From positions 186,001 to 250,000 of the forward strand of contig JAHDSF010000006.1 in assembly GCA_018432935.1 (NCBI GenBank): 64,000 nt of DNA, in the 5' to 3' direction. A program made the translations under genes and the position numbers. Positions 1 to 64,000 of the stretch are shown here, in pieces; the stretch's first letter is position 1, and each line of letters begins with the position of its first letter. This DNA is from Rhodospirillales bacterium. Its GTDB lineage: Bacteria > Pseudomonadota > Alphaproteobacteria > Rhodospirillales > Shumkoniaceae. The notes beneath the pieces are model-generated. The model did not search any database. It had not been told where the DNA came from and saw only the letters and a program-made list of their open reading frames with translations.

Positions 1-308
1 TAACCCTGACCCATCACCTGGTCGACAGCGTGTGGGTGACGATCAACGAGCAGAAGTGGCAATCCCTTTCCGCGAGCCAGAAGGCCTGGGTGATGGAAGG
101 CGTCAAGGCGGGGATCAAGTACTGCGACGAGACCAATCTCAAGGCCGAAGCCGAGCTCGTCCAGTTCTTCAAGAACGCCGGCCTAAAGGTATATGAGGCG
201 GACGTCGACGCGTTCAGAAAGCACGTTCTGGACCAGTACCTCCAGTCGGACTTTGCCAAGTCGTGGGATATGGAAATGTTCAAAAAAGTCGAGGCGCTCG
301 CCAAGTAG
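1..308 (+). CDS. TRAP transporter substrate-binding protein, DctP family (5' truncated)
   Basis: This is the C-terminal ~100 residues of a gene that begins left of the window; the frame is open from base 3 with no start of its own. It encodes the periplasmic ligand-binding subunit of a TRAP transporter, which hands an organic acid or similar solute to the membrane subunits. The visible part has the helical C-terminal segment of DctP proteins (a stretch about working residues, KAWVMEGVKAG, then a long charged helix ending MFKKVEALAK). The next two genes are the small and large TRAP membrane subunits, which supports the assignment more than the fragment alone. The ligand cannot be read from this fragment. 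A terminator-like hairpin follows the stop codon. Confidence 0.8.
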   Translation, partial: TLTHHLVDSVWVTINEQKWQSLSASQKAWVMEGVKAGIKYCDETNLKAEAELVQFFKNAGLKVYEADVDAFRKHVLDQYLQSDFAKSWDMEMFKKVEALAK

Positions 309-328
309 CTTGTGGCAAAGGCATCTTG

Positions 329-363
329 CGGGAACGTCGTCGAAAACCGGCGTTCCCGTTTTT
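329..363 (+). terminator. Hairpin with T-run between the TRAP binding-protein and membrane-subunit genes
   Basis: A perfect 8-bp stem, CGGGAACG (329-336) against CGTTCCCG (351-358), with a 14-nt loop, is followed by five T (359-363). It looks like an intrinsic terminator lying inside the operon. A partial terminator or RNA-stabilising hairpin here would give more binding protein than membrane subunits, which is common in transport operons. The structure is seen; the role is inferred. Confidence 0.6.
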
Positions 364-385
364 GGAACCGAGCGCGGCATCATTG

Positions 386-871
386 ATGAAATACCTCATC
401 AGGATTTTCAGAGACGTCTTGGAACTCTATGTTCCAATACTTGCTTTTGTCGTCATGTTTTCATGCTTCGTTCTGCAAGTATTCTTCCGGTATGTGTTGC
501 GCAACCCGTTGCCATGGACCCAGGAAATCATCGTCGTCGCGTTCGTATGGATCGTGATGTTCGGATCCTGCTACACGATGCGAGGAAGATGGCACGTGAA
601 ATTCACATTGGTGTACGACAATCTGAGCCCTCGCATGGCAGCCACCACTCGAATGATCGGGAACATCCTGATCGTCGCGACTCTCGCATGTCTTCTGATG
701 CCGTCGTACAACTACGCCATCTTTCAGGAATTCCAGAAGACGGCGATAGTAAGAATTCCATATACGGTCTTGTTCATGCCGTTCGTGTACTTCTCGGCGT
801 CTATGATTTTCTACACATTATGCGAGATTGCTGAAGATTTTAGGGTTCTTCTTGGAAGACAAAAGGCATAG
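386..871 (+). CDS. dctQ: TRAP transporter small permease subunit, DctQ family
   Basis: This 161-residue inner-membrane protein is the small subunit of a TRAP transporter. It has about four hydrophobic segments (roughly residues 13-33, 45-62, 88-108 and 128-148). The family hallmark appears between the first two: VFFRYVLRNPLPWTQE, close to the usual R-Y-x-x-x-x-P-x-x-W-x-E-E pattern. The frame stays open upstream of 386, but ATG 386 gives a normal N-terminus directly before the first membrane segment. It lies between the binding-protein gene and the large permease gene, 19 nt before the latter. Substrate is unknown. Confidence 0.88.
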   Translation: MKYLIRIFRDVLELYVPILAFVVMFSCFVLQVFFRYVLRNPLPWTQEIIVVAFVWIVMFGSCYTMRGRWHVKFTLVYDNLSPRMAATTRMIGNILIVATLACLLMPSYNYAIFQEFQKTAIVRIPYTVLFMPFVYFSASMIFYTLCEIAEDFRVLLGRQKA

Positions 872-890
872 CCCCCCACTCCGAGGCTAG

Positions 891-2183
891 GTGATGAATA
901 GTGCACTGATTGCTGCATCGGTCGTATTCGTCTTAATTTTTATTCTGCGCATGCCCGTGGCGTTGGGCATGATCGCATCGGCTGTGAGCTACTTCCTGAT
1001 CAAGGGAGGGGATCTTTCGATAGTGACCAATCATGTTGTCAATACGTATTATACAAACTACGTAATTATTGCAGTTCCGTTATTCATTTTTACAGCAAAT
1101 GTCATGAATTCTGGTGCTGTCACATCAATTATTTTCAGGTTTGCCAATGGTCTTTGCGGCGGTGCACGTGGCGCCCTCGGCCACGTCAACATCCTGGCGT
1201 CGCTCATCTTTGCCGGCATGACGGGATCGGCGCTTGCCGACGCCGCCGGTCTGGGCAAGATCGAAATTCAGGCGATGAACGAATCCGGTTTCGATCCTCC
1301 GTTTTCCTGTTGTATTACGGCGGCATCCGCGACAATAGGACCGATTTTCCCACCGAGCATTCCTCTTGTCATTTATGCGATGCTCTCTGGAACATCGGTC
1401 GGCGCATTATTTCTCGGGGGGATGGTTCCGGCGATCCTGCTATCCATCGCCTTGATGATCTACGTGGCCTTGATATCGCGGAAGCGCAACTATCCGCGCG
1501 GCGAAAGGATTGAGCTCAAGGCGTTTGCGATTTTCACGCTGAGGGCGATTCCCGCTCTTCTCACGCCCGTCATCCTTCTCACCGGGATCTACACCGGCGT
1601 GGTGACTCCGACTGAGGCGGGAGCCATCGCCGGGCTTTACGCGGTCATCATCTCGGTCTTTGCGTATAGGGCCTTTGGGCCCAAGCAGTTGCTGGGAGTT
1701 CTCACGGATTCGGTTCGCGAGATCGGTGCGACCAGCATCATCATCGGCGCGGCGTCGGTGATCTCGTTCATCGTGGCGCGTGAGCAGATTGCTGCGGATC
1801 TTGGCGAATGGATCTTGGGCATATCAAAGGACCCATACTTCTTCCTTTTGTTGGTGAACGTATCGATTCTGTTGCTTGGGATGTTCGTCGATACGTCGAC
1901 CATTCAACTCATATTCGTCCCGATCCTTCTGCCTATTGCGAATGCACTTGGCATCGATCTTGTTCATTTTGGTCTTGTCGTTACGTTCAACATGATGGTG
2001 GGTCTTTCGACTCCGCCGTTTGGCATGCTCTTGTTTATCACGTCCGGCATATCCGGGACGCCGCTGAGCGACATCGTTCGCGAGATCGCATGGCCGATCG
2101 TGGCCATGATCGTCGTGCTCGTGGTGATCACGTACCTGCCGGGGACGGTGCTCTTCTTGCCGCGCAGCTTGGGGCTGATGTGA
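891..2183 (+). CDS. dctM: TRAP transporter large permease subunit, DctM family
   Basis: This 430-residue polytopic inner-membrane protein is the ion-coupled transport subunit of the TRAP system. It is the usual length for DctM and carries family signatures: a GMTGSALADAAGLG stretch near residue 110, IGPIFPPSIPLVIYA near residue 150, and a C-terminal repeat with GLSTPPFGMLLF. GTG 891 and ATG 894 are adjacent possible starts. The stop codon lies about 60 nt before the aldolase start, and an alternative GTG start of that aldolase (2180) would overlap this stop, so the aldolase is probably co-transcribed. The substrate is likely a carboxylate or aldonate, judging only by the enzyme neighbour. Confidence 0.9.
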   Translation: MMNSALIAASVVFVLIFILRMPVALGMIASAVSYFLIKGGDLSIVTNHVVNTYYTNYVIIAVPLFIFTANVMNSGAVTSIIFRFANGLCGGARGALGHVNILASLIFAGMTGSALADAAGLGKIEIQAMNESGFDPPFSCCITAASATIGPIFPPSIPLVIYAMLSGTSVGALFLGGMVPAILLSIALMIYVALISRKRNYPRGERIELKAFAIFTLRAIPALLTPVILLTGIYTGVVTPTEAGAIAGLYAVIISVFAYRAFGPKQLLGVLTDSVREIGATSIIIGAASVISFIVAREQIAADLGEWILGISKDPYFFLLLVNVSILLLGMFVDTSTIQLIFVPILLPIANALGIDLVHFGLVVTFNMMVGLSTPPFGMLLFITSGISGTPLSDIVREIAWPIVAMIVVLVVITYLPGTVLFLPRSLGLM

Positions 2184-2242
2184 GCAAGAAGGAAACATCA
2201 GAGGTGACGGGGGCGGGGGCTTCCGGGAAGGGTTTCAAGATC

Positions 2243-3016
2243 ATGGATAGGGCTCGGGGCCTTCTGGCCAAGTTCCAGAACGGCGAAATGGCGATCGGAG
2301 GGCATGTCTTCCTGACGGACCCGTCGATTTCCGAGGCGATGGCGTCGTTCGGGTATGATTTCGTGTGGATCGATGCGGAACATGGTCCCTTCGACAAGGA
2401 ACGTCTGCTTGCGCACATCGTTTTCGCGAACGCAGGAGGATCTGCCGCGATCGTGCGAGTCGTGTCGAACGATGCCGCTGTGATCAAGCCGGTTCTGGAG
2501 ATGGGGCCCGACGGCATCATCATCCCGATGGTATGCAGCAGGAAGGAGGCGGAACAGGCCGTTGCGGCCTGCCGCTATCCGCCAAGGGGGGTGCGCGGTT
2601 TCGGGCCCCGGCGCGCGAACAAGTACGGGGTGATCTCCTCCGCCGAATACTTGGCGAAAGCGGATTCTTCCTTTCTCAGGATGGTGCAGATCGAACACGT
2701 CGAGGCGGTGCGGAACATCGATGGGATTCTTTCGGTTGCCGGGATCGATGCGGTGATCATCGGACCGAACGACCTCTCCGCCTCGATGGGACGTCTCGGC
2801 GACGCCTCTCACCCCGACGTGCTTGCGCTCTGCGACACCGTGATTGCCCGCAGCAACGCGGCCGGCAAGCCGTGTGGCGTGTCGATCGGTCCGGCCGACC
2901 GGGAGAACATCAGGCTCTGGATGGGAAAGGGCATCGACTTCATTTCCTGCGGCGACGACATTAGCTACCTTGCGATGGGAGCCGCGAGCACGCTTCAGTA
3001 CATCCGCAGCTGCTAA
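2243..3016 (+). CDS. HpcH/HpaI-family aldolase (2-oxo-3-deoxy acid aldolase-like)
   Basis: This is a 257-residue class II (metal-dependent) aldolase of the HpcH/HpaI family, which cleaves 2-keto-3-deoxy sugar acids or 4-hydroxy-2-oxo acids to pyruvate plus an aldehyde. Motifs seen: DFVWIDAEHGPFD near residue 36, IIIPMVCSRKEAEQAV near 92, YPPRGVRGFG near 112, VQIEHVEAV (metal-binding Glu) near 151, and IGPNDLSASMG (metal-binding Asp) near 173. ATG 2243 is chosen because the N-terminus then matches the family and a GGGAAGGG sits about 10 nt upstream. GTG 2180, overlapping the dctM stop, is an alternative that adds 21 low-complexity residues. It sits at the end of a TRAP operon, so it probably acts on the imported compound or a product of it. 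The exact substrate is unknown. Confidence 0.85.
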   Translation: MDRARGLLAKFQNGEMAIGGHVFLTDPSISEAMASFGYDFVWIDAEHGPFDKERLLAHIVFANAGGSAAIVRVVSNDAAVIKPVLEMGPDGIIIPMVCSRKEAEQAVAACRYPPRGVRGFGPRRANKYGVISSAEYLAKADSSFLRMVQIEHVEAVRNIDGILSVAGIDAVIIGPNDLSASMGRLGDASHPDVLALCDTVIARSNAAGKPCGVSIGPADRENIRLWMGKGIDFISCGDDISYLAMGAASTLQYIRSC

Positions 3017-3109
3017 CCGGGGCCGCCCAGGACACGCCATCTGTCGTTGATCGGCCGCATGCGCAAAGCGACGGCGCAAGTCCTCAAACGAAGTCTGCCG
3101 AATGCGGAC

Positions 3110-4882
3110 CTACCGCAGCGGCCAAACGATCGGGATCAGGATGGTGCCGACGACGATGACGATGATCGACAGTGGCAGGCCGAGCTTCCAGTAGTCGCCG
3201 AAGCGGTAGCCGCCGGGACCCATCACCAGGGTGTTGCACTGGTGGCCGATCGGGGTCAGGAAGTCGCAGGCGGCGCCGATCGCCACCGCCATCAGGAACG
3301 GCTCGGCGCTGAGACCGAGCTGGATGGCCAGGCTGGCCGCCACCGGTCCCATGATCAGCGCGGTGGCGGCGTTGTTGAGGAACGGGGTGAGCGCCATTGC
3401 CGCCACCAGGACCATCGTCATCGCCCCCACCGGCGGCAGGGCGCCGGCGGCGACCGCCAGGCCGCGCGCGATCAGCTCGGCGCCTCCGGTGGCGCTGATC
3501 GCGTCGCTGATCGGGATCAGGCAGGCGAGCAGCACCAGGATCGGCAGGTCGAGGGCGTTGTAGGCTTCCTCCAGGCTGAGGATCCGCAGGGCGACCGTCA
3601 GCACGGCGGCGCCGAAGAACGCGACCGTCACCGGCACCACCTCGAAGGCGACCAGCAGCATGGCAATCCCGACCAAACCCAGCGGCAGGTATTCCTGCGG
3701 CCGGCGCCCGAGGCCAGTCGCGCGGTTGACCAGGGGCAGGCAGCCGAGCGTCTTCATGCTCTCCAGGACTTCTTCGGAATCCCCCTGCAGGACCAGCACG
3801 TCGCCGGGGCGGAAGCGGACGTGGCGCAGGTGGGTGCGGATGTCCTGGCCGCGGCGGCTGATCGCCAGCAGGCTGAGGCCGTAATGGGTGCGCAACCGCA
3901 ACTCGGCGGCCGACGAGCCGACCATCCGCGAATCCCCCATCACCACCGCCTCGACCACGCTGATGTGCTCCGGCGCCTCATGGGCGGTCTCGCTGCCGCC
4001 GATCTCCAGCTTCGCCGCCTCGACGATCCGCCGCAGCGCCGGCGCGTCGCCCTGGATGACCAGCAGGTCGTCGGCGAACAGCACCCAGTGCTCGGCCGGC
4101 ACGTAGCGCGTCTCGCCGTTGTCGCGGACCACCGCGGTGACCGCGATCTCGCCGTCGCTGAGGGCCTCGAGGTCGGCAACCGTCTTGTCGGCGATCGGGG
4201 AAGCGGCGGGCAGCCGCGCCTCGAACACATAAGGCTCGATCTTGAACGCTTCCTCGGCGGAAGCCCGGCCGCGGCGATCGCCCGGCAGCAGGCGCCAGCC
4301 GATCGCCAGGAAGACGAGGCCGGCCGCCATGATGCCGAGGCCGACCGGCGTGAAATCGAACATGCGGAAGGGCTGCCCCAGGATCTCGTCGCGCACCCGC
4401 GCCACCAGGATGTTGGGCGAGGTACCGATCAGCGTCACCACGCCGCCGATCAGCGAGCCGAAGGCCATCGGCATCAGGAGCTTCGAGACCGAGGTGCCGG
4501 TCCGCTGCGCGACCTGAACCGCGATCGGCACGAAGATGGCCAGTGCGCCGATGTTCTTCATGAACGATGACAGCACGGTGACGCAGACGGTCAGCACCAC
4601 CACCTGCCGCCCCGTGGTCAGCATCAACGGCTGCAGGCGGCGGACCATGCGCTCGATCACCGTCGACTTGCCGATGCTGGCGCTGACCACCAGCGCCGAG
4701 GCGACGATGATCACCACCTGGTCGGCGAAGCCCGTGAAGGCCTTCTCGGCAGGCACCACCCCGCAGGCGATGGCGACCACCAGGCCGAGCATCGCCACCA
4801 GGTCGTAGCGGAGGCGGTTCCAGATGAACATCGCCATTATGCCCACGATGATGACAAAGGTGATCGCGATCTCGATCGTCAC
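3110..4882 (-). CDS. SLC13-family permease with two RCK_C (TrkA-C) domains
   Basis: This 590-residue inner-membrane protein belongs to the divalent anion:Na+ symporter (SLC13/ArsB-like) superfamily. Two membrane halves surround a soluble part with two TrkA-C-like domains (about residues 205-280 and 300-375, each ending in a DDLLVIQGD or GDVLVLQGD strand). Transport-half motifs are GGVVTLIGTSPNI near residue 145 and GHQCNTLVMG near the C-terminus. Such proteins carry sulfate, dicarboxylates or other anions; the ligand is not decidable here. The start is GTG 4882. An MgtC-like gene lies 90 nt upstream on the same strand. A related gene begins at 62450. Confidence 0.85.
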   Translation of the reverse strand: MTIEIAITFVIIVGIMAMFIWNRLRYDLVAMLGLVVAIACGVVPAEKAFTGFADQVVIIVASALVVSASIGKSTVIERMVRRLQPLMLTTGRQVVVLTVCVTVLSSFMKNIGALAIFVPIAVQVAQRTGTSVSKLLMPMAFGSLIGGVVTLIGTSPNILVARVRDEILGQPFRMFDFTPVGLGIMAAGLVFLAIGWRLLPGDRRGRASAEEAFKIEPYVFEARLPAASPIADKTVADLEALSDGEIAVTAVVRDNGETRYVPAEHWVLFADDLLVIQGDAPALRRIVEAAKLEIGGSETAHEAPEHISVVEAVVMGDSRMVGSSAAELRLRTHYGLSLLAISRRGQDIRTHLRHVRFRPGDVLVLQGDSEEVLESMKTLGCLPLVNRATGLGRRPQEYLPLGLVGIAMLLVAFEVVPVTVAFFGAAVLTVALRILSLEEAYNALDLPILVLLACLIPISDAISATGGAELIARGLAVAAGALPPVGAMTMVLVAAMALTPFLNNAATALIMGPVAASLAIQLGLSAEPFLMAVAIGAACDFLTPIGHQCNTLVMGPGGYRFGDYWKLGLPLSIIVIVVGTILIPIVWPLR

Positions 4883-4898
4883 GGGGGGCCCTCACGCC

Positions 4899-4932
4899 AA
4901 TGCCGCGGATGGGGGAATGCCGCGGATGGGGG
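4899..4932. repeat. Two direct 17-bp tandem copies between the MgtC-like and SLC13 genes
   Basis: AATGCCGCGGATGGGGG occurs twice without a gap (4899-4915 and 4916-4932). It lies in the 89-nt spacer between two minus-strand genes, just upstream of the SLC13 start. It looks like a recent slippage duplication, with no evident function. Confidence 0.85.
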
Positions 4933-4971
4933 GACGCCACAAGCGCGTGCGATATTCCGCAGGCAGGTCGT

Positions 4972-5442
4972 TTAGCCGCTGTCGCGGCCCGACAGGAAGG
5001 CGCGCTCGACGAAGCGCATCAGGGTGAGGATGACGAGGGTCAGCACGAATGCAGCGGTGGCCAGCTTGAACAGGCCGGCGCCGCAGGTCAGCCCGATGGC
5101 CCCGGCGAGCCACACGTTGGCCGCCGTTGTCAGGTGGCGGACGTCGTTGTCCGCGCCGCGGATGATCACGCCGGCGCCGAGGAAGCCGATGGCCGCGATC
5201 ACGCCCTCCACGGCGCGAAGCGGGTCGGCGTTGGTGTCGGGGTGCTGCGCCACCAGGTCATCGTAGAGGCCGAGCGCCGCCAGCGTGGTGGTGGCGGCGC
5301 CCAGGGTGACCAGCATGTGGGTGCGCAGCCCGGCCGGCTTGCCCATCAGTTCCCGTTCCAGCCCCAGGACCAGCCCGAACAAAGTCGCCAGGCCGAGCCG
5401 CACCGCGATGTCGAACAGCGTCTCGTCGAAGATATCAGGCAT
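4972..5442 (-). CDS. MgtC/SapB-family membrane protein
   Basis: This 156-residue inner-membrane protein has about four to five hydrophobic segments. It carries the MgtC-domain pattern: GLVLGLERELMGKPAGLRTHMLV near residues 23-45, then IAAIGFLGAGVIIRG near 85-100 and TTAANVWLAGAIGL near 105. It stops after the membrane domain and lacks the C-terminal ACT-like domain of Salmonella MgtC, as most environmental family members do. Roles described for the family include Mg2+ or acid stress and control of membrane ATPase; none can be assigned here. The start ATG 5442 has only a weak ribosome-binding site. It precedes the SLC13 gene on the same strand and may be co-transcribed with it. Confidence 0.85.
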   Translation of the reverse strand: MPDIFDETLFDIAVRLGLATLFGLVLGLERELMGKPAGLRTHMLVTLGAATTTLAALGLYDDLVAQHPDTNADPLRAVEGVIAAIGFLGAGVIIRGADNDVRHLTTAANVWLAGAIGLTCGAGLFKLATAAFVLTLVILTLMRFVERAFLSGRDSG

Positions 5443-5554
5443 TTCCAGCAGATGGGGTCTGGCCCGTCCGTCGGGAACCCGGCGGGGACGAAGGAATAGG
5501 GGGATTGTCCTAGCCGTCCATCAGGCACCTTGAAATCGCTCGCCGGAGGAAGAC

Positions 5555-5797
5555 ATGACCGTCCTCGCCAAGCTCTCCCTCGTCGCCGCCGCCCTGGTGG
5601 TCGCCGGCTGCGAGACGCCCCGCAGGGTCGACGTTTCCGAGCCCACGGTGACCTACCGTTACGAGGCCGGAGAATCCGATCTCGCCATGCGCAACGCCGC
5701 CGAGTACTGCGCGGATCGCTACGACAGCCGCGCCTCTTTGCGGTCACGGCGGGTCGACGGCGACACCTATACCGCGACGTTCGAATGCGTGCGCTGA
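5555..5797 (+). CDS. Small putative lipoprotein
   Basis: This is an 80-residue protein with a lipoprotein signal: a short basic N-terminus, a hydrophobic core, and a lipobox LVVAGC at about residues 14-19, so the mature form would be lipid-anchored and only ~62 residues long. The mature part has two further cysteines (AAEYCAD and the final FECVR) that could form a disulfide, and is polar without known motifs. A good ribosome-binding site (GGAGGA, 5545-5550) lies 4 nt before ATG 5555. It is transcribed divergently from the MgtC-like gene. The function is not recognised. Confidence 0.75.
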   Translation: MTVLAKLSLVAAALVVAGCETPRRVDVSEPTVTYRYEAGESDLAMRNAAEYCADRYDSRASLRSRRVDGDTYTATFECVR

Positions 5798-6004
5798 CGG
5801 GGCCCTGATCCTGGGCCTGTCGCAGGACGCGGCTCCGATCTTGCCTCGGCGATCGCGGCCACCGGGCGCGGATCTTCGCCGCCTGGAAATGCCCATTGCC
5901 AATGAACCGTCCGGTTACTAGTTTACGGGAAGTGGCGGCGGCCGGTAGTGTATGCATGGGGTTCCGCCGCGCGAGGCGGTGATTTGATGGGGGATTGAAC
6001 GGGA

Positions 6005-6835
6005 ATGGGCAGCAACGCGTATCCGCTTTCCATCAACCAGGTGACGATGCGGGATCGCTGGTCCCTGCGGCAGGCGGTCGAAGGGTGCGCCCGCCATGGC
6101 GTGCGCGGCATCGCCACCTGGCGCGACAAGCTCCAGGAATGCGGGATCCAGGAAGGCGCCAGAATCATCGCCGACCACGGCTTGACGGTGACCGGCCATC
6201 TGCGGGCGGGGATGTTCCCGGCCGCGACTCCGGAAGGCCGGCGCAAGGCGATCGACGACAACAAGCGGGCGATCGACGAGGCGGCGGCAATCAAGGCCCA
6301 GTGCCTGGTGCTGCTGGGCGGCGGCATTCCCGAAGGCTCGAAGGACCTCGCAGGGACCCGCCGCATGTTCGTCGACGGCCTGGGCGAGGTGCTTCCCTAC
6401 GCCCGCGCCGCCGGGGTGAAGATGGCGATCGAGCCCCTGCACCCGATGTACGCGGCCGACCGCAACTGCATCAACTTGTTGTCCCAGGCCAACGACATCT
6501 GCGACGAACTGGGCGAGGGCGTCGGCATCACCTACGACGTCTACCACCTGTGGTGGGACCCGAATCTGAAGGCGGAAACCGAGCGCGCCGGCAAGGTGCC
6601 CGGTCGCATCGTCGCGTTCCACGTCTGCGATTGGCTGGTGCCGACCAAGGACTTCCTGACCGACCGCGGCATGATGGGCGACGGCGTGATCGACATCCCC
6701 CTGATCCGCAGCTGGGTCGAAGAGACCGGCTACGACGGCTTCTGCGAGGTCGAGATCCTGTCCTCCCGCTGGTGGGCGGAAGACCCGGACAAGGTCATCG
6801 AGACGTGCATCGAGCGGTGCCGGACGGTCTGCTGA
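6005..6835 (+). CDS. Sugar phosphate isomerase/epimerase-like TIM-barrel protein
   Basis: This 276-residue protein has the xylose-isomerase-like TIM-barrel (AP_endonuc_2) pattern. Candidate metal or substrate ligands occur in order: MAIEPLHP near residue 142, YDVYHLWWDP near 178, AFHVCDW near 205 and CEVEIL near 247. Relatives include inosose isomerases/dehydratases, hydroxypyruvate isomerase and ketose epimerases. The reaction cannot be fixed from sequence alone. The gene ends one base before the GTG of zapE, so the two are probably translated from one transcript although their jobs appear unrelated. A 200-nt non-coding stretch (5798-6004) precedes it, in which I see nothing specific. Confidence 0.8.
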   Translation: MGSNAYPLSINQVTMRDRWSLRQAVEGCARHGVRGIATWRDKLQECGIQEGARIIADHGLTVTGHLRAGMFPAATPEGRRKAIDDNKRAIDEAAAIKAQCLVLLGGGIPEGSKDLAGTRRMFVDGLGEVLPYARAAGVKMAIEPLHPMYAADRNCINLLSQANDICDELGEGVGITYDVYHLWWDPNLKAETERAGKVPGRIVAFHVCDWLVPTKDFLTDRGMMGDGVIDIPLIRSWVEETGYDGFCEVEILSSRWWAEDPDKVIETCIERCRTVC

Positions 6836-6836
6836 C

Positions 6837-7931
6837 GTGACGTTCCCGCTGCCCTCCGACCAGGCCGTGCGGCGTGGCATCCGTGCCGACGCCGCGCAGG
6901 CCGAGGCGCTTGCCCGCCTCGACCGCCTGATCGGCGAGGCGTGGCAGCCCGAGCCTTCGCGCTGGACGCTGGGTCGCCGCAAGGCGGAGCAGGCCGGCCG
7001 GCGTGGCGTCTACCTGTGGGGACCTCCCGGGCGCGGCAAGACCCTGGTCATGGACTGCGCCTACGCGGCGGCGCCGGAGCCCAAGGCGCGGGTCCACTTC
7101 TTCGCCTTCTTCCGCGAGTTGTACCGCGACCTCCACACCCGCTTTCGCGGCAGCGCGGAACCCGCCAGGCTGGCGGTGCACGAGCGTTTCGCCGGCCGCA
7201 AGGTCGTCTGCTTCGACGAGTTCCACGTCCACGATATTGCCGACGCCATGCTCTTGCAGGCGTTCCTGGCCGAGATCGTCGCCTTGCCGGCGCGACTTGT
7301 CTTCACCTCGAACTACCCGCCGGGCGGCCTGCTCGACGATTCCCGTTTCCGGCAGCGGTTCGCCCAGGGGCTTTCCCTGCTCGAGACCCGGTTCGAGGTG
7401 ATCGGCGTCGACGGCGGGTTCGATTACCGGACTACCAGGGGACAAGGCGAGGGCGAGCTGTTCGTCCATCCGCTCGGCGAGGCAGCCGAGCGCCGCCTGC
7501 TGGCGCTGTTCCTGGAAGCCGAGCCGGGGATGCGGCTGCCGTTGCCGCCGGAGCCGCCGCTCGATCTCGGCGGGCGTCCGCTGGCGGTGACCGCGTGCGG
7601 CCGCCGCGCCGTGTGGACCTCGTTCGAAGCCCTGTGCGCCGAGGCCCGTTCCTCCGGCGACTACCTCGACCTTGCACTCCGCTTCGACACCGTGATCCTG
7701 TCAGGCGCGACGGCGCACGCGATGGCCCATCCGTGGACGGCGCAGCGTTTCGTCTGGCTGGTCGACATCCTCTACGACGCCGGGATCACCCTGGCGCTGT
7801 CGTCGGAACGGCCGATCGCCGAGCTGGTGGCGAACGCCGGCGCGGCCGCCGATCTCGGCCGACTCGCCAGCCGGCTTGCCGAGATGGCCTTATGGCGCGG
7901 ATCAGCCGCCGGCCACGCCCTCCGCGCCTAG
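6837..7931 (+). CDS. zapE: Cell division protein ZapE (AFG1-like ATPase)
   Basis: This 364-residue P-loop ATPase belongs to the AFG1/ZapE family. Family members act at the inner membrane; in E. coli ZapE joins the constricting Z-ring, and the mitochondrial relative handles misassembled proteins. Visible motifs: Walker A GPPGRGKT at residues 62-69, Walker B VVCFDEFHVHD near 122-132, and a sensor-1-like FTSNYPP near 155. The length is normal for the family. The start is GTG 6837, one base after the upstream stop. It lies over 20 kb from the dcw cluster. It converges on the MFS gene, with four bases between stop codons. Confidence 0.9.
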   Translation: MTFPLPSDQAVRRGIRADAAQAEALARLDRLIGEAWQPEPSRWTLGRRKAEQAGRRGVYLWGPPGRGKTLVMDCAYAAAPEPKARVHFFAFFRELYRDLHTRFRGSAEPARLAVHERFAGRKVVCFDEFHVHDIADAMLLQAFLAEIVALPARLVFTSNYPPGGLLDDSRFRQRFAQGLSLLETRFEVIGVDGGFDYRTTRGQGEGELFVHPLGEAAERRLLALFLEAEPGMRLPLPPEPPLDLGGRPLAVTACGRRAVWTSFEALCAEARSSGDYLDLALRFDTVILSGATAHAMAHPWTAQRFVWLVDILYDAGITLALSSERPIAELVANAGAAADLGRLASRLAEMALWRGSAAGHALRA

Positions 7932-7935
7932 ACGT

Positions 7936-9090
7936 TCACCGGCGACCGGCCTCGCGCACCGCCCGCGCCGACAGCGCCACCACCCCGTAGCACAGCACGA
8001 CCAGGCCGAGGCCCCAGGCCAGGCGGGTCGCCTCGGCGACGAAGCCGATCAGCGGCGGCCCGACCATGAAGCCGGCGTAGCCCATGGTGGCGACGGCAGC
8101 GATCGCCACCCCGGGCGTCTGCCCGGGCGTCCGGCCGGCGGCGCCGAACAGGATCGGCACCAGGTTGGAGACCCCCAACCCGGCGCAGGCGAAGCCGAGC
8201 AAGGCCGTTTCCTTCTCTCCCAGGGTCAGCGCCAGTCCGAGGCCCGCTGCCGCCAGCCCGGCGCTGCAGGCGGTCAGCCCGACCGCGCCGAAGCGGGCGC
8301 GCAGGGCATCGCCGAGAAAGCGGCCGACCGCCATCGCGGCCGAGAAGGCGGCGTAGCCGAAGGCGGCAAAGGTCGTTCCCGCGTCGAGCTCGGTGCGCAG
8401 GTAGACCGCGCTCCAGTCGAGCATCGCCCCCTCGCCCAGCAGCGCCAGGAAGCAGAGCGCGCCAAGCCCCAGGGTCGCGGCCGAGGGTCGGGCCAGGATC
8501 GGGCCCGCCGCCTTGTCGATGCTGCCCCCCAGCAGTCCCGGCAGGGCGATCGCCGCGGCCGCTGCCAGCACCAGGGCCACCGCCAGCGCGTGACCGTAAG
8601 GCGACAGCGCCGCGATCAGGAAGCCGCCGACCGCCGAGCCGGACATGCCGCCAAGGCTCCAGGCGCCGTGGAAGGACGACATCACCGGGCGGCCGAGGGC
8701 CTGCTCGACGGCCACCGCCTGGGCGTTCATCGCCACATCCATCGCCGCGGCGACGCCGCCGAACACCGCCAGCGCGACGATCAGGAGCCCCAGGTTGGGC
8801 GCCAGCACGACCGGCGGCAGGCAGGCGCACAGGATGGCGGTGCTGACGCGGGTCACGGCGGCGCTGCCGTAGCGGGGGATCAGGAAACCGGCAACGGGCA
8901 TCGCCGCCATTGCCCCGACCGCGATCGCCAGCAGGGCGAGGCCGAGCAGGTCGCTGGACAGTCCCAGTCGCTCCTTGACTAGCGGCACATGCGGCGCCCA
9001 GCTTCCGAACGCCAGGCCGTTGATGGCGAACACGGCCGAGGTCGCGAGCCTCGCCCGGCGTGCGTGCGAGGCACTTCCGGTCCCGCTCAT
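7936..9090 (-). CDS. MFS transporter
   Basis: This 384-residue inner-membrane protein has about twelve hydrophobic segments and a major-facilitator layout. An early INGLAFGSWAPHVPLVKERLG stretch and a PVMSSFHGAWSLGGMSG segment near residue 130 resemble the YbjJ-like sugar-efflux/fucose-type MFS branch. ATG 9090 overlaps the stop of the DeoR-family gene (ATGA), so the two are translationally coupled, and the regulator probably controls this permease. The substrate is likely a sugar or sugar derivative, inferred from the DeoR partner. Confidence 0.85.
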   Translation of the reverse strand: MSGTGSASHARRARLATSAVFAINGLAFGSWAPHVPLVKERLGLSSDLLGLALLAIAVGAMAAMPVAGFLIPRYGSAAVTRVSTAILCACLPPVVLAPNLGLLIVALAVFGGVAAAMDVAMNAQAVAVEQALGRPVMSSFHGAWSLGGMSGSAVGGFLIAALSPYGHALAVALVLAAAAAIALPGLLGGSIDKAAGPILARPSAATLGLGALCFLALLGEGAMLDWSAVYLRTELDAGTTFAAFGYAAFSAAMAVGRFLGDALRARFGAVGLTACSAGLAAAGLGLALTLGEKETALLGFACAGLGVSNLVPILFGAAGRTPGQTPGVAIAAVATMGYAGFMVGPPLIGFVAEATRLAWGLGLVVLCYGVVALSARAVREAGRR

Positions 9091-9866
9091 GCCCGCACCA
9101 CTGCGATGCCGTGCCCGGCGATGGCGGCGCATACCAGATCCGATGCCGATCGTTCGGTGAGCAGCTTGTTGAGCAGCGTGATCGGCCCCACCACGTGGGG
9201 CGCGGCGGTCCCCAGCTTGTCGGCGGTGACGACCGCGACCACGGCATCCGAGTTCTCGACCATGGCCCGCTTCAGGCGCGCCTCCTCGTAATCGCTTGCG
9301 GTGACGCCCACTTCGGCGTCGAGGCCGCAGACGCCGAGCAGGCAGAGATCGGCGTGGAGGGCGCGGACGGCCTCGTAGGCCGCGGCGCCGCAGGTGGCTT
9401 GGCTCGCCTTGTCGAGGCGGCCGCCGATCAGGATGATCTCGGCGCGGGGGTGGTCGGCCAGGGCCAGCGCGATCGCCGGACTGGGGGTCACCGCGGTGAT
9501 GGCAAGCCCGGCCGGCAGGGCGCGGGCGACGGCCAGGGTGGTGCTGCCGCCGTCGAACAGGACCGTCTGCCCTTCGCGGAGCAGGGCTGCCGCCTTGGCC
9601 GCCAAGGCAGCCTTGGCCTCGGGGCTGCGCTGAGAACGGCTGGCGAACGATCCCACCCCGGGCGACGCCGGCAGGGCGCCGCCGTGGAAACGGCGGATCA
9701 GTCCCGCCGCCGCCAGGTCGCGCAGGTCGCGCCGCACCGTGTCCTCGGAGGTGCCGAACGCCTCCGCCAGTTCGGCCGCCACCAGCCGCCCCTCGGCGCG
9801 CAGCCGGTCGAGGATGTGGCGCTTGCGTTCCTCGGGCGAGAAGGCGGGGGCAAGGGTCTCGGACAT
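9087..9866 (-). CDS. DeoR-family transcriptional regulator
   Basis: This 259-residue repressor has an N-terminal winged helix-turn-helix (about residues 12-60; FGTSEDTVRRDLRDLAAAGLIRRFHGGA is the DeoR signature) and a C-terminal DeoR sensor domain that binds a sugar phosphate (GGSTTLAVARAL near 95; a C-terminal TADKLG near 210). ATG 9866 is chosen over upstream ATGs because AGGAGG lies at an ideal distance (9873-9878 on the plus strand, reversed). It overlaps the downstream MFS gene by 4 nt. An inverted repeat 17-46 nt upstream of the start is a candidate operator for autoregulation. Confidence 0.9.
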   Translation of the reverse strand: MSETLAPAFSPEERKRHILDRLRAEGRLVAAELAEAFGTSEDTVRRDLRDLAAAGLIRRFHGGALPASPGVGSFASRSQRSPEAKAALAAKAAALLREGQTVLFDGGSTTLAVARALPAGLAITAVTPSPAIALALADHPRAEIILIGGRLDKASQATCGAAAYEAVRALHADLCLLGVCGLDAEVGVTASDYEEARLKRAMVENSDAVVAVVTADKLGTAAPHVVGPITLLNKLLTERSASDLVCAAIAGHGIAVVRA

Positions 9867-9882
9867 CGGTATCGCCTCCTGA

Positions 9883-9912
9883 ATGTGCATGTTCGTGTAA
9901 TAACGTGCACAT
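9883..9912. promoter_or_regulatory. Inverted repeat upstream of the DeoR-family gene (candidate operator)
   Basis: ATGTGCA (9883-9889) and TGCACAT (9906-9912) form a perfect 7-bp inverted repeat with a 16-bp A/T-richer spacer, just upstream of the DeoR gene start at 9866 (minus strand). The position suits autoregulation of the regulator-permease operon. The repeat is seen; the binding protein is inferred. Confidence 0.5.
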
Positions 9913-9961
9913 CCAAGCATCGTCAAGCGCCGCTTCAGGACCCTACGCCGTCACGGTGCTT

Positions 9962-10417
9962 CTAGCGCGCGGCCCACGGCATGATCGGCACGGTCGAGAT
10001 GGCGTTCTTGGGCGAGCCTTCGATGACGCGGTCGGAGTAGGTCAGATAGACCAGCGTGTTGTTGGGCTTGTCGAAGAAGCGCACGACCTGCAGGCTCTTG
10101 AAGATCAGCGAGCGGCTCTCCTTGAACACCTCCTCGCCGTCCTCGAGCTTCTCGCGGATGGTGATCGGCCCCACCTGCCGGCAGGCGATCGAGGCGTCCG
10201 AGGTGTCCTCGGCGACGCCGATCGCGCCCTTGATGCCGCCGGTGCGGGCCCGGCTGACGTGGCAGACGACGCCGTCGACCTTGGGGTCCTTGAACGACTC
10301 GATGCAGATCTTGTGATCGGGACCGATCAGCTTGAACACGGTCGAGACGCAGCCCACCTCGTCGGCCCACGCGGCCGCCGGGACAAGCAGCGCTGCCGCC
10401 ACCATTGCACGAAGCAT
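9962..10417 (-). CDS. creA: CreA family protein
   Basis: This 151-residue exported protein has a signal peptide (about residues 1-18, ending AAAWA) and a mature domain that matches CreA throughout: [60 protein letters not shown] and [14 protein letters not shown]. CreA is a conserved periplasmic protein of unknown biochemical function. The mature form has Cys pairs that could be oxidised. ATG 10417 has AGGAGG about 7 nt upstream. It is a single gene between the DeoR and GntR genes, all on the minus strand. Confidence 0.92.
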
Positions 10418-10490
10418 CGCATCCTCCTCGCTGCTGCGCTGAGCGAAAGGTAACCCGCAGACCGTCGGTTTGCGACTGCGGCGGACGGGA

Positions 10491-11246
10491 TCAGAACGTC
10501 GCCCGGCGCCGGCCCGACGGTATCGGACCGTTGACCACCAGCGGGCGGAGCTGGTCGAGCTTGCCGAACAGCATGCGGATATGCTCCCGCATCAGCTTGC
10601 GGGCGCCACGGCCATCGCCGGCGACGATGCGCTCCACGATCGCCGTGTGCTGGCCGATGATGTCGACCTTGTGGGAATCGTCCTCGCCGGTCAGGTAGCG
10701 GATGCGGTCGAGATGGATCTTGGCCGCCTCGACCGCCTTCAGCACGCCCGGCCGACCGCTGATCTCGATGATGCAGGCGTGCAGGGCGTCGTCGCCGGCG
10801 ATGAAGCCGGCGTGATCGCCGCCCGCCGCCGCCTGCCGCTGCCGATCAAGCAACTCGGCCAGCTGTTCCGCCTCGGCGGGGCCGGCGCGTTGGGCCGCCA
10901 GGAAGACGGTCGCGCACTCCAGTGCCTCGCGGATGAGCTGGCTGTCGAGCACCGCCTCGAGGTCGATCAGCGAGACGAAGGTGCCGCTTTGCGGCACGAT
11001 TCGCACCAGCCCGTCCTCGGCCAGCTTGATGAAGGCCTCGCGCACCGGGGTGCGGCTGACGCCGTACTCCTCGGCCAGGCGCTTTTCCGACAGCGCCGCA
11101 CCGGGGGCGAGACGCCCTTTGATGATGCCGTCCCGCAGCGTCTGATAGACCCGGACGCCATGGGCGCATGACGCAGACTGGTATGCCAGGTCAGTGATAT
11201 TCACGGTCCCACCATCTGCTGCAGCCTGGAGGGTCCTTTTCTTCAT
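10491..11246 (-). CDS. GntR-family transcriptional regulator (FCD-type)
   Basis: This is a regulator of about 250 residues. The N-terminal winged helix-turn-helix of the GntR type spans about residues 30-90 ([25 protein letters not shown]). The all-helical FCD ligand domain follows (about 100-235), with its metal or effector histidines suggested by [13 protein letters not shown] and [15 protein letters not shown]. The start is uncertain: ATG 11246 lacks a clear ribosome-binding site, and GTG 11204 would give 237 residues, also normal. It is divergent from the M24/tripartite-transporter operon and probably controls it in response to a carboxylate. Confidence 0.88.
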
Positions 11247-11328
11247 ACAAGAAAACCGAGTAAAGATCAATTTGTTAGCGTCCAAACGTCGAACCGCGCC
11301 GTTCTGCCGGTTGCGACATTGTTGCACA

Positions 11329-11339
11329 ACTGGTATGGT
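11329..11339. promoter_or_regulatory. Palindrome TTGT-TGC-ACAA in the GntR/M24 intergenic region
   Basis: TTGTTGCACAA has perfect 4-bp arms around a 3-bp centre. It sits between the GntR gene and the divergent M24-fold gene. FCD-type GntR proteins often bind short palindromes of this TTGT-N3-ACAA or TGGT-N3-ACCA shape, so this is a reasonable operator candidate. A site this short can occur by chance. Confidence 0.35.
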
Positions 11340-11410
11340 AATTCGTCGCCGTGGCAGGCGGCTATGGGAATGGCGCCGGCCGCCCTGGGCCGGTTCGGGG
11401 GAGAGGTTCC

Positions 11411-12508
11411 GTGCACGACGAGATCCAGACAAAGCTGAAACGCGTCCGCGCTTTGATGCAGCGCTCGAAGCTCGATGCCGTGGTGCTGCGCAAGCAGTCG
11501 AATTTCGCCTGGGCGACCGCCGGGCGACGCAACTGCGTCAGCATCGGGACCGAGATGGGGGCGGCGCCGATTGTCATCACAGCCGACCGCCAGTACGTGG
11601 TCTGCAACACGATCGAGGCGCCCCGCATCGCGCAGGAGGAGGGGGTCGAGGAACTCGGATACGAGGTCCGCTCCTATCCCTGGTATCAGGACCGCGAACT
11701 GGCGGTCATCAAGGAACTGGCCGGCGGCGGGGCGGTCGGCTGCGATGTGCCGTTCGCCGGCTTCAAGGTGATTGGCGGCGAGATCGCGGAGTTGCGCTGG
11801 CAGCTGACGCCTTGGGAGGTGCTGCGCTACCGCGAGGTCGGCTTCATGGCGGCACGCGCGATCGAGGACGCCGCCCGGACCATCCGCCCCGGCGACAAGG
11901 AATGCGCCGTCATCGGCCGCCTCACCGCGCTGTTGTGGGAGAACGGGCTCGACTACATCACCACCTTCTGCGCCGCCGACGAGCGTATCGGCAGCTTCCG
12001 CCACCCGATCGGGACCGAGAAGCGGATCGACAAGCGGGCCATGCTGTGCGTCAACGCGCGCAAGTGGGGCCTCATCATCTCGCTGACCCGGTTCGTGCAG
12101 TTCGGGCCGGTGCCGGCCGAGATCAGGCGGCGCTACGATGCCAACGTGCTGGTCGACTGCACGATGATGGCGGCCACCAAGCCGGGTCGTCCCGCGGTCG
12201 AAGCCTTCCGTGCCGGGCTCGAGGCTTACAAGCAGCTCGGGTTCGAGCGCGAGTACGAACTCCATCACCAGGGCGGCGCGATCGGCTACGAGGGTCGCGA
12301 CTACCGCGTCAATTTCGAGACCGATGCGATCGTGCAGGAGAATCAGGCCTTCTGCTGGAACCCGTCGATCACGGGCTCCAAGAGCGAAGACCCGATCCTG
12401 GCCACCAGCCAGGGTCCGGAGGTGCTGTCGCCTCCGGTGACGTTCCCCGTTCTCCAGGTCGAGGCGGGGGGGTGCCTGTTCCGGCGCCCGGACATTCTGA
12501 CGCTTTAG
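11411..12508 (+). CDS. M24-fold (creatinase/aminopeptidase P-like) protein lacking the usual metal ligands
   Basis: This 365-residue protein has the two-domain creatinase/prolidase layout: an N-terminal domain (about 1-150) and a C-terminal pita-bread domain. In true M24 metallopeptidases two Asp, one His and two Glu bind the metals. Here the segment that should hold both Asp (residues 208-227, with N215 and S224) contains none, and the first Glu position reads FCWNPSI. A His remains in ELHHQGG. It may be a non-metal hydrolase or lyase, or a binding protein, though the family label is usually Xaa-Pro peptidase. GTG 11411 follows a good GGGGAGAGG site. It is the first gene of an operon with tctCBA. 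Confidence 0.75.
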   Translation: MHDEIQTKLKRVRALMQRSKLDAVVLRKQSNFAWATAGRRNCVSIGTEMGAAPIVITADRQYVVCNTIEAPRIAQEEGVEELGYEVRSYPWYQDRELAVIKELAGGGAVGCDVPFAGFKVIGGEIAELRWQLTPWEVLRYREVGFMAARAIEDAARTIRPGDKECAVIGRLTALLWENGLDYITTFCAADERIGSFRHPIGTEKRIDKRAMLCVNARKWGLIISLTRFVQFGPVPAEIRRRYDANVLVDCTMMAATKPGRPAVEAFRAGLEAYKQLGFEREYELHHQGGAIGYEGRDYRVNFETDAIVQENQAFCWNPSITGSKSEDPILATSQGPEVLSPPVTFPVLQVEAGGCLFRRPDILTL

Positions 12509-12553
12509 GGCCGGAAGGCCGTGCCAGTCGACTGACGTAAGGAGGAAGCAGGA

Positions 12554-13513
12554 ATGAAGCGCATCACTGTTGCGGCCGCCGTGCTCGCGGGGCTACTGCC
12601 CGCGATCGCCGTGGCCGATGACTATCCCTCGCGGGATGTCGAGCTGATGGTTCCGTGGGGCGCGGGCGGTGCGACCGACATCGTCTTCCGCACCATGATG
12701 CCGGTGCTGCCGAAGTATCTGAAGAAGCAGCTCATCATCGTCAACATTCCCGGCGGCGGCGCCGTTCCGGGCTATGTCGAGGCGCTGACCAAGAAGAACG
12801 ACGGCCACTATCTCGTGGCCTGGGCGACCGCGTCGCTGACCAAGACCCACATGAGCAAGACCCCGTTCTCCGGCGAGTCGTTCGTGCCGGTGATGAACGT
12901 CGCCACCTCGCCGTGCTGGATCCTCGCTCCCAAGAACTCGCCCTACAAGACCCTGACCGATCTGGTCAACGACGCCAAGGCGCGGCCCGGCAAGGTGAAC
13001 CTGGGTAACGCCGGGGCCGGCGGCGGCACCCACATGATCGCGCTCGCCTTCGAGAACACGGCAGGGGTCAAGTTCAACCACGTCCCGCACGCCGGCGGCG
13101 GGCCCACCATCGTCGCGGCGGTGGCCGGGCATGTCGACGCCGCCATTGCCAGCCCGCCGGAAGGCGTGGCCCAGATGCAGGGCGGCGACCTCAAGGTCCT
13201 GGGTGTGTTCTCCGAGAAGCGTCTGAAGCAGTTCCCGGATGTCGCCACCGCCACCGAGCAGGGCATCAAGTTCAGCCTCAGCCAGTGGCGCGGCATCGCC
13301 GCCCTCAAGGGGACCGACCCCAAGAAGATCCAGGCTTTCCATGACGCGGTGAAGAAGACGGTGGAAGACCCCGAGTACATCGCGGCTGCCGAGAAGGCGG
13401 GCGTCATCATCGACTACATGGGCCCGGAAGACTTCAAGAAGATGGTCGCCGGCGAGGACAAGTTCTACGAGAGTCTCGTCAAAGAAAACAAGCTGGGCGA
13501 CAAGTACAAGTAG
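12554..13513 (+). CDS. tctC: Tripartite tricarboxylate transporter substrate-binding protein (TctC/Bug family)
   Basis: This 319-residue periplasmic binding protein has a signal peptide (about residues 1-21, cleavage after AIAVA). The Bug-family pattern follows: [18 protein letters not shown] at the mature N-terminus, [11 protein letters not shown] near 70, and [10 protein letters not shown] near 155. It captures a carboxylate and delivers it to TctB/TctA. A strong AGGAGGAAG precedes ATG 12554. It is followed by a strong hairpin and then tctB. Ligand identity is unknown, since Bug proteins bind many di- and tricarboxylates and related acids. Confidence 0.92.
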
Positions 13514-13521
13514 CGTAGCCT

Positions 13522-13550
13522 CCGGGGCGGCGTCCTCACCGCCGCCCCGG
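13522..13550 (+). terminator. GC-rich hairpin between tctC and tctB
   Basis: CCGGGGCGGCG (13522-13532) pairs perfectly over 11 bp with CGCCGCCCCGG (13540-13550) around a 7-nt loop. No T-run follows, so it is more likely an RNA-stabilising or attenuating structure than a full terminator. Its position right after the binding-protein gene suggests it raises tctC expression above tctBA. The TRAP operon has a comparable element at 329-363. Confidence 0.55.
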
Positions 13551-13566
13551 CCCTTGGGAGGACGAT

Positions 13567-14031
13567 ATGCATTTCCGCGATACCATCGCCGGAGCAGCGA
13601 TGGTTGTCTTGTCCTTGGTGCTCTTCATCGGCACGTGGGATTTCTCGGACGTCAGCGGCTACATGTCGCCGCGGATCTTTCCGCGTCTCGTTGCGGTGGT
13701 CCTGTTCGGCTTCTCGGCGGTCCTGCTCGTTCGCGCCGTCCCTGCCCTGGTGCGCCAGGGCGCGGCCCGCGTCGGGATCGATTGGCGCGCCCTGGTCGTC
13801 CGCTATCGGATGCTCGCGGTCCTGGTCGCCATCTCGTTCGCATACATCTACGCGATGGAGACGGTCGGGTACGTGATCGCGACCATTCTGTACATCGCGG
13901 TGACGGTCGTCATGTACGGCGAGAAGCGCCGGCCCGTGGCGGCCGCGATCGGGATCGTCGGAGGGGTCGCCCTCTACGGCCTGTTCCGGCTCGTCTTCGA
14001 CGTCCCGCTGCCCCGCTTCGATCTCTTCTGA
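13567..14031 (+). CDS. tctB: Tripartite tricarboxylate transporter small membrane subunit (TctB)
   Basis: This 154-residue protein has four hydrophobic segments (about residues 9-27, 38-58, 80-100 and 105-148), the usual TctB layout. The sequence SGYMSPRIFPRLVAVVL near residues 30-48 is typical of the family. It is the small integral membrane subunit that works with TctA. A good GGGAGGA site precedes ATG 13567. It ends 7 nt before tctA. Confidence 0.88.
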   Translation: MHFRDTIAGAAMVVLSLVLFIGTWDFSDVSGYMSPRIFPRLVAVVLFGFSAVLLVRAVPALVRQGAARVGIDWRALVVRYRMLAVLVAISFAYIYAMETVGYVIATILYIAVTVVMYGEKRRPVAAAIGIVGGVALYGLFRLVFDVPLPRFDLF

Positions 14032-14038
14032 GGGACCC

Positions 14039-15520
14039 ATGGACGCCTCGATTCTCGACGGCTTCGCGACCGTCCTCCAGCCGCTCCACTTCCTCCTCCT
14101 GGTCATCAGCGTGTTCGCCGGCATCGTCATCGGCGCCCTGCCGGGTCTTTCCGGATCGACCGGCATCGTGCTTCTGCTGCCGTTCGTCATCGGCATGGAT
14201 TCGTCGATGGCGCTCAACATGATGTGCGGCGTCTTCTGCGGCTCGATGTACGGCGGCTCGGTGTCGGCCATCCTCATCTGCACGCCCGGAACGCCATCGG
14301 CGGCGGCGACCTTGCTCGACGGCTACCCGATGGCGCAGCGCGGCGAGGCGGGGAGGGCGCTCGGCATCTCCACCATCGCCTCCTCGGCGGGTGGCCTGAT
14401 TTCCTGCCTGTGCCTGATCTTCCTGGCGCCGCAGTTGGCGCGCGTAGGCCTGCTGTTCGGACCCGTCGAGTACTTCGCGCTGATGGTGTTCGGCCTGACG
14501 ATCATCGCCAGCGTCGCCGGCAAGTCGATGGTAAAGGGGGCGATCGCGGGCGCCTTCGGGCTTGGGATCTCGCTGATCGGCATCGATCCCTTGAGCGGCA
14601 ACTCGCGCTACACGGCGGATATTCCCAGCCTGATGGTCGGCTTCAACCTGCTGCCGATCCTGATCGGGCTGTTCGCCATCTCTCAGGTGTTCGTGCAGTT
14701 GGAGGCCGAGAACCTCAGCGCAAAGCCGGTGTTGCAGCACCTCTCCAGGCTGCTGCCGAAGCTGAAGGAACTGCCGGGGCTGATCAAGGTCATCGTGCCG
14801 TCGTCGCTGATCGGCGTTGCCATCGGCGTGATTCCGGGCACCGGCGGCGCGATTGCGTCGTTCCTCGCCTACAACGAGGCCAAGCGGTTCGCACGCCATC
14901 CCGAACGGTTCGGCCAGGGAGAGCCCGAAGGGATCGCCGCCCCGGAGGCGGCCAACAACGGGACCACCGGCGGCGCGCTGGTCCCCATGCTGACGCTCGG
15001 CATTCCCGGCGACGTCGTCACGGCGGTGATGCTGGGCGCGCTGCTGCTGATCGGCGTGCGGCCGGGGCCGCTTCTGTTCAAGGAGAGCCCGGAGGTCATC
15101 AACGCAGTGTTCGCCGGGATGATGGTGGCCAACTTCATGATGGGCGTGATCGGGCTCTCGTGCCTGCGGGTATGGCCGCTGGTGCTGAAGGTGCCGAACT
15201 CGATCCTCTATCCGTCGATCCTCGCCCTCTGCTTCGTCGGCGCCTACTCGCTCGGCAATTCGGCCTGGCACATGCTGGTGGCGCTCATCTTCGGCGTCAT
15301 CGGCTACGTCATGCGCAAGAACGAGTTCCCGGCGGCGCCGGTGATCCTGGGGGTGATCCTGGGCCCGCTGGCGGAGGAGAATCTCGGACGTGCTCTCATC
15401 TCGGCGCACGGCGAATGGTCCACGTTGATCCACTCGCCGATCGCGATCACCTTCTACGTCCTGGCGGTGATCTCGGTCGCCTACTCGGTATGGCGCCGGC
15501 CGGGCGAACTCAACAAGTAG
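14039..15520 (+). CDS. tctA: Tripartite tricarboxylate transporter large permease (TctA)
   Basis: This 493-residue polytopic inner-membrane protein is the main transport subunit, of normal family length. Signatures are GIVIGALPGLSGSTGIVLLLPF near residue 28, GSMYGGSVSAILICTPGTPSAAAT near 68, and a repeat GVAIGVIPGTGGAIASFLAYNEAKR near 260. These are the two inverted-repeat loops characteristic of TctA. Its stop lies 17 nt before the oxidoreductase gene, so the four genes tctC-tctB-tctA-Gfo/Idh, with the M24-fold gene in front, form one operon. Confidence 0.93.
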   Translation: MDASILDGFATVLQPLHFLLLVISVFAGIVIGALPGLSGSTGIVLLLPFVIGMDSSMALNMMCGVFCGSMYGGSVSAILICTPGTPSAAATLLDGYPMAQRGEAGRALGISTIASSAGGLISCLCLIFLAPQLARVGLLFGPVEYFALMVFGLTIIASVAGKSMVKGAIAGAFGLGISLIGIDPLSGNSRYTADIPSLMVGFNLLPILIGLFAISQVFVQLEAENLSAKPVLQHLSRLLPKLKELPGLIKVIVPSSLIGVAIGVIPGTGGAIASFLAYNEAKRFARHPERFGQGEPEGIAAPEAANNGTTGGALVPMLTLGIPGDVVTAVMLGALLLIGVRPGPLLFKESPEVINAVFAGMMVANFMMGVIGLSCLRVWPLVLKVPNSILYPSILALCFVGAYSLGNSAWHMLVALIFGVIGYVMRKNEFPAAPVILGVILGPLAEENLGRALISAHGEWSTLIHSPIAITFYVLAVISVAYSVWRRPGELNK

Positions 15521-15537
15521 GGGAAGAGGAGAAATCC

Positions 15538-16587
15538 ATGGCTTACGGCTTCGGAATCGTCGGTACCGGCTTGATCGGCGGCTTCCATGCGCGCGCCATC
15601 GGCATGGTCGAAGGGGCGCGGTTCGTCGGCGCCACCGACCTGCGCGCCGATGCGCTCGAGAAATTCGCCGGCCAGCACGGCGGCAAGGCGTTCCCCGCCC
15701 TCTCCGACATGCTCAAGGACCCCGACGTCGACGTCGTCATCATCGGCACTCCGTCGGGGGCACACCTGGAGCCGGCGTTGGAGGCGATCGAGGCCGGCCG
15801 CCATGTCATCATCGAGAAGCCGATCGAGGTGACGCTCGAGCGTTGCGACCGCATCATCGAGGCGGCGGCGCGCAAAGGCGTGCGCACCGGCGGCATCTTC
15901 CAGTCCCGCACCCTGCCGGGCTCGCAGGCGCTCAAGAAGGCCGTGGAGGAGGGCCGGTTCGGCCGCCTCACCGTCGGCGATGCCTACGTCAAGTGGTACC
16001 GCACGCAGCAGTACTATGACTCGATTCCGTGGCGCGGCACCATGAAGATGGACGGCGGCGGCGCGCTGATGAACCAGGCGATCCACGCCATCGACCTGCT
16101 GCAGTGGCTGATGGGCCCGGTTGCCGAGGTCGCTGCCTTCAAAGGCATCCTCGGCCACGAGCGGATCGAGGTCGAGGACACCGCGGTGGCGGCGCTCCAG
16201 TTCGCCAACGGCGCAATGGGCGTGATCGAGGGCTCGACCGCCATCCACCCGGGCTTCCTGAAGCGGATCGAGATCTCCGGCACCAAGGGCAGCGCCGTGC
16301 TCGAGGAGGAGGCCATCAAGACCTGGGCCTTCGTCGACGCGAAGCCGGAGGACGACGACATCCGCCAGCGCCTCGGCGCGGCGGGCAGCAGCGGCGGCGG
16401 CGCTGCCGACCCCGCGGCGATCGACGTCCGCCCGCACGCGGCCCAGATCCGCAACTTCGTCGAGGCCCTCGACGGCAAGGCGCCGCTCCTGGTCGACGCC
16501 GCGGAAGGGCGCAAGGCGGTCGAGATCATCCTCGCCATCTATGAGAGCGCGGAAAAGAGGAAGGCGGTCAAACTGGGCGCCCGTTAG
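15538..16587 (+). CDS. Gfo/Idh/MocA-family oxidoreductase
   Basis: This 349-residue NAD(P)-dependent dehydrogenase has an N-terminal Rossmann fold (GIVGTGLIGGFHA at residues 6-18), the EKPIEVTLE motif near residue 95 (the EKP lysine acts in catalysis in the family), and a C-terminal alpha/beta substrate domain with GGGALMNQAIHAIDLLQWL near 177, whose His-Asp pair is the usual active-site pair. Relatives oxidise sugars, inositols or sugar acids. An AGAGGAGA site precedes ATG 15538. It closes the tripartite-transporter operon and probably acts on the imported compound; the substrate is unknown. Confidence 0.9.
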   Translation: MAYGFGIVGTGLIGGFHARAIGMVEGARFVGATDLRADALEKFAGQHGGKAFPALSDMLKDPDVDVVIIGTPSGAHLEPALEAIEAGRHVIIEKPIEVTLERCDRIIEAAARKGVRTGGIFQSRTLPGSQALKKAVEEGRFGRLTVGDAYVKWYRTQQYYDSIPWRGTMKMDGGGALMNQAIHAIDLLQWLMGPVAEVAAFKGILGHERIEVEDTAVAALQFANGAMGVIEGSTAIHPGFLKRIEISGTKGSAVLEEEAIKTWAFVDAKPEDDDIRQRLGAAGSSGGGAADPAAIDVRPHAAQIRNFVEALDGKAPLLVDAAEGRKAVEIILAIYESAEKRKAVKLGAR

Positions 16588-16602
16588 CCCCGGACCAGGC
16601 AG

Positions 16603-16760
16603 AAAAGGGGTCAGAGTCATTTTCGCGACGATATGCACGAGCCCGCGGCATCGCTGTCGTGCGAAAATGACTCTGACCCCTTTTCTTACTGAGTCATTTT
16701 CGCGCAAGATGCGACCGCCAGCGGCATCGCTGTCGCGCGAAAATGACTCTGACCCCTTTT
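16603..16760. repeat. Tandem palindromic repeat (REP-like), two copies
   Basis: Copy one has a 24-nt left arm (16603-16626, core GGGGTCAGAGTCATTTTCGC) and an exact 24-nt inverse arm (16661-16684). Copy two keeps a 15-nt left arm (16691-16705) and a right arm running to 16760. The loops share GCGGCATCGCTGTCG. Each could fold as a long hairpin or cruciform. The layout resembles REP/BIME elements, which are moved by RAYT-type transposases; no transposase gene is nearby. It lies between the Gfo/Idh gene and the lysK promoter. Confidence 0.85.
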
Positions 16761-16786
16761 CGTCCTTTTCTGTCCTTCCTGTTCGA

Positions 16787-16815
16787 TTGACGGGGGCGGC
16801 CGCGGTCCTTAGCCT
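16787..16815 (+). promoter_or_regulatory. Candidate promoter of lysK
   Basis: TTGACG (16787-16792), a 17-bp spacer and TAGCCT (16810-16815) give a good sigma-70-type match about 34 nt upstream of the lysK start. It lies just after the palindromic repeat. Confidence 0.5.
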
Positions 16816-16848
16816 CCCGCGGACGATTCTTCATCGAGGATGAATGCC

Positions 16849-18438
16849 ATGTCCGATGCGCGCGAGATCGCCATGACGAGCAACGCCTGGCCCTTTGCGG
16901 AAGCCCGCGAGGTGCTCAAGCGCGTCGGCGGCAAGGCGCCGGCCAAGGGCTACGTCCTGTTCGAGACCGGCTACGGCCCCTCGGGGCTGCCGCACATCGG
17001 CACCTTCGGCGAGGTGGCTCGCACCTCGATGGTGCGGCGCGCCTTCGCCGAGCTTTCCGACATCCCGACCCGGCTGTTCGCGTTCTCGGACGATATGGAC
17101 GGCCTGCGCAAGGTGCCCGACAACGTGCCCAACAAGGACATGCTGCGCGAGCACCTGGGCCGGCCGCTGACGGCGATCCCCGATCCCTTCGGCAAGTACG
17201 AGAGTTTCGGCCACCACAACAACGCGATGCTGCGCTCGTTCCTCGACGCCTTCGGGTTCAGCTACGAATTCGTCAGCTCGACCGAGACCTACCGCTTGGG
17301 CCGCTTCGACGCCGCCCTGCTGACGGTGCTGCGACACTACGACAAGGTGATGGAGGTGATGCTGCCGACCCTCGGCGAGGAGCGGCAGGCGACCTACAGC
17401 CCGTTCCTGCCGGTCAGTCCGAAGAGCGGCCGCGTGCTCCAGGTGCCGATCATCGAGCGCAACGCCGAGGCGGGCACCATCGTCTACAAGGACGAGGACG
17501 GCGTCCTGGTCGAGACCCCGGTGACCGGCGGCCGCTGCAAGCTGCAGTGGAAGGCCGACTGGGCAATGCGCTGGTTCGCCCTCGACGTCGATTACGAGAT
17601 GTCGGGCAAGGACCTGATCGACAGCGTCCGGCTGTCGGGCAGGATCTGCCGCATCCTCGGCGGCACGCCACCCTGCGGCTTCACCTACGAGCTGTTCCTC
17701 GACGACAAGGGCGAGAAGATCTCGAAGTCCAAGGGCAACGGCCTGGCGGTCGAGGAATGGCTGCGCTATGCGCCGCCCGAAAGCCTTTCGCTCTTCATGT
17801 ACCAGAAGCCGAAGACGGCAAAGCGGCTCTTCTTCGACGTCATCCCGCGCACGGTGGACGAGTACCTCAGCCACCTCGCGTCCTACCCCGGCAGCCAGGA
17901 CGTCGCCAAGCGGCTCGACAACCCGGCCTGGCACATCCATGCCGGTCAGCCGCCGGAGGGCGAGGACAGCGGGCTCTCCTACGCGGTGCTGCTGAACCTC
18001 GCCAGCGTCTGCCATGCCGAGGGGCCGGATGTGATCTGGCACTACATCGGCCGCTACAAGCCGGGCCTGACGCCGCAAAGTGCACCCTTGACCGACCTGC
18101 TGGTGGGCTACGCCGTCAATTACTACCAGGACTTCGTGCGGCCGGCGAAAAGGTATCGCCTACCCACCGACGCCGAGCGTGCCGCGCTCGAGGACCTCGC
18201 CAAGGTGCTCGAAAGCCTGTCCGCGTCCGCCTCGGCCGAGGACATCCAGACCGAGGTCTACGAGGTCGGCAAGCGCCATCCGTTCGCCGACCTCAAGAGC
18301 TGGTTTGCCGCCCTCTACCAGATCCTGCTCGGCCAGGACCAGGGCCCGCGCATGGGCACCTTCATCGCCGTCTTCGGCGTGGTCGAGACCGTCGCCCTGA
18401 TCCGCAAGGCGCTGGCAGGGGAACTGGCGAAGGACTGA
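16849..18438 (+). CDS. lysK: Lysine--tRNA ligase, class I
   Basis: This 529-residue cytoplasmic enzyme charges tRNA-Lys. It is the class I (archaeal-type) LysRS, not the class II enzyme of most bacteria; class I is usual in alphaproteobacteria. Class I signatures are seen: PHIGT (HIGH-type) at residues 48-52 and KISKS at 290-294. The C-terminal helical anticodon domain follows. ATG 16849 is chosen because GAGGA (16836-16840) is then at a normal distance; ATG 16840 would add three residues with the site too close. It is a single gene with its own candidate promoter. Confidence 0.95.
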
Positions 18439-18573
18439 CGAGGGCCATCGGTTTCTCTGCGCACGCGGGGCCCCCGGCCCCTGGTCGCACCTGTTCTTTC
18501 CAGTCGTGTTGGACCTGGCGCGCCCGCGTGCTAACTTCGCCCGCGCCCCTGGGGGGCGGCGTGGTCGGGGGAC

Positions 18574-19284
18574 GTGGGGTTGAGCCCGCTCAAAGCGATA
18601 CTGAAAAGCGACGGCGTGCGCGACGTGCTGTGCTGGCTGGGGGCACAGTACATCCGGCTCGTTTTCGCGACCGGGCGGTGGACCGTGGTGCGCGGCGAAG
18701 GGCCGCGGGCGTTCTGGCGCGACGGAAAGGCCTTCATCCTCTGCTTCTGGCACGGGCGGCTGTTGATGATGCCCTACTGCTGGAAGCGGACCGCTCCCAT
18801 CCACATGCTGATCTCGCAGCACCGCGACGGCCAGATCATCGCCAAGACGGTCGGCCACTTCGGCATCCGCACCGTGGCCGGATCGAGCACTCGCGGCGGC
18901 GCCGCGGCTTTGCGCAGCATGCTGAAAGCCTTGAAAGCGGGCGAATGGGTCGGCATCACCCCCGACGGACCGCGGGGCCCGCGCATGCGCGCCTCGGAAG
19001 GCATCGTGCAGGTCGCGAGGATGTCGGGCGTGCCGGTCATCCCCTGCACCTTTTCGATCGGCCGCGGCCGCGTCCTGTCGACCTGGGACCGCTTTCTCGT
19101 CGCCTGGCCCTTCGCCAGTGGCGCGTTCGTCTGGGGAGAGCCGATCGAGGTGGCGCGCGACGCCGAGGTCGAGCCCGCCCGCCTGCGCATCGAGGAGGCG
19201 CTGAACGCGATCACCGCCGAGGCCGACCGCCTGGTCGGCCGGGCGCCGGTGGAACCGGCCGAGCCGGCGGGGGCGCTGTCATGA
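18574..19284 (+). CDS. DUF374 lysophospholipid acyltransferase-family protein
   Basis: This 236-residue protein of the DUF374/LPLAT family probably acts on a lipid or lipid A precursor at the inner membrane. Motifs are FWHGRLLMMPY near residue 58, SQHRDGQIIAK near 84, and TPDGPRGPRM near 129; the first two correspond to the acyltransferase histidine region. GTG 18574 is the first start, and TTG 18580 is also possible. Its stop overlaps the waaA start (ATGA, 19281-19284), so it belongs to the Kdo/lipid A operon. The exact acceptor is not known. Confidence 0.85.
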   Translation: MGLSPLKAILKSDGVRDVLCWLGAQYIRLVFATGRWTVVRGEGPRAFWRDGKAFILCFWHGRLLMMPYCWKRTAPIHMLISQHRDGQIIAKTVGHFGIRTVAGSSTRGGAAALRSMLKALKAGEWVGITPDGPRGPRMRASEGIVQVARMSGVPVIPCTFSIGRGRVLSTWDRFLVAWPFASGAFVWGEPIEVARDAEVEPARLRIEEALNAITAEADRLVGRAPVEPAEPAGALS

Positions 19285-20561
19285 TGCTCTCCCTCTACCG
19301 CGTCGCCACCGCGCTGGGAGGGCCGTTGGTCCGCCTCTACCTCGCTCGCCGCATGGCGCGGGGGAAGGAGGATCGGCAGCGCTTCGCCGAAAGGCTGGGG
19401 GTGACCGGCCTGCCCCGCCCCGAAGCGCCGGTGGTTTGGCTGCACGGCGCCAGCGTCGGCGAATGCCTTTCGGCGCTGCCGCTGATCGCCGCCATCCGCG
19501 AGCGTCACCCCGCCCTTGCGGTGCTGGTCACCAGCGGTACCGTCACCTCGGCCCGCCTCATGGCCGAGCGCCTGCCGCCGGGCGCGTTCCACCAGTACGT
19601 GCCGGTCGACCGGACCACCTACGTCCGCCGGTTCCTCGACCACTGGCGCCCCGGCTGTGCGATATGGCTGGAATCCGAGTTCTGGCCCAACATGATCCTG
19701 GAGACGTCGGCCCGCGGGGTGCCGATGGTGCTCGTCAACGGCCGAGTCTCGGACCGCTCCCTGGAGGCTTGGCGCAAGCGGCGGCGGATGATCCGCCGCC
19801 TGCTGGCGGGCTTCACCCTTTGTCTCGGACAGACCGAGGAGGATACGCGGCGCCTCGTCGAGCTGGGCGCGTCACGGACCGCCTGCCACGGCAATATCAA
19901 GTTTGCCGCCCCTCCGCTCCCCGCCGACCCCGGGATGCTGGCCGAGCTCTCGACGTGCATTGGCGACCGGCCCCGGTGGCTGGCTGCCAGCACCCACGCG
20001 GGCGAGGAGATCCTCGTCGCCGGCATCCACCGGGCGCTGGCGCGCGAGCGGCCCGGCCTGCTCACCATGATCGTGCCGCGCCATCCCGACCGCGGCGCCG
20101 AGATCGCGGCCGAGCTTGCGGCTGCCGGCTTCAAGGTGGCGCGCCGTGCCGCCGGCGAGCCGCTCGTCGCGGAGACCGAGATCTACATCGCCGATACCCT
20201 GGGCGAGCTCGGGCTTTTCTATCGCGTGGCGGGCATCGCCTTCATCGGCCGCTCGCTGGTGCCGATGGGCGGCCAGAACCCGCTCGAGCCTGCGCGCCTG
20301 GGCTGTGCAGTGGCGTTCGGACCGCACACCTTCAACTTCACCGATATGACCGGGCGCATGGAAGAGCGGGGGGCGGCGACCCGGGTAGCCGACGACGAGG
20401 CGCTGGCCGCGCTGGTCGGCTGCTGGCTGGACCAGCCCGAGGCGCGGGCCGAAGCCGCTGCTGCGGCTCGCGCCTTTGCCGACGCCGAAGCCGGCGTGCT
20501 GGACGCCGTGATGGCCGAGCTGGCGCCCTTCCTGGGCGCGCTCGAGGGGAGGCGGCCGTGA
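19281..20561 (+). CDS. waaA: 3-deoxy-D-manno-octulosonic acid transferase
   Basis: This 426-residue, membrane-anchored GT30 enzyme adds Kdo from CMP-Kdo to lipid IVA. An N-terminal hydrophobic segment anchors it. The RQRFAERLG segment near residue 35 holds the catalytic Glu of the family. VWLHGASVGECLSALPLI near 52, WLESEFWPNMI near 130 and GGQNPLEPARLG near 330 (CMP-Kdo binding) are seen. ATG 19281 overlaps the previous stop, and its own stop overlaps the lpxK GTG. One or two Kdo transfers cannot be distinguished from sequence. Confidence 0.94.
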   Translation: MMLSLYRVATALGGPLVRLYLARRMARGKEDRQRFAERLGVTGLPRPEAPVVWLHGASVGECLSALPLIAAIRERHPALAVLVTSGTVTSARLMAERLPPGAFHQYVPVDRTTYVRRFLDHWRPGCAIWLESEFWPNMILETSARGVPMVLVNGRVSDRSLEAWRKRRRMIRRLLAGFTLCLGQTEEDTRRLVELGASRTACHGNIKFAAPPLPADPGMLAELSTCIGDRPRWLAASTHAGEEILVAGIHRALARERPGLLTMIVPRHPDRGAEIAAELAAAGFKVARRAAGEPLVAETEIYIADTLGELGLFYRVAGIAFIGRSLVPMGGQNPLEPARLGCAVAFGPHTFNFTDMTGRMEERGAATRVADDEALAALVGCWLDQPEARAEAAAAARAFADAEAGVLDAVMAELAPFLGALEGRRP

Positions 20562-21538
20562 AGGCTCCCGCCTTCTGGAACCTCGTGGCGCCGACCCAGC
20601 TTGCCCGTGCGCTGGCGCCGCTGGGGCGTTGCTATATGGCGGCGACGGCGGCGCGGCTGCGGCACGGCGCCTCGTACCGCGCTCCCATCCCGGTGCTCTG
20701 CGTCGGCAACCTGACGGCCGGCGGGACGGGCAAGACGCCGGTTGTCATCGACCTTGCCACGCGGCTGCAGGAGGCAGGTCTCCGGCCGCACATCCTGTCG
20801 CGCGGCTACGGCGGGGCGGAACGGGGCCCACTGCGGGTGGATGTCGAACGGCACCGCGCCCATGAGGTCGGCGACGAGGCGCTCCTGCTGGGCCGCGCCG
20901 CTCCAACCTGGATCTCCGGCGATCGGGTTGCAGCGGCCAGGGCGGCGGTGGCGGCCGGCGCATCGGTCCTGGTGATGGACGACGGATTTCAGGACCCGTC
21001 GGTGGCAAAGCACGTGTCGCTGCTCGTCGTCGACGGCGGGCGGGGATTCGGCAACGGCCTCGGCATTCCCGCCGGCCCCATGCGCGAGGCAGCGGCAGCA
21101 GGGCTGGCCCGGGCCGATGCGGTGGTGCTGATGGGGGACGACCGTCGCGGCGTGGCCGAGACGGTCGCCGGCAAGCCCCTGTTGCGGGCGCGACTGGAGG
21201 CGGATCGCGATGCGTCCTCGCTGCGGGGCCGGCGCGTGTTCGCGTTTGCCGGCATCGGCGACCCGGCCAAGTTCCTGGCCACGCTGGAGGGGCTGGGGAC
21301 CGAGGTCGTGGGTCATCTCGCCTATCCCGACCACCATCCCTACCGCGGCAAGGATCTGACCCGCATTTTCGGCCGGGCGCAGGTGCTGCAGGCAACTCCC
21401 GTAACGACCGAGAAGGATCTCGTCCGCCTGCCGGAGCAGGCCCGGGCCGAGGTGCAGACGGTGAAGGTTCGCGTCGCCTGGGAAGACGAGGCAGCAGTCG
21501 CCTCGTTGGTCGTGGCCCCGCTGCAGGGGAGGCCGTGA
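20558..21538 (+). CDS. lpxK: Tetraacyldisaccharide 4'-kinase
   Basis: This 326-residue, membrane-bound kinase phosphorylates the 4' position of the lipid A disaccharide to give lipid IVA. Walker A AGGTGKT is at residues 54-60, and the family's VLVMDDGFQD near residue 138 holds the catalytic Asp pair. ATEKD-like TPVTTEKDLVRLP is near the C-terminus. The start is GTG 20558 overlapping the waaA stop (GTGA), and the end overlaps the start of the next acyltransferase gene, so the whole set is translationally coupled. Confidence 0.94.
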   Translation: MKAPAFWNLVAPTQLARALAPLGRCYMAATAARLRHGASYRAPIPVLCVGNLTAGGTGKTPVVIDLATRLQEAGLRPHILSRGYGGAERGPLRVDVERHRAHEVGDEALLLGRAAPTWISGDRVAAARAAVAAGASVLVMDDGFQDPSVAKHVSLLVVDGGRGFGNGLGIPAGPMREAAAAGLARADAVVLMGDDRRGVAETVAGKPLLRARLEADRDASSLRGRRVFAFAGIGDPAKFLATLEGLGTEVVGHLAYPDHHPYRGKDLTRIFGRAQVLQATPVTTEKDLVRLPEQARAEVQTVKVRVAWEDEAAVASLVVAPLQGRP

Positions 21539-22437
21539 TGGCGGCGCGACGGAGAGGGGCGTTCCGGCGGCATGTCCTCTATCCCCTGGAAGCGGTGGCC
21601 GCGGTTCTTGTCTATGGATTCTTGTGGCTGCTGCCCCTGGATGCGGCCTCGTGGCTGGGCGGCTGCCTCGGCCGTGCGATCGGGCCGCTGCTGCCGGTCC
21701 ACCGCCTGGCGCGGCGCAACCTTGAGCGCGCCTTCCCCGAGAAGGGCGAAGCCGAAATCGCGGTCATCCTGCGCGGGATGTGGGACAACCTCGGCCGCGT
21801 GCTCGGCGAGTGGCCGCATCTGTCGGAATTCCGCTTCTATGAGGAGGGTGGCCGCATCTCCGTCTCGGGCGTCGAGAACGTCGATCTGATGCGCGACGAC
21901 GGCAAGGCCGGCATCTTCTTCACCGCCCATTTCGGCAACTGGGAGATTGCCACCCTGGCGGCGATCCAGCGGGGCGTGCCGCTGGACGAGATCTACCGCG
22001 CGGCCAACAACCCCCTGGTCGATCGCCTCATCGTGCGGGCGCGGCGGGCGCACGAGGGCAGCCTTCATCGCAAGGGGCCGCAAGGAGCGCGCCACCTGAT
22101 CGCGGCGCTCAAGGCGGGTCGGCATCTCGGCATGCTGGTCGACCAGAAGATGAACGACGGCATCCCGGTGCCGTTCTTCGGCCGCGATGCGATGACCGCT
22201 CCGGCGCTGGCCGAATTCGCCCTGCGCTACGACTGCCCGGTGATACCGGCACGCGTGATCCGCGAAAGGGGGGCGCGGTTCCGGATGGTCATCGAGCCGC
22301 CCTTCCCGGTGCTCCGTTCCGGCGACCACCACGCCGACGTGGCGGCCACCATGGCCCGCGTCAACGCTCACATCGAGGACTGGATACGCCAGCACCCCGA
22401 GCAGTGGTTCTGGGTCCACAAGCGCTGGCCGGACTGA
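21535..22437 (+). CDS. lpxL: Lauroyl-type acyltransferase, LpxL/HtrB family
   Basis: This 300-residue inner-membrane acyltransferase adds a secondary acyl chain to Kdo-lipid A. The N-terminus has a hydrophobic anchor (about residues 17-36). The catalytic H-x4-E motif is HFGNWE at 132-137. The family also shows LVDQKMNDGIPVPFFG near 199-214. GTG 21535 overlaps the lpxK stop, with ATG 21538 next to it. It is the last gene of the DUF374-waaA-lpxK operon. Which acyl chain is used cannot be read. Confidence 0.9.
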   Translation: MMAARRRGAFRRHVLYPLEAVAAVLVYGFLWLLPLDAASWLGGCLGRAIGPLLPVHRLARRNLERAFPEKGEAEIAVILRGMWDNLGRVLGEWPHLSEFRFYEEGGRISVSGVENVDLMRDDGKAGIFFTAHFGNWEIATLAAIQRGVPLDEIYRAANNPLVDRLIVRARRAHEGSLHRKGPQGARHLIAALKAGRHLGMLVDQKMNDGIPVPFFGRDAMTAPALAEFALRYDCPVIPARVIRERGARFRMVIEPPFPVLRSGDHHADVAATMARVNAHIEDWIRQHPEQWFWVHKRWPD

Positions 22438-22440
22438 TGC

Positions 22441-22457
22441 GGCGTCGGCGCGACGCC
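22441..22457. terminator. Short hairpin between convergent genes
   Basis: GGCGTCG-GCG-CGACGCC is a 7-bp perfect stem with a 3-nt loop between the stops of the lpxL gene (plus) and the proline-rich protein gene (minus). It could end both transcripts, but has no T-run. Confidence 0.35.
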
Positions 22458-22458
22458 G

Positions 22459-23769
22459 TTACCGGTTCTGCACGATGCGGCAACCGGCAAGGACCTCGCC
22501 GACCAGCGCGGTAGCATCGTCGCGTTCGGCCCGCAGGCGCTCGATCTCGGCCAAGAGCAGAAGGGTGTCGTACTTGACCATCCGGGTCTCGGCGATGGCG
22601 GCGTCGAGGGTGCGGTTGAGGCCGGGACGACCCCGTTCCCTCGCCAGCCGCGCGATCGTACGGTCGGCACAGATTTTCAGCAGCTCCAACCGCTCCGCGA
22701 TCCATCGCGCCTCCGGGGCCTCCAAGCGCTCGGCCAGGGCGGTCGCTCTGGCGACTACGGGAGCCGGGCAGTTGCCGCCGGTGTTTGCCGTCTCGTCGCG
22801 GATTCTGGCGGCGGCGTTGCGCAGTTCGCCGCTTGCCGGCGACGTCTTGACGAAGGCCTGCTCGAGGTCGGCGAAGGCGGGCCGCAAGTCGCCGACCGCG
22901 CAGCCGCACTCGGTGGCATCGGTGGCATCGAGGCACCGCGAGGGCCCCTCGGGCCGTTCGGCCGGCGCTTCCGGCTGCTGGGGCGGCTGACCCGGCACGA
23001 GCGGAGCCGGAGGCGGCGGCGAAGGCGGCGCCTGGGGCGGCTGCGGCTGGTCTGCCGGCTGCGGCTGGAGCGGCGGCGGCAGCGGCGCTTGCGGCAGCGG
23101 CTGGGGCGGTGGCGGCGCTTGCGGCTGAGGCTGGGGCTGTGGTGGGGCGGGAGAGGGTGCAGCCGGAGTTTGCTCGGCTCTGAGGTCGCCGAGCAGGAAT
23201 GCCGTTGCCGGGCCGGGGGTCGTTTCCGGCAGGCTGGTGATGGCGTCGAGGGCGCCTCGCGGCTGCTGCAGACTGAAGCTTTCCAGCATCCGCTGTGCCT
23301 CCGTCGCGGCCTGCGGCGGGGCGCCGTCGCGGAGCATGCTCCACACCGTGTAGGCCTGCATCCGCCCGAGTTTCTCGGCGACCAGGAACCGTGCATTGAC
23401 GGTCCAGGCGGCGCCATTGACGTACCATGCGTACTGGGCTTCGATGGTCTGCTGGCCCGCGGAAGCGGGTGGGGAAACCTGGCGGGCACCGGGGGCCACC
23501 GCGCTTTCGAAGGCGGCCTTCAGGGTTTCGGCGCGGGTGGCCGGCTCGGCCGGCGCCACATGGACGCGGACCGCCGCCGTCCCGTCGGGCGCAGCCGCGG
23601 CGAGGAAGCGCTCGCTGTCGGAAGCCCAGGCGCGGGCGAGCCACGACCCGGGCAGGTCGATATAGAAGCTTCGGTTCGCGTCCTGGTACCAGCCGGCCGA
23701 GCCGACGGCGGCCCACAGCAACAGAACGACGCCGCCCAGGAAGCCTTGGACAAGGCGCGACGCGGGCAT
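22459..23769 (-). CDS. Secreted or membrane-anchored protein with proline-rich linker, function unknown
   Basis: This 436-residue protein is in three parts. An N-terminal hydrophobic segment (about residues 8-25) works as signal or anchor. A first domain (about 26-195) starts AGWYQDANRSFYIDLPGSW and recalls domains that read user-secreted protein stress. A Pro/Gln-rich linker (about 200-275) follows. A C-terminal domain (about 280-436) has paired cysteines (RCLDATDATECGC; NCPAP; ICADR; GCRIVQ) and long helices. Such linkers often span the periplasm. ATG 23769 has a GGGGGAGA site upstream. No family is recognised. It converges on the lpxL gene. Confidence 0.75.
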   Translation of the reverse strand: MPASRLVQGFLGGVVLLLWAAVGSAGWYQDANRSFYIDLPGSWLARAWASDSERFLAAAAPDGTAAVRVHVAPAEPATRAETLKAAFESAVAPGARQVSPPASAGQQTIEAQYAWYVNGAAWTVNARFLVAEKLGRMQAYTVWSMLRDGAPPQAATEAQRMLESFSLQQPRGALDAITSLPETTPGPATAFLLGDLRAEQTPAAPSPAPPQPQPQPQAPPPPQPLPQAPLPPPLQPQPADQPQPPQAPPSPPPPAPLVPGQPPQQPEAPAERPEGPSRCLDATDATECGCAVGDLRPAFADLEQAFVKTSPASGELRNAAARIRDETANTGGNCPAPVVARATALAERLEAPEARWIAERLELLKICADRTIARLARERGRPGLNRTLDAAIAETRMVKYDTLLLLAEIERLRAERDDATALVGEVLAGCRIVQNR

Positions 23770-23892
23770 GGTCGATGGTCTCCCCCGAGATCAGGCGCCG
23801 CCACGATAGCATTGCCGCGCGCGAAGCGGAACGCTGCCGGCGACGGATTATGGGGGAGGGGGCGAGCCGCCGCGCGGCCCGCCCCGAGCGAT

Positions 23893-25155
23893 TTACGCCG
23901 CCATCGCCAGCCGTTTCGCAGGCGGCTGCACCACGGCGATGCAACCGGCGCTGACCAGACAGGCGATGCCGCAGATCGTGAAGGCGAGCGGGAAGTTCCC
24001 CATGTCGCCCAGCAAGCCGCCCAGCACGGGACCGGCGATGGCGCCGGTGCCATAGGCCAGGAACACGTAGGGATAGTTCTGCCCGACGTTCTTGGCTCCG
24101 AAGGTGTCGGCGGTCATGGCCGGGAACAGAGAGAAGATGCCGCCGTAGTTGAAGCCGATCAGGGTGGCGCCGAGGTAGAGCAGGTATTCGTTGCCGGCCA
24201 TCATCGTGAACGCAATCGCGAACAGCCCTTGGGTGGCGGACATGATGAGGATCGAACGCTTGCGCCCCAGTCGGTCGCTGATCGCCCCCCAGAGAATGCG
24301 GCCGAGGCCGTTGGCCAGCGCATAGAACACGCCCATCGCCGTTCCGGCGATGCCGCTTGCCGCCTCCCGCGAATAGCCGGCCGCCTGCAGAGCCTCCATC
24401 GGGTAGAGCTTCATCAGCCCGATCGCCATCAACCCGGCGCTTGCCGTCGCCACGAAGGTGAAGAAGATCAGATAGAACTGCGGGGTTGCCAGCATCTCGG
24501 CGCTGCTGAAGTTCGTCTCTTCGCCGCTGGCCTTGGCCGTCTCGGCGGCCGTCCAGTTGGCAGGGCGCCAGCCTTCGGGCGGGAATACCATCCAGATGCC
24601 GCCCAGGCAGATCAGGACGATGAACACCGCGCCGTAGAGGGCAAACGTGTTCGAGATGCCGATGGTCGGCAGCAGCTGCCCCCAGGAGTCGGCGAACTTG
24701 ACCCACCCCATGGCGCCGAACCCGAAGCCGGCGACCGCGAGCCCGGTGATCAGGCCCTTCTTGTCGGGGAACCAGCGGATGCAGACCGCGATCGGAACTA
24801 CATAGCCGAGGCCGATCCCGGCGCCCCCGACGAGGCCGATCAGCAGCGTCAGGGCCCAGAAGTCGGTTCCGCCGATCAGCCCGGCGAGAATATAGCCGCC
24901 ACCCAGAACAAAGCCGCTGAGGAATGTCAGCTTGCGCGGGCCATAGGCGGTCAGCTTGCGTCCGGCCCATACCATGACTGCGGCGAAGCTGACCAGGCTG
25001 ACAGTGAAGGTCACCTGGGTCTGGAGCTTGCTCCAACCCTCGGCGGCGAGAATCGGGGTGAATACCGACCAGGCGTAGATCGCGCCCAGGCACAACTGGA
25101 TCAGCGTGGCGCCGAGGACTACGTACCAACGGTTCGAAACGTTCGTCTTTTGCAT
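23893..25155 (-). CDS. OFA-type MFS transporter (copy 1)
   Basis: This 420-residue MFS protein has twelve hydrophobic segments and the oxalate/formate antiporter (OFA) family pattern: GAIYAWSVFTPIL near residue 24, RWFPDKKGLITGLAVAGFGFGA near 128-149, and NGLGRILWGAISDRLGRK near 282. ATG 25155 has a GGGAG about 7 nt before it. It is closely similar in sequence and identical in length to the next gene upstream, so the pair arose by tandem duplication. The substrate is probably a small mono- or dicarboxylate, but OFA members are diverse. Confidence 0.9.
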   Translation of the reverse strand: MQKTNVSNRWYVVLGATLIQLCLGAIYAWSVFTPILAAEGWSKLQTQVTFTVSLVSFAAVMVWAGRKLTAYGPRKLTFLSGFVLGGGYILAGLIGGTDFWALTLLIGLVGGAGIGLGYVVPIAVCIRWFPDKKGLITGLAVAGFGFGAMGWVKFADSWGQLLPTIGISNTFALYGAVFIVLICLGGIWMVFPPEGWRPANWTAAETAKASGEETNFSSAEMLATPQFYLIFFTFVATASAGLMAIGLMKLYPMEALQAAGYSREAASGIAGTAMGVFYALANGLGRILWGAISDRLGRKRSILIMSATQGLFAIAFTMMAGNEYLLYLGATLIGFNYGGIFSLFPAMTADTFGAKNVGQNYPYVFLAYGTGAIAGPVLGGLLGDMGNFPLAFTICGIACLVSAGCIAVVQPPAKRLAMAA

Positions 25156-25503
25156 CCGAAGACTCCCATCGTGTTGCCCTCGGACGGCCTTCCGGCAGGA
25201 CGTATCGGCACTCCCGAACGCCGCAACGCCGCGGCCGCCCGTTTCAGGGTCATGTTCGGAAAGCTTTTCCCTTAGGGGCGGTCTTCGGCACTCCCAGACA
25301 CGTGCCGCCGCTTCTCCCCGCCTTCCATTACGACAATTTTTACGCTGTCCTGTCCGCGGGATCAAGGATGCCAAGAGTATTGGTCGCGTCCCCTGAAGTC
25401 CTTCCCAAACGGTCATCCAATAATACTGGACTCTCAGACTATGTTAATTGCATTGGGATTCCGGGCATAGCACAGCACAAGACCGTCCCGCCGGGTCGAC
25501 TTC
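25156..25503. other. 348-nt spacer between the two OFA-type MFS genes
   Basis: It is more A/T-rich than the surrounding genes, particularly 25320-25480, as expected for a promoter of copy 1 on the minus strand. I could not identify a convincing -35/-10 pair, terminator or small gene in it. Confidence 0.5.
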
Positions 25504-26766
25504 TCAGGGGGCAGCCGTCACAGCGGTGGGTAGCAGCCGTTTTTTCTCCGCCGGCCGGACGAGCGAGATGGCGACCGTCCCGCAGAGGCAGGCGAAGGCG
25601 CAGATGACGAAGGCCACGGGGAAGTTGCCGAGGTCGCCCAGCAGACCGCCCAGCACCGGAAACACGATGCCTCCGGCACCGTAGAAGAAGAATACGAACG
25701 GGTAGTTCTGGCCGACGTTGCGAAGGCCGAAAACGTCTGCGGTGATGGCGGGAAACAGCGAGAAAGTGCCGCCGAAGTTGAACCCGATCCAGGCGGCCCC
25801 GAGATAGAGCAGGTATTCGTCGCCTGCCATGAAGGTAAAGGCGACCAGCGCGACTGCTTGGCCGGCGGTAATGATCTGGATCAGACGCCGCCGCCCGAAG
25901 CGGTCGCTGATCGAGCCCCACAGGATCCGGCCCAGCCCGTTGGCCGGACTGAAGAATACCGCCATCGCGGTGCCGGCGATGACGCTCGACTCGGCGGCTT
26001 CGTGGCCGGTCGCCTGCAGCGCCTCCATCGGGTAGAGCTTCATCAGGCCGAGCGACATCAATCCGGCGCCGGTGCAGACGAAGAATGCGATGGCAATCAG
26101 ATAGAACTGGGGCGTCCGCAGCATCTCGACGGTGGCGAAATCCTGGCCGTCCGACGTTCCCGCCCCGGCGGTCTCGCCGCCGCCGGCCGGCGCCTGCCAA
26201 CCCGCAGGCGGGAACACCATGAAGGCTCCGCCCACAAAGACCAGCGCCATGAATGTGACGCCATAGATCACAAGGGTTTCCGACAGGCCGTAGCTGGCGA
26301 GCAGGTTGCCCCAGGAATCCGCAAGCTTGACCCAGATCAGCGCCCCGAACCCGAATCCTGCCACTGCGAGGCCGCTGATCAGCCCCTTTTTGTCCGGGAA
26401 CCAGCGCATGCCTACCGTGATCGGCACCATGTAGGCGATGCCGATGCCGGCCCCGCCGACCACCCCTACCAGCAGCGCGATGGCCCAGAACGCGGTGCCG
26501 CCGAACAGGCCGGCGAGGAGATAGCCGATTCCCAGCACGAAGCCGCCGGTCCAAGCCAGGGCTCTCGGTCCCCGGCGCTCGATCTGGCGGCCCGCGGCGA
26601 CCATGGCGCAGGCGAAGCTGGCCAGCCCGACGGCGAACGCCAGTTGGGTCTCCATCCGGCTCCAGCCCGCCGCGGCGAGTTCGGGGGTGAAGACCGACCA
26701 GGCAAAGATCGAGCCCAGGTTCAGGTTGATGAGGACGGCGCCGAAGACGACAAGCCAGCGGTTCAT
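25504..26766 (-). CDS. OFA-type MFS transporter (copy 2)
   Basis: This is a second 420-residue OFA-type MFS permease. It repeats the hallmark segments of its neighbour with few changes (GSIFAWSVFTPEL; RWFPDKKGLISGLAVAGFGFGA; NGLGRILWGSISDRFGRR), and the central loop differs most (GGETAGAGTSDGQD against AKASGEETNFSS). ATG 26766 is chosen because it aligns with copy 1; ATG 26793 upstream would add 9 residues. A 348-nt spacer separates the two copies, so they may be separately transcribed. Confidence 0.9.
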   Translation of the reverse strand: MNRWLVVFGAVLINLNLGSIFAWSVFTPELAAAGWSRMETQLAFAVGLASFACAMVAAGRQIERRGPRALAWTGGFVLGIGYLLAGLFGGTAFWAIALLVGVVGGAGIGIAYMVPITVGMRWFPDKKGLISGLAVAGFGFGALIWVKLADSWGNLLASYGLSETLVIYGVTFMALVFVGGAFMVFPPAGWQAPAGGGETAGAGTSDGQDFATVEMLRTPQFYLIAIAFFVCTGAGLMSLGLMKLYPMEALQATGHEAAESSVIAGTAMAVFFSPANGLGRILWGSISDRFGRRRLIQIITAGQAVALVAFTFMAGDEYLLYLGAAWIGFNFGGTFSLFPAITADVFGLRNVGQNYPFVFFFYGAGGIVFPVLGGLLGDLGNFPVAFVICAFACLCGTVAISLVRPAEKKRLLPTAVTAAP

Positions 26767-27004
26767 GGCGGGGCGGATACCTCTTCCGGACATGGAAGCC
26801 GGCACACTTGATCGGCGCGCCATCCCCGGATGGCAATACAAATCTGCATGGCAGAATTTCGAAATCGCGTTTGACTTGCAGGTTGCCGAGTAACACAGTC
26901 CACATCGCCAAAGCCTCGCGACCGCGGGGCCGGGCTCACGTTTGGAATGCTGAAAGGGGCGACGTCGACCTTGCCGGCCGCGCCGGAGGGGGGGGCGTGC
27001 GTTA

Positions 27005-28684
27005 ATGCATGCTATGAAACTCGTGCATGGCTTCCGTCGCGGGGCTCTTCGCGGCGACCTGTTCGGCGGCGTGACCGCCGCCGTCGTGGCCCTGCCGCTG
27101 GCGCTCGCCTTTGGCGTCGCGTCGGGTGCGGGACCGATCGCCGGCCTGTATGGGGCAATCTTCGTCGGTTTTTTCGCCGCGCTGTTCGGCGGGACGCCTT
27201 CGCAGGTGTCGGGTCCCACCGGGCCGATGACGGTGGTGATGGCTGCCGTCATCCTCAAGTATGCCAACGATCCGGCTCTGGCGTTCGGCGTCGTCGTGCT
27301 GGGCGGACTGTTCCAGATCCTGTTCGGCGTGGTGCGCCTGGGCAGCCTGATCAGCCTGGTGCCGTTCACCGTGATCTCGGGCTTCATGAGCGGCATCGGC
27401 GTCATCATCATCACGCTGCAACTGCCGCCGTTGCTCGGCCACGTCGCCCCTTCGGGGATCCTGGAGACCGTCATGGCACTGCCCGGGATCGTGGCCGGCC
27501 TGGATCCCGGGGCCGCCGCGGTCGGAGCGCTGTCGCTCGCTCTCGTCTCGCTGATGCCGGCGCGCCTGACCCGCATCCTTCCCGCTCCGCTGGTGGCGCT
27601 CGCCGTCGGCACGGCCCTGGTCTGGAACTTCATGCCGGATGTGCCGGTGCTGGGCACGATCCCCTCCGGCTTCCCCGAATTCCGGATCCCCCACTTGCGG
27701 GCCGACGTGATCATCGACGTGATCGGAACCGCCCTCGTCCTGGCCCTGCTCGGCACCCTCGACAGCCTGCTGACGTCGCTGGTGGCCGACAGCATGACCG
27801 GGACCTTCCACCAATCGAACCGCGAGCTCATCGGGCAGGGCATCGGCAACACGCTGGCCGGCCTGTTCGGCGGCATTCCCGGCGCAGGCGCGACGATGCG
27901 CACGGTCATCAACATCCGCACCGGCGGGACGACCCCGGTCTCCGGCATGGTCCATGCCCTGGTGCTGCTGGCGATTGCGCTCGGACTTGGTCCGCTCGCG
28001 TCCCACATCCCGCACGCCGTGCTGGCCGGCATTCTCATCAAGGTCGGCATCGACATCATCGACTGGGGCTATCTGAGGCGCGCCTGGCATGCGCCGCGCC
28101 CGGGCGTGATGGTGATGTTCCTGACCCTCGGCCTTACCGTCTTCGTCGACCTCATCATCGCCGTCGCGGTCGGGCTGGTGGCCTCCAGCATGCTGTTCGT
28201 CAAACGCATGCAGGCGCTGCAGATGGCCAGCATCCGCACCGCCACCGGCGGCCGCGGCGAGGTTGCCGTCACCGACGAGGAGAAGGCGCTGCTGGCCTCG
28301 TTCGGCGAGAGCGTCATGCTGTGCCAGTTCGACGGCCCCTTCAGCTTTGCCGCAGCGAAGGCGATCACCGAGAAGATGTCGCTGGTCGGTGCCGCCAAGG
28401 TGGTGATCCTCGACCTCTCCAACGTCACCCTCATCGACACCAGCGTCGCGCTGGCGCTGGAAGACGCCATCTCGCGGGTGCGGCAGGCCGGGGCCGAGCC
28501 GCTGCTGGTCGGCCTGCGGGCGCCGGTGCGCCAGGTGCTGCAGGGTCTCAAGGTACTGGCCGGTCTGCCGCCCGAAGCGGTGGTCGCCAGCCGTCGCGAT
28601 GCCTTGAAGAGCGCCGGAACCATCATCGCGGCGGCCCCTACATGTGCTTGGCAGGGCCGGCCGGACGAGGCACCGGCGCAGTAG
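27005..28684 (+). CDS. SulP-family anion transporter with C-terminal STAS domain
   Basis: This 559-residue inner-membrane protein of the SLC26/SulP family has a membrane domain (about residues 1-410) and a cytoplasmic STAS domain (about 430-545). Motifs are GVTAAVVALPLALAFGVASGAGPIAGLYGA near residue 22, QVSGPTGPMTVVM near 70, and GIPGAGATMRTVINIRTGG near 291. The STAS loop reads ILDLSNVTLIDTSVALALED, with the conserved Asp. Family members carry sulfate, bicarbonate or dicarboxylates. ATG 27005 and ATG 27014 are both possible, after a G-rich stretch. It is divergent from the MFS pair. Confidence 0.9.
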   Translation: MHAMKLVHGFRRGALRGDLFGGVTAAVVALPLALAFGVASGAGPIAGLYGAIFVGFFAALFGGTPSQVSGPTGPMTVVMAAVILKYANDPALAFGVVVLGGLFQILFGVVRLGSLISLVPFTVISGFMSGIGVIIITLQLPPLLGHVAPSGILETVMALPGIVAGLDPGAAAVGALSLALVSLMPARLTRILPAPLVALAVGTALVWNFMPDVPVLGTIPSGFPEFRIPHLRADVIIDVIGTALVLALLGTLDSLLTSLVADSMTGTFHQSNRELIGQGIGNTLAGLFGGIPGAGATMRTVINIRTGGTTPVSGMVHALVLLAIALGLGPLASHIPHAVLAGILIKVGIDIIDWGYLRRAWHAPRPGVMVMFLTLGLTVFVDLIIAVAVGLVASSMLFVKRMQALQMASIRTATGGRGEVAVTDEEKALLASFGESVMLCQFDGPFSFAAAKAITEKMSLVGAAKVVILDLSNVTLIDTSVALALEDAISRVRQAGAEPLLVGLRAPVRQVLQGLKVLAGLPPEAVVASRRDALKSAGTIIAAAPTCAWQGRPDEAPAQ

Positions 28685-28710
28685 ATCGGCGGGCCGTCGC
28701 AACGCTTCGA

Positions 28711-28740
28711 GTCCCCTCTCCCGCCGCGAGGGAGAGGGGG
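28711..28740. repeat. CCCTCTCCC palindrome downstream of the SulP gene
   Basis: TCCCCTCTCCC (28711-28721) faces GGGAGAGGGGGA (28729-28740) with a 7-nt loop, between two convergent genes. Related palindromes occur at 50162-50195, 54078-54102 and 59470-59496. It may act as a bidirectional terminator, but lacks a T-run. Confidence 0.6.
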
Positions 28741-28751
28741 ACCATGCCGTA

Positions 28752-29186
28752 TTAGGGGCGCTCCAGGGTCTCGGCGACGGCTTCGGCGAAGCGGGCGAGC
28801 GCTTGGCGGGTCTTGTCGGAGGCGCCGGTCGGGGCACGCTCGATGGCGGCAACGGAGATCGCGACCGCATCGAGCCGGCCGAGGTCGCGGCCGTCGATCG
28901 AGACGTCGACCGGGAATGCTTCGTGCCGGGGTAGCTCCCAGCGTGGGTCGAACAGGCGGACGCGAAACTTGGACCCACGATCGAGGACGAACATGAGTTC
29001 GATCCCCGAGTTGTAGCCGGCGGTCACGATGCAATGACTGAACTCACCGCGTTGGTCGGCGTAGACCTCGCCATTCCAGCCGGCGACCTGGAAGCGGTCG
29101 AGAACGGAGGTCTCTGAAAGTGCGGGGCCGGAAAAGGCACACAGGGCCGTGATGGCCAACGACGCAGCGAGAACCCTGCACCCCAT
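28752..29186 (-). CDS. Small exported protein, function unknown
   Basis: This is a 144-residue protein with a signal peptide (about residues 1-26, ending GPALS). The mature part is a probable beta-rich domain (WNGEVYADQRGEFSHCIVTAGYNSG, then RGSKFRVRLFDPRWELP) with one Cys, and a helical C-terminus. ATG 29186 is chosen because GGAGGG lies 8 nt upstream; the frame is open to 29240. It follows the TolC-like gene by 78 nt on the same strand and may share its transcript. No family is recognised. Confidence 0.7.
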   Translation of the reverse strand: MGCRVLAASLAITALCAFSGPALSETSVLDRFQVAGWNGEVYADQRGEFSHCIVTAGYNSGIELMFVLDRGSKFRVRLFDPRWELPRHEAFPVDVSIDGRDLGRLDAVAISVAAIERAPTGASDKTRQALARFAEAVAETLERP

Positions 29187-29264
29187 CGACCGAACCCTCC
29201 GTCGAACCAGCGCATCCTTCCACAGCGGGAGGACGCGCAAGAGCGCCGTTCGCGTTCGTCGCCT

Positions 29265-30566
29265 TCAGCCCTCGCCCAGGCCGAGGTCCTTTGGCTGCAG
29301 CCGTCCGATCGCGAGCAGCACCCGGTAGACCGCCAACCGCGACTCATAGGATGCCGCCGTGTAGTCGATGCGCCGGGAGTAGACCTCGTTTTCGGCGTCG
29401 AGCACGGTGATGGCAGTCTCCTTGCCGGCCTGGCGAAGACGCCGACGCGCGTCAAACACCTCGGCGGCAAGGTCCACGGCATTCTCCAGAAGGGCGACCC
29501 GCTCCCGGCTCGTCACCAGGCTTTCCCAGGCGATGCGGGTGTCTTCCTCGGCGGCGCGGGCACTCTGCAGACGCCTGTCCTTGGAAGCCGAATGTTCGAT
29601 GATGGCGCGGGTCTCGCTGGCCTGAGTCTGGAAGCCGTTGAAGATGTTCCACTGCGCCTGCAGAAGCAGCGCCGCGTCGCGTCGGGTGCCGGCCACCGCC
29701 TCTTTGTTGCGTTCCAGGTTCCACGAGCCGACCAGATCGAGTGTCGGGTAATAGTCCGCCCTTACCAGATCCTGTTTGGCACGGGCTTCGTCGACGGCTA
29801 CGGCAGCGTTCACCACCGCCGGGTTCTCGCGCAGGGCGATCTCGATCGCCTGCTCGAGGGTTTCGGGTAGGGCGCCGAGCGGCGGCATGGGGTCGGCCAT
29901 CGCGGCGAGATCGGGACCGTGTCCGTACACCTGCCGGTAGCGCGCGGCCGCCTCGGCAAGTTGGCCCTCGAAGGCAACCCGCCGCTCCTTCGCGAACTGG
30001 AGTCGCGATTTCGCTTGCAGCACGTCCACCGCAATGCCGGCGCCGCGGCGCACCCGCTCGTCCTCGAGGTTGAGCTGGTGCTTGATGTTCTCCTCGTTGC
30101 CGAGGGCCAGGTCGATCAGGCGCACCGCCCGCAGCACGTTGACGTAGGCGCGAATGCCCTCGAACAGGTACTGCTGGGTCTGACGGGCGAGCTCGAATTC
30201 CGATCGATTGACGCCGATCTCTGCCAGGCGGACCTGCGACGAGGTGCGGAAGCCGTTGAACAGGTTCTCGCGGGCCGCGATGCCTGCGGTCTGGCGAATG
30301 TTGTCGTGGCTGTCCCTCTTGTCCGTCGGCAGGTCGACCGTTTCGGGACCGAGGTCGCCGAGCAGGTCGATCCGCGGCAGGTACCCACCATTGGCACGGT
30401 CCACCTCCTGGTGGGCCGCGGCCACCGTCTTGTCGGCCGCGATGATGCCAGGGTGGGTCTGGAGGAGCCCGGCGAGCTCTTCCTCGAGTGCGGCGGCAAC
30501 CGCCGAGCCCGAAAAGCACACCAGCCCGCCTGCCAGGATGAGCTGTACGACAACAAATCGCTTCAC
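29265..30566 (-). CDS. TolC-family outer membrane protein
   Basis: This 433-residue exported protein has a signal peptide (about 1-24) and the two-fold TolC repeat (about 25-230 and 235-425) with long helices and the family's YLPRIDLLGDLG and YYPTLDLVGSWN beginnings of each repeat. FNGF occurs in both halves (LFNGFRTSSQ; NIFNGFQTQ). It resembles the AggA/LapE-type outer-membrane channel of type I secretion. The start is GTG 30566. No membrane-fusion or ABC gene is within the window, so its pump or export partner is encoded elsewhere. Confidence 0.9.
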   Translation of the reverse strand: MKRFVVVQLILAGGLVCFSGSAVAAALEEELAGLLQTHPGIIAADKTVAAAHQEVDRANGGYLPRIDLLGDLGPETVDLPTDKRDSHDNIRQTAGIAARENLFNGFRTSSQVRLAEIGVNRSEFELARQTQQYLFEGIRAYVNVLRAVRLIDLALGNEENIKHQLNLEDERVRRGAGIAVDVLQAKSRLQFAKERRVAFEGQLAEAAARYRQVYGHGPDLAAMADPMPPLGALPETLEQAIEIALRENPAVVNAAVAVDEARAKQDLVRADYYPTLDLVGSWNLERNKEAVAGTRRDAALLLQAQWNIFNGFQTQASETRAIIEHSASKDRRLQSARAAEEDTRIAWESLVTSRERVALLENAVDLAAEVFDARRRLRQAGKETAITVLDAENEVYSRRIDYTAASYESRLAVYRVLLAIGRLQPKDLGLGEG

Positions 30567-30657
30567 GGTGGTCTCCCCCTAGACCGAAGACATACCCCCT
30601 TACGGAGTTTAGCTGCTTCGCTGTTGGTCGTAAAGGACGGCCGTGCAACAATAGAAC

Positions 30658-31344
30658 ATGCGCGAAATCACCGACGCCCCCTCGGCGAACCACGATGCGC
30701 GGTCCGCGGCAATCGACATGCTGGTGCTGCATTACACGGGCATGGAGACCGCCTGTGCGGCGATCGACCGGCTGCGCGACCCCGCGTCGAAAGTGAGCGC
30801 TCATTACGTTGTCGGCGAGGACGGCACGGTGCTCCGTCTGGTTGCCGAGGAGCGCCGCGCCTGGCACGCGGGAGTTTCGTACTGGCGGGGCAACCGGGAC
30901 ATCAATGCGCGCTCGCTTGGCATCGAGATCGTCAACCCGGGCCACGAATTCGGGTATCGGCCGTTCCCCCCGGCGCAGATGGCGGCGGTCGTCGAGTTGA
31001 GCCTCGATCTGGTGCGACGCTACGGCATCCCCGCTTGGAATGTGGTCGGCCATGCCGACATCGCGCCGCGGCGCAAAAGCGACCCGGGCGAGTTGTTCGA
31101 ATGGGCGCTGCTTGCCCGATGCGGGGTCGGCCTGTGGGCGTCGCAAGCGGCGGTCGCCGGTTGCGGCGGCACAATGGATGTTGCCGGCGCCGCCGGCCTG
31201 CTGTCGGAAATCGGCTACGAGACCGATGATCTGCACGCCACCCTGACCGCATTCCAACGTCGTTTCCGGCCCGGGCTGGTCGACGGCAGGCTGGATTCCG
31301 CCACTGCGGACCTGCTGCGCGCGGTGCGCGGACTCTACCCTTGA
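30658..31344 (+). CDS. N-acetylmuramoyl-L-alanine amidase (AmiD-like)
   Basis: This is a 228-residue zinc amidase of the Amidase_2 type, followed by a C-terminal peptidoglycan-binding-like helix region (about 180-228). Zinc ligand candidates are H25 (VLHYTG), H132 (VVGHADIAP) and D142 (SDPG). Others of the family have SAHYVV and GHADIAPxRKxDPG, both seen here. No signal peptide is evident, so it is cytoplasmic or the start is further upstream; cytosolic members recycle anhydro-muropeptides (AmpD-like). ATG 30658 has no clear ribosome-binding site. Its stop codon lies within the rnpB promoter. Confidence 0.85.
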   Translation: MREITDAPSANHDARSAAIDMLVLHYTGMETACAAIDRLRDPASKVSAHYVVGEDGTVLRLVAEERRAWHAGVSYWRGNRDINARSLGIEIVNPGHEFGYRPFPPAQMAAVVELSLDLVRRYGIPAWNVVGHADIAPRRKSDPGELFEWALLARCGVGLWASQAAVAGCGGTMDVAGAAGLLSEIGYETDDLHATLTAFQRRFRPGLVDGRLDSATADLLRAVRGLYP

Positions 31345-31368
31345 TTCGGACGCTTCTTGGGCTACCCT
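31341..31368 (+). promoter_or_regulatory. Promoter of rnpB
   Basis: TTGATT (31341-31346), a 16-bp spacer and TACCCT (31363-31368; extended GCTACCCT) lie about 6 nt before the RNase P RNA 5' end. The -35 element overlaps the amidase stop codon. The GCTA-type -10 is the alphaproteobacterial form. Confidence 0.65.
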
Positions 31369-31373
31369 GGAAG

Positions 31374-31756
<383 letters not shown>

Positions 31757-32006
31757 TTATTAAAGTTTTACTTGTCTGCACCAGTATGCTCGCGCCGTTC
31801 CCGTCATCCAACCCGTCCGGCAGGCTGTTGGTCGCCGGATCGGATTTCTTGGCAGTCGTCAGAAGAACATAAGTAGAACACAAGTCTTGGGAAGAGAGGT
31901 GCGGAATCCACTCTACAACATATTGAGATCAACCTTCGTCGATACACAATAGATGGATTTCGAGGTGCGCGCTCCCATTCGGGAGTCCCTGTAAACCAAA
32001 GTAAAA

Positions 32007-32062
32007 TCCCAGTCGCTCCCATTGACTCCCATCTAGGCCCATGCTATCCCAATAAGGCCCCA
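32007..32062. promoter_or_regulatory. MraZ-box array, six repeats with 10-bp spacing
   Basis: Boxes of TCCCA or GCCCA (TGGGA/C on the other strand) start at 32007, 32017, 32027, 32037, 32047 and 32057, exactly one DNA turn apart with 5-bp gaps; the last reads GCCCC. Bacterial MraZ binds TGGGN-type boxes spaced by 5 bp to control its own operon. Three or four boxes are usual; six is long. It overlaps the promoter of the dcw operon. Confidence 0.85.
32022..32050 (+). promoter_or_regulatory. Promoter of the dcw operon
   Basis: TTGACT (32022-32027), a 17-bp spacer and TATCCC (32045-32050, extended GCTATCCC) form the likely promoter, with transcription from about 32057 and a 60-nt leader to mraZ. 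The elements lie within the MraZ boxes, so MraZ binding should block polymerase. Confidence 0.6.
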
Positions 32063-32120
32063 CGTCCCTTGGGATCGGCAATGCTTTGGGCAAAGGGGAC
32101 GCGGAGGCGGCGAGGGCGGG

Positions 32121-32588
32121 ATGGCGCTGCTAATCGGCAGATTCGTCAACAGGATCGACAAGAAGGGCCGGGTCTCCGTGCCCAAAAGCTTTCGTGACGC
32201 CGTCGAGAACCAGGAGTTTTCGGGCATCTACGTATTCCCGTCGTACAAGAATCCGAGCATCGAGGCGTGCGGCGAGGTCGAGATGACCCGCATCAGCAGC
32301 AGCCTCAGCGACAAACCGCTGTATTCCGACGAGCACGACGATCTCGCCACCGTCATTCTCGGCAACGCCCATCCTCTGTCGTTCGATCCCGAAGGCCGCG
32401 TCGTCCTGCCCAAGGACCTTCTGACCTACGCCGAGATCGGCGAGCAGGCGCTGTTCGTCGGTGGCGGCCACCGCCCCACCTTCCGGATCTGGAATCCCGA
32501 CGTCTTCGCCGCGCACAGTGCCGCCGCGCTCGGCCGTCTGCGCAACACCAAGGCGACCTTGCCCCTGCGGCAGGAGGTATCGGCATGA
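32121..32588 (+). CDS. mraZ: Transcriptional regulator MraZ
   Basis: This 155-residue DNA-binding protein has two AbrB/SpoVT-like swapped-hairpin domains, each with the family's D-x-x-G-R-V motif (DKKGRVSVP near residue 14; DPEGRVVLP near 92). MraZ proteins form rings that bind TGGG boxes at their own promoter and repress the dcw operon. A six-box array lies upstream. The start ATG 32121 follows a GGCGGCGAGGGCGGG stretch. It overlaps rsmH by 4 nt. Confidence 0.95.
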
Positions 32589-33571
32589 ACGCCGCCGTCC
32601 TGCCCCACGTGCCCGTCCTGCTGCGCGAGGTGCTGGCCGCCCTCGAGCCGCGTGGCGACGCCGTCTACGTCGACGGAACGTTCGGCGCCGGCGGCTACGC
32701 GCGCGCCCTGCTCGAGGCGGCACCGTGCCGTGTCGTCGGCATCGACCGCGACCCCGACGCGGTGGCCGGTGCCCAGGCAATGTGCCGCGAATTCCCAGGG
32801 CGTCTGACGGTGGCGCAGGGGCGCTTCGGCGACATGGGCGAGGTGCTGTCCGGCGCCGAAAGGGCCGACGGGGTGGCGCTGGACCTCGGCGTCTCCTCGA
32901 TGCAGATCGACCGTGCCGAGCGCGGCTTCTCGTTCCGCGAAGACGGGCCGCTGGACATGCGTATGGAGGCGGACGGCGCGACCGCCGCCGATCTCGTCAA
33001 CCGCCTGCCTGAATCCGAACTGGCCGACATCATTCACGGCTATGGCGAAGAGCGCGCGGCCCGCCGCATCGCCCGCGCCATCGTTGCCGCCCGCCGTGCC
33101 GCGCCGTTCACCCGCACGGCGCAACTCGCCGACGTCGTGCGCCGCGTCGTGCCGCGCTCGCGCGACGGCATCGATCCCGCCACCCGCACTTTTCAGGCCC
33201 TGCGGATCCGCGTCAACGACGAGTTGGGCGAGCTGGATCGCGGCCTGCGCGCGGCCGAGGCTGTGTTGAAGCCGGGCGGGCGGCTGGCGGTGGTGTCCTT
33301 CCACTCGCTCGAGGATCGGCGGGTCAAGACTTTCCTGCGGATTCGTTCGGGCGAGGAGGCGCGTCCGACCCGTCACCTCCCGCAGGCCCGCTCACGCGGC
33401 CCCGAGCCGACGTTTCGCATCATCAGGCGTGGCACCGTCACACCCGGCGATGAAGAAATGAGGCATAATCCGAGAGCACGCTCGGCGCGCCTGCGCTGGG
33501 CGGAGCGTACCGAGGCTCCGGCGTGGGTCGAAGCCGACGCGACGAGAGGGGGAGCAGAATGCTCTGGCTGA
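32585..33571 (+). CDS. rsmH: 16S rRNA (cytosine(1402)-N4)-methyltransferase
   Basis: This 328-residue S-adenosylmethionine-dependent enzyme methylates N4 of C1402 in the ribosomal decoding centre. The SAM-binding motif [11 protein letters not shown] is near residue 30, and [23 protein letters not shown] near 98 is a family hallmark. [15 protein letters not shown] near 205 is the conserved catalytic region. ATG 32585 overlaps the mraZ stop. It ends 12 nt after the start codon of ftsL, an overlap typical of this gene pair. Confidence 0.96.
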
Positions 33572-33918
33572 TCCGCCATACCACGGTCATCACGCTGCTC
33601 CTGGCCGGCGGTCTGGCCGGCGTGCTGTTCTCGCTGAAGTACGAGGTGCAGGCCCTGGAGTCCGAGCTCAAGGATCTCAACCGCGGCATTGCCGCCGACC
33701 GCGATGCCATTCACGTTCTGAAGGCGGAGTGGAGCCACCTCAACGAACCGTCGCGCCTGCGCGACCTCTCGCAGCGGCACCTCGACCTGAAGCCGATGCG
33801 GCCGTCGCAGTTCGGGAACGTCGAGGACATCCCGTACCGCGCCCAGGCGACGGCTCCGCAACCGGTTCCGGACGCCGGCAACCGCGCCGTCATCACCACC
33901 CGGGAAGGTGCGCGATGA
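33559..33918 (+). CDS. ftsL: Cell division protein FtsL
   Basis: This 119-residue bitopic protein has one membrane segment (about residues 8-26) and a periplasmic coiled coil (about 27-65: [32 protein letters not shown]). It bridges FtsQ/FtsB to FtsI-FtsW. ATG 33559 follows a GAGGGGGAGCAG site; it overlaps the rsmH end by 13 nt and the ftsI start by 4 nt. FtsL is poorly conserved, so gene position supports the call. Confidence 0.88.
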
Positions 33919-35639
33919 CCCTCGAGCGACGCAACAATCCGTTCGACAGCGACATGGCGCGCCGGGTGCGGCTGGATGGCATTCGCAAAGCCGCCCTCGA
34001 CACCGGGCGAAACCGCCTGCTGGTCACCGGCGTGATGTTCGTGCTGGCGTTTGCCGTGATTTCGGGGCGCCTGATCGACATCACCATCCTCGAGCAGGGT
34101 TCGGAGCCGCGGGTCGCGCAGTCGGAGGGCGTCACCGGCTCGACTGCGGCCCGTGCCGACATCGTGGACCGCAACGGCATGGTGCTGGCGACCAGCCTGC
34201 CGACCGCCTCTCTGTACGCCGACCCGTTCGACGTCCTCGACGCGGCCGAGGCCGCCGCCAAGCTGAACCGCTTGTTCCCCGAGCTCGCCCCCGAAGGGTT
34301 GGTCGAACGGCTGACGTCGAAGTCGCATTTCGTGTGGATCAAGCGCAACCTCACCCCGGACCAGCAGTACGAGGTGAACCGGCTCGGCATTCCCGGCCTC
34401 TATTTCCAGCGCGGCGAACGGCGCACCTACCCGCACGGCCGGCTGGCGGCCCACGTGCTGGGCCTGACCGACGTCGACGGCCGCGGCATCGCCGGGGTGG
34501 AGAAGTCGATGGACCGGGTGTTGCGTGCCGGCGAGGCGGTGCGCCTGTCGATCGACCTTCGCGTCCAGTCGCTGTTCGAGGAGGAACTGGCCAAGGGGAT
34601 CAGGGACTTCTCCGCGATCGGCGGAGCCGGCGTCATCATGGATGTGCGCTCGGGCGAACTCGTCGCGATGGTGTCGCTGCCCGATTTCGACCCCAATCAT
34701 CCCGCTACCATGGTGGCCGACACCGGCTTCAACCGGACCACCAAGGGCGTCTACGAGATGGGGTCGACCTTCAAGCTGTTCACCGCGGCGATGGCGCTCG
34801 ATTCCGGGAAGGTCGGGCTGGAAGGCGGCTACGACGCCACCCATCCGATCCAGGTCTCGCGGTTCACGATCACCGACTACCACGGCAAGCGGCGCTGGCT
34901 TTCGGTCCGCGAGATCCTCGTCTATTCGTCGAATATCGGTGCCGCCAAGATGGCACTTGACGTCGGCACCGAGCGTCAGAAGGATTACCTTAAGCGCCTG
35001 GGGCTGCTCGAGGCAGCGGCGGTCGAGGTTCCCGAGATCGCAAGTCCGCTGGTTCCCGCCCAATGGCGCGAGATCAACACAATGACGGTGGCGTTCGGCC
35101 ACGGCATTGCCGTTTCACCGATCCAGATGACGGCCGGTGTGGCAGCGCTCGTGAACGGCGGCTTCCGCTTCGAGCCGACAGTGCTGATGCACGAACCTTC
35201 GTTGATGCCGGCAGGCACCCGCGTCCTGTCCGAGAAGACGTCGCAACGGATGCGGGCCCTGATGCGTCTCGTCGTGGTTGCGGGGACCGGCAAGAATGCC
35301 GACGTCCCCGGCTATCTCGTCGGCGGCAAGACCGGGACGGCGGAGAAGCAGGTCAACGGCCGCTATCAGGGCAACAAGCTGTTCTCGTCGTTCGTCGGCG
35401 CCTTCCCGATCGACGCGCCCCGGTACGTGATCCTGGCTGCGCTCGACGAGCCGAAGCCGAACGCGCAGTCGATGGGCTACGCGACCGGCGGCTGGGTGGC
35501 GGCGCCGGTGGTCAGCCGGGTCGTCGCGCGGATGGCCCCGCTGGTCGGCATCGAGCCGGTCACCGAGCAGCGCGAGCGCGAGGCGATGGCGCCGGTCCAG
35601 GCAGTCTACCGGGTGGAGGGCGCGCGTGCGGCTCGCTGA
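33915..35639 (+). CDS. ftsI: Peptidoglycan transpeptidase FtsI (PBP3)
   Basis: This 574-residue septal transpeptidase has a short cytoplasmic tail, one membrane anchor (about residues 34-55), a pedestal domain and a penicillin-binding domain. The catalytic motifs are seen: SxxK with Ser284 (GSTFK), SxN at 338-340 (SSN), and KTG at Lys472 (GGKTGTAEK). It cross-links septal peptidoglycan with FtsW. ATG 33915 overlaps ftsL by 4 nt. The end overlaps the murE GTG by 14 nt. Confidence 0.96.
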   Translation: MTLERRNNPFDSDMARRVRLDGIRKAALDTGRNRLLVTGVMFVLAFAVISGRLIDITILEQGSEPRVAQSEGVTGSTAARADIVDRNGMVLATSLPTASLYADPFDVLDAAEAAAKLNRLFPELAPEGLVERLTSKSHFVWIKRNLTPDQQYEVNRLGIPGLYFQRGERRTYPHGRLAAHVLGLTDVDGRGIAGVEKSMDRVLRAGEAVRLSIDLRVQSLFEEELAKGIRDFSAIGGAGVIMDVRSGELVAMVSLPDFDPNHPATMVADTGFNRTTKGVYEMGSTFKLFTAAMALDSGKVGLEGGYDATHPIQVSRFTITDYHGKRRWLSVREILVYSSNIGAAKMALDVGTERQKDYLKRLGLLEAAAVEVPEIASPLVPAQWREINTMTVAFGHGIAVSPIQMTAGVAALVNGGFRFEPTVLMHEPSLMPAGTRVLSEKTSQRMRALMRLVVVAGTGKNADVPGYLVGGKTGTAEKQVNGRYQGNKLFSSFVGAFPIDAPRYVILAALDEPKPNAQSMGYATGGWVAAPVVSRVVARMAPLVGIEPVTEQREREAMAPVQAVYRVEGARAAR

Positions 35640-37092
35640 CCTTCTCGACGACAGGGGTGAAGGGCCGGGGATCGCCCCCGCGGCGCTGAACCTCGACGTC
35701 GCGGGCCTCGCCGAGGATTCCCGGAAGGTTCGGCCAGGGTTTCTGTTCGCAGCGCTCCCCGGCCTGCGGGTCGACGGCCGCACGTTCGTCGACGATGCGC
35801 TGCAGAGGGGCGCCGTGGCGGTGCTGGCGCCGCCGGGCACTGACCTCGCCACCAATGGTCAGGTCCCGCTGATCGCCGATCCCAACCCGCGCCGCCGCTT
35901 CGCCCTCATGGCGGCGCGATTCTATGGCCGCCAGCCCGCATTGATGGCGGCGGTGACCGGGACCAACGGCAAGACCTCGATCGCCTGGTTCCTGCGCCAG
36001 ATCTGGGACAATGTCGGCCATCGCGCCGCCAGCCTGGGCACCCTCGGCGTCCACGCGCCCGGGTTCGACCTTCCCGGCAAGCTGACCACGCCCGATCCGG
36101 TCGGCCTGCACTCCACCCTGGCCGAGCTTGCCGACTGCGGCGTCGACCGCGCGGTGATGGAGGCCTCCAGCCACGGGTTGGCGCAGCATCGCCTGGACGG
36201 CGTCCGGATCGCTGCCGCCGCGTTCACCAACCTGACCCGAGATCACCTCGACTACCACGGCAGCATGGAAGGCTACCTCGACGCCAAGCTGCGCCTGTTC
36301 GCCGATCTGGTGCAGGACGGCGGGGCGGCGGTACTGAACGCCGACAGCACCTACTTCGACGCCTTCAATGCGGTCTCGGTCCGGCGCGGGCTGAGGGTCG
36401 TTTCCTACGGCAGCCGCGGCGACGACGTGCGCGTCGAGGCGGTCGACCCCGCGCCCGGCGGCCAGAAGGTCCTGGCCCGGGTGTTCCAGCGCCAGGTCGG
36501 ACTAGAGCTTCCGCTGGTCGGTCAGTTCCAGGTCGAGAACGCGCTCTGCGCGCTTGCCCTGGCCGTTGCCTGCGGCGAGGACCGCGACGCTTGCCTGGAG
36601 GCCCTCGCCCGTCTCGCCGCCGTCCCTGGTCGCATGCAGAAGGTCGGCGCCACCGCGCTGGGCGCGCCGGTATTCGTCGACTTCGCCCACACCCCCGACG
36701 CCTTGCACAACGTGCTGCGGGCGCTGCGGCCGCACGCGCGCGGACACCTCATCGTCGTGTTCGGCTGCGGCGGCGACCGCGACCGCGGCAAGCGTCCCGA
36801 GATGGGCCGCATCGCCGCCGCCCTGGCCGACCGCGTCATTGTCACCGACGACAACCCCCGCTCGGAAGACCCGGCGGCGATCCGCCGCGCCGTCCGCGCC
36901 GCCTGCCCCGACGCGCTGGAGATCGGCGACCGCCGCGCCGCGATCGCCAAGGGGATCGCCGAGCTCTCGGCGGGCGATCTCCTGCTCGTCGCCGGCAAGG
37001 GCCACGAGAGCGGTCAGATCGTCGGCTCCACCGTCTACCCGTTCGACGACGCCGCCGTCGTCCGCGAGCTTCTCGGGGAGGCAAGGCCGTGA
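35626..37092 (+). CDS. murE: UDP-N-acetylmuramoylalanyl-D-glutamate--2,6-diaminopimelate ligase
   Basis: This 488-residue cytoplasmic Mur ligase adds the third amino acid of the stem peptide. The ATP loop TGTNGKT is at residues 111-117, and DNPR at 409-412 marks a meso-diaminopimelate-specific enzyme. The middle-domain Lys lies in the YLDAKLRLF segment near 223. GTG 35626 is the start, within the end of ftsI. It ends overlapping the murF GTG. Confidence 0.95.
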
Positions 37093-38510
37093 GCGGTCCC
37101 GCAGCCCTCTGGAAAGCCGCCGCGGCGGCCGCGGCGACCAAAGGGGTCCTCACCGGCGAGTGGGAGGCTTGCGGGGTTGCGATCGACTCCCGGGCGATCG
37201 CCGCCGGCGATCTCTTCGTCGCGCTCAAGGGCCCTACCTTCGACGGTCATGCGTTCGCTGCCGACGCCCTGGCCAAGGGGGCTGCGGCGGCGATCGTCTC
37301 GTCGGTGCCGGCGGGGCTCGAGAACGACGGCCGGCTGCTGCTGGTCGCCGACACCCTGCGGGCGCTCGAGGATCTCGGCCGCGCCGCCCGCGCCCGCACC
37401 GGGGCGCGGATTGCCGCCCTGACCGGCAGCGTCGGCAAGACCGGGACCAAGAACGCGCTTGCCCAGGTGCTCTCCGAGCAGGGAGCCACCCACGGCAGCG
37501 TAGGCAGCTTCAACAATCACTGGGGCGTGCCGCTGAGCCTCGCCCGCATGCCGGAGGCGACCCGGTTCGGCGTGTTCGAGATCGGCATGAACCACGCCGG
37601 CGAGATAGAGCCTCTGGTCGGCATGGTGCGGCCGCACGTGGCGATCGTCATCAACGTCGAGGCGGTGCACCTGGAATTCTTCTCCGGGGTCGAGGCGATC
37701 GCCGACGCCAAGGCCGAGATCTTCGCGGGGGTCGAGCCGGGCGGCGCGGCCGTCATCAACGGCGACAACCCGCACGCCGCCCGGCTGCGCCGCGCCGCCG
37801 CCACCCGCGGCATTTCCGAGGTGATCGAGTTCGGCTCTGCGCCCCAGGCGAGGGTCCGGTTGGGCGACCACGAGCTTGGCGACGACGGTTCGCGCGTCAC
37901 CGCGTTCGTCGACGGTCTCAAGGTCGATTACCGGCTCGCCATGCCGGGCCGCCACTGGGTGATGAACAGCCTGGCGGTGCTGGCCGCGGCGGCGGCGCTG
38001 GGCGCCGACGTCGAAGCCGCGGCGGCCGCCCTGGCCGGCGTCACCCCGCCGCCCGGCCGCGGTCGGCGCGAGACGATCCGGCGGGCCGGTGGTGCCTTCG
38101 AACTGGTCGACGAAAGCTACAACGCAAGTCCGCCCTCGATGCGGGCGGCGTTGCAGACGTTGGGCCGCTCGACCCCCGGCGCCGGCGGACGGCGGGTGGC
38201 GGTGCTGGGCGACATGCTCGAACTGGGCGACGACGCTCCGGCGCTGCACGCCGGGCTCGCCCTGGATGTGGTCGACGCGGGGGTCGACGTCGTGTTCGCC
38301 TCCGGTCCCAACATGGCCCGCCTCTGGGTCGCGTTGCCCGAGAACCTTCGTGGCGCCTGGTGCCAGAACTCGGACGAGCTGGCCGGCTGCGTCTCCGACG
38401 CCATCACCGCCGGCGACGTGGTGATGGTCAAGGGCTCTCATGGCAGCCGGATGGATCTGGTGGTGAACGCCTTGCGTGCGCTGGGCGGTGGGGAAGGGGG
38501 GGAACGCTGA
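37089..38510 (+). CDS. murF: UDP-N-acetylmuramoyl-tripeptide--D-alanyl-D-alanine ligase
   Basis: This 473-residue cytoplasmic ligase adds D-Ala-D-Ala to the UDP-MurNAc-tripeptide. The ATP loop is TGSVGKT (112-118), the form usual in Mur[14 protein letters not shown] near residue 164 and [14 protein letters not shown] near 342 are family signatures. GTG 37089 overlaps the murE stop (GTGA), and the stop shares a base with the mraY ATG (TGATG). Confidence 0.95.
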
Positions 38511-39598
38511 TGCTGTACCACCTGCTGACCCCGCTGGCGGACGAGATCACCCTCTTCAACGTTTTCCGCTACCTGACGTTCCGCACCGCCGGCGCCATCC
38601 TGACCGCGCTGATCGTCAGCTTCGTCGTCGGCCCGCTGATGATCCAGTGGCTGCGCGCCCACCAGAGCGGCGGCCAGCCGATCCGCGCCGACGGTCCCGA
38701 AAGCCACCTGCTGACCAAGAAGGGCACCCCGACCATGGGCGGGCTCTTGATCCTGGTGGCGATGACGCTGGCGACGCTGCTGTGGTCGGACCTCACCAAC
38801 GAATTCGTCTGGGCGGCGCTGGCCCTGACCATCGGCTTCGGCTCGATCGGATTTCTCGACGACTACATGAAGGTGTCGAAGAAGAACCCGAAGGGCCTGC
38901 CGGGCAAGCTGAAGCTGGCGCTGCAGGTGTCGCTGGCGCTGGTGATCGCCTACTGGGTGATGCGCGAGCTGCCGGCCCCCCTCGCCACCTCGCTCGCAGT
39001 GCCGGTGTTCAAGAACGTGCTGCTCGACATGGGGCTGTTCTACGTCGTGGTCAGCACCTTCGTCATGGTCGGCGCTTCGAACGCGGTCAACCTCACCGAC
39101 GGTCTCGACGGGCTGGCGATCGTGCCGGTGATGATCGCGGCCAGCGTGTTCGGCTTCATCGCCTACATCGTCGGCCACGTCGTGTTCGCCAACTACCTGC
39201 AGGTCCACCACGTCCCCGGCAGCGGTGAGCTGGCGGTGTTCTCCGGCGCCCTGGTCGGCGGCGGCCTCGGCTTCCTGTGGTTCAACGCCCCGCCGGCCCG
39301 CGTCTTTATGGGCGACACCGGGTCGCTGTCGCTGGGCGGCGCGCTGGGCGCGGTCAGCGTCATCACCAAGCACGAGCTGGTGCTGGCGATCGTCGGCGGC
39401 CTGTTCGTGCTCGAGACCGCCTCGGTGATCGTCCAGGTCGCCTCCTACAAGCTGACGGGCAAGCGGGTGTTCCGGATGGCGCCCCTGCACCATCACTTCG
39501 AGAAGAAGGGATGGGCGGAATCGACGATCGTCATCCGCTTCTGGATCATCGCCGGGATCCTGGCGCTGGTCGGCCTTTCCACCCTGAAGCTGCGGTGA
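38510..39598 (+). CDS. mraY: Phospho-N-acetylmuramoyl-pentapeptide transferase
   Basis: This 362-residue inner-membrane enzyme with about ten membrane segments makes lipid I from UDP-MurNAc-pentapeptide and undecaprenyl phosphate. The Mg2+ and catalytic Asp motifs are seen: GFLDDYMKV near residue 119, [13 protein letters not shown] near 195, and the C-terminal [11 protein letters not shown] near 325. Its start ATG overlaps the murF stop by one base, and it ends 14 nt before murD. Confidence 0.97.
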
Positions 39599-39612
39599 GG
39601 AGGAGAGCGCCC

Positions 39613-40983
39613 GTGATCGTCCTCGCCCCCTTCGCCGACCGCAACGCCGTCATCCTCGGCCTCGGCCGCTCGGGGATGGCCTGCGCGCGGGCGCTGCTGG
39701 CGAGCGGGGCGAGCGTGGCAACCTGGGACGATGCGGAGGCGGCTCGGACAAAGGCGGCGGCGGAGGGCATCCCGGTCCGCGAGCCCGCCGCGATCGACTG
39801 GCAGGCGGCCGATTTCCTGGTCATCAGCCCCGGCATCCCGCACACCCACCCGCGGCCGCATCCGGTTGCCGCCGCCGCCCGTGCCGCCGGCAAGCCGATC
39901 ATCGGCGACATCGAGCTGCTGGCGCAAACGCAAGTTCGGGCGAGGTACGTCGGCATCACCGGGACCAACGGCAAGTCGACCACCACCTCGCTGCTCGGCC
40001 ACATCCTGGCCGAGGCGGGCCGCACCGTGCAGGTGGGCGGCAACCTGGGCCTGCCTGCGCTCGACATGGCGCCTCTGGCCGAGGACGGCGTCTACGTGAT
40101 CGAGATGTCCTCCTACCAGCTCGAGCTGACGCCCTCCACCCCGTTCGACGTCGCCGTCCTGATCAACATCAGCCCCGACCACCTGGGGCGTCACGGCGGC
40201 ATGGAGGGCTACGTCGCCGCCAAGCGGAAGATCTTCGGCAAGGTAGGCTCGACCGCAGTCGTCGGCCTCGATGACGAGTGGTCGCGCCGGATCGCCGAAG
40301 GGAACCCGGGGCGGGCGCGGACGATCGGCATCTCCGCCGCCACGAGCGTCCCGGGCGGCGTGTCGGCGTGCGGAGGCATCCTGGCGGACGCCACTGAAGG
40401 CGCTTCGCGCACCGTCGCGGACCTACGCGCGGTGGCCACCCTGCAGGGCATCCACAACTGGCAGAACGCGGCTTGCGCCTTTGCCGCCGCCCGCGCCCTG
40501 GATGTACCGGCCGAGGCGATCGTGCGCGGCATCCGCAGCTATCCCGGCCTGGCCCATCGCCAGGAGCTGGTCGGCCAGATCCGCGGCGTTGCCTTCGTCA
40601 ACGACAGCAAGGCCACGAACGCCGATGCCGCCGTCTACGCCCTGGCCTGCCGCGAGCGCATCCACTGGATCATCGGCGGACGCGCCAAGGAGGGTGGGCT
40701 GGCAGGCGTCGAGCCCTACCTCGGCCGGGTCGTCAGGGCCTACCTGATCGGCGAGGCGGCACCCGAGTTCGCCGATTGGCTGAAGCATCAGGGCGGTCCC
40801 GCATTCGAGCTGTGCGGCGACCTCGCGTCCGCAACCCGCCGCGCCTTTGCCGCCGCCGCGCCGGGCGACACCGTGCTGCTGTCGCCGGCCTGCGCATCGT
40901 TCGACCAGTTCCCCAATTTCGAGGCCCGCGGCGACGCCTTCCGCAGCCTGGTCCGCGCGCTTGCGCAGGAGGTCGCCGCATGA
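39613..40983 (+). CDS. murD: UDP-N-acetylmuramoyl-L-alanine--D-glutamate ligase
   Basis: This 456-residue cytoplasmic ligase adds D-Glu to UDP-MurNAc-L-Ala. The N-terminal Rossmann-like GLGRSGMACA (about 17-26), the ATP loop TGTNGKS at 116-122, and the C-terminal GLAHRQELV and NDSKATNADA segments identify MurD. GTG 39613 has AGGAGAG upstream. It overlaps ftsW by 4 nt. Confidence 0.95.
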   Translation: MIVLAPFADRNAVILGLGRSGMACARALLASGASVATWDDAEAARTKAAAEGIPVREPAAIDWQAADFLVISPGIPHTHPRPHPVAAAARAAGKPIIGDIELLAQTQVRARYVGITGTNGKSTTTSLLGHILAEAGRTVQVGGNLGLPALDMAPLAEDGVYVIEMSSYQLELTPSTPFDVAVLINISPDHLGRHGGMEGYVAAKRKIFGKVGSTAVVGLDDEWSRRIAEGNPGRARTIGISAATSVPGGVSACGGILADATEGASRTVADLRAVATLQGIHNWQNAACAFAAARALDVPAEAIVRGIRSYPGLAHRQELVGQIRGVAFVNDSKATNADAAVYALACRERIHWIIGGRAKEGGLAGVEPYLGRVVRAYLIGEAAPEFADWLKHQGGPAFELCGDLASATRRAFAAAAPGDTVLLSPACASFDQFPNFEARGDAFRSLVRALAQEVAA

Positions 40984-42107
40984 CCGCCTTCGCGCGCACC
41001 GATACGAGCGTCCTCGGCCGCTGGTGGTGGACGGTCGACCGCTGGGCGCTGGCGGCGGTGATCATCCTGGCCGCGATCGGCGCGGTGATGACACTGGCTG
41101 CCTCGCCGCCGGTGGCGATCCGGATCGGGCTGGAGCCGTTCCATTTCGTGCGCCGCCAGCTGGTGTTCCTGCCGCTCGCGGTCGCCGTGGCGACCATGGT
41201 CTCGCTGCTCGGGCCGAAGGGAATCCGGCGGCTGGCGCTGATCGGCTTCGTTGCCGCGCTGGTTGCGACCGCGGCGGTGCCGGTGCTCGGCACCGAGGTC
41301 AAGGGCGCGGTGCGGTGGATCCAGCTCGGCGCCTTCTCGGTGCAGCCCTCGGAGTTCCTGAAGCCGACCTTCATCGTCGTCGCCGCCTGGATGTTCGCCG
41401 AGCGCCGCCTCGACGACCGCTTCCCCGGCAACCTGATCGCGACGCTCCTGTTCCTGCTGGTGTGCGGGCTTCTGCTGCTGCAGCCCGACGTCGGCATGAC
41501 GGTGGTGGTGGCGATCGTGTGGGGTGTGCAGTTCTTCCTTGCCGGCCTGCCGCTGGTCCTGGTCGGGCTGATCGCGGTGGTGTTCGTCGGCGGTGCGGTC
41601 GGCGCCTACATGTCGTTCGCCCACGTCCAGTACCGCGTCGATCGCTTCCTCGATCCCGAGGCCAAGGAAGGTTATCAGGTCGAGAAAGCCCTGCAGGCGT
41701 TCCAGAACGGCGGCCTGTTCGGCCGCGGGCCCGGTGAGGGGCAGGTCAAGTCGCAGCTTCCCGACGCCCACGCCGACTTCATCTTCGCGGTGGCGGGCGA
41801 GGAGTTCGGGCTCCTGATCTGCGTCGTCATCGTCGCCTTGTTCGCCTTCATCGTGCTGCGCGGCTTCGCCCGCGTCTACCAAGAGAGCGACCTGTTCGTG
41901 ATGCTGGCGGCTTCCGGCCTGCTCGTCATGTTCGGCCTGCAGGCGCTGATCAACATGGCCTCGACGGTGCACCTGATGCCGCCTAAGGGAATGACGCTGC
42001 CATTCATCTCGTACGGCGGCTCGTCGACCCTCGCGCTCGCGCTGGGCATCGGGATGGTGCTGGCGCTGACGCGCGGCAGGCCCGGACAGAGGAGCTGGCC
42101 GCAATGA
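40980..42107 (+). CDS. ftsW: Lipid II polymerase FtsW (SEDS glycosyltransferase)
   Basis: This 375-residue inner-membrane SEDS protein with about ten membrane segments polymerises lipid II at the septum with FtsI. Family signatures are AVRWIQLGAFSVQPSEFLKP near residues 108-125, FGRGPGEGQVKSQLPDAHADFIFAV near 250 (with the conserved Asp of the catalytic loop), and GMTLPFISYGGSS near 340. ATG 40980 overlaps murD, and its end overlaps murG, each by 4 nt. Confidence 0.96.
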   Translation: MTAFARTDTSVLGRWWWTVDRWALAAVIILAAIGAVMTLAASPPVAIRIGLEPFHFVRRQLVFLPLAVAVATMVSLLGPKGIRRLALIGFVAALVATAAVPVLGTEVKGAVRWIQLGAFSVQPSEFLKPTFIVVAAWMFAERRLDDRFPGNLIATLLFLLVCGLLLLQPDVGMTVVVAIVWGVQFFLAGLPLVLVGLIAVVFVGGAVGAYMSFAHVQYRVDRFLDPEAKEGYQVEKALQAFQNGGLFGRGPGEGQVKSQLPDAHADFIFAVAGEEFGLLICVVIVALFAFIVLRGFARVYQESDLFVMLAASGLLVMFGLQALINMASTVHLMPPKGMTLPFISYGGSSTLALALGIGMVLALTRGRPGQRSWPQ

Positions 42108-43245
42108 CCGCCGCGACCCGCCCCATCGTCCTTGCCGCCGGCGGCACCGGAGGTCACGTCTTCCCGGCCGAGGCGCTCGCCCGCGAGCTGCTGGTGCGCG
42201 GCCAGCGCCCGGTGCTGGTCACCGACAAGCGCGGCGGCACCTACGGCGGCGCGCTGGCCGAGATCGAGACCCGCTACGTGCGGGCCGGGGCGATTGCCGG
42301 CCAAGGCGCCCTGGGCCGGGTGCGCAGCATGGCCTCGCTCGGCCTCGGCGCGCTCCAGGCGTTCACCGTCCTGGGCGAGCTCAAGCCGCTGGTGGTGGTG
42401 GGCTTCGGCGGTTATCCATCGGTGCCGACGATGATCGTCGCCAGCCGGCGCGGCATTCCGACCGTGATCCACGAGCAGAACGCGGTGCTGGGCCGTGCAA
42501 ACCGCTTCCTGGCGCCGCGGGTCGACCGCATCGCCACATCGCTGGGCGCCGCCATCGTCGAGGGCGCCCTGGCGGCCAAGGCCGTGCACACCGGCATGCC
42601 GGCGCGGCCCGCCATCGTCGCCAAGCGGACATCGCCCTATGCCGCGCCCGAGGCGGATGGCCCGGTGCGCATCCTGGTGCTGGGCGGCAGCCAGGGCGCC
42701 CATGTGTTCTCGGAGGTGATCCCCGAGGCGGTCGCGGTCCTTCCCGAGGGGCTGCGCAAGCGGCTCCGCATTGCCCAGCACTGCCGTGCCGAGGACCTCG
42801 ACGAAGTCGCTGCCGCGTACAACAAGCTCGGCGTGACGGCCGAGACTTCGGCCTTCTTCGACGACGTGCCCGAGCGGCTCGTCGCAGCCCACCTGCTGAT
42901 CGCGCGGGCCGGCGCCTCGACCATCGTCGAGCTGATGACAGTCGGCCGCCCGGCACTCCTGGTGCCTTATCCGTTCGCCGCCGACGACCACCAGACCGCC
43001 AACGCCCGTGCGGTCGAGGCCATGGGCGCCGGCTGGATGATGCCGCAGGACAGCTTCTCGGCGGCCAGCCTCGCCGATCGCCTGGGCGCCCTGACCGCCG
43101 CCCCGGCGCAGCTTGAGAAGGCGGCCTCCGCGGCGCGTGCCGCCGCCCGCACCGACGCCGCCGCCCGGCTGGCCGACGTGGTCATGGAATGTGCCCTGAA
43201 GGTCGAGAGCGCACCCGAGGTCGCCAGCACCGGGAGGGCCGGCTC

Positions 43246-43249
<4 letters not shown>
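42104..43249 (+). CDS. murG: UDP-GlcNAc:lipid I GlcNAc transferase
   Basis: This 381-residue GT28 enzyme, peripheral on the inner membrane, converts lipid I to lipid II. Its N-terminal G-loop [16 protein letters not shown] (about residues 11-26) and [12 protein letters not shown] near 123 are MurG signatures. The C-terminal UDP-GlcNAc region reads [12 protein letters not shown] near 195 and [23 protein letters not shown] near 268. It overlaps ftsW and murC by 4 nt at each end. Confidence 0.96.
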
Positions 43250-44663
<1,414 letters not shown>

Positions 44664-44664
<1 letters not shown>

Positions 44665-45593
44665 TGACGGCGAACCGGCGCCATCTCGTCGACCGCCTGC
44701 CGCAGGTGCGCGGCGCCTACCGCGTGCAGGCGCCGCTGGGCGACGCCACCTGGTTCCGCGTCGGCGGATCGGCCGAGGTGCTGTTCAAGCCGGCGGACGC
44801 TGCCGACCTGTGCACGTTCCTGGCCGGCCGGCCGGCCGATGTGCCGGTGACGGTGCTGGGCGCGACCTCGAACCTTCTGATCCGCGACGGCGGCATTCCC
44901 GGGGTGGTGATCCGGTTGGGCCGGCCGTTCGCCGGCATCGAGATCCGCGGCGCCGAGCTCCGGGCCGGCGCGGCGGCGCTCGACGGCAGCGTCGCGCAGG
45001 CGGCCTGCGACGCGGCCATCCGCGGCTTCGAGTTCCTGGCCGGCATTCCCGGCACCATCGGCGGCGCGCTGCGCATGAACGCGGGAGCCTACGGAGCCGA
45101 GACCTCGCAACTCCTGGTGTCGGCGCAGGCGGTCTCTCCGGACGGCACCCTGCACACGCTGAAGGCTGCCGAAATGGGCTTTTCGTACCGCCGCTGCGGC
45201 GTGCCCACCGACTGGATCTTCGTCTCTGCCCGTCTGTGCGGCGAACCGGGCGATCCGGCCGAAATCGCCGCCCGCATCGCCGCCATCAAGACCGAACGGC
45301 AGAGCACCCAGCCGGTCCGTTCGCGCACCGGCGGCAGCACCTTCACCAACCCGCCGGGGGCCAAGGCCTGGGAGCTGATCGAGCGGGCCGGCTGCCGCGG
45401 CATGCGGATCGGCGGTGCGGTCGTGTCGGAGCAGCACTGCAACTTCCTGATCAACGAAGGTGGCGCCAGCGCCGCCGACATCGAGCGCCTGGGGGAGGAA
45501 GTGCGGCGCCGGGTCCAGGAGGTAACGGGCGTGACGCTGGAGTGGGAAATCCGGCGGATCGGCATCGCGGCAAACCAAGAGGTGAAGCCATGA
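44664..45593 (+). CDS. murB: UDP-N-acetylenolpyruvoylglucosamine reductase
   Basis: This 309-residue FAD/NADPH enzyme reduces UDP-GlcNAc-enolpyruvate to UDP-MurNAc. FAD-domain signatures: TWFRVGGSAEVLF near residue 29, LGATSNLLIRDGG near 64, and GIPGTIGGALRMNAGAYGAE near 126. The third domain has SGGSTFTNPPGAKAWELIERAG near 218, with the catalytic Ser in GGSTFTNP, and NFLINEGGASAADI near 262. This is the short type I/IIa length. It overlaps ddl by 4 nt. Confidence 0.95.
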
Positions 45594-46495
45594 CCAGGCA
45601 CGTTGCCGTTCTGATGGGCGGGTGGTCCTCCGAGCGCGAGGTTTCGCTGGTCAGCGGCGCCGCCGTTGTCAATGCGCTGCGGGACCAGGGCTACGTCGTC
45701 ACCGCGATCGACGTCCAGCGCGACGTGGGCGCGCTGCTGACGCGGCTCTACCCCCGGCCGGACGTGGTGTTCAATGCCCTGCACGGGCGCTTCGGCGAGG
45801 ACGGCTGCATGCAGGGCCTCCTCAACATGATCGGCGTGCCCTACACGCATTCCGGGCTGCTGGCTTCCGCTATGGCGATGGACAAGCCGCTGGCCAAGCA
45901 GCTGTTCGCCGCCGTCGGGATCCCGGTCGCCGAGCACGTGATCGCCACCCGCGCCGAGGTGCTGGCGGGCGACGTCATGGCCCGCCCCTACGTCGTCAAG
46001 CCGCTGAACGAGGGATCGAGCGTCGGCGTCCATATCGTGCGCGAAGGCGACAACGCGTTGCCGCTCGAGGAATCGAGCTGGCCCTACGGCGACCGCGTGA
46101 TGGTCGAGAGGTTTGTTCCGGGACGCGAGCTGACGGTGGCGGTCATGGGCGATCGCGCCCTGGCGGTCACCGAGATCACCACCGCCCACGCCTTCTACGA
46201 CTACGAGGCCAAGTACGCGCAAGGCGGCTCCTTCCATGTGCTGCCGGCCCAGATCGATCCCGCCGTCGCCGGGGAAGCGATGCGGCACGCGGTGCTTGCC
46301 CACCAGACCCTCGGCTGCCGCGGCGTCTCGCGGGCGGACTTCCGCTTCGATGGCAAGACGATCTTCATCCTCGAGGTCAACACCCAGCCGGGCATGACGC
46401 CAACCTCGCTGGTTCCCGAGCAGGCAAAGCACGTGGGGATCTCGTTCGGCGAGCTGTGCAAGTGGCTGGTCGAGAACGCGGGGTGCGAGGAATGA
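45590..46495 (+). CDS. ddl: D-alanine--D-alanine ligase
   Basis: This 301-residue ATP-grasp enzyme makes D-Ala-D-Ala for MurF. Signatures are MGGWSSEREVSLVSG (about 9-23), NALHGRFGEDGCMQGLL near 63, PLNEGSSVGV near 140, and the Mg2+-binding FILEVNTQPGMTPTS near 262. ATG 45590 overlaps murB, and its end overlaps ftsQ, by 4 nt. The length is typical of DdlB. Confidence 0.95.
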   Translation: MTRHVAVLMGGWSSEREVSLVSGAAVVNALRDQGYVVTAIDVQRDVGALLTRLYPRPDVVFNALHGRFGEDGCMQGLLNMIGVPYTHSGLLASAMAMDKPLAKQLFAAVGIPVAEHVIATRAEVLAGDVMARPYVVKPLNEGSSVGVHIVREGDNALPLEESSWPYGDRVMVERFVPGRELTVAVMGDRALAVTEITTAHAFYDYEAKYAQGGSFHVLPAQIDPAVAGEAMRHAVLAHQTLGCRGVSRADFRFDGKTIFILEVNTQPGMTPTSLVPEQAKHVGISFGELCKWLVENAGCEE

Positions 46496-47331
46496 CGGGC
46501 GCAAGGCACGACACGCAATCCTCCAGGCCGCGCCGGCGGTCGGCTCCGTGGCGGCGGCGTACGCTGCGGTGGGGGCTTCCGCTGCTCGTCGTCGCGGCGG
46601 CCGCCGGCGCCGCCGCATGGAGCTGGGATACGGGCAGGATCGAGAGCGCCATCGCCGGCGTCCGCGCCTGGGCGATCACCTCTTCGGCCCAGGCCGGCTT
46701 GCGGATCGAGGAGGTTCTGGTGATCGGCCGCGATCAGACGCAGCGGGCCGACCTGTTCAAGGCGGTCGGTCTGCGTCGCGGCATGCCGATCCTCGGCTTC
46801 GAGCCGGAGGAGGTGCGCAAGCGCGTCGAGGCGTTGCCCTGGGTGCGCGAGGCGGCGGTCGAGCGGCGCCTGCCTTCCACCGTCTACCTGCGCATCATCG
46901 AGCGGCGGCCGATGGCGTTGTGGCAGCACGAGGACCGTTTCTCGCTGATCGACACCGAAGGGGCGGTGATCCCAGGCGGCAGCATCGGCGACTTCGCGAC
47001 GCTGCCGCTGGTGGTCGGCGCCGCCGCGCCGCCGCACGTCCCCGAGCTGCTGCGGATTCTGGAAAGCCAGCCCGACTTGATGGCGCGGGTCTCGGCGGCG
47101 GTATTCGTCAGCGGCCGGCGCTGGAACATCCGGCTCGAGAACGGCGTCGACGTGCGGCTGCCGGAAGACGACGCGCTCGCCGCCTGGTCCCGTCTGGCCG
47201 CGCTGGAGAGATCGCACAGGATCCTGGCCCGCGACATCCGGGTTCTCGACCTGAGGCTGCCGGACAGGATGATCGTCAAGACGGCGCCGGCGAGCGCGGC
47301 GACCACGGGAGCAAAGGGCCGCGAGACATGA
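46492..47331 (+). CDS. ftsQ: Cell division protein FtsQ
   Basis: This 279-residue bitopic protein has an Arg-rich cytoplasmic N-terminus (about residues 1-27), one membrane segment (about 28-45), a POTRA domain (about 70-140; IEEVLVIGRDQTQRADLF, then LPWVREAAVERRLPSTVYLRIIERRPMALWQ) and the C-terminal FtsQ domain. It recruits FtsB-FtsL to the septum. It overlaps ddl by 4 nt and lies 22 nt before ftsA. Confidence 0.93.
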   Translation: MTGARHDTQSSRPRRRSAPWRRRTLRWGLPLLVVAAAAGAAAWSWDTGRIESAIAGVRAWAITSSAQAGLRIEEVLVIGRDQTQRADLFKAVGLRRGMPILGFEPEEVRKRVEALPWVREAAVERRLPSTVYLRIIERRPMALWQHEDRFSLIDTEGAVIPGGSIGDFATLPLVVGAAAPPHVPELLRILESQPDLMARVSAAVFVSGRRWNIRLENGVDVRLPEDDALAAWSRLAALERSHRILARDIRVLDLRLPDRMIVKTAPASAATTGAKGRET

Positions 47332-47353
47332 AGACGGCCCGGGGGATCGCAGG

Positions 47354-48619
47354 ATGACGCGAGGAGTCCGCAACGGCAAGGTGCGCAGCGGGGTGGTTTC
47401 CGCCCTCGATCTCGGCACGACCAAGGTCGCCTGCCTGATCGCGCGCATTGCCGGCGAGCGCGGAATTCAGGTGCTCGGCGTCGGCTACCAGGCCTCCAAG
47501 GGGCTGCGGGCCGGCACCATCGTCGACATGGACGAGGCGGCGGCGGCGGTGCGGGCGACGGTCGAGGCGGCCGAGCAGATGGCGGGCGAGACGATCCGCT
47601 CGGTCGTCGTCAACCTGCCGGCGGCGACCATGCGGTCGCGCCTGATCGCCTACGAGATGGCGATCGACGGGCACGAGATCGGCGAAGCCGACCTGCGCCG
47701 GATTCTCGACCCCAGCGAACTGATGCGCGGCGAGACGCCGGATCGCACCATCGTCCACACGATCCCGATCGGCTACAGCATCGACGACGACAAGTGCATC
47801 CGCGATCCGCGCGGCATGTGCGGCGGGCGGCTGGGCGTCAACATGCACGTGGTCACCGCTGCCACCAGCGCACTGCGCAACGTCGCCACCTGCGTCAGCC
47901 ATGCCCACCTCGAGGTCGACGGCGCGGTGGCTGCGCCGTTCGCCTCCGCCTTGGCGTGCCTGGTCGACGATGAGCGCGAGCTGGGGGTGACGGTGCTCGA
48001 CATGGGCGGCGGCACCACCGACATCGCGGTCTTCTTCGACGGTGAGCTGATTCACGTCGGCAGCGTCTCGGTGGGCGGCGTTCACGTCACCAACGACATT
48101 GCCCGCGGCCTCTCGACGCCGCTCCACCACGCCGAACGGATGAAGACGCTGTACGGCAACGCCATCAGCTCGGCTTCCGACGAACGCGAGGTGATCCGCG
48201 TTCCCCTGATCGGCGAGGACGATGGCGGCGAGAGCAATCAGGTGCCACGCTCGATGCTGGTCAGCATCATCAAGCCGCGGATCGAAGAGACCTTCGAGCT
48301 GGTGCGCGCGACCCTCAAGCACGCGGGCTTCGAAAAGGTGGCCGGTCGCCGCGTCGTGCTGACGGGCGGGGCGAGTCAGCTTTCCGGTGTGCGCGAGGTT
48401 GCCGCCGGCATTCTCGAAAAGCAGGTGCGGCTGGGCCGCCCGCGGGCCATGCCCGGGCTGGCCGAGGCCGCTACCGGCCCGGCGTTCTCGACCTGCGTCG
48501 GGCTACTCAATCATGCGCAAAGCGAAACCGCCATCTCCCTGGGCGGCTCGTCGCGCATGGCCGAACCGCCCAGCGGTCGCTGGGGACGGATCGGACAATG
48601 GTTCAGGGAGAACTTCTGA
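47354..48619 (+). CDS. ftsA: Cell division protein FtsA
   Basis: This 421-residue actin-like ATPase tethers FtsZ to the membrane. Nucleotide-binding motifs: [14 protein letters not shown] near residue 17, [12 protein letters not shown] near 216, and [11 protein letters not shown] near 336. The SHS2 (1C) insert lies at about 85-165. The C-terminus [10 protein letters not shown] is the amphipathic membrane-targeting helix. ATG 47354 follows a GGGGGATCGCAGG site. It is the normal partner and neighbour of ftsZ. Confidence 0.96.
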
Positions 48620-48689
48620 TGGCACGCGAGCCGGTGAGGACGCGATGAACATGGATGATCGAGGACCAGAGGAGCATCCGGAGGGAAAC

Positions 48690-50138
48690 ATGCCGATCAA
48701 GCTGAGCGTTCCGGGTTTCGACGAGAACCAAGAAATGAAGCCCCGCATCACTGTGTTCGGCGTCGGCGGCGCCGGATGCAATGCCGTCAACAACATGATC
48801 CACGCCCAGCTCGAGGGCGTCGAGTTCGTGGTGGCCAACACGGATTCGCAAGCCCTGGCCCTGTCGCATGCGGATCGCAAGATCCAACTGGGTGCCACCA
48901 CAACCCGCGGCCTCGGCGCCGGCTCGCGTCCCGAGGTCGGGCGCGCGGCTGCCGAGGAGACCATCGACGAGATCATGTCGCACCTCGGCGGGTCGAACAT
49001 GGTCTTCATTACCGGCGGCATGGGCGGCGGCACCGGCACCGGCGCCGCCCCGGTGATCGCCAAGGCCGCCCGCGAGGCCGGCATCCTGACCGTCGGCGTG
49101 GTCACCAAGCCGTTCCATTTCGAGGGCGTGCACCGGATGCGGATCGCGGAAGCGGGCATCCAGTCCCTGGAGGACTACGTCGACACCCTGATCATCATCC
49201 CCAACCAGAACCTGTTCCGCGTCGCCAACGAGAAGACGACCTTCGCGGATGCCTTTAAGATGGCCGACGACGTGCTGTACTCGGGCGTGCGCGGGGTGAC
49301 CGACCTGATGGTCATGTCGGGCCTCATCAATCTCGACTTCGCCGACATCCGCACCGTGATGGCGAACATGGGGCGGGCGATGATGGGCACCGGCGAGGCC
49401 TCCGGCGAGCGCCGTGCGCTCGACGCCGCCGAAGCCGCGATCGCCAACCCGCTGCTGGACGATGCTTCGATGAAGGGGGCCAAGGGCGTCCTCATCAACA
49501 TCACCGGCGGCATGGACATCACCCTGTTCGAGGTCGACGAGGCCGCGAACCGGATCCGCTCGGAAGTCGACGGCGACGCCTTCGTGATCTTCGGCTCGAC
49601 CTTCGACGAATCGCTGGCCGGGAAGATCCGCATCTCGGTGGTGGCGACGGGCATGGAATCGGAAGCCAACCAGGGCCAGTCGACACTGCACGTGGTGCCG
49701 CAGGTCGAAGCCAAGGCCCGCGAGAGCGGACCTGCCCCGACGGCCGTCGCCGTCGCCGCCGCTCCGGTGGCCGCGGCTCCGCAACCGGTGGCCGAGCCAG
49801 ACCTCGAGGAGGCCCGTCCCGCGGTCACGCAAAGCGCCAATCGTCCCTCGGTGTTCCTGCCGCCGCGTCCTGCCACCCGAGAGACCGCCGCGGCTCCCGA
49901 GCCGTTCGCGGCCGCTGCGTTGACCAACGGCGAGTCGGCGCGTCCCCGCCAGGCCAAGGGGCCAAGCCTGTTCGAGCGCGTGACCGGAACCGGACGTGCC
50001 CGCCAGCCCGAACCTACGTTGCGGGCGCAGCCGCTGCAGCGCGGCCTCGATCCGGCGGCCAACCCCGAGCGGGCGACGGCCGAGCACGAGGACGATCTCC
50101 TCGATATCCCGACCTTCCTGCGTCGCCAAGCCAACTGA
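48690..50138 (+). CDS. ftsZ: Cell division protein FtsZ
   Basis: This 482-residue tubulin-like GTPase builds the Z-ring. [13 protein letters not shown] near residue 22 and the tubulin signature GGGTGTG at 112-118 bind GTP; the T7-loop NLDFADI is near 213. A disordered Ala/Pro-rich linker (about 330-465) ends in the C-terminal peptide DIPTFLRRQ, which binds FtsA. ATG 48690 is chosen because GGAGGG lies 5 nt before it and the N-terminus MPIKLSVPG matches family members; ATG 48645 would add 15 residues. It ends the dcw operon. Confidence 0.96.
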
Positions 50139-50161
50139 GCGGCCGCTCCGTCCTCACCTTC

Positions 50162-50201
50162 GTGCCCCCTCTCCCCTGCTCAGGGGAGAGGGCACTTTTT
50201 T
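50162..50201 (+). terminator. Intrinsic terminator of the dcw operon
   Basis: A long GC-rich stem, 50162-50177 against 50182-50195 (GTGC-CCCTCTCCCCT facing AGGGGAGAGGGCAC, two or more bases bulged), is followed by six T (50196-50201). It lies 24 nt after the ftsZ stop. Its core belongs to the CCCTCTCCC palindrome family seen elsewhere. Confidence 0.85.
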
Positions 50202-50215
50202 GCTTTTTCGCCAAC

Positions 50216-50266
50216 GTAACAAACCGAAACAAAGTTTGAATTGAGGGGAATCAGGGCGTTTGTTAC
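50216..50266. promoter_or_regulatory. Perfect 9-bp inverted repeat upstream of lpxC
   Basis: GTAACAAAC (50216-50224) and GTTTGTTAC (50258-50266) are perfect inverse copies, 33 bp apart, on an A/T-rich stretch unlike its surroundings. They flank or overlap a candidate lpxC promoter. This fits an operator for a dimeric regulator or a DNA loop; which protein is unknown. Confidence 0.6.
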
Positions 50267-50269
50267 TTA
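50241..50269 (+). promoter_or_regulatory. Candidate promoter of lpxC
   Basis: TTGAGG (50241-50246), a 17-bp spacer and TACTTA (50264-50269) give a fair match to a sigma-70 promoter, about 100 nt upstream of the lpxC start. The -10 element overlaps the right arm of the inverted repeat. Confidence 0.4.
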
Positions 50270-50368
50270 GGGTCGGTGGGTATGTGCGATCCGGTTTGCC
50301 CGGTCTGTGGTTTCTGCAACAACTCTCACAGACGCGTAATCGGAGCGCCGCGGTTCCAGAGGGAGTTC

Positions 50369-51349
50369 ATGGGCAGCATCGAAAGATATACTGCGAACGG
50401 TGACACCCGCGGCTCCCGGACCGACAGTATACCCCTCCGTCAAAAAACCCTGAACACCAGCATCGATTGTACCGGCGTCGCCCTCCACTCGGGGCGCAAG
50501 GTCCGCATGACGCTGATGCCGGCGGAGCCGGACTCGGGGATCGTCTTCGTGCGCACCGACGCCGGCTGCGCCACCATTCCCGCGCAGTGGGACCGCGTGG
50601 TCGACACCCGTCTCTGCACCGTGATCGGCAACGAGGCCGGGGTCACCGTCGGCACCGTCGAGCACCTGATGGCCGCCTTCGCCGGCCTCGGCATCGATAA
50701 CGCAATCGTCACCTTGGACGGGGCGGAAGTCCCGGTCATGGACGGCAGCTCGGAGCCGTTCGTGTTCCTGATGGAGTGTGCCGGCGTCCGCTTCCAGGAC
50801 GCGGCGAAGCGCTGCCTGCGGATCCTCAAGCGGGTGTCCCATCAGGACGATCGCTGCACCGTCGCCCTCTCCCCCGACAGCGGATTCTCGGTCAGCTACG
50901 AGATGGATTACGAGGCCCGCGGCCTCGGCCGTCAGCGGATCGACCTCGGCCTCGTTAACGGGACCTTCAAGAAGGAACTGTCGCGCGCCCGCACCTTCGG
51001 CTTCCTGCAGGACGTCGAGAAGCTCCGCTCGCTCGGCCTCGGCCGCGGCGGCTCGCTGGAGAACGCGATCGTCATCGACGGCGGCCGGGTTCTGAACCCC
51101 GAAGGGCTGCGGTTCGATGACGAGCTGGTCCGTCACAAGACGCTGGACGCGGTCGGCGACCTCTATCTCGCCGGCCTGCCGATCATCGGTCGTTTCGAGG
51201 GACGTCGCTCGGGCCATGCCGCCAACAACCAGTTGCTGCGTGCGCTGTTTGCCGATGCAAGCGCCTGGACGGTCGACGTCCTGACCGAAGAAGACGCGGA
51301 GACGATGCAGGGCTGGCACCAGGACGTCGCTCTCGTCGCCAACGGCTGA
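50369..51349 (+). CDS. lpxC: UDP-3-O-acyl-N-acetylglucosamine deacetylase
   Basis: This 326-residue zinc enzyme carries out the committed step of lipid A synthesis. Zinc ligands are H99 (TVEHLMAAF), H256 and D260 (HKTLDAVGD); H283 (SGHAANN) is the catalytic base. ATG 50369 has a GAGGGAG site 4-5 nt upstream; the frame is open to GTG/ATG 50276, which would add a Cys-rich tail atypical of the family. It follows the dcw terminator and has its own candidate promoter. Confidence 0.96.
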   Translation: MGSIERYTANGDTRGSRTDSIPLRQKTLNTSIDCTGVALHSGRKVRMTLMPAEPDSGIVFVRTDAGCATIPAQWDRVVDTRLCTVIGNEAGVTVGTVEHLMAAFAGLGIDNAIVTLDGAEVPVMDGSSEPFVFLMECAGVRFQDAAKRCLRILKRVSHQDDRCTVALSPDSGFSVSYEMDYEARGLGRQRIDLGLVNGTFKKELSRARTFGFLQDVEKLRSLGLGRGGSLENAIVIDGGRVLNPEGLRFDDELVRHKTLDAVGDLYLAGLPIIGRFEGRRSGHAANNQLLRALFADASAWTVDVLTEEDAETMQGWHQDVALVANG

Positions 51350-51357
51350 CGTTCGGT

Positions 51358-51386
51358 TTGCACCACGCCCCCTTCCCCGTGATATA
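51358..51386 (+). promoter_or_regulatory. Candidate promoter of bamD
   Basis: TTGCAC (51358-51363), a 17-bp spacer and GATATA (51381-51386, followed by GTCC) lie about 60 nt upstream of the bamD start. The -10 region is A/T-rich within a G+C-rich stretch. Confidence 0.5.
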
Positions 51387-51447
51387 GTCCGTGCGGCTAC
51401 GCCGGTTGGCGAAGCCGGAGGTAGGGCTGACGAGAAGGCTTCCATTC

Positions 51448-52242
51448 ATGCTGGGCAGAGCACCATTTCTCCGAGTCGTGGCCGTGGCGGCTGCGCTGGG
51501 CCTGACTGCCTGTTCCACGGACGAAGAGGTCTACGTCGAGCGGCCGGTCGACGAGCTCTACAATCAGGCGATGGACGCCCTGCAGACCACCGACTACATG
51601 ACGGCCGCCAAGCTGTTCGACGAGGTCGAGCGTCAGCATCCCTACTCGACCTGGGCCACCAAGGCTCAGCTCATGGCCGCCTACTCGGAATACCAGCGCA
51701 ATCACTACGATGACGCGATCGCCGCGCTCGACCGCTTCATCCAGCTCCATCCGTCGCACAAGGACACGCCGTACGCCTATTACCTGAAGGGTCTCTGCTA
51801 CTACGAGCAGATCTCGGACGTGCAGCGCGACCAGAACATGACGGCGCAGGCGATGGCCAGCTTCGAGGAACTGGTCCGCCGCTATCCGGAAAGCAAGTAC
51901 GCGCGCGACGCCGTGCTCAAGCTCGACCTGACCCGCGACCATCTGGCCGGCAAGGAGATGTCGATCGGCCGCCGCTACCTCATGCAGGGTAGCTATCTGG
52001 CGGCAATCAATCGCTTCAAGGTGGTGGTCGAGAAGTACCAGACGACCACTCACGTGCCGGAGGCGCTGCACCGACTGGTCGAGGCCTACGAGGCGCTCGG
52101 GCTGGTCGAGGAGGCGCGCAAGGCGGCGGCCGTGCTGGGTCACAACTTCCCCGGCAGCGAGTGGTACATCGATACGTACGAGCTGGTGCAGGGCGAAAAG
52201 ATCAGGCCCGAGGAGAAGAAGGCCTGGTACGCCTTCTGGTGA
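51448..52242 (+). CDS. bamD: Outer membrane protein assembly factor BamD
   Basis: This 264-residue lipoprotein is an essential part of the BAM complex that folds outer-membrane beta-barrels. The lipobox GLTAC is at about residues 19-23. TPR-like repeats follow (YNQAMDALQTTDYMTAAKLFDEVERQHPYSTWA and YYLKGLCYYEQISDVQRDQ, the latter a BamD hallmark). ATG 51448 is chosen by a GAGAAGG about 10 nt upstream and by the signal peptide it starts; ATG/GTG 51391 is open upstream. It precedes recN by 22 nt. Confidence 0.93.
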   Translation: MLGRAPFLRVVAVAAALGLTACSTDEEVYVERPVDELYNQAMDALQTTDYMTAAKLFDEVERQHPYSTWATKAQLMAAYSEYQRNHYDDAIAALDRFIQLHPSHKDTPYAYYLKGLCYYEQISDVQRDQNMTAQAMASFEELVRRYPESKYARDAVLKLDLTRDHLAGKEMSIGRRYLMQGSYLAAINRFKVVVEKYQTTTHVPEALHRLVEAYEALGLVEEARKAAAVLGHNFPGSEWYIDTYELVQGEKIRPEEKKAWYAFW

Positions 52243-52264
52243 TCCCGACCGGGGGGCGGGCCGG

Positions 52265-53938
52265 ATGCTGCACAGTCTGTCCATCCGCGACGTGGTCCTG
52301 ATCGGCCGCCTCGACCTCTCGTTCCGCGAAGGGCTGTGCGTGCTGACCGGTGAAACCGGTGCCGGCAAGTCGATCCTGCTCGACGCGCTGGGGCTGGCGC
52401 TGGGCGCGCGGGCCGAGGCCCGCATGGTCCGTGCCGGTGCTGCCCAGGCGGTGGTGAGCGCCGAATTCGAGGTTCCCGACGGGCATCCGGCCCTGGCAAT
52501 TCTAGCCGAGCAGGATCTGCTGGGCGAGGATGGCATCATCCTGCTGCGGCGTACGCTGGCCGCCGACGGCCGCTCGCGGGCCTTCGTCAACGACCGCGCG
52601 GTGGGGGTCAACCTGCTGAAGCAGGTCGGCGACAGCCTGGTCGAGATCCACGGCCAGTTCGAAAGCCAGAAGCTGATGAATCCGGCCAGCCATCGCGCGC
52701 TGCTGGATGCCTTCGGCGGGCACGAGGCACTGCTGGCCGAAGTCACAGCCGCCTGTCGCGGGTGGCGCGTTGCCGCCGAGGCGCGCCGCGCCGCGGCCGA
52801 GGAGATGGAGCGGGCTCGCCGCGACGAGGACTTCCTGCGCCATGCCGCCGAGGAAATCGCCGCGCTGGCTCCCAAGGGCGGAGAGGAGGCGGAACTTGCC
52901 GCCCGCCGCACCGTCATGATGCACGGCGAGAAGCTGGCCCAGGCCATGAACGAGGCGATGGAGACGCTGGCCGAGGGGCGCGGCGTCGAGGTTCTTCTGC
53001 AGCATGCGGCGCGTCGCCTGGAACGGGTCTCCGCCCAGGCCGAGGGCCGGTTGGATCCGATCATCGCCGCCCTCGACCGCGCCGCGTCCGAGGCCGCCGA
53101 CGCGGAAAGCGCGCTGGAGCGCGTCAGCGCCGATCTCGACCTCGATCCGCGGCACCTCGAGCAGCTCGAGGAAAGGCTGTTCGCCCTGCGCGGCCTGGCC
53201 CGCAAGCACGGCGTCGCCGTCGATGCCCTGGCCGGGCTGCAGGCGGAGCTGGAGGACAGGCTGACTGCCCTGGAGGGCGGCAGCGATACCCTGCAGCGCA
53301 TGGAGCGCGAGGAGGTGGCGGCGCGGGCCGCCTTCGCCGATCACTGCATCCGCCTGTTCCGGGCGCGGCGCCAGGCGGCCGCGGAGCTCGACAAGGCGGT
53401 GGCCGGCGAGCTCAAGCCCCTGCGGCTCGGCGGCGCCACCTTCGGCACCGCGGTTGAGCAGCTCGAGCCCGCGGAGTGGTCGGAGACCGGCGGCGACAGT
53501 GTCTCGTTCCGGGTGGCCACCAATCCCGGCGCCAAGCCGGGGCCCTTGCACAAGATCGCCTCGGGTGGCGAACTCGCCCGCTTCATGCTGGCGCTCAAGG
53601 TGGTGCTGGCCCGCGCCGATCCGGTGCCGACGATCGTCTTCGACGAGGTCGACGCCGGGGTCGGCGGCGCCATAGCCGCCGCGGTGGGCGAGCGGCTTGC
53701 GCGCCTGGGGCGCGGCCTCCAGGTTCTGGTCGTGACCCATTCGCCGCAGGTGGCGGCGGTCGGGACCCACCACTGGCGGGTCGCCAAGGTGCAGCGGTCG
53801 GGAGCGGCGGAGACGGTGGTCAGCGAGCTGTCGAGCGAGGAGCGGCGGGAGGAGATCGCCCGCATGCTGGCCGGGGCGCGTGTCACCGACGAGGCCCGGG
53901 CTGCCGCCGACAGCCTGCTGCAGGCGGCAACGCCTTGA
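52265..53938 (+). CDS. recN: DNA repair protein RecN
   Basis: This 557-residue SMC-like ATPase acts in double-strand break repair. Walker A GETGAGKS is at residues 29-36; the ABC signature ASGGELARFMLALK and Walker B TIVFDEVDAGVGG lie near 435 and 458. Between them a long coiled coil runs out and back (about 150-380). The length is normal. It follows bamD and precedes ligA, the usual alphaproteobacterial order. Confidence 0.96.
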   Translation: MLHSLSIRDVVLIGRLDLSFREGLCVLTGETGAGKSILLDALGLALGARAEARMVRAGAAQAVVSAEFEVPDGHPALAILAEQDLLGEDGIILLRRTLAADGRSRAFVNDRAVGVNLLKQVGDSLVEIHGQFESQKLMNPASHRALLDAFGGHEALLAEVTAACRGWRVAAEARRAAAEEMERARRDEDFLRHAAEEIAALAPKGGEEAELAARRTVMMHGEKLAQAMNEAMETLAEGRGVEVLLQHAARRLERVSAQAEGRLDPIIAALDRAASEAADAESALERVSADLDLDPRHLEQLEERLFALRGLARKHGVAVDALAGLQAELEDRLTALEGGSDTLQRMEREEVAARAAFADHCIRLFRARRQAAAELDKAVAGELKPLRLGGATFGTAVEQLEPAEWSETGGDSVSFRVATNPGAKPGPLHKIASGGELARFMLALKVVLARADPVPTIVFDEVDAGVGGAIAAAVGERLARLGRGLQVLVVTHSPQVAAVGTHHWRVAKVQRSGAAETVVSELSSEERREEIARMLAGARVTDEARAAADSLLQAATP

Positions 53939-53961
53939 GCCCCTTGCCCGCACTGCGGTAA

Positions 53962-56253
<2,292 letters not shown>

Positions 56254-56286
56254 CCGCCGTGGTCTGAGACAGGAAGGGGATATCGA

Positions 56287-56964
56287 ATGAGCGAAGGGTT
56301 CCGCATCAAGCGAAGCTGGAGCCGGGTTCCTGCGGCGCTGGTCGATGGCTTCCGGCCGGTCCCCGTCGCCAACGTGAGCGACTGCATGGCACGGATGGAT
56401 GCCGGCGGCGCCGGTCTGCGGCCCATGCACCGCGACGGCGTGCTGGCGGGGCCGGCGCTGACCGTGCGCTCGCGGCCCGGCGACAACCTCATGCTCCACA
56501 AAGCGATCGATATGGCGGAGCCGGGCGACGTCATCGTGTGCGACGCCGGCGGCGAGCTGACCAGCGCGCTGATGGGCGAGCTCATGCTTGCGCACGCGAT
56601 CAGGCGCGGCGTGGCGGGCTTCGTTCTTAACGGCGCCGTCCGCGACCGCCAGGCGTTCCTCGACCGGAACCTTCCGGTCTATGCGCTGGGCATCACCCAT
56701 CGCGGCCCCTACAAGGACGGTCCCGGCGAGATCGGCTTTCCGATCTCCCTCGGCGGCATGGTGATCCAGCCGGGCGACCTGATCCTGGGCGACATCGACG
56801 GCGTCCTCGCCGTTCCGCGCGAAGCCGCCGAGCGGATTCTGGTCATCGCCAGCGCCAAGCACCGCGAGGAGGAGCAGCAGATGGCGGCGATCGAGAACGG
56901 CACGGTGGATCGCGACTGGGTGGACAGGCTCCTGGCCGACCGCGGCTGCGAGTTCCTGGACTAG
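56287..56964 (+). CDS. RraA-family protein (HMG/CHA aldolase-like)
   Basis: This 225-residue protein belongs to the RraA/HMG-CHA aldolase family. Members are class II pyruvate aldolases/oxaloacetate decarboxylases or RNase E inhibitors. The signature GELMLAHAIRRGVAGFVLNGAVRDRQAF (about residues 98-125) holds the Arg and Asp of the active site, the latter as VRD. AEPGDVIVCDAGGEL near 77 is also typical. It has AGGAAGGGG about 10 nt upstream. It lies between ligA and proB, where alphaproteobacteria often have obgE. The reaction is not identified. Confidence 0.85.
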   Translation: MSEGFRIKRSWSRVPAALVDGFRPVPVANVSDCMARMDAGGAGLRPMHRDGVLAGPALTVRSRPGDNLMLHKAIDMAEPGDVIVCDAGGELTSALMGELMLAHAIRRGVAGFVLNGAVRDRQAFLDRNLPVYALGITHRGPYKDGPGEIGFPISLGGMVIQPGDLILGDIDGVLAVPREAAERILVIASAKHREEEQQMAAIENGTVDRDWVDRLLADRGCEFLD

Positions 56965-56997
56965 CCGCGCTGCGTGGGGACCGGCGCGTTTTCCGCG

Positions 56998-57022
56998 TTT
57001 CCCCTTAAGGTGGAGGGGGAAA
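56998..57022. other. Small hairpin upstream of proB
   Basis: TTTCCCC (56998-57004) faces GGGGAAA (57016-57022) with an 11-nt loop, in the 100-nt spacer between the RraA-family gene and proB. It may be a weak terminator or leader structure; I assign no function. Confidence 0.3.
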
Positions 57023-57064
57023 TGCGTTAAAACGGCGGCCGCGCAACAAGAAACGCTGGGCAAT

Positions 57065-58201
57065 ATGGACTCGCACGCCGACGCCATCACCAGGGCGCAG
57101 CGGATCGTCGTCAAGATCGGCTCCTCGCTGCTTGCCGAAAGCAGGACCGGGGCCGTGCGCCGGCAGTGGCTCGAGGCCCTTGCTCTCGACGTCGCCGCCT
57201 GCCGGGCACGGGGGCAGGAAGTAGCCCTGGTCAGCTCGGGGGCGATCGCCGTCGGGCGGCGGCACCTCGGCTTCAAGGACGGCGAGCTGCGCCTGGAGGA
57301 GAAGCAGGCGGCGGCGGCGACCGGCATGGTCCGGCTCGCCCACGCCTACCAGGAGATCCTGGGCCGTCACGGCATCACCATCGCCCAGGTGCTGCTGACG
57401 CTGGAGGATACCGAGAACCGGCGCCGCTACCTCAACGGCCGCAGCACCCTGGGCACGCTGCTCAGGCTTGGGGCGGTACCGCTGATCAACGAAAACGACA
57501 CCGTGGCCACCGACGAGATCCGCTTCGGCGACAACGACCGCCTGGCGGCCCGGGTCGCCGACATGATCAGCGCCGACGTGCTGGTGCTGTTGTCCGACGT
57601 CGACGGCCTCTACACCGCCAATCCGTTCGACAACCCCGACGCGCGCCACATTCCGGTGGTCGAGGAGATCACCCCGGAGATCGAGGCTATGGGTGGGGGC
57701 GCGCGTGGCTTCGGCTCGGGCGGCATGGCGACCAAGCTGACGGCGGCGCGGATCTGCATGGGCGCCGGCGTCCGCATGGTGCTGATCGACGGCGCGCCGC
57801 TGCGTCCCCTCAAGCGCATCGAGGAAGGCTGCCGGGCGACCTGGTTCCTGCCGTCCTCCAGCCACCAGACCTCGCGCAAGCGCTGGATCGCCGGCTCGCT
57901 GCACCCGATGGGGAGCCTTGTCCTCGACGACGGGGCGCTCGCGGCGCTGCGTCGCGGCCGCAGCCTGCTGCCCGCCGGCGTAAGGACGGTCGAGGGCACC
58001 TTCTCGCGCGGCGACGCGGTGAGCGTGCTGGCGCTCGACGGTCGGGAGGTGGCGCGTGGCCTGTCCGCCTACTCGTCCGAGGATGCGCGCCGGATCATCG
58101 GCCACAAGAGCAGTGAAATCGAGGACATCCTCGGCTACCGTGGCCGCGACGAGATCGTCCATCGCGACGATCTGGTCGTGATCCGGGAGGGAGCGCCATG
58201 A
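57065..58201 (+). CDS. proB: Glutamate 5-kinase
   Basis: This 378-residue enzyme phosphorylates glutamate, the first step of proline synthesis, and is the point of feedback inhibition by proline. The amino-acid kinase domain spans about 12-265 (VVKIGSSLL near 15, [13 protein letters not shown] near 57, [12 protein letters not shown] near 139, [10 protein letters not shown] near 219). A C-terminal PUA domain (about 285-370) follows. ATG 57065 has no strong ribosome-binding site. It overlaps proA by 4 nt. Confidence 0.95.
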
Positions 58202-59466
58202 ACGCCACCGAATCCGTCGCCGACCTCATGCGCGCGATCGGCGTCCGCGCCAAGGAAGCCGCCCGCGCGCTGGCGATCGCTCCGACCGCGACCAAGGACA
58301 AGGCGCTTGCCGCTGCCGCCGCCGCATTGCGGGCCCGCAAGGGAGAGGTGCTGGCCGCCAACGCAAGGGACATGGGCGCCGGCGAGGCGAAAGGTCTGAG
58401 CAAGGCGATGCTCGACCGCCTGCTCCTCAACGACGCCCGGATCGAGGCGACCGCCAGGGGACTGGAGGAGGTGGCGGGGCTGGCCGATCCGGTCGGCACC
58501 GTGCTGGCCGATTGGCAACGTCCCAATGGCCTGCGCATTCAGCGGGTGCGCGTGCCGCTGGGCGTCGTCGGCATCATCTACGAATCGCGGCCCAACGTGA
58601 CGGCGGATGCCGGCGCGCTGTGCCTCAAGGCGGGCAACGCCGCAATCCTGCGCGGTGGTTCCGAGAGCTTCCATTCGTCGCGCGCGATCGCCGCCTGCCT
58701 GGGCGAAGGGCTGGCGGCGGCCGGCCTGCCGGCGGCAGCGATCCAGCTGGTGCCGACCATCGACCGCGCCGCGGTCGGCGAGATGCTGAAGATGACCGAG
58801 TTCATCGACGTCATCGTGCCGCGCGGCGGCAAGTCGCTGATCGCCCGCATCACCGAGGAGAGCCGGATCCCCCTGTTCAAGCACCTCGAGGGCATCTGTC
58901 ACACCTATGTCGACCGCGCCGCCGACCTCGAAATGGCACGCAAGGTCACCTTCAACGCCAAGATGCGTCGCACCGGCATCTGCGGCGCCACCGAGACGCT
59001 GCTGGTCGACGCGGCGATCGCGGCCCGCTTCCTGCCGCCGATGATCGAGGAGCTGATCGCCGCCGGCTGCGAGTTGCGAGGGTGCGCGCGCACTCGTGCG
59101 ATCGATGCCCGCGTCAAGCCGGCCACGGACGAGGACTGGAAGACCGAGTACCTCGACGCCGTCCTGTCGATCCGCATCGTCGAAGGCGTCGACGAGGCGA
59201 TCGAGCACATCCGGGCCAACGGCTCCGACCACACGGAATCGATCCTCACCGAGGATGCGGCTGCCGCCCAGCGCTTTCTCGATCGGGTCGACAGCGCGAT
59301 CGTCATGGTCAACGCCTCGACCCAGTTTGCCGACGGTGGCGAATTCGGCATGGGCGCCGAGATCGGCATCTCGACCGGCAAGCTGCACGCCCGAGGGCCC
59401 GTCGGGGTCGAGCAGCTGACCAGCTTCAAGTACGTGGTCCGCGGCACCGGCCAGTGCCGGCCGTAG
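58198..59466 (+). CDS. proA: Glutamate-5-semialdehyde dehydrogenase
   Basis: This 422-residue NADPH-dependent enzyme reduces gamma-glutamyl phosphate to the semialdehyde. The catalytic Cys262 lies in [32 protein letters not shown] near residue 122 and [14 protein letters not shown] near 142 are family signatures, as is the C-terminal [21 protein letters not shown]. It overlaps proB by 4 nt; the two enzymes form the channelled first part of proline synthesis. Confidence 0.96.
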
Positions 59467-59469
59467 CAG

Positions 59470-59496
59470 TCCCCTCTGTCGCACCGCGGGAGAGGG
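59470..59496. repeat. Degenerate CCCTCTCCC palindrome between proA and nadD
   Basis: TCCCCTCT (59470-59477) and AGAGGGA (59491-59497) face each other across a 13-nt loop, with mismatches inside. It is the least perfect member of the palindrome family and lies between the proA stop and nadD. Confidence 0.45.
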
Positions 59497-59512
59497 AAAA
59501 GGTGGGGGAGGC

Positions 59513-60100
59513 ATGCGCATCGGCCTGCTGGGGGGATCCTTCAATCCCGCGCACGAAGGGCACGTGCACGTCAGCCGACGGGCGCTGAAAGAACTTGCCC
59601 TCGACCGGGTGTGGTGGCTGGTGTCGCCGCAGAATCCCTTGAAGGCGGCCGCAGGTATGGCGGAACTGAACGAGCGGCTGGAAATCGCCCGCACGGTGGC
59701 GGCGGTGGAGCCCCGGATCGTCCCGACTGCGATCGAGGCGGAGCTCGGCACCACGTACACCGTTGATACGGTGCGGGCGCTGCGACGACGTTTTCCGCAC
59801 CATCGCTACGTCTGGCTGATGGGCGCCGACAACCTTCTGCAGCTGCCGCACTGGCGGCGCTGGAGGACCCTGTTCCGCTTGGTTCCCATTGCGGTCTTCG
59901 ACCGCCCGACCTATTCTATTATGGCCGTCAACGGCAAGGCTGCTCGACGCTTTGCCGGCGCCCGCATCCCACAACGGCGGGCGTGGCGGCTGGTGGATAT
60001 GGCGCCGCCGGTATGGGTGTTTCTCCCGGGCCGGCTTCATGCCGGATCGGCGACCGCCATCAGGGCCCGACGCGCAGCCGAGCGGCGCGAAGGGCGGTGA
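59513..60100 (+). CDS. nadD: Nicotinate-nucleotide adenylyltransferase
   Basis: This 195-residue enzyme joins nicotinate mononucleotide and ATP to form deamido-NAD. The nucleotidyltransferase motif GGSFNPAHEGHVHVS (about 6-20, with the HxxH-like HEGH) and MGADNLLQLPHWRRW near 101 are diagnostic. ATG 59513 has GGGGGAGG upstream. Its stop overlaps the rsfS GTG start. Confidence 0.95.
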   Translation: MRIGLLGGSFNPAHEGHVHVSRRALKELALDRVWWLVSPQNPLKAAAGMAELNERLEIARTVAAVEPRIVPTAIEAELGTTYTVDTVRALRRRFPHHRYVWLMGADNLLQLPHWRRWRTLFRLVPIAVFDRPTYSIMAVNGKAARRFAGARIPQRRAWRLVDMAPPVWVFLPGRLHAGSATAIRARRAAERREGR

Positions 60101-60498
60101 CGAAGGCAGAAGCAAAGGACCGAGCGATACCGAGACGTAAAGCGAAGCCGGAGCCCCGGGCGGAACTGCTCGAGCTCGTGGCTGCATCTCTGGACGACGA
60201 CAAGGCGCTTGATCCCGTCGTCATCGACCTCGGAGGCAAGACGAGCATCGCGGACCACATGGTGGTCGCCTCCGGAACCTCGCAGCGCCACGTCGCCGCG
60301 ATGGCCGATCACATCCTGGAAAAGCTGAAGCACAGGGGCCACAAGGGCATGGCAGTCGAAGGCCTGTCCCAGGCCGATTGGGTGCTGATCGATGTCGGCG
60401 ACATCATCGTCCATCTTTTCCGGCCCGAAGTACGAGCCTTCTACGGCCTGGAGAAGATGTGGGGCGCGCCGGCGCAGGCGAGCGGAACGGAAGGGTAG
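60097..60498 (+). CDS. rsfS: Ribosome silencing factor RsfS
   Basis: This 133-residue protein binds ribosomal protein uL14 on the 50S subunit and blocks subunit joining in poor conditions. The family core is seen: LLELVAASLDDDKALDPVVIDL, ADHMVVASGTSQRHVAAMAD, and the C-terminal GLSQADWVLIDVGDIIVHLFRPEVRAFYGLEKMW. GTG 60097 overlaps nadD by 4 nt (GTGA), the typical arrangement. Confidence 0.94.
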   Translation: MTKAEAKDRAIPRRKAKPEPRAELLELVAASLDDDKALDPVVIDLGGKTSIADHMVVASGTSQRHVAAMADHILEKLKHRGHKGMAVEGLSQADWVLIDVGDIIVHLFRPEVRAFYGLEKMWGAPAQASGTEG

Positions 60499-60532
60499 CG
60501 GTCCCTCCATGACCTGAACGCCCCGAGGAGCC

Positions 60533-60991
60533 ATGCGCCTTGCGATCGTCGCTGTCGGCCGCGCCAGGGCGGGGCCGGAACAGGACGTTTACCTGCACTA
60601 TCTGAAGCGGATCACCTTCCCCGTCACGCTGGTCGAGGTGGCGGAGAAGAGGGCCTTGCCGCCCGAGCAGCGGATGATGGCCGAGGCGGCGCTTCTCCTC
60701 GGCGCCGCGCCGGCTGGCGCCATGATCGTCGCCCTGGACGAGCGAGGACGCAGCCTGTCCAGCGCCGAGTTCGCCCGCCGGCTGGGTTCATGGCGCGATG
60801 ACGGCGTTGCCGACGTCGCCTTCCTCATCGGCGGTGCCGATGGACTGCACGAAAGCGTGCGAAAGCAGGCCGGTCTGCTGTTGTCCCTGAGCGCTATGAC
60901 CTGGCCCCACATGCTGGTGCGCGGCATGCTCGCCGAGCAGGTCTACCGCGCCCAGTGCATCCTTGCGGGCCATCCCTACCACCGCGACTGA
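60533..60991 (+). CDS. rlmH: 23S rRNA (pseudouridine(1915)-N3)-methyltransferase
   Basis: This 152-residue SPOUT-class methyltransferase modifies pseudouridine 1915 of 23S rRNA. LDERGRSLSSAEFARRLG near residue 64, FLIGGADGLHESVRKQA near 97, and LSLSAMTWPHMLVRGMLAEQVYRA with the terminal HPYHRD are family hallmarks. A GAGGAG site precedes ATG 60533. It ends the nadD-rsfS-rlmH block, and converges on the glycosyltransferase gene. Confidence 0.96.
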   Translation: MRLAIVAVGRARAGPEQDVYLHYLKRITFPVTLVEVAEKRALPPEQRMMAEAALLLGAAPAGAMIVALDERGRSLSSAEFARRLGSWRDDGVADVAFLIGGADGLHESVRKQAGLLLSLSAMTWPHMLVRGMLAEQVYRAQCILAGHPYHRD

Positions 60992-60997
60992 GCGCGA

Positions 60998-62218
60998 TCA
61001 AAGGCGATCCAGGCTCGGCAATCCGAAGCGGTCGGCGAGGCGCTCGTATGCGCCCTCGGCGCCGAAGCGCGTCCGCACGCGTTCATTGGCGGCGGCGCCC
61101 AGGCTGGCGCGTCGCCCGGGGTCGGCGACCAACTCGGCCAGCGCCAGACGCAGGGCCTCGGCATCGCGTTCCGGCACCAGCACGCCGGTCTCGCCGTCGG
61201 TGACCAGCTCGGGAATGCCGCCGACAGAGGTGGCGACGCAGGCCAGTCCCTGGCTCTGGGCTTCGAGGAGCGTCTGCGGCAGGCCGTCGCGGATGCCGCC
61301 GTGGGTGACGCAGGAGGGCAGGGTGAAGATGTCCGCGGTGCGACAATGGTCGCGTACCCGGTCCTGGTCGAGGGGCGGCAACCACGTCAACCGACCCGAG
61401 ATGCGCAGCCATACGGCGCGCAGCTTCAGGCGCCCGACCAGCGGACCGCCGCCCACGTGGACCAGCCGCCAATGCAGGTGCCGCAATCCGCCCAGGGCAT
61501 CGAGCAGGTACGATAGGCCGGCCTTCTCCTCGGCCGGGCCAACGGCGAGCAGGATGACCGGCGCCCCGGGGTCGCTGCCGTCGCGGGCAGGCCGCGAGGG
61601 CGGCTCCGGAAGCCCGGACAGTTCGAGCCCATGGTAGACGAGCTCGACCCTGCCCGGCGCCGGCGAGAGGTTCTGCAAGTGGCGGGCGTCGATCGCGGTG
61701 CAGGCGACCAGCCAGCGGCAGTCCTCCAGCTTGGTGCGCTTGTCCCACTCCGGGGTGGTCCAGATGTCTTCGGCATGGGCCGAGCATGACCATGGAAGGC
61801 GGCGGATCGCGGCGGCGTAACGCGCGACGTCGGCCGGGATGCTCAGGCTCTGCGCGTGGAGCAGCTCGCACTCCTCCGGCAGCTCGCAGGCGAGCGCCAT
61901 GGCCTGGAGGAAGGCGAGGATCCGCCGCCATCGCGGCTCCATCCGGAAATCCGCGAGCCAGGCCTCGCGCGCGTCGGCATAACCGCGCTCGGCGCGCAAC
62001 GTCCGCCACGCGTGCCGGAGCCGCCGCGGCTCGAACGGTCCCGGCAGGTACACCGGCAGCCCGCGCGATGCCGAGGGCTCCAGCCGCACCTTGCGGCGGC
62101 GTCGCAGCGAAACCGGCAAGATGCGCAGCCCACGCGCTTCCATGGCCCGCATCTCCCGCTCGATCGGGCTCCCAGGCATGCATGGATAGTCCTCGAGCAC
62201 GAACGCGACCAAGCGCAC
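60998..62218 (-). CDS. Family 4 glycosyltransferase
   Basis: This ~406-residue GT-B enzyme has an N-terminal acceptor domain (about 1-190) with SCSAHAEDIWT near residue 143, and a C-terminal nucleotide-sugar domain with VGPAEEKAGLSYLLDAL near 225, FTLPSCV near 300 and the E-x7-E region GLPQTLLEAQSQGLACVATSVGGIPEL near 310-335. Relatives build capsule, lipopolysaccharide or exopolysaccharide. GTG 62218 is chosen because GGGGGGAAAG lies upstream; TTG 62221 is next to it. The sugar and acceptor are unknown. Confidence 0.88.
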   Translation of the reverse strand: MRLVAFVLEDYPCMPGSPIEREMRAMEARGLRILPVSLRRRRKVRLEPSASRGLPVYLPGPFEPRRLRHAWRTLRAERGYADAREAWLADFRMEPRWRRILAFLQAMALACELPEECELLHAQSLSIPADVARYAAAIRRLPWSCSAHAEDIWTTPEWDKRTKLEDCRWLVACTAIDARHLQNLSPAPGRVELVYHGLELSGLPEPPSRPARDGSDPGAPVILLAVGPAEEKAGLSYLLDALGGLRHLHWRLVHVGGGPLVGRLKLRAVWLRISGRLTWLPPLDQDRVRDHCRTADIFTLPSCVTHGGIRDGLPQTLLEAQSQGLACVATSVGGIPELVTDGETGVLVPERDAEALRLALAELVADPGRRASLGAAANERVRTRFGAEGAYERLADRFGLPSLDRL

Positions 62219-62449
62219 CAACAGGCTTTCCCCCCGAACGCTGCAAGGCCGGGCTTCTTTGAAACTGGGGATTGCAGCATTCTATTCCAAGCGCGCCAGA
62301 AGAGTTGCCGCGTTGCCGCTCCCCGCCGCGTATTCGCGTTGATGGAACCAGTCGCTGCAGTAGTCGGGAGCCCTTCCTGCCGCTGTTGCCGGTTCCCATA
62401 TCGCTCCGGAGACGCTCTCGGCGAGGCGGGGACGAGGAGAGGCGGCCGC

Positions 62450-64000
62450 ATGAACGGCCTGGAAGGCATCGCGCCTGCGGTGCAGATGTGGGGAACTCTT
62501 GCGATCGTCGTCGGCGCGCTGGTGCTCTATGCTACCGAGCGGCTGCCCATCGAGGTGACTTCGGTCGGCGTCGTCTGCACGCTGCTGGTCCTGTTCCACA
62601 TCGTGCCCCGGCCCGGTCCGTCTGGCGAGAACCTTCTCGATGCCGCCCGCCTGCTGCAGGGGTTCGCCAACCCGGCGCTGGTGGCCGTGCTGGCCTTGAT
62701 GGTGATCGGACAGGGGATCGTCCGCACCGGCATCCTCGAACGCTCTGCCCAATGGGCGATGGATCACGCCGGCGGCATGACCCTGCTGCTGCTGCCGACG
62801 CTGATGCTTGCCGTTGCGGTTCTCAGTGCCTTTCTCAACAACACGCCGCTGGTCGTCATCTTCATCCCGATCATGCAGGCGGTCGCGCGGCGGCTGAACA
62901 TCTCTCCCAGTAAGGTCATGATGCCGCTCAGCTTCGCCGCTCTGCTGGGCGGCATGACGACGCTGATCGGCTCCAGCACCAACCTGCTCGTCAACAGCGC
63001 CCTGACCGAGCTGGGTCAGCGGCCGTTCCGGTTCTTCGACTTCTCGATCCCCGGCATGGTGATCGCCGCCGCCGGGCTGGTGTACGTGGCGCTGGTGGCG
63101 CCGCGCCTGCTGCGGGCGCGCGCGACCCTTGCCGACACCCTGCTGCGCGGCGGTTCCGGCGGCCGGCACTTCATCGCTCAGATCACGATCGGCGCCGGCT
63201 CCAAGCTGGTCGGCGTGGAACCCAAGGCGGGCCTGTTCCCCGAGCTGCGCGAGGTCACCGTGCGCCTGATTCAGCGCGACGAGGAGGCGATCCTGCCGCC
63301 CTTCGAGCGCTACCGGGTGCAGGCGGGCGACATCTTCGTCGTGGCGGCTACCCGCAAGGCGCTGACCGACGCCCTGGCGGCCGATCAGGACCTGCTGACT
63401 CCCGATCCCAAGGACCTCGAGGAAGGCGATCTCGACACCTACGGTCTGCTGCAGCGACGGGAGCGGACCCTGGCCGAGGTGATGGTGGCGCCGGCCTCGC
63501 GGATGATCGGCCAGACGCTTCCGCAGATCGGCTTCCGCCGCGCCACCGGCTGCGTCGTGCTGGGGATACAGCGGCGATCGCGGATGATGCGCGGCCGCAT
63601 GGCCGACATCCGGCTGGAGGCGGGGGACGAGCTGCTGATCCAGGGCACCAAGCCGGCGATCGCGGCGCTGCGCTCGGAACGGGACCTCGTGCTGATCGCC
63701 GCCTCGGCCGAGGATTTGCCTGAGGTCGAGCACGCCGGCCGCGCCATGCTGATCTTCGCCGGCGTCGTCCTGGTCGCCGCCAGCGGCCTGCTGCCGATCG
63801 TCATCACCGCCCTGGTGGGAGCGGCGGCGATGGTCGCCACCGGCGTGCTGAACGTGCGCCAGGCGGCGCGCAGCATCGATCCCGCGGTGGTGGCCGCGGT
63901 CGGGGCGGCGCTGGCGATGAGCGTCGCCCTGCAGGAAACCGGAGGCGCCAGCTTCGTGGCGCACCGCATCATCGCCGCCCTCGACGGCTATGGCACGATT
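62450..64000 (+). CDS. SLC13-family permease with RCK_C domains (3' truncated)
   Basis: This gene runs off the right edge; 517 codons are visible. It encodes an SLC13-type anion symporter like the one at 3110-4882, with the first membrane half (about residues 1-215), FLNNTPLVVIFIP near 125, GGMTTLIGSSTNLLVNSAL near 166, then two RCK_C-like domains (about 230-310 and 335-420, ending GDIFVVAA and GDELLIQG) and the beginning of the second membrane half. ATG 62450 follows a GAGGAGAGG site. Likely substrates are sulfate or carboxylates. Confidence 0.88.
   Translation, partial: MNGLEGIAPAVQMWGTLAIVVGALVLYATERLPIEVTSVGVVCTLLVLFHIVPRPGPSGENLLDAARLLQGFANPALVAVLALMVIGQGIVRTGILERSAQWAMDHAGGMTLLLLPTLMLAVAVLSAFLNNTPLVVIFIPIMQAVARRLNISPSKVMMPLSFAALLGGMTTLIGSSTNLLVNSALTELGQRPFRFFDFSIPGMVIAAAGLVYVALVAPRLLRARATLADTLLRGGSGGRHFIAQITIGAGSKLVGVEPKAGLFPELREVTVRLIQRDEEAILPPFERYRVQAGDIFVVAATRKALTDALAADQDLLTPDPKDLEEGDLDTYGLLQRRERTLAEVMVAPASRMIGQTLPQIGFRRATGCVVLGIQRRSRMMRGRMADIRLEAGDELLIQGTKPAIAALRSERDLVLIAASAEDLPEVEHAGRAMLIFAGVVLVAASGLLPIVITALVGAAAMVATGVLNVRQAARSIDPAVVAAVGAALAMSVALQETGGASFVAHRIIAALDGYGTI

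Follow-up and report, generated by a model that had tools for sequence, protein, structure and literature searches.

MraZ is encoded at the head of an operon that ranks among the most conserved in bacteria, and members of its family form ring oligomers that bind DNA. Its operator in Escherichia coli, at PmraZ, was reportedly described by Eraso et al. 2014. The subject of the present analysis is a row of short boxes upstream of mraZ in a 64-kb stretch of alphaproteobacterial DNA, called the window below. Two further sites resemble this row according to passages of the papers that are cited here and below by PMC number: a Burkholderia cenocepacia fragment bound by MraZ carries repeats with a 10-bp period, as in the window (PMC7761207), and the Mollicute site likewise consists of direct repeats in the mraZ promoter, being in M. 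genitalium the single chromosomal site of a repressor (PMC8475190, PMC5138195). In M. genitalium it is the dcw genes that MraZ represses, and the paper that says so also calls E. coli MraZ an autorepressor (PMC8475190).

The window belongs to a draft genome of 5.05 Mb in 59 contigs. Its mraZ (32121-32588, + strand, 155 aa) encodes the presumed regulator and opens the dcw operon; next comes rsmH/mraW (32585-33571, + strand; PF01795, E 1.3e-100), which is the gene order expected of the family. The protein matches Pfam PF02381 with 43.9 bits (cut-off 23), over residues 79-134 only, and is thereby a member of the family; an alignment with E. coli MraZ (125 columns, residues 6-129) shows 23% identity, its MraZ relatives, which indicate the class of the genome, include those of Magnetospirillum and Dongia, and the solved MraZ chains resemble it weakly (best E 3.2e-4). 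Directly upstream of the dcw promoter lies an RNase P RNA (RF00010, 298.8 bits; 31377-31756, + strand), flanked by a gene for N-acetylmuramoyl-L-alanine amidase (30658-31344) and by mraZ; it was the only match in a search for known RNA families, which found none in the mraZ leader itself.

The row reads CCCA on the coding strand and thus TGGG on the other (- strand), and its first five members are intact KCCCA boxes whose steps, read directly from the sequence, are exactly 10 bp. Box 1 (slot -40, 32007-32011; TCCCA, i.e. TGGGA on the - strand) is an extra upstream box. Box 2 (slot A, or -30, 32017-32021; TCCCA) abuts on its upstream side a -35 element, TTGACT (32022-32027, + strand), which lies between slots A and B and whose sixth letter is the first T of box 3 (slot B, 32027-32031; TCCCA). 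Boxes 3 and 4 (slot C, 32037-32041; GCCCA) stand in the 17-bp spacer, and box 5 (slot D, 32047-32051; TCCCA) overlaps the -10 element TATCCC (32045-32050, + strand), the last four letters of which belong to it, so that TTGACT-N17-TATCCC runs through the array. At the sixth position (slot E, 32057-32062, - strand) the letters are GCCCCA, that is, GCCCC followed by A: three of the four CCCA letters are in register, and the box is intact only if an 11-bp step is allowed. The first-pass annotation had seen six boxes in perfect 10-bp register, which holds for five of them and fails for the sixth (GCCCC, not GCCCA); it had also placed the promoter elements within the boxes, and both are indeed inside the array. 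Direct TGGG repeats at 10-bp steps upstream of mraZ, the mark of an MraZ operator, are therefore present, five intact and one degenerate.

The array is practically unique in its genome. Its five-box core, with at most two mismatches, occurs at two overlapping places in the 64-kb window and nowhere in 100 shuffles of it, and four KCCCA boxes spaced by N5 are found in the whole 5.05 Mb at the array only (two overlapping places; reversed control 0). A looser pattern of three CCCA boxes finds the array and one GC-rich place, C47:162402, which is the sole candidate for a further MraZ target in the genome. No single-strand hairpin signal was seen in the array region (z -0.44).

mraZ is present in 53 of 60 relatives (the window's genome counted) and in 319 of 385 genomes of the class, from which we analysed 197 upstream regions (52 of the 53 relatives and 145 from the class list); 11 loci from a scan of named genomes, of which nine have at least three exact boxes in register, were left out of the 197 against double counting. 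With a core defined as three boxes plus TGNTAT and a threshold of 15 of 17 letters, 177 of the 197 pass and form the alignable set, while 20 fall below, and six of 20 further, deliberately divergent alphaproteobacteria failed the same core test. Since these genomes are related, counts across upstream regions are not independent. The periodicity can be seen without any anchoring: distances between CCCA words in the 197 regions number 467 at 10 bp, none at 9 and seven at 11, with further peaks at 20, 30 and 40 bp, and no comparable peaks appear for TGGG on the same strand or in shuffled sequence. There is also a second series at 21, 31, 41, 51 and 61 bp, which reflects a box far upstream, separated from slot A by two turns of the helix and by a slot that is usually degenerate, and which may represent a second MraZ contact upstream.

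Such a row of C-rich words may also be read as a template-strand G-quadruplex controlling the promoter, the row being conserved for that purpose, in the manner reported for the mraZ promoter of S. aureus. The motif (G3 N1-7)x4 does fit the template strand of the window and of 108 of the 177 relatives, and in S. aureus a G4 in the mraZ promoter region alters expression (PMC11796246). The boxes, however, give GGG words seven bases apart, so that any box array of this kind will score as a quadruplex motif; 69 of the 177 relatives are off motif; and a quadruplex needs neither a fixed spacing nor an A after CCC, yet CCC-CCC distances are 486 at 10 bp against 34 at 9 and 43 at 11, and the A is kept in 98-100% of slots B-D in the 177 (partly through anchoring). 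The array, moreover, vanishes along with mraZ (see below), and we consider this explanation very improbable.

In the 177 aligned regions, intact boxes occupy slot -50 in 14%, -40 in 10%, A in 41%, B in 88%, C in 90%, D in 93% and E in 50%, the off-register controls at each slot being 0% after rounding; the regions having been chosen through the B-C-D core, occupancy of B, C and D is partly so by construction, and that of A, E, -40 and -50 is not. An array of five slots, fused with the promoter, is the common plan of the class. If a box is graded as present when at least three of its four CCCA letters match, the number of slots ranges from two to nine, and 157 of the 177 have at least four in a row. 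The first-pass annotation had taken the number of boxes in the window to be unusual, which is not so for its lineage: 45 of the 177 have at least six graded boxes in a row, the window having six, so that six boxes are not exceptional, and 37 have an intact run of five or six (five in 34, six in three), the window having five. Exact KCCCA searches of the 385 class genomes found four boxes in 60 and five boxes (two overlapping places) in nine, the window's genome counted; the same-family genomes L017-L019 have four intact boxes in a row and five to six graded ones, and L016, with the nearest MraZ, has seven graded boxes. On these counts among relatives, the window's box number lies at the long end of the normal range.

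What the additional boxes may do is a separate matter. One proposal, in line with the first-pass annotation, which suggested that they could hold more of an MraZ ring or a larger assembly, is that they recruit a larger MraZ assembly, either two adjacent rings or an opened, spread ring, and so give steeper control. Box 1 is intact in the window, long graded runs are as frequent as just described, and the far box often stands 21 rather than 20 bp from A, two turns off, as a separate second contact might. The flanking slots nevertheless vary freely among relatives while B-D are fixed, and we regard a larger assembly as unlikely. Nor do A and E compensate for each other so as to keep four boxes, their occupancies being unassociated (Fisher p 0.40 graded, 0.65 intact); near-constant B-D slots together with independent A and E slots (p 0.40) are more easily understood as a core with optional additions than as parts of one larger complex of fixed size. 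It is also conceivable that slots -40 and -50, and with them the upstream letters of the 21-bp series, are owned not by MraZ but by a different regulator, for instance CtrA: a CtrA motif is reported upstream of S. meliloti mraZ (PMC3616915), TTAA precedes the -50 CCCA in 16 relatives, and TTAA-N7-TTAA is found in eight of the 177 against 1.0 in shuffled sequence. Eight of 177 full CtrA-like sites is few, though, and no TTAA stands beside box 1 of the window, which leaves this proposal a rather improbable one, somewhat more so than the larger assembly.

We place the promoter at 32022-32050 because it is conserved across the class, in its -35 sequence and in the columns of its -10 element. As a sigma-70 hexamer TATCCC is poor, and a generic promoter scan did not list the TTGACT/TATCCC pair, proposing 31923-31950 instead. 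TTGAC, which is outside the anchor used to align the 177 relatives, has a full match in 136 of them, the spacer to the -10 element being 17 bp in 114 and 18 bp in 22, and transcription is predicted to start at about 32057-32062, at the sixth box. The distance from slot D to the mraZ start varies from 16 to 340 bp among the 177 (median 100; 73 in the window), so that the element keeps its place relative to the promoter, not relative to the start codon. One could then suppose that the row is nothing more than a strong promoter whose tracts are in phase with the helix, MraZ acting elsewhere or never, and the strong conservation of TTGAC and TAT, as well as the alternating A/T-rich stretches upstream, would be in keeping with this. 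But slots A, E, -40 and -50 are outside the hexamers and still read CCCA in register, and in the 22 relatives with an 18-bp spacer the -35 element shifts by one base while the boxes do not move. Together with what is seen where mraZ has been lost, this makes a promoter without an operator the least credible of the explanations considered here.

That evidence comes from 30 genomes missed by one or both of two MraZ queries (P0001, P0002), in one of which (G598) PF02381 was nevertheless matched, and in 29 of which rsmH was found. There were 30 rsmH loci: three with too little upstream DNA, four with an MraZ frame (called by a profile from 89 MraZ sequences) and 23 without. None of these 23 upstream regions reaches 15 of 17 core letters (their best scores are 9-13, against 9-12 for single shuffles), compared with 177 of the 197 that have mraZ, which links the array to the gene. 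Where a divergent MraZ precedes rsmH, at the four loci just named, the core scores only 10-13 of 17, so a divergent MraZ accompanies a changed or missing array; in two of them, L337 and L338 (family f43), CCC still recurs at 10-bp steps and the fourth letter is no longer A, possibly an altered box specificity. Family f100 is instructive in this respect. Its mraZ-bearing members L217 and L316 have box B in register, whereas the mraZ-less L322, L323 and L325 keep TTGAC and part of the -10 region and have lost the in-register box B, the pattern to be expected of boxes that are there for MraZ and a TTGAC that is there for sigma, and contrary to what phased promoter tracts alone would predict. We read the arrays of these three loci, from their sequence, as relic operators; the same scan found no relic promoter of this kind in their mraZ-less kin L321, L331 and L335. 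As a separate observation, one genome of 900 kb (G126, locus L163) has an MraZ match with an internal TAG and no array upstream.

Taken together, an array unique in its genome and adjacent to mraZ, its conservation across the class and its loss with mraZ support the initial suggestion that an MraZ operator covers the dcw promoter. We think, with good though not full confidence, that the row is the autoregulatory MraZ operator of the alphaproteobacterial dcw operon; binding, ring occupancy, repression and the start site are here predictions made from sequence. The TGGG(A) direct repeats, being 10 bp apart, share one helical face; they begin just upstream of the -35 element and reach about as far as the predicted transcription start, and the ring-forming, AbrB-type MraZ, product of the first gene, would grip three to four neighbouring boxes. 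A grip of three or four boxes at once is suggested by the three near-fixed slots, by the 157 of 177 promoters noted above and by descriptions of MraZ rings. Since the array spans the -35 element, the spacer, the -10 element and the probable start, repression by blocking RNA polymerase is likely: bound MraZ would exclude the polymerase from the same bases, and the outcome would be negative feedback on all division and cell-wall genes of the operon. Box 1 and the degenerate slot E, the extra boxes here, probably add overlapping registers for one ring, not a larger ring, and such alternative registers would raise the apparent affinity. More speculatively, operator and core promoter may have evolved fused, with the array flipped and the -10 letters shared, and six- or seven-slot arrays may combine a four-box core with a second contact about 21 bp upstream; we offer this combined scenario as a doubtful one, only slightly less so than the larger assembly.

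A class-wide operator that shares the letters of the -10 element predicts that MraZ and RNA polymerase simply compete for the same site, and the array offers an exact target for tests in model species. The natural series of box numbers, and the losses of mraZ with decayed boxes, also provide a handle on how a ring binds to a linear row.

The literature searched, which covered few subscription papers, contains no description of an alphaproteobacterial MraZ operator or of its flipped layout. For Rhodobacter sphaeroides, one upstream start of the dcw genes is described 268 nt before mraZ, with the UpsM leader, in passages that mention no MraZ boxes (PMC5089854). Array-like promoters at -287 to -344 from mraZ were observed in family f53 (L301-L303), and they are only compatible with such a long leader. 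In R. sphaeroides, both NtrX and CenR are reported to act upstream of mraZ's start, at that end of the gene (PMC7240162, PMC9275681), so that promoters of this kind may integrate several inputs.

How the locus stands beside the described operators can be judged from a set of 51 non-alphaproteobacterial upstream regions (E. coli and 50 genomes of the same phylum), counting graded runs in which two or more boxes are full. GTGG runs occur in 47 of the 51 (two boxes in three, three in 12, four in 26 and five in six) and CCAC runs in two, whereas the 197 alphaproteobacterial regions have CCCA runs in 185 and a TGGG run in one. The view, also taken from the first reading, that MraZ operators usually have three or four boxes is therefore apt for the non-alphaproteobacteria (12 plus 26 of 51); and the operator of the Alphaproteobacteria is on the other strand. 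The sites named at the outset differ from the window in their own ways: the Mollicute repeats, AAAGTG[T/G], have other box letters and nothing of the alphaproteobacterial geometry (PMC8475190, PMC5138195), and B. cenocepacia has four repeats, downstream of the -10 element and overlapping the start site (PMC7761207). With E. coli the window shares TGGG direct repeats at 10-bp steps beside the promoter of an mraZ that is the first dcw gene. In E. coli K-12, read directly, the coding strand carries three exact TGGG boxes, spaced by 10 bp and located downstream of TAAACT; the window departs from this layout, having CCCA on the coding strand, five intact boxes and one more, running through the -35 and -10 elements, so that relative to E. 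coli the operator has changed not only its strand but also its side of the -10 element. This flip of strand, together with the fusion to the promoter, is a lineage-wide variant of the known MraZ operator, and it is this geometry, more than the number of boxes, that was the less to be expected.
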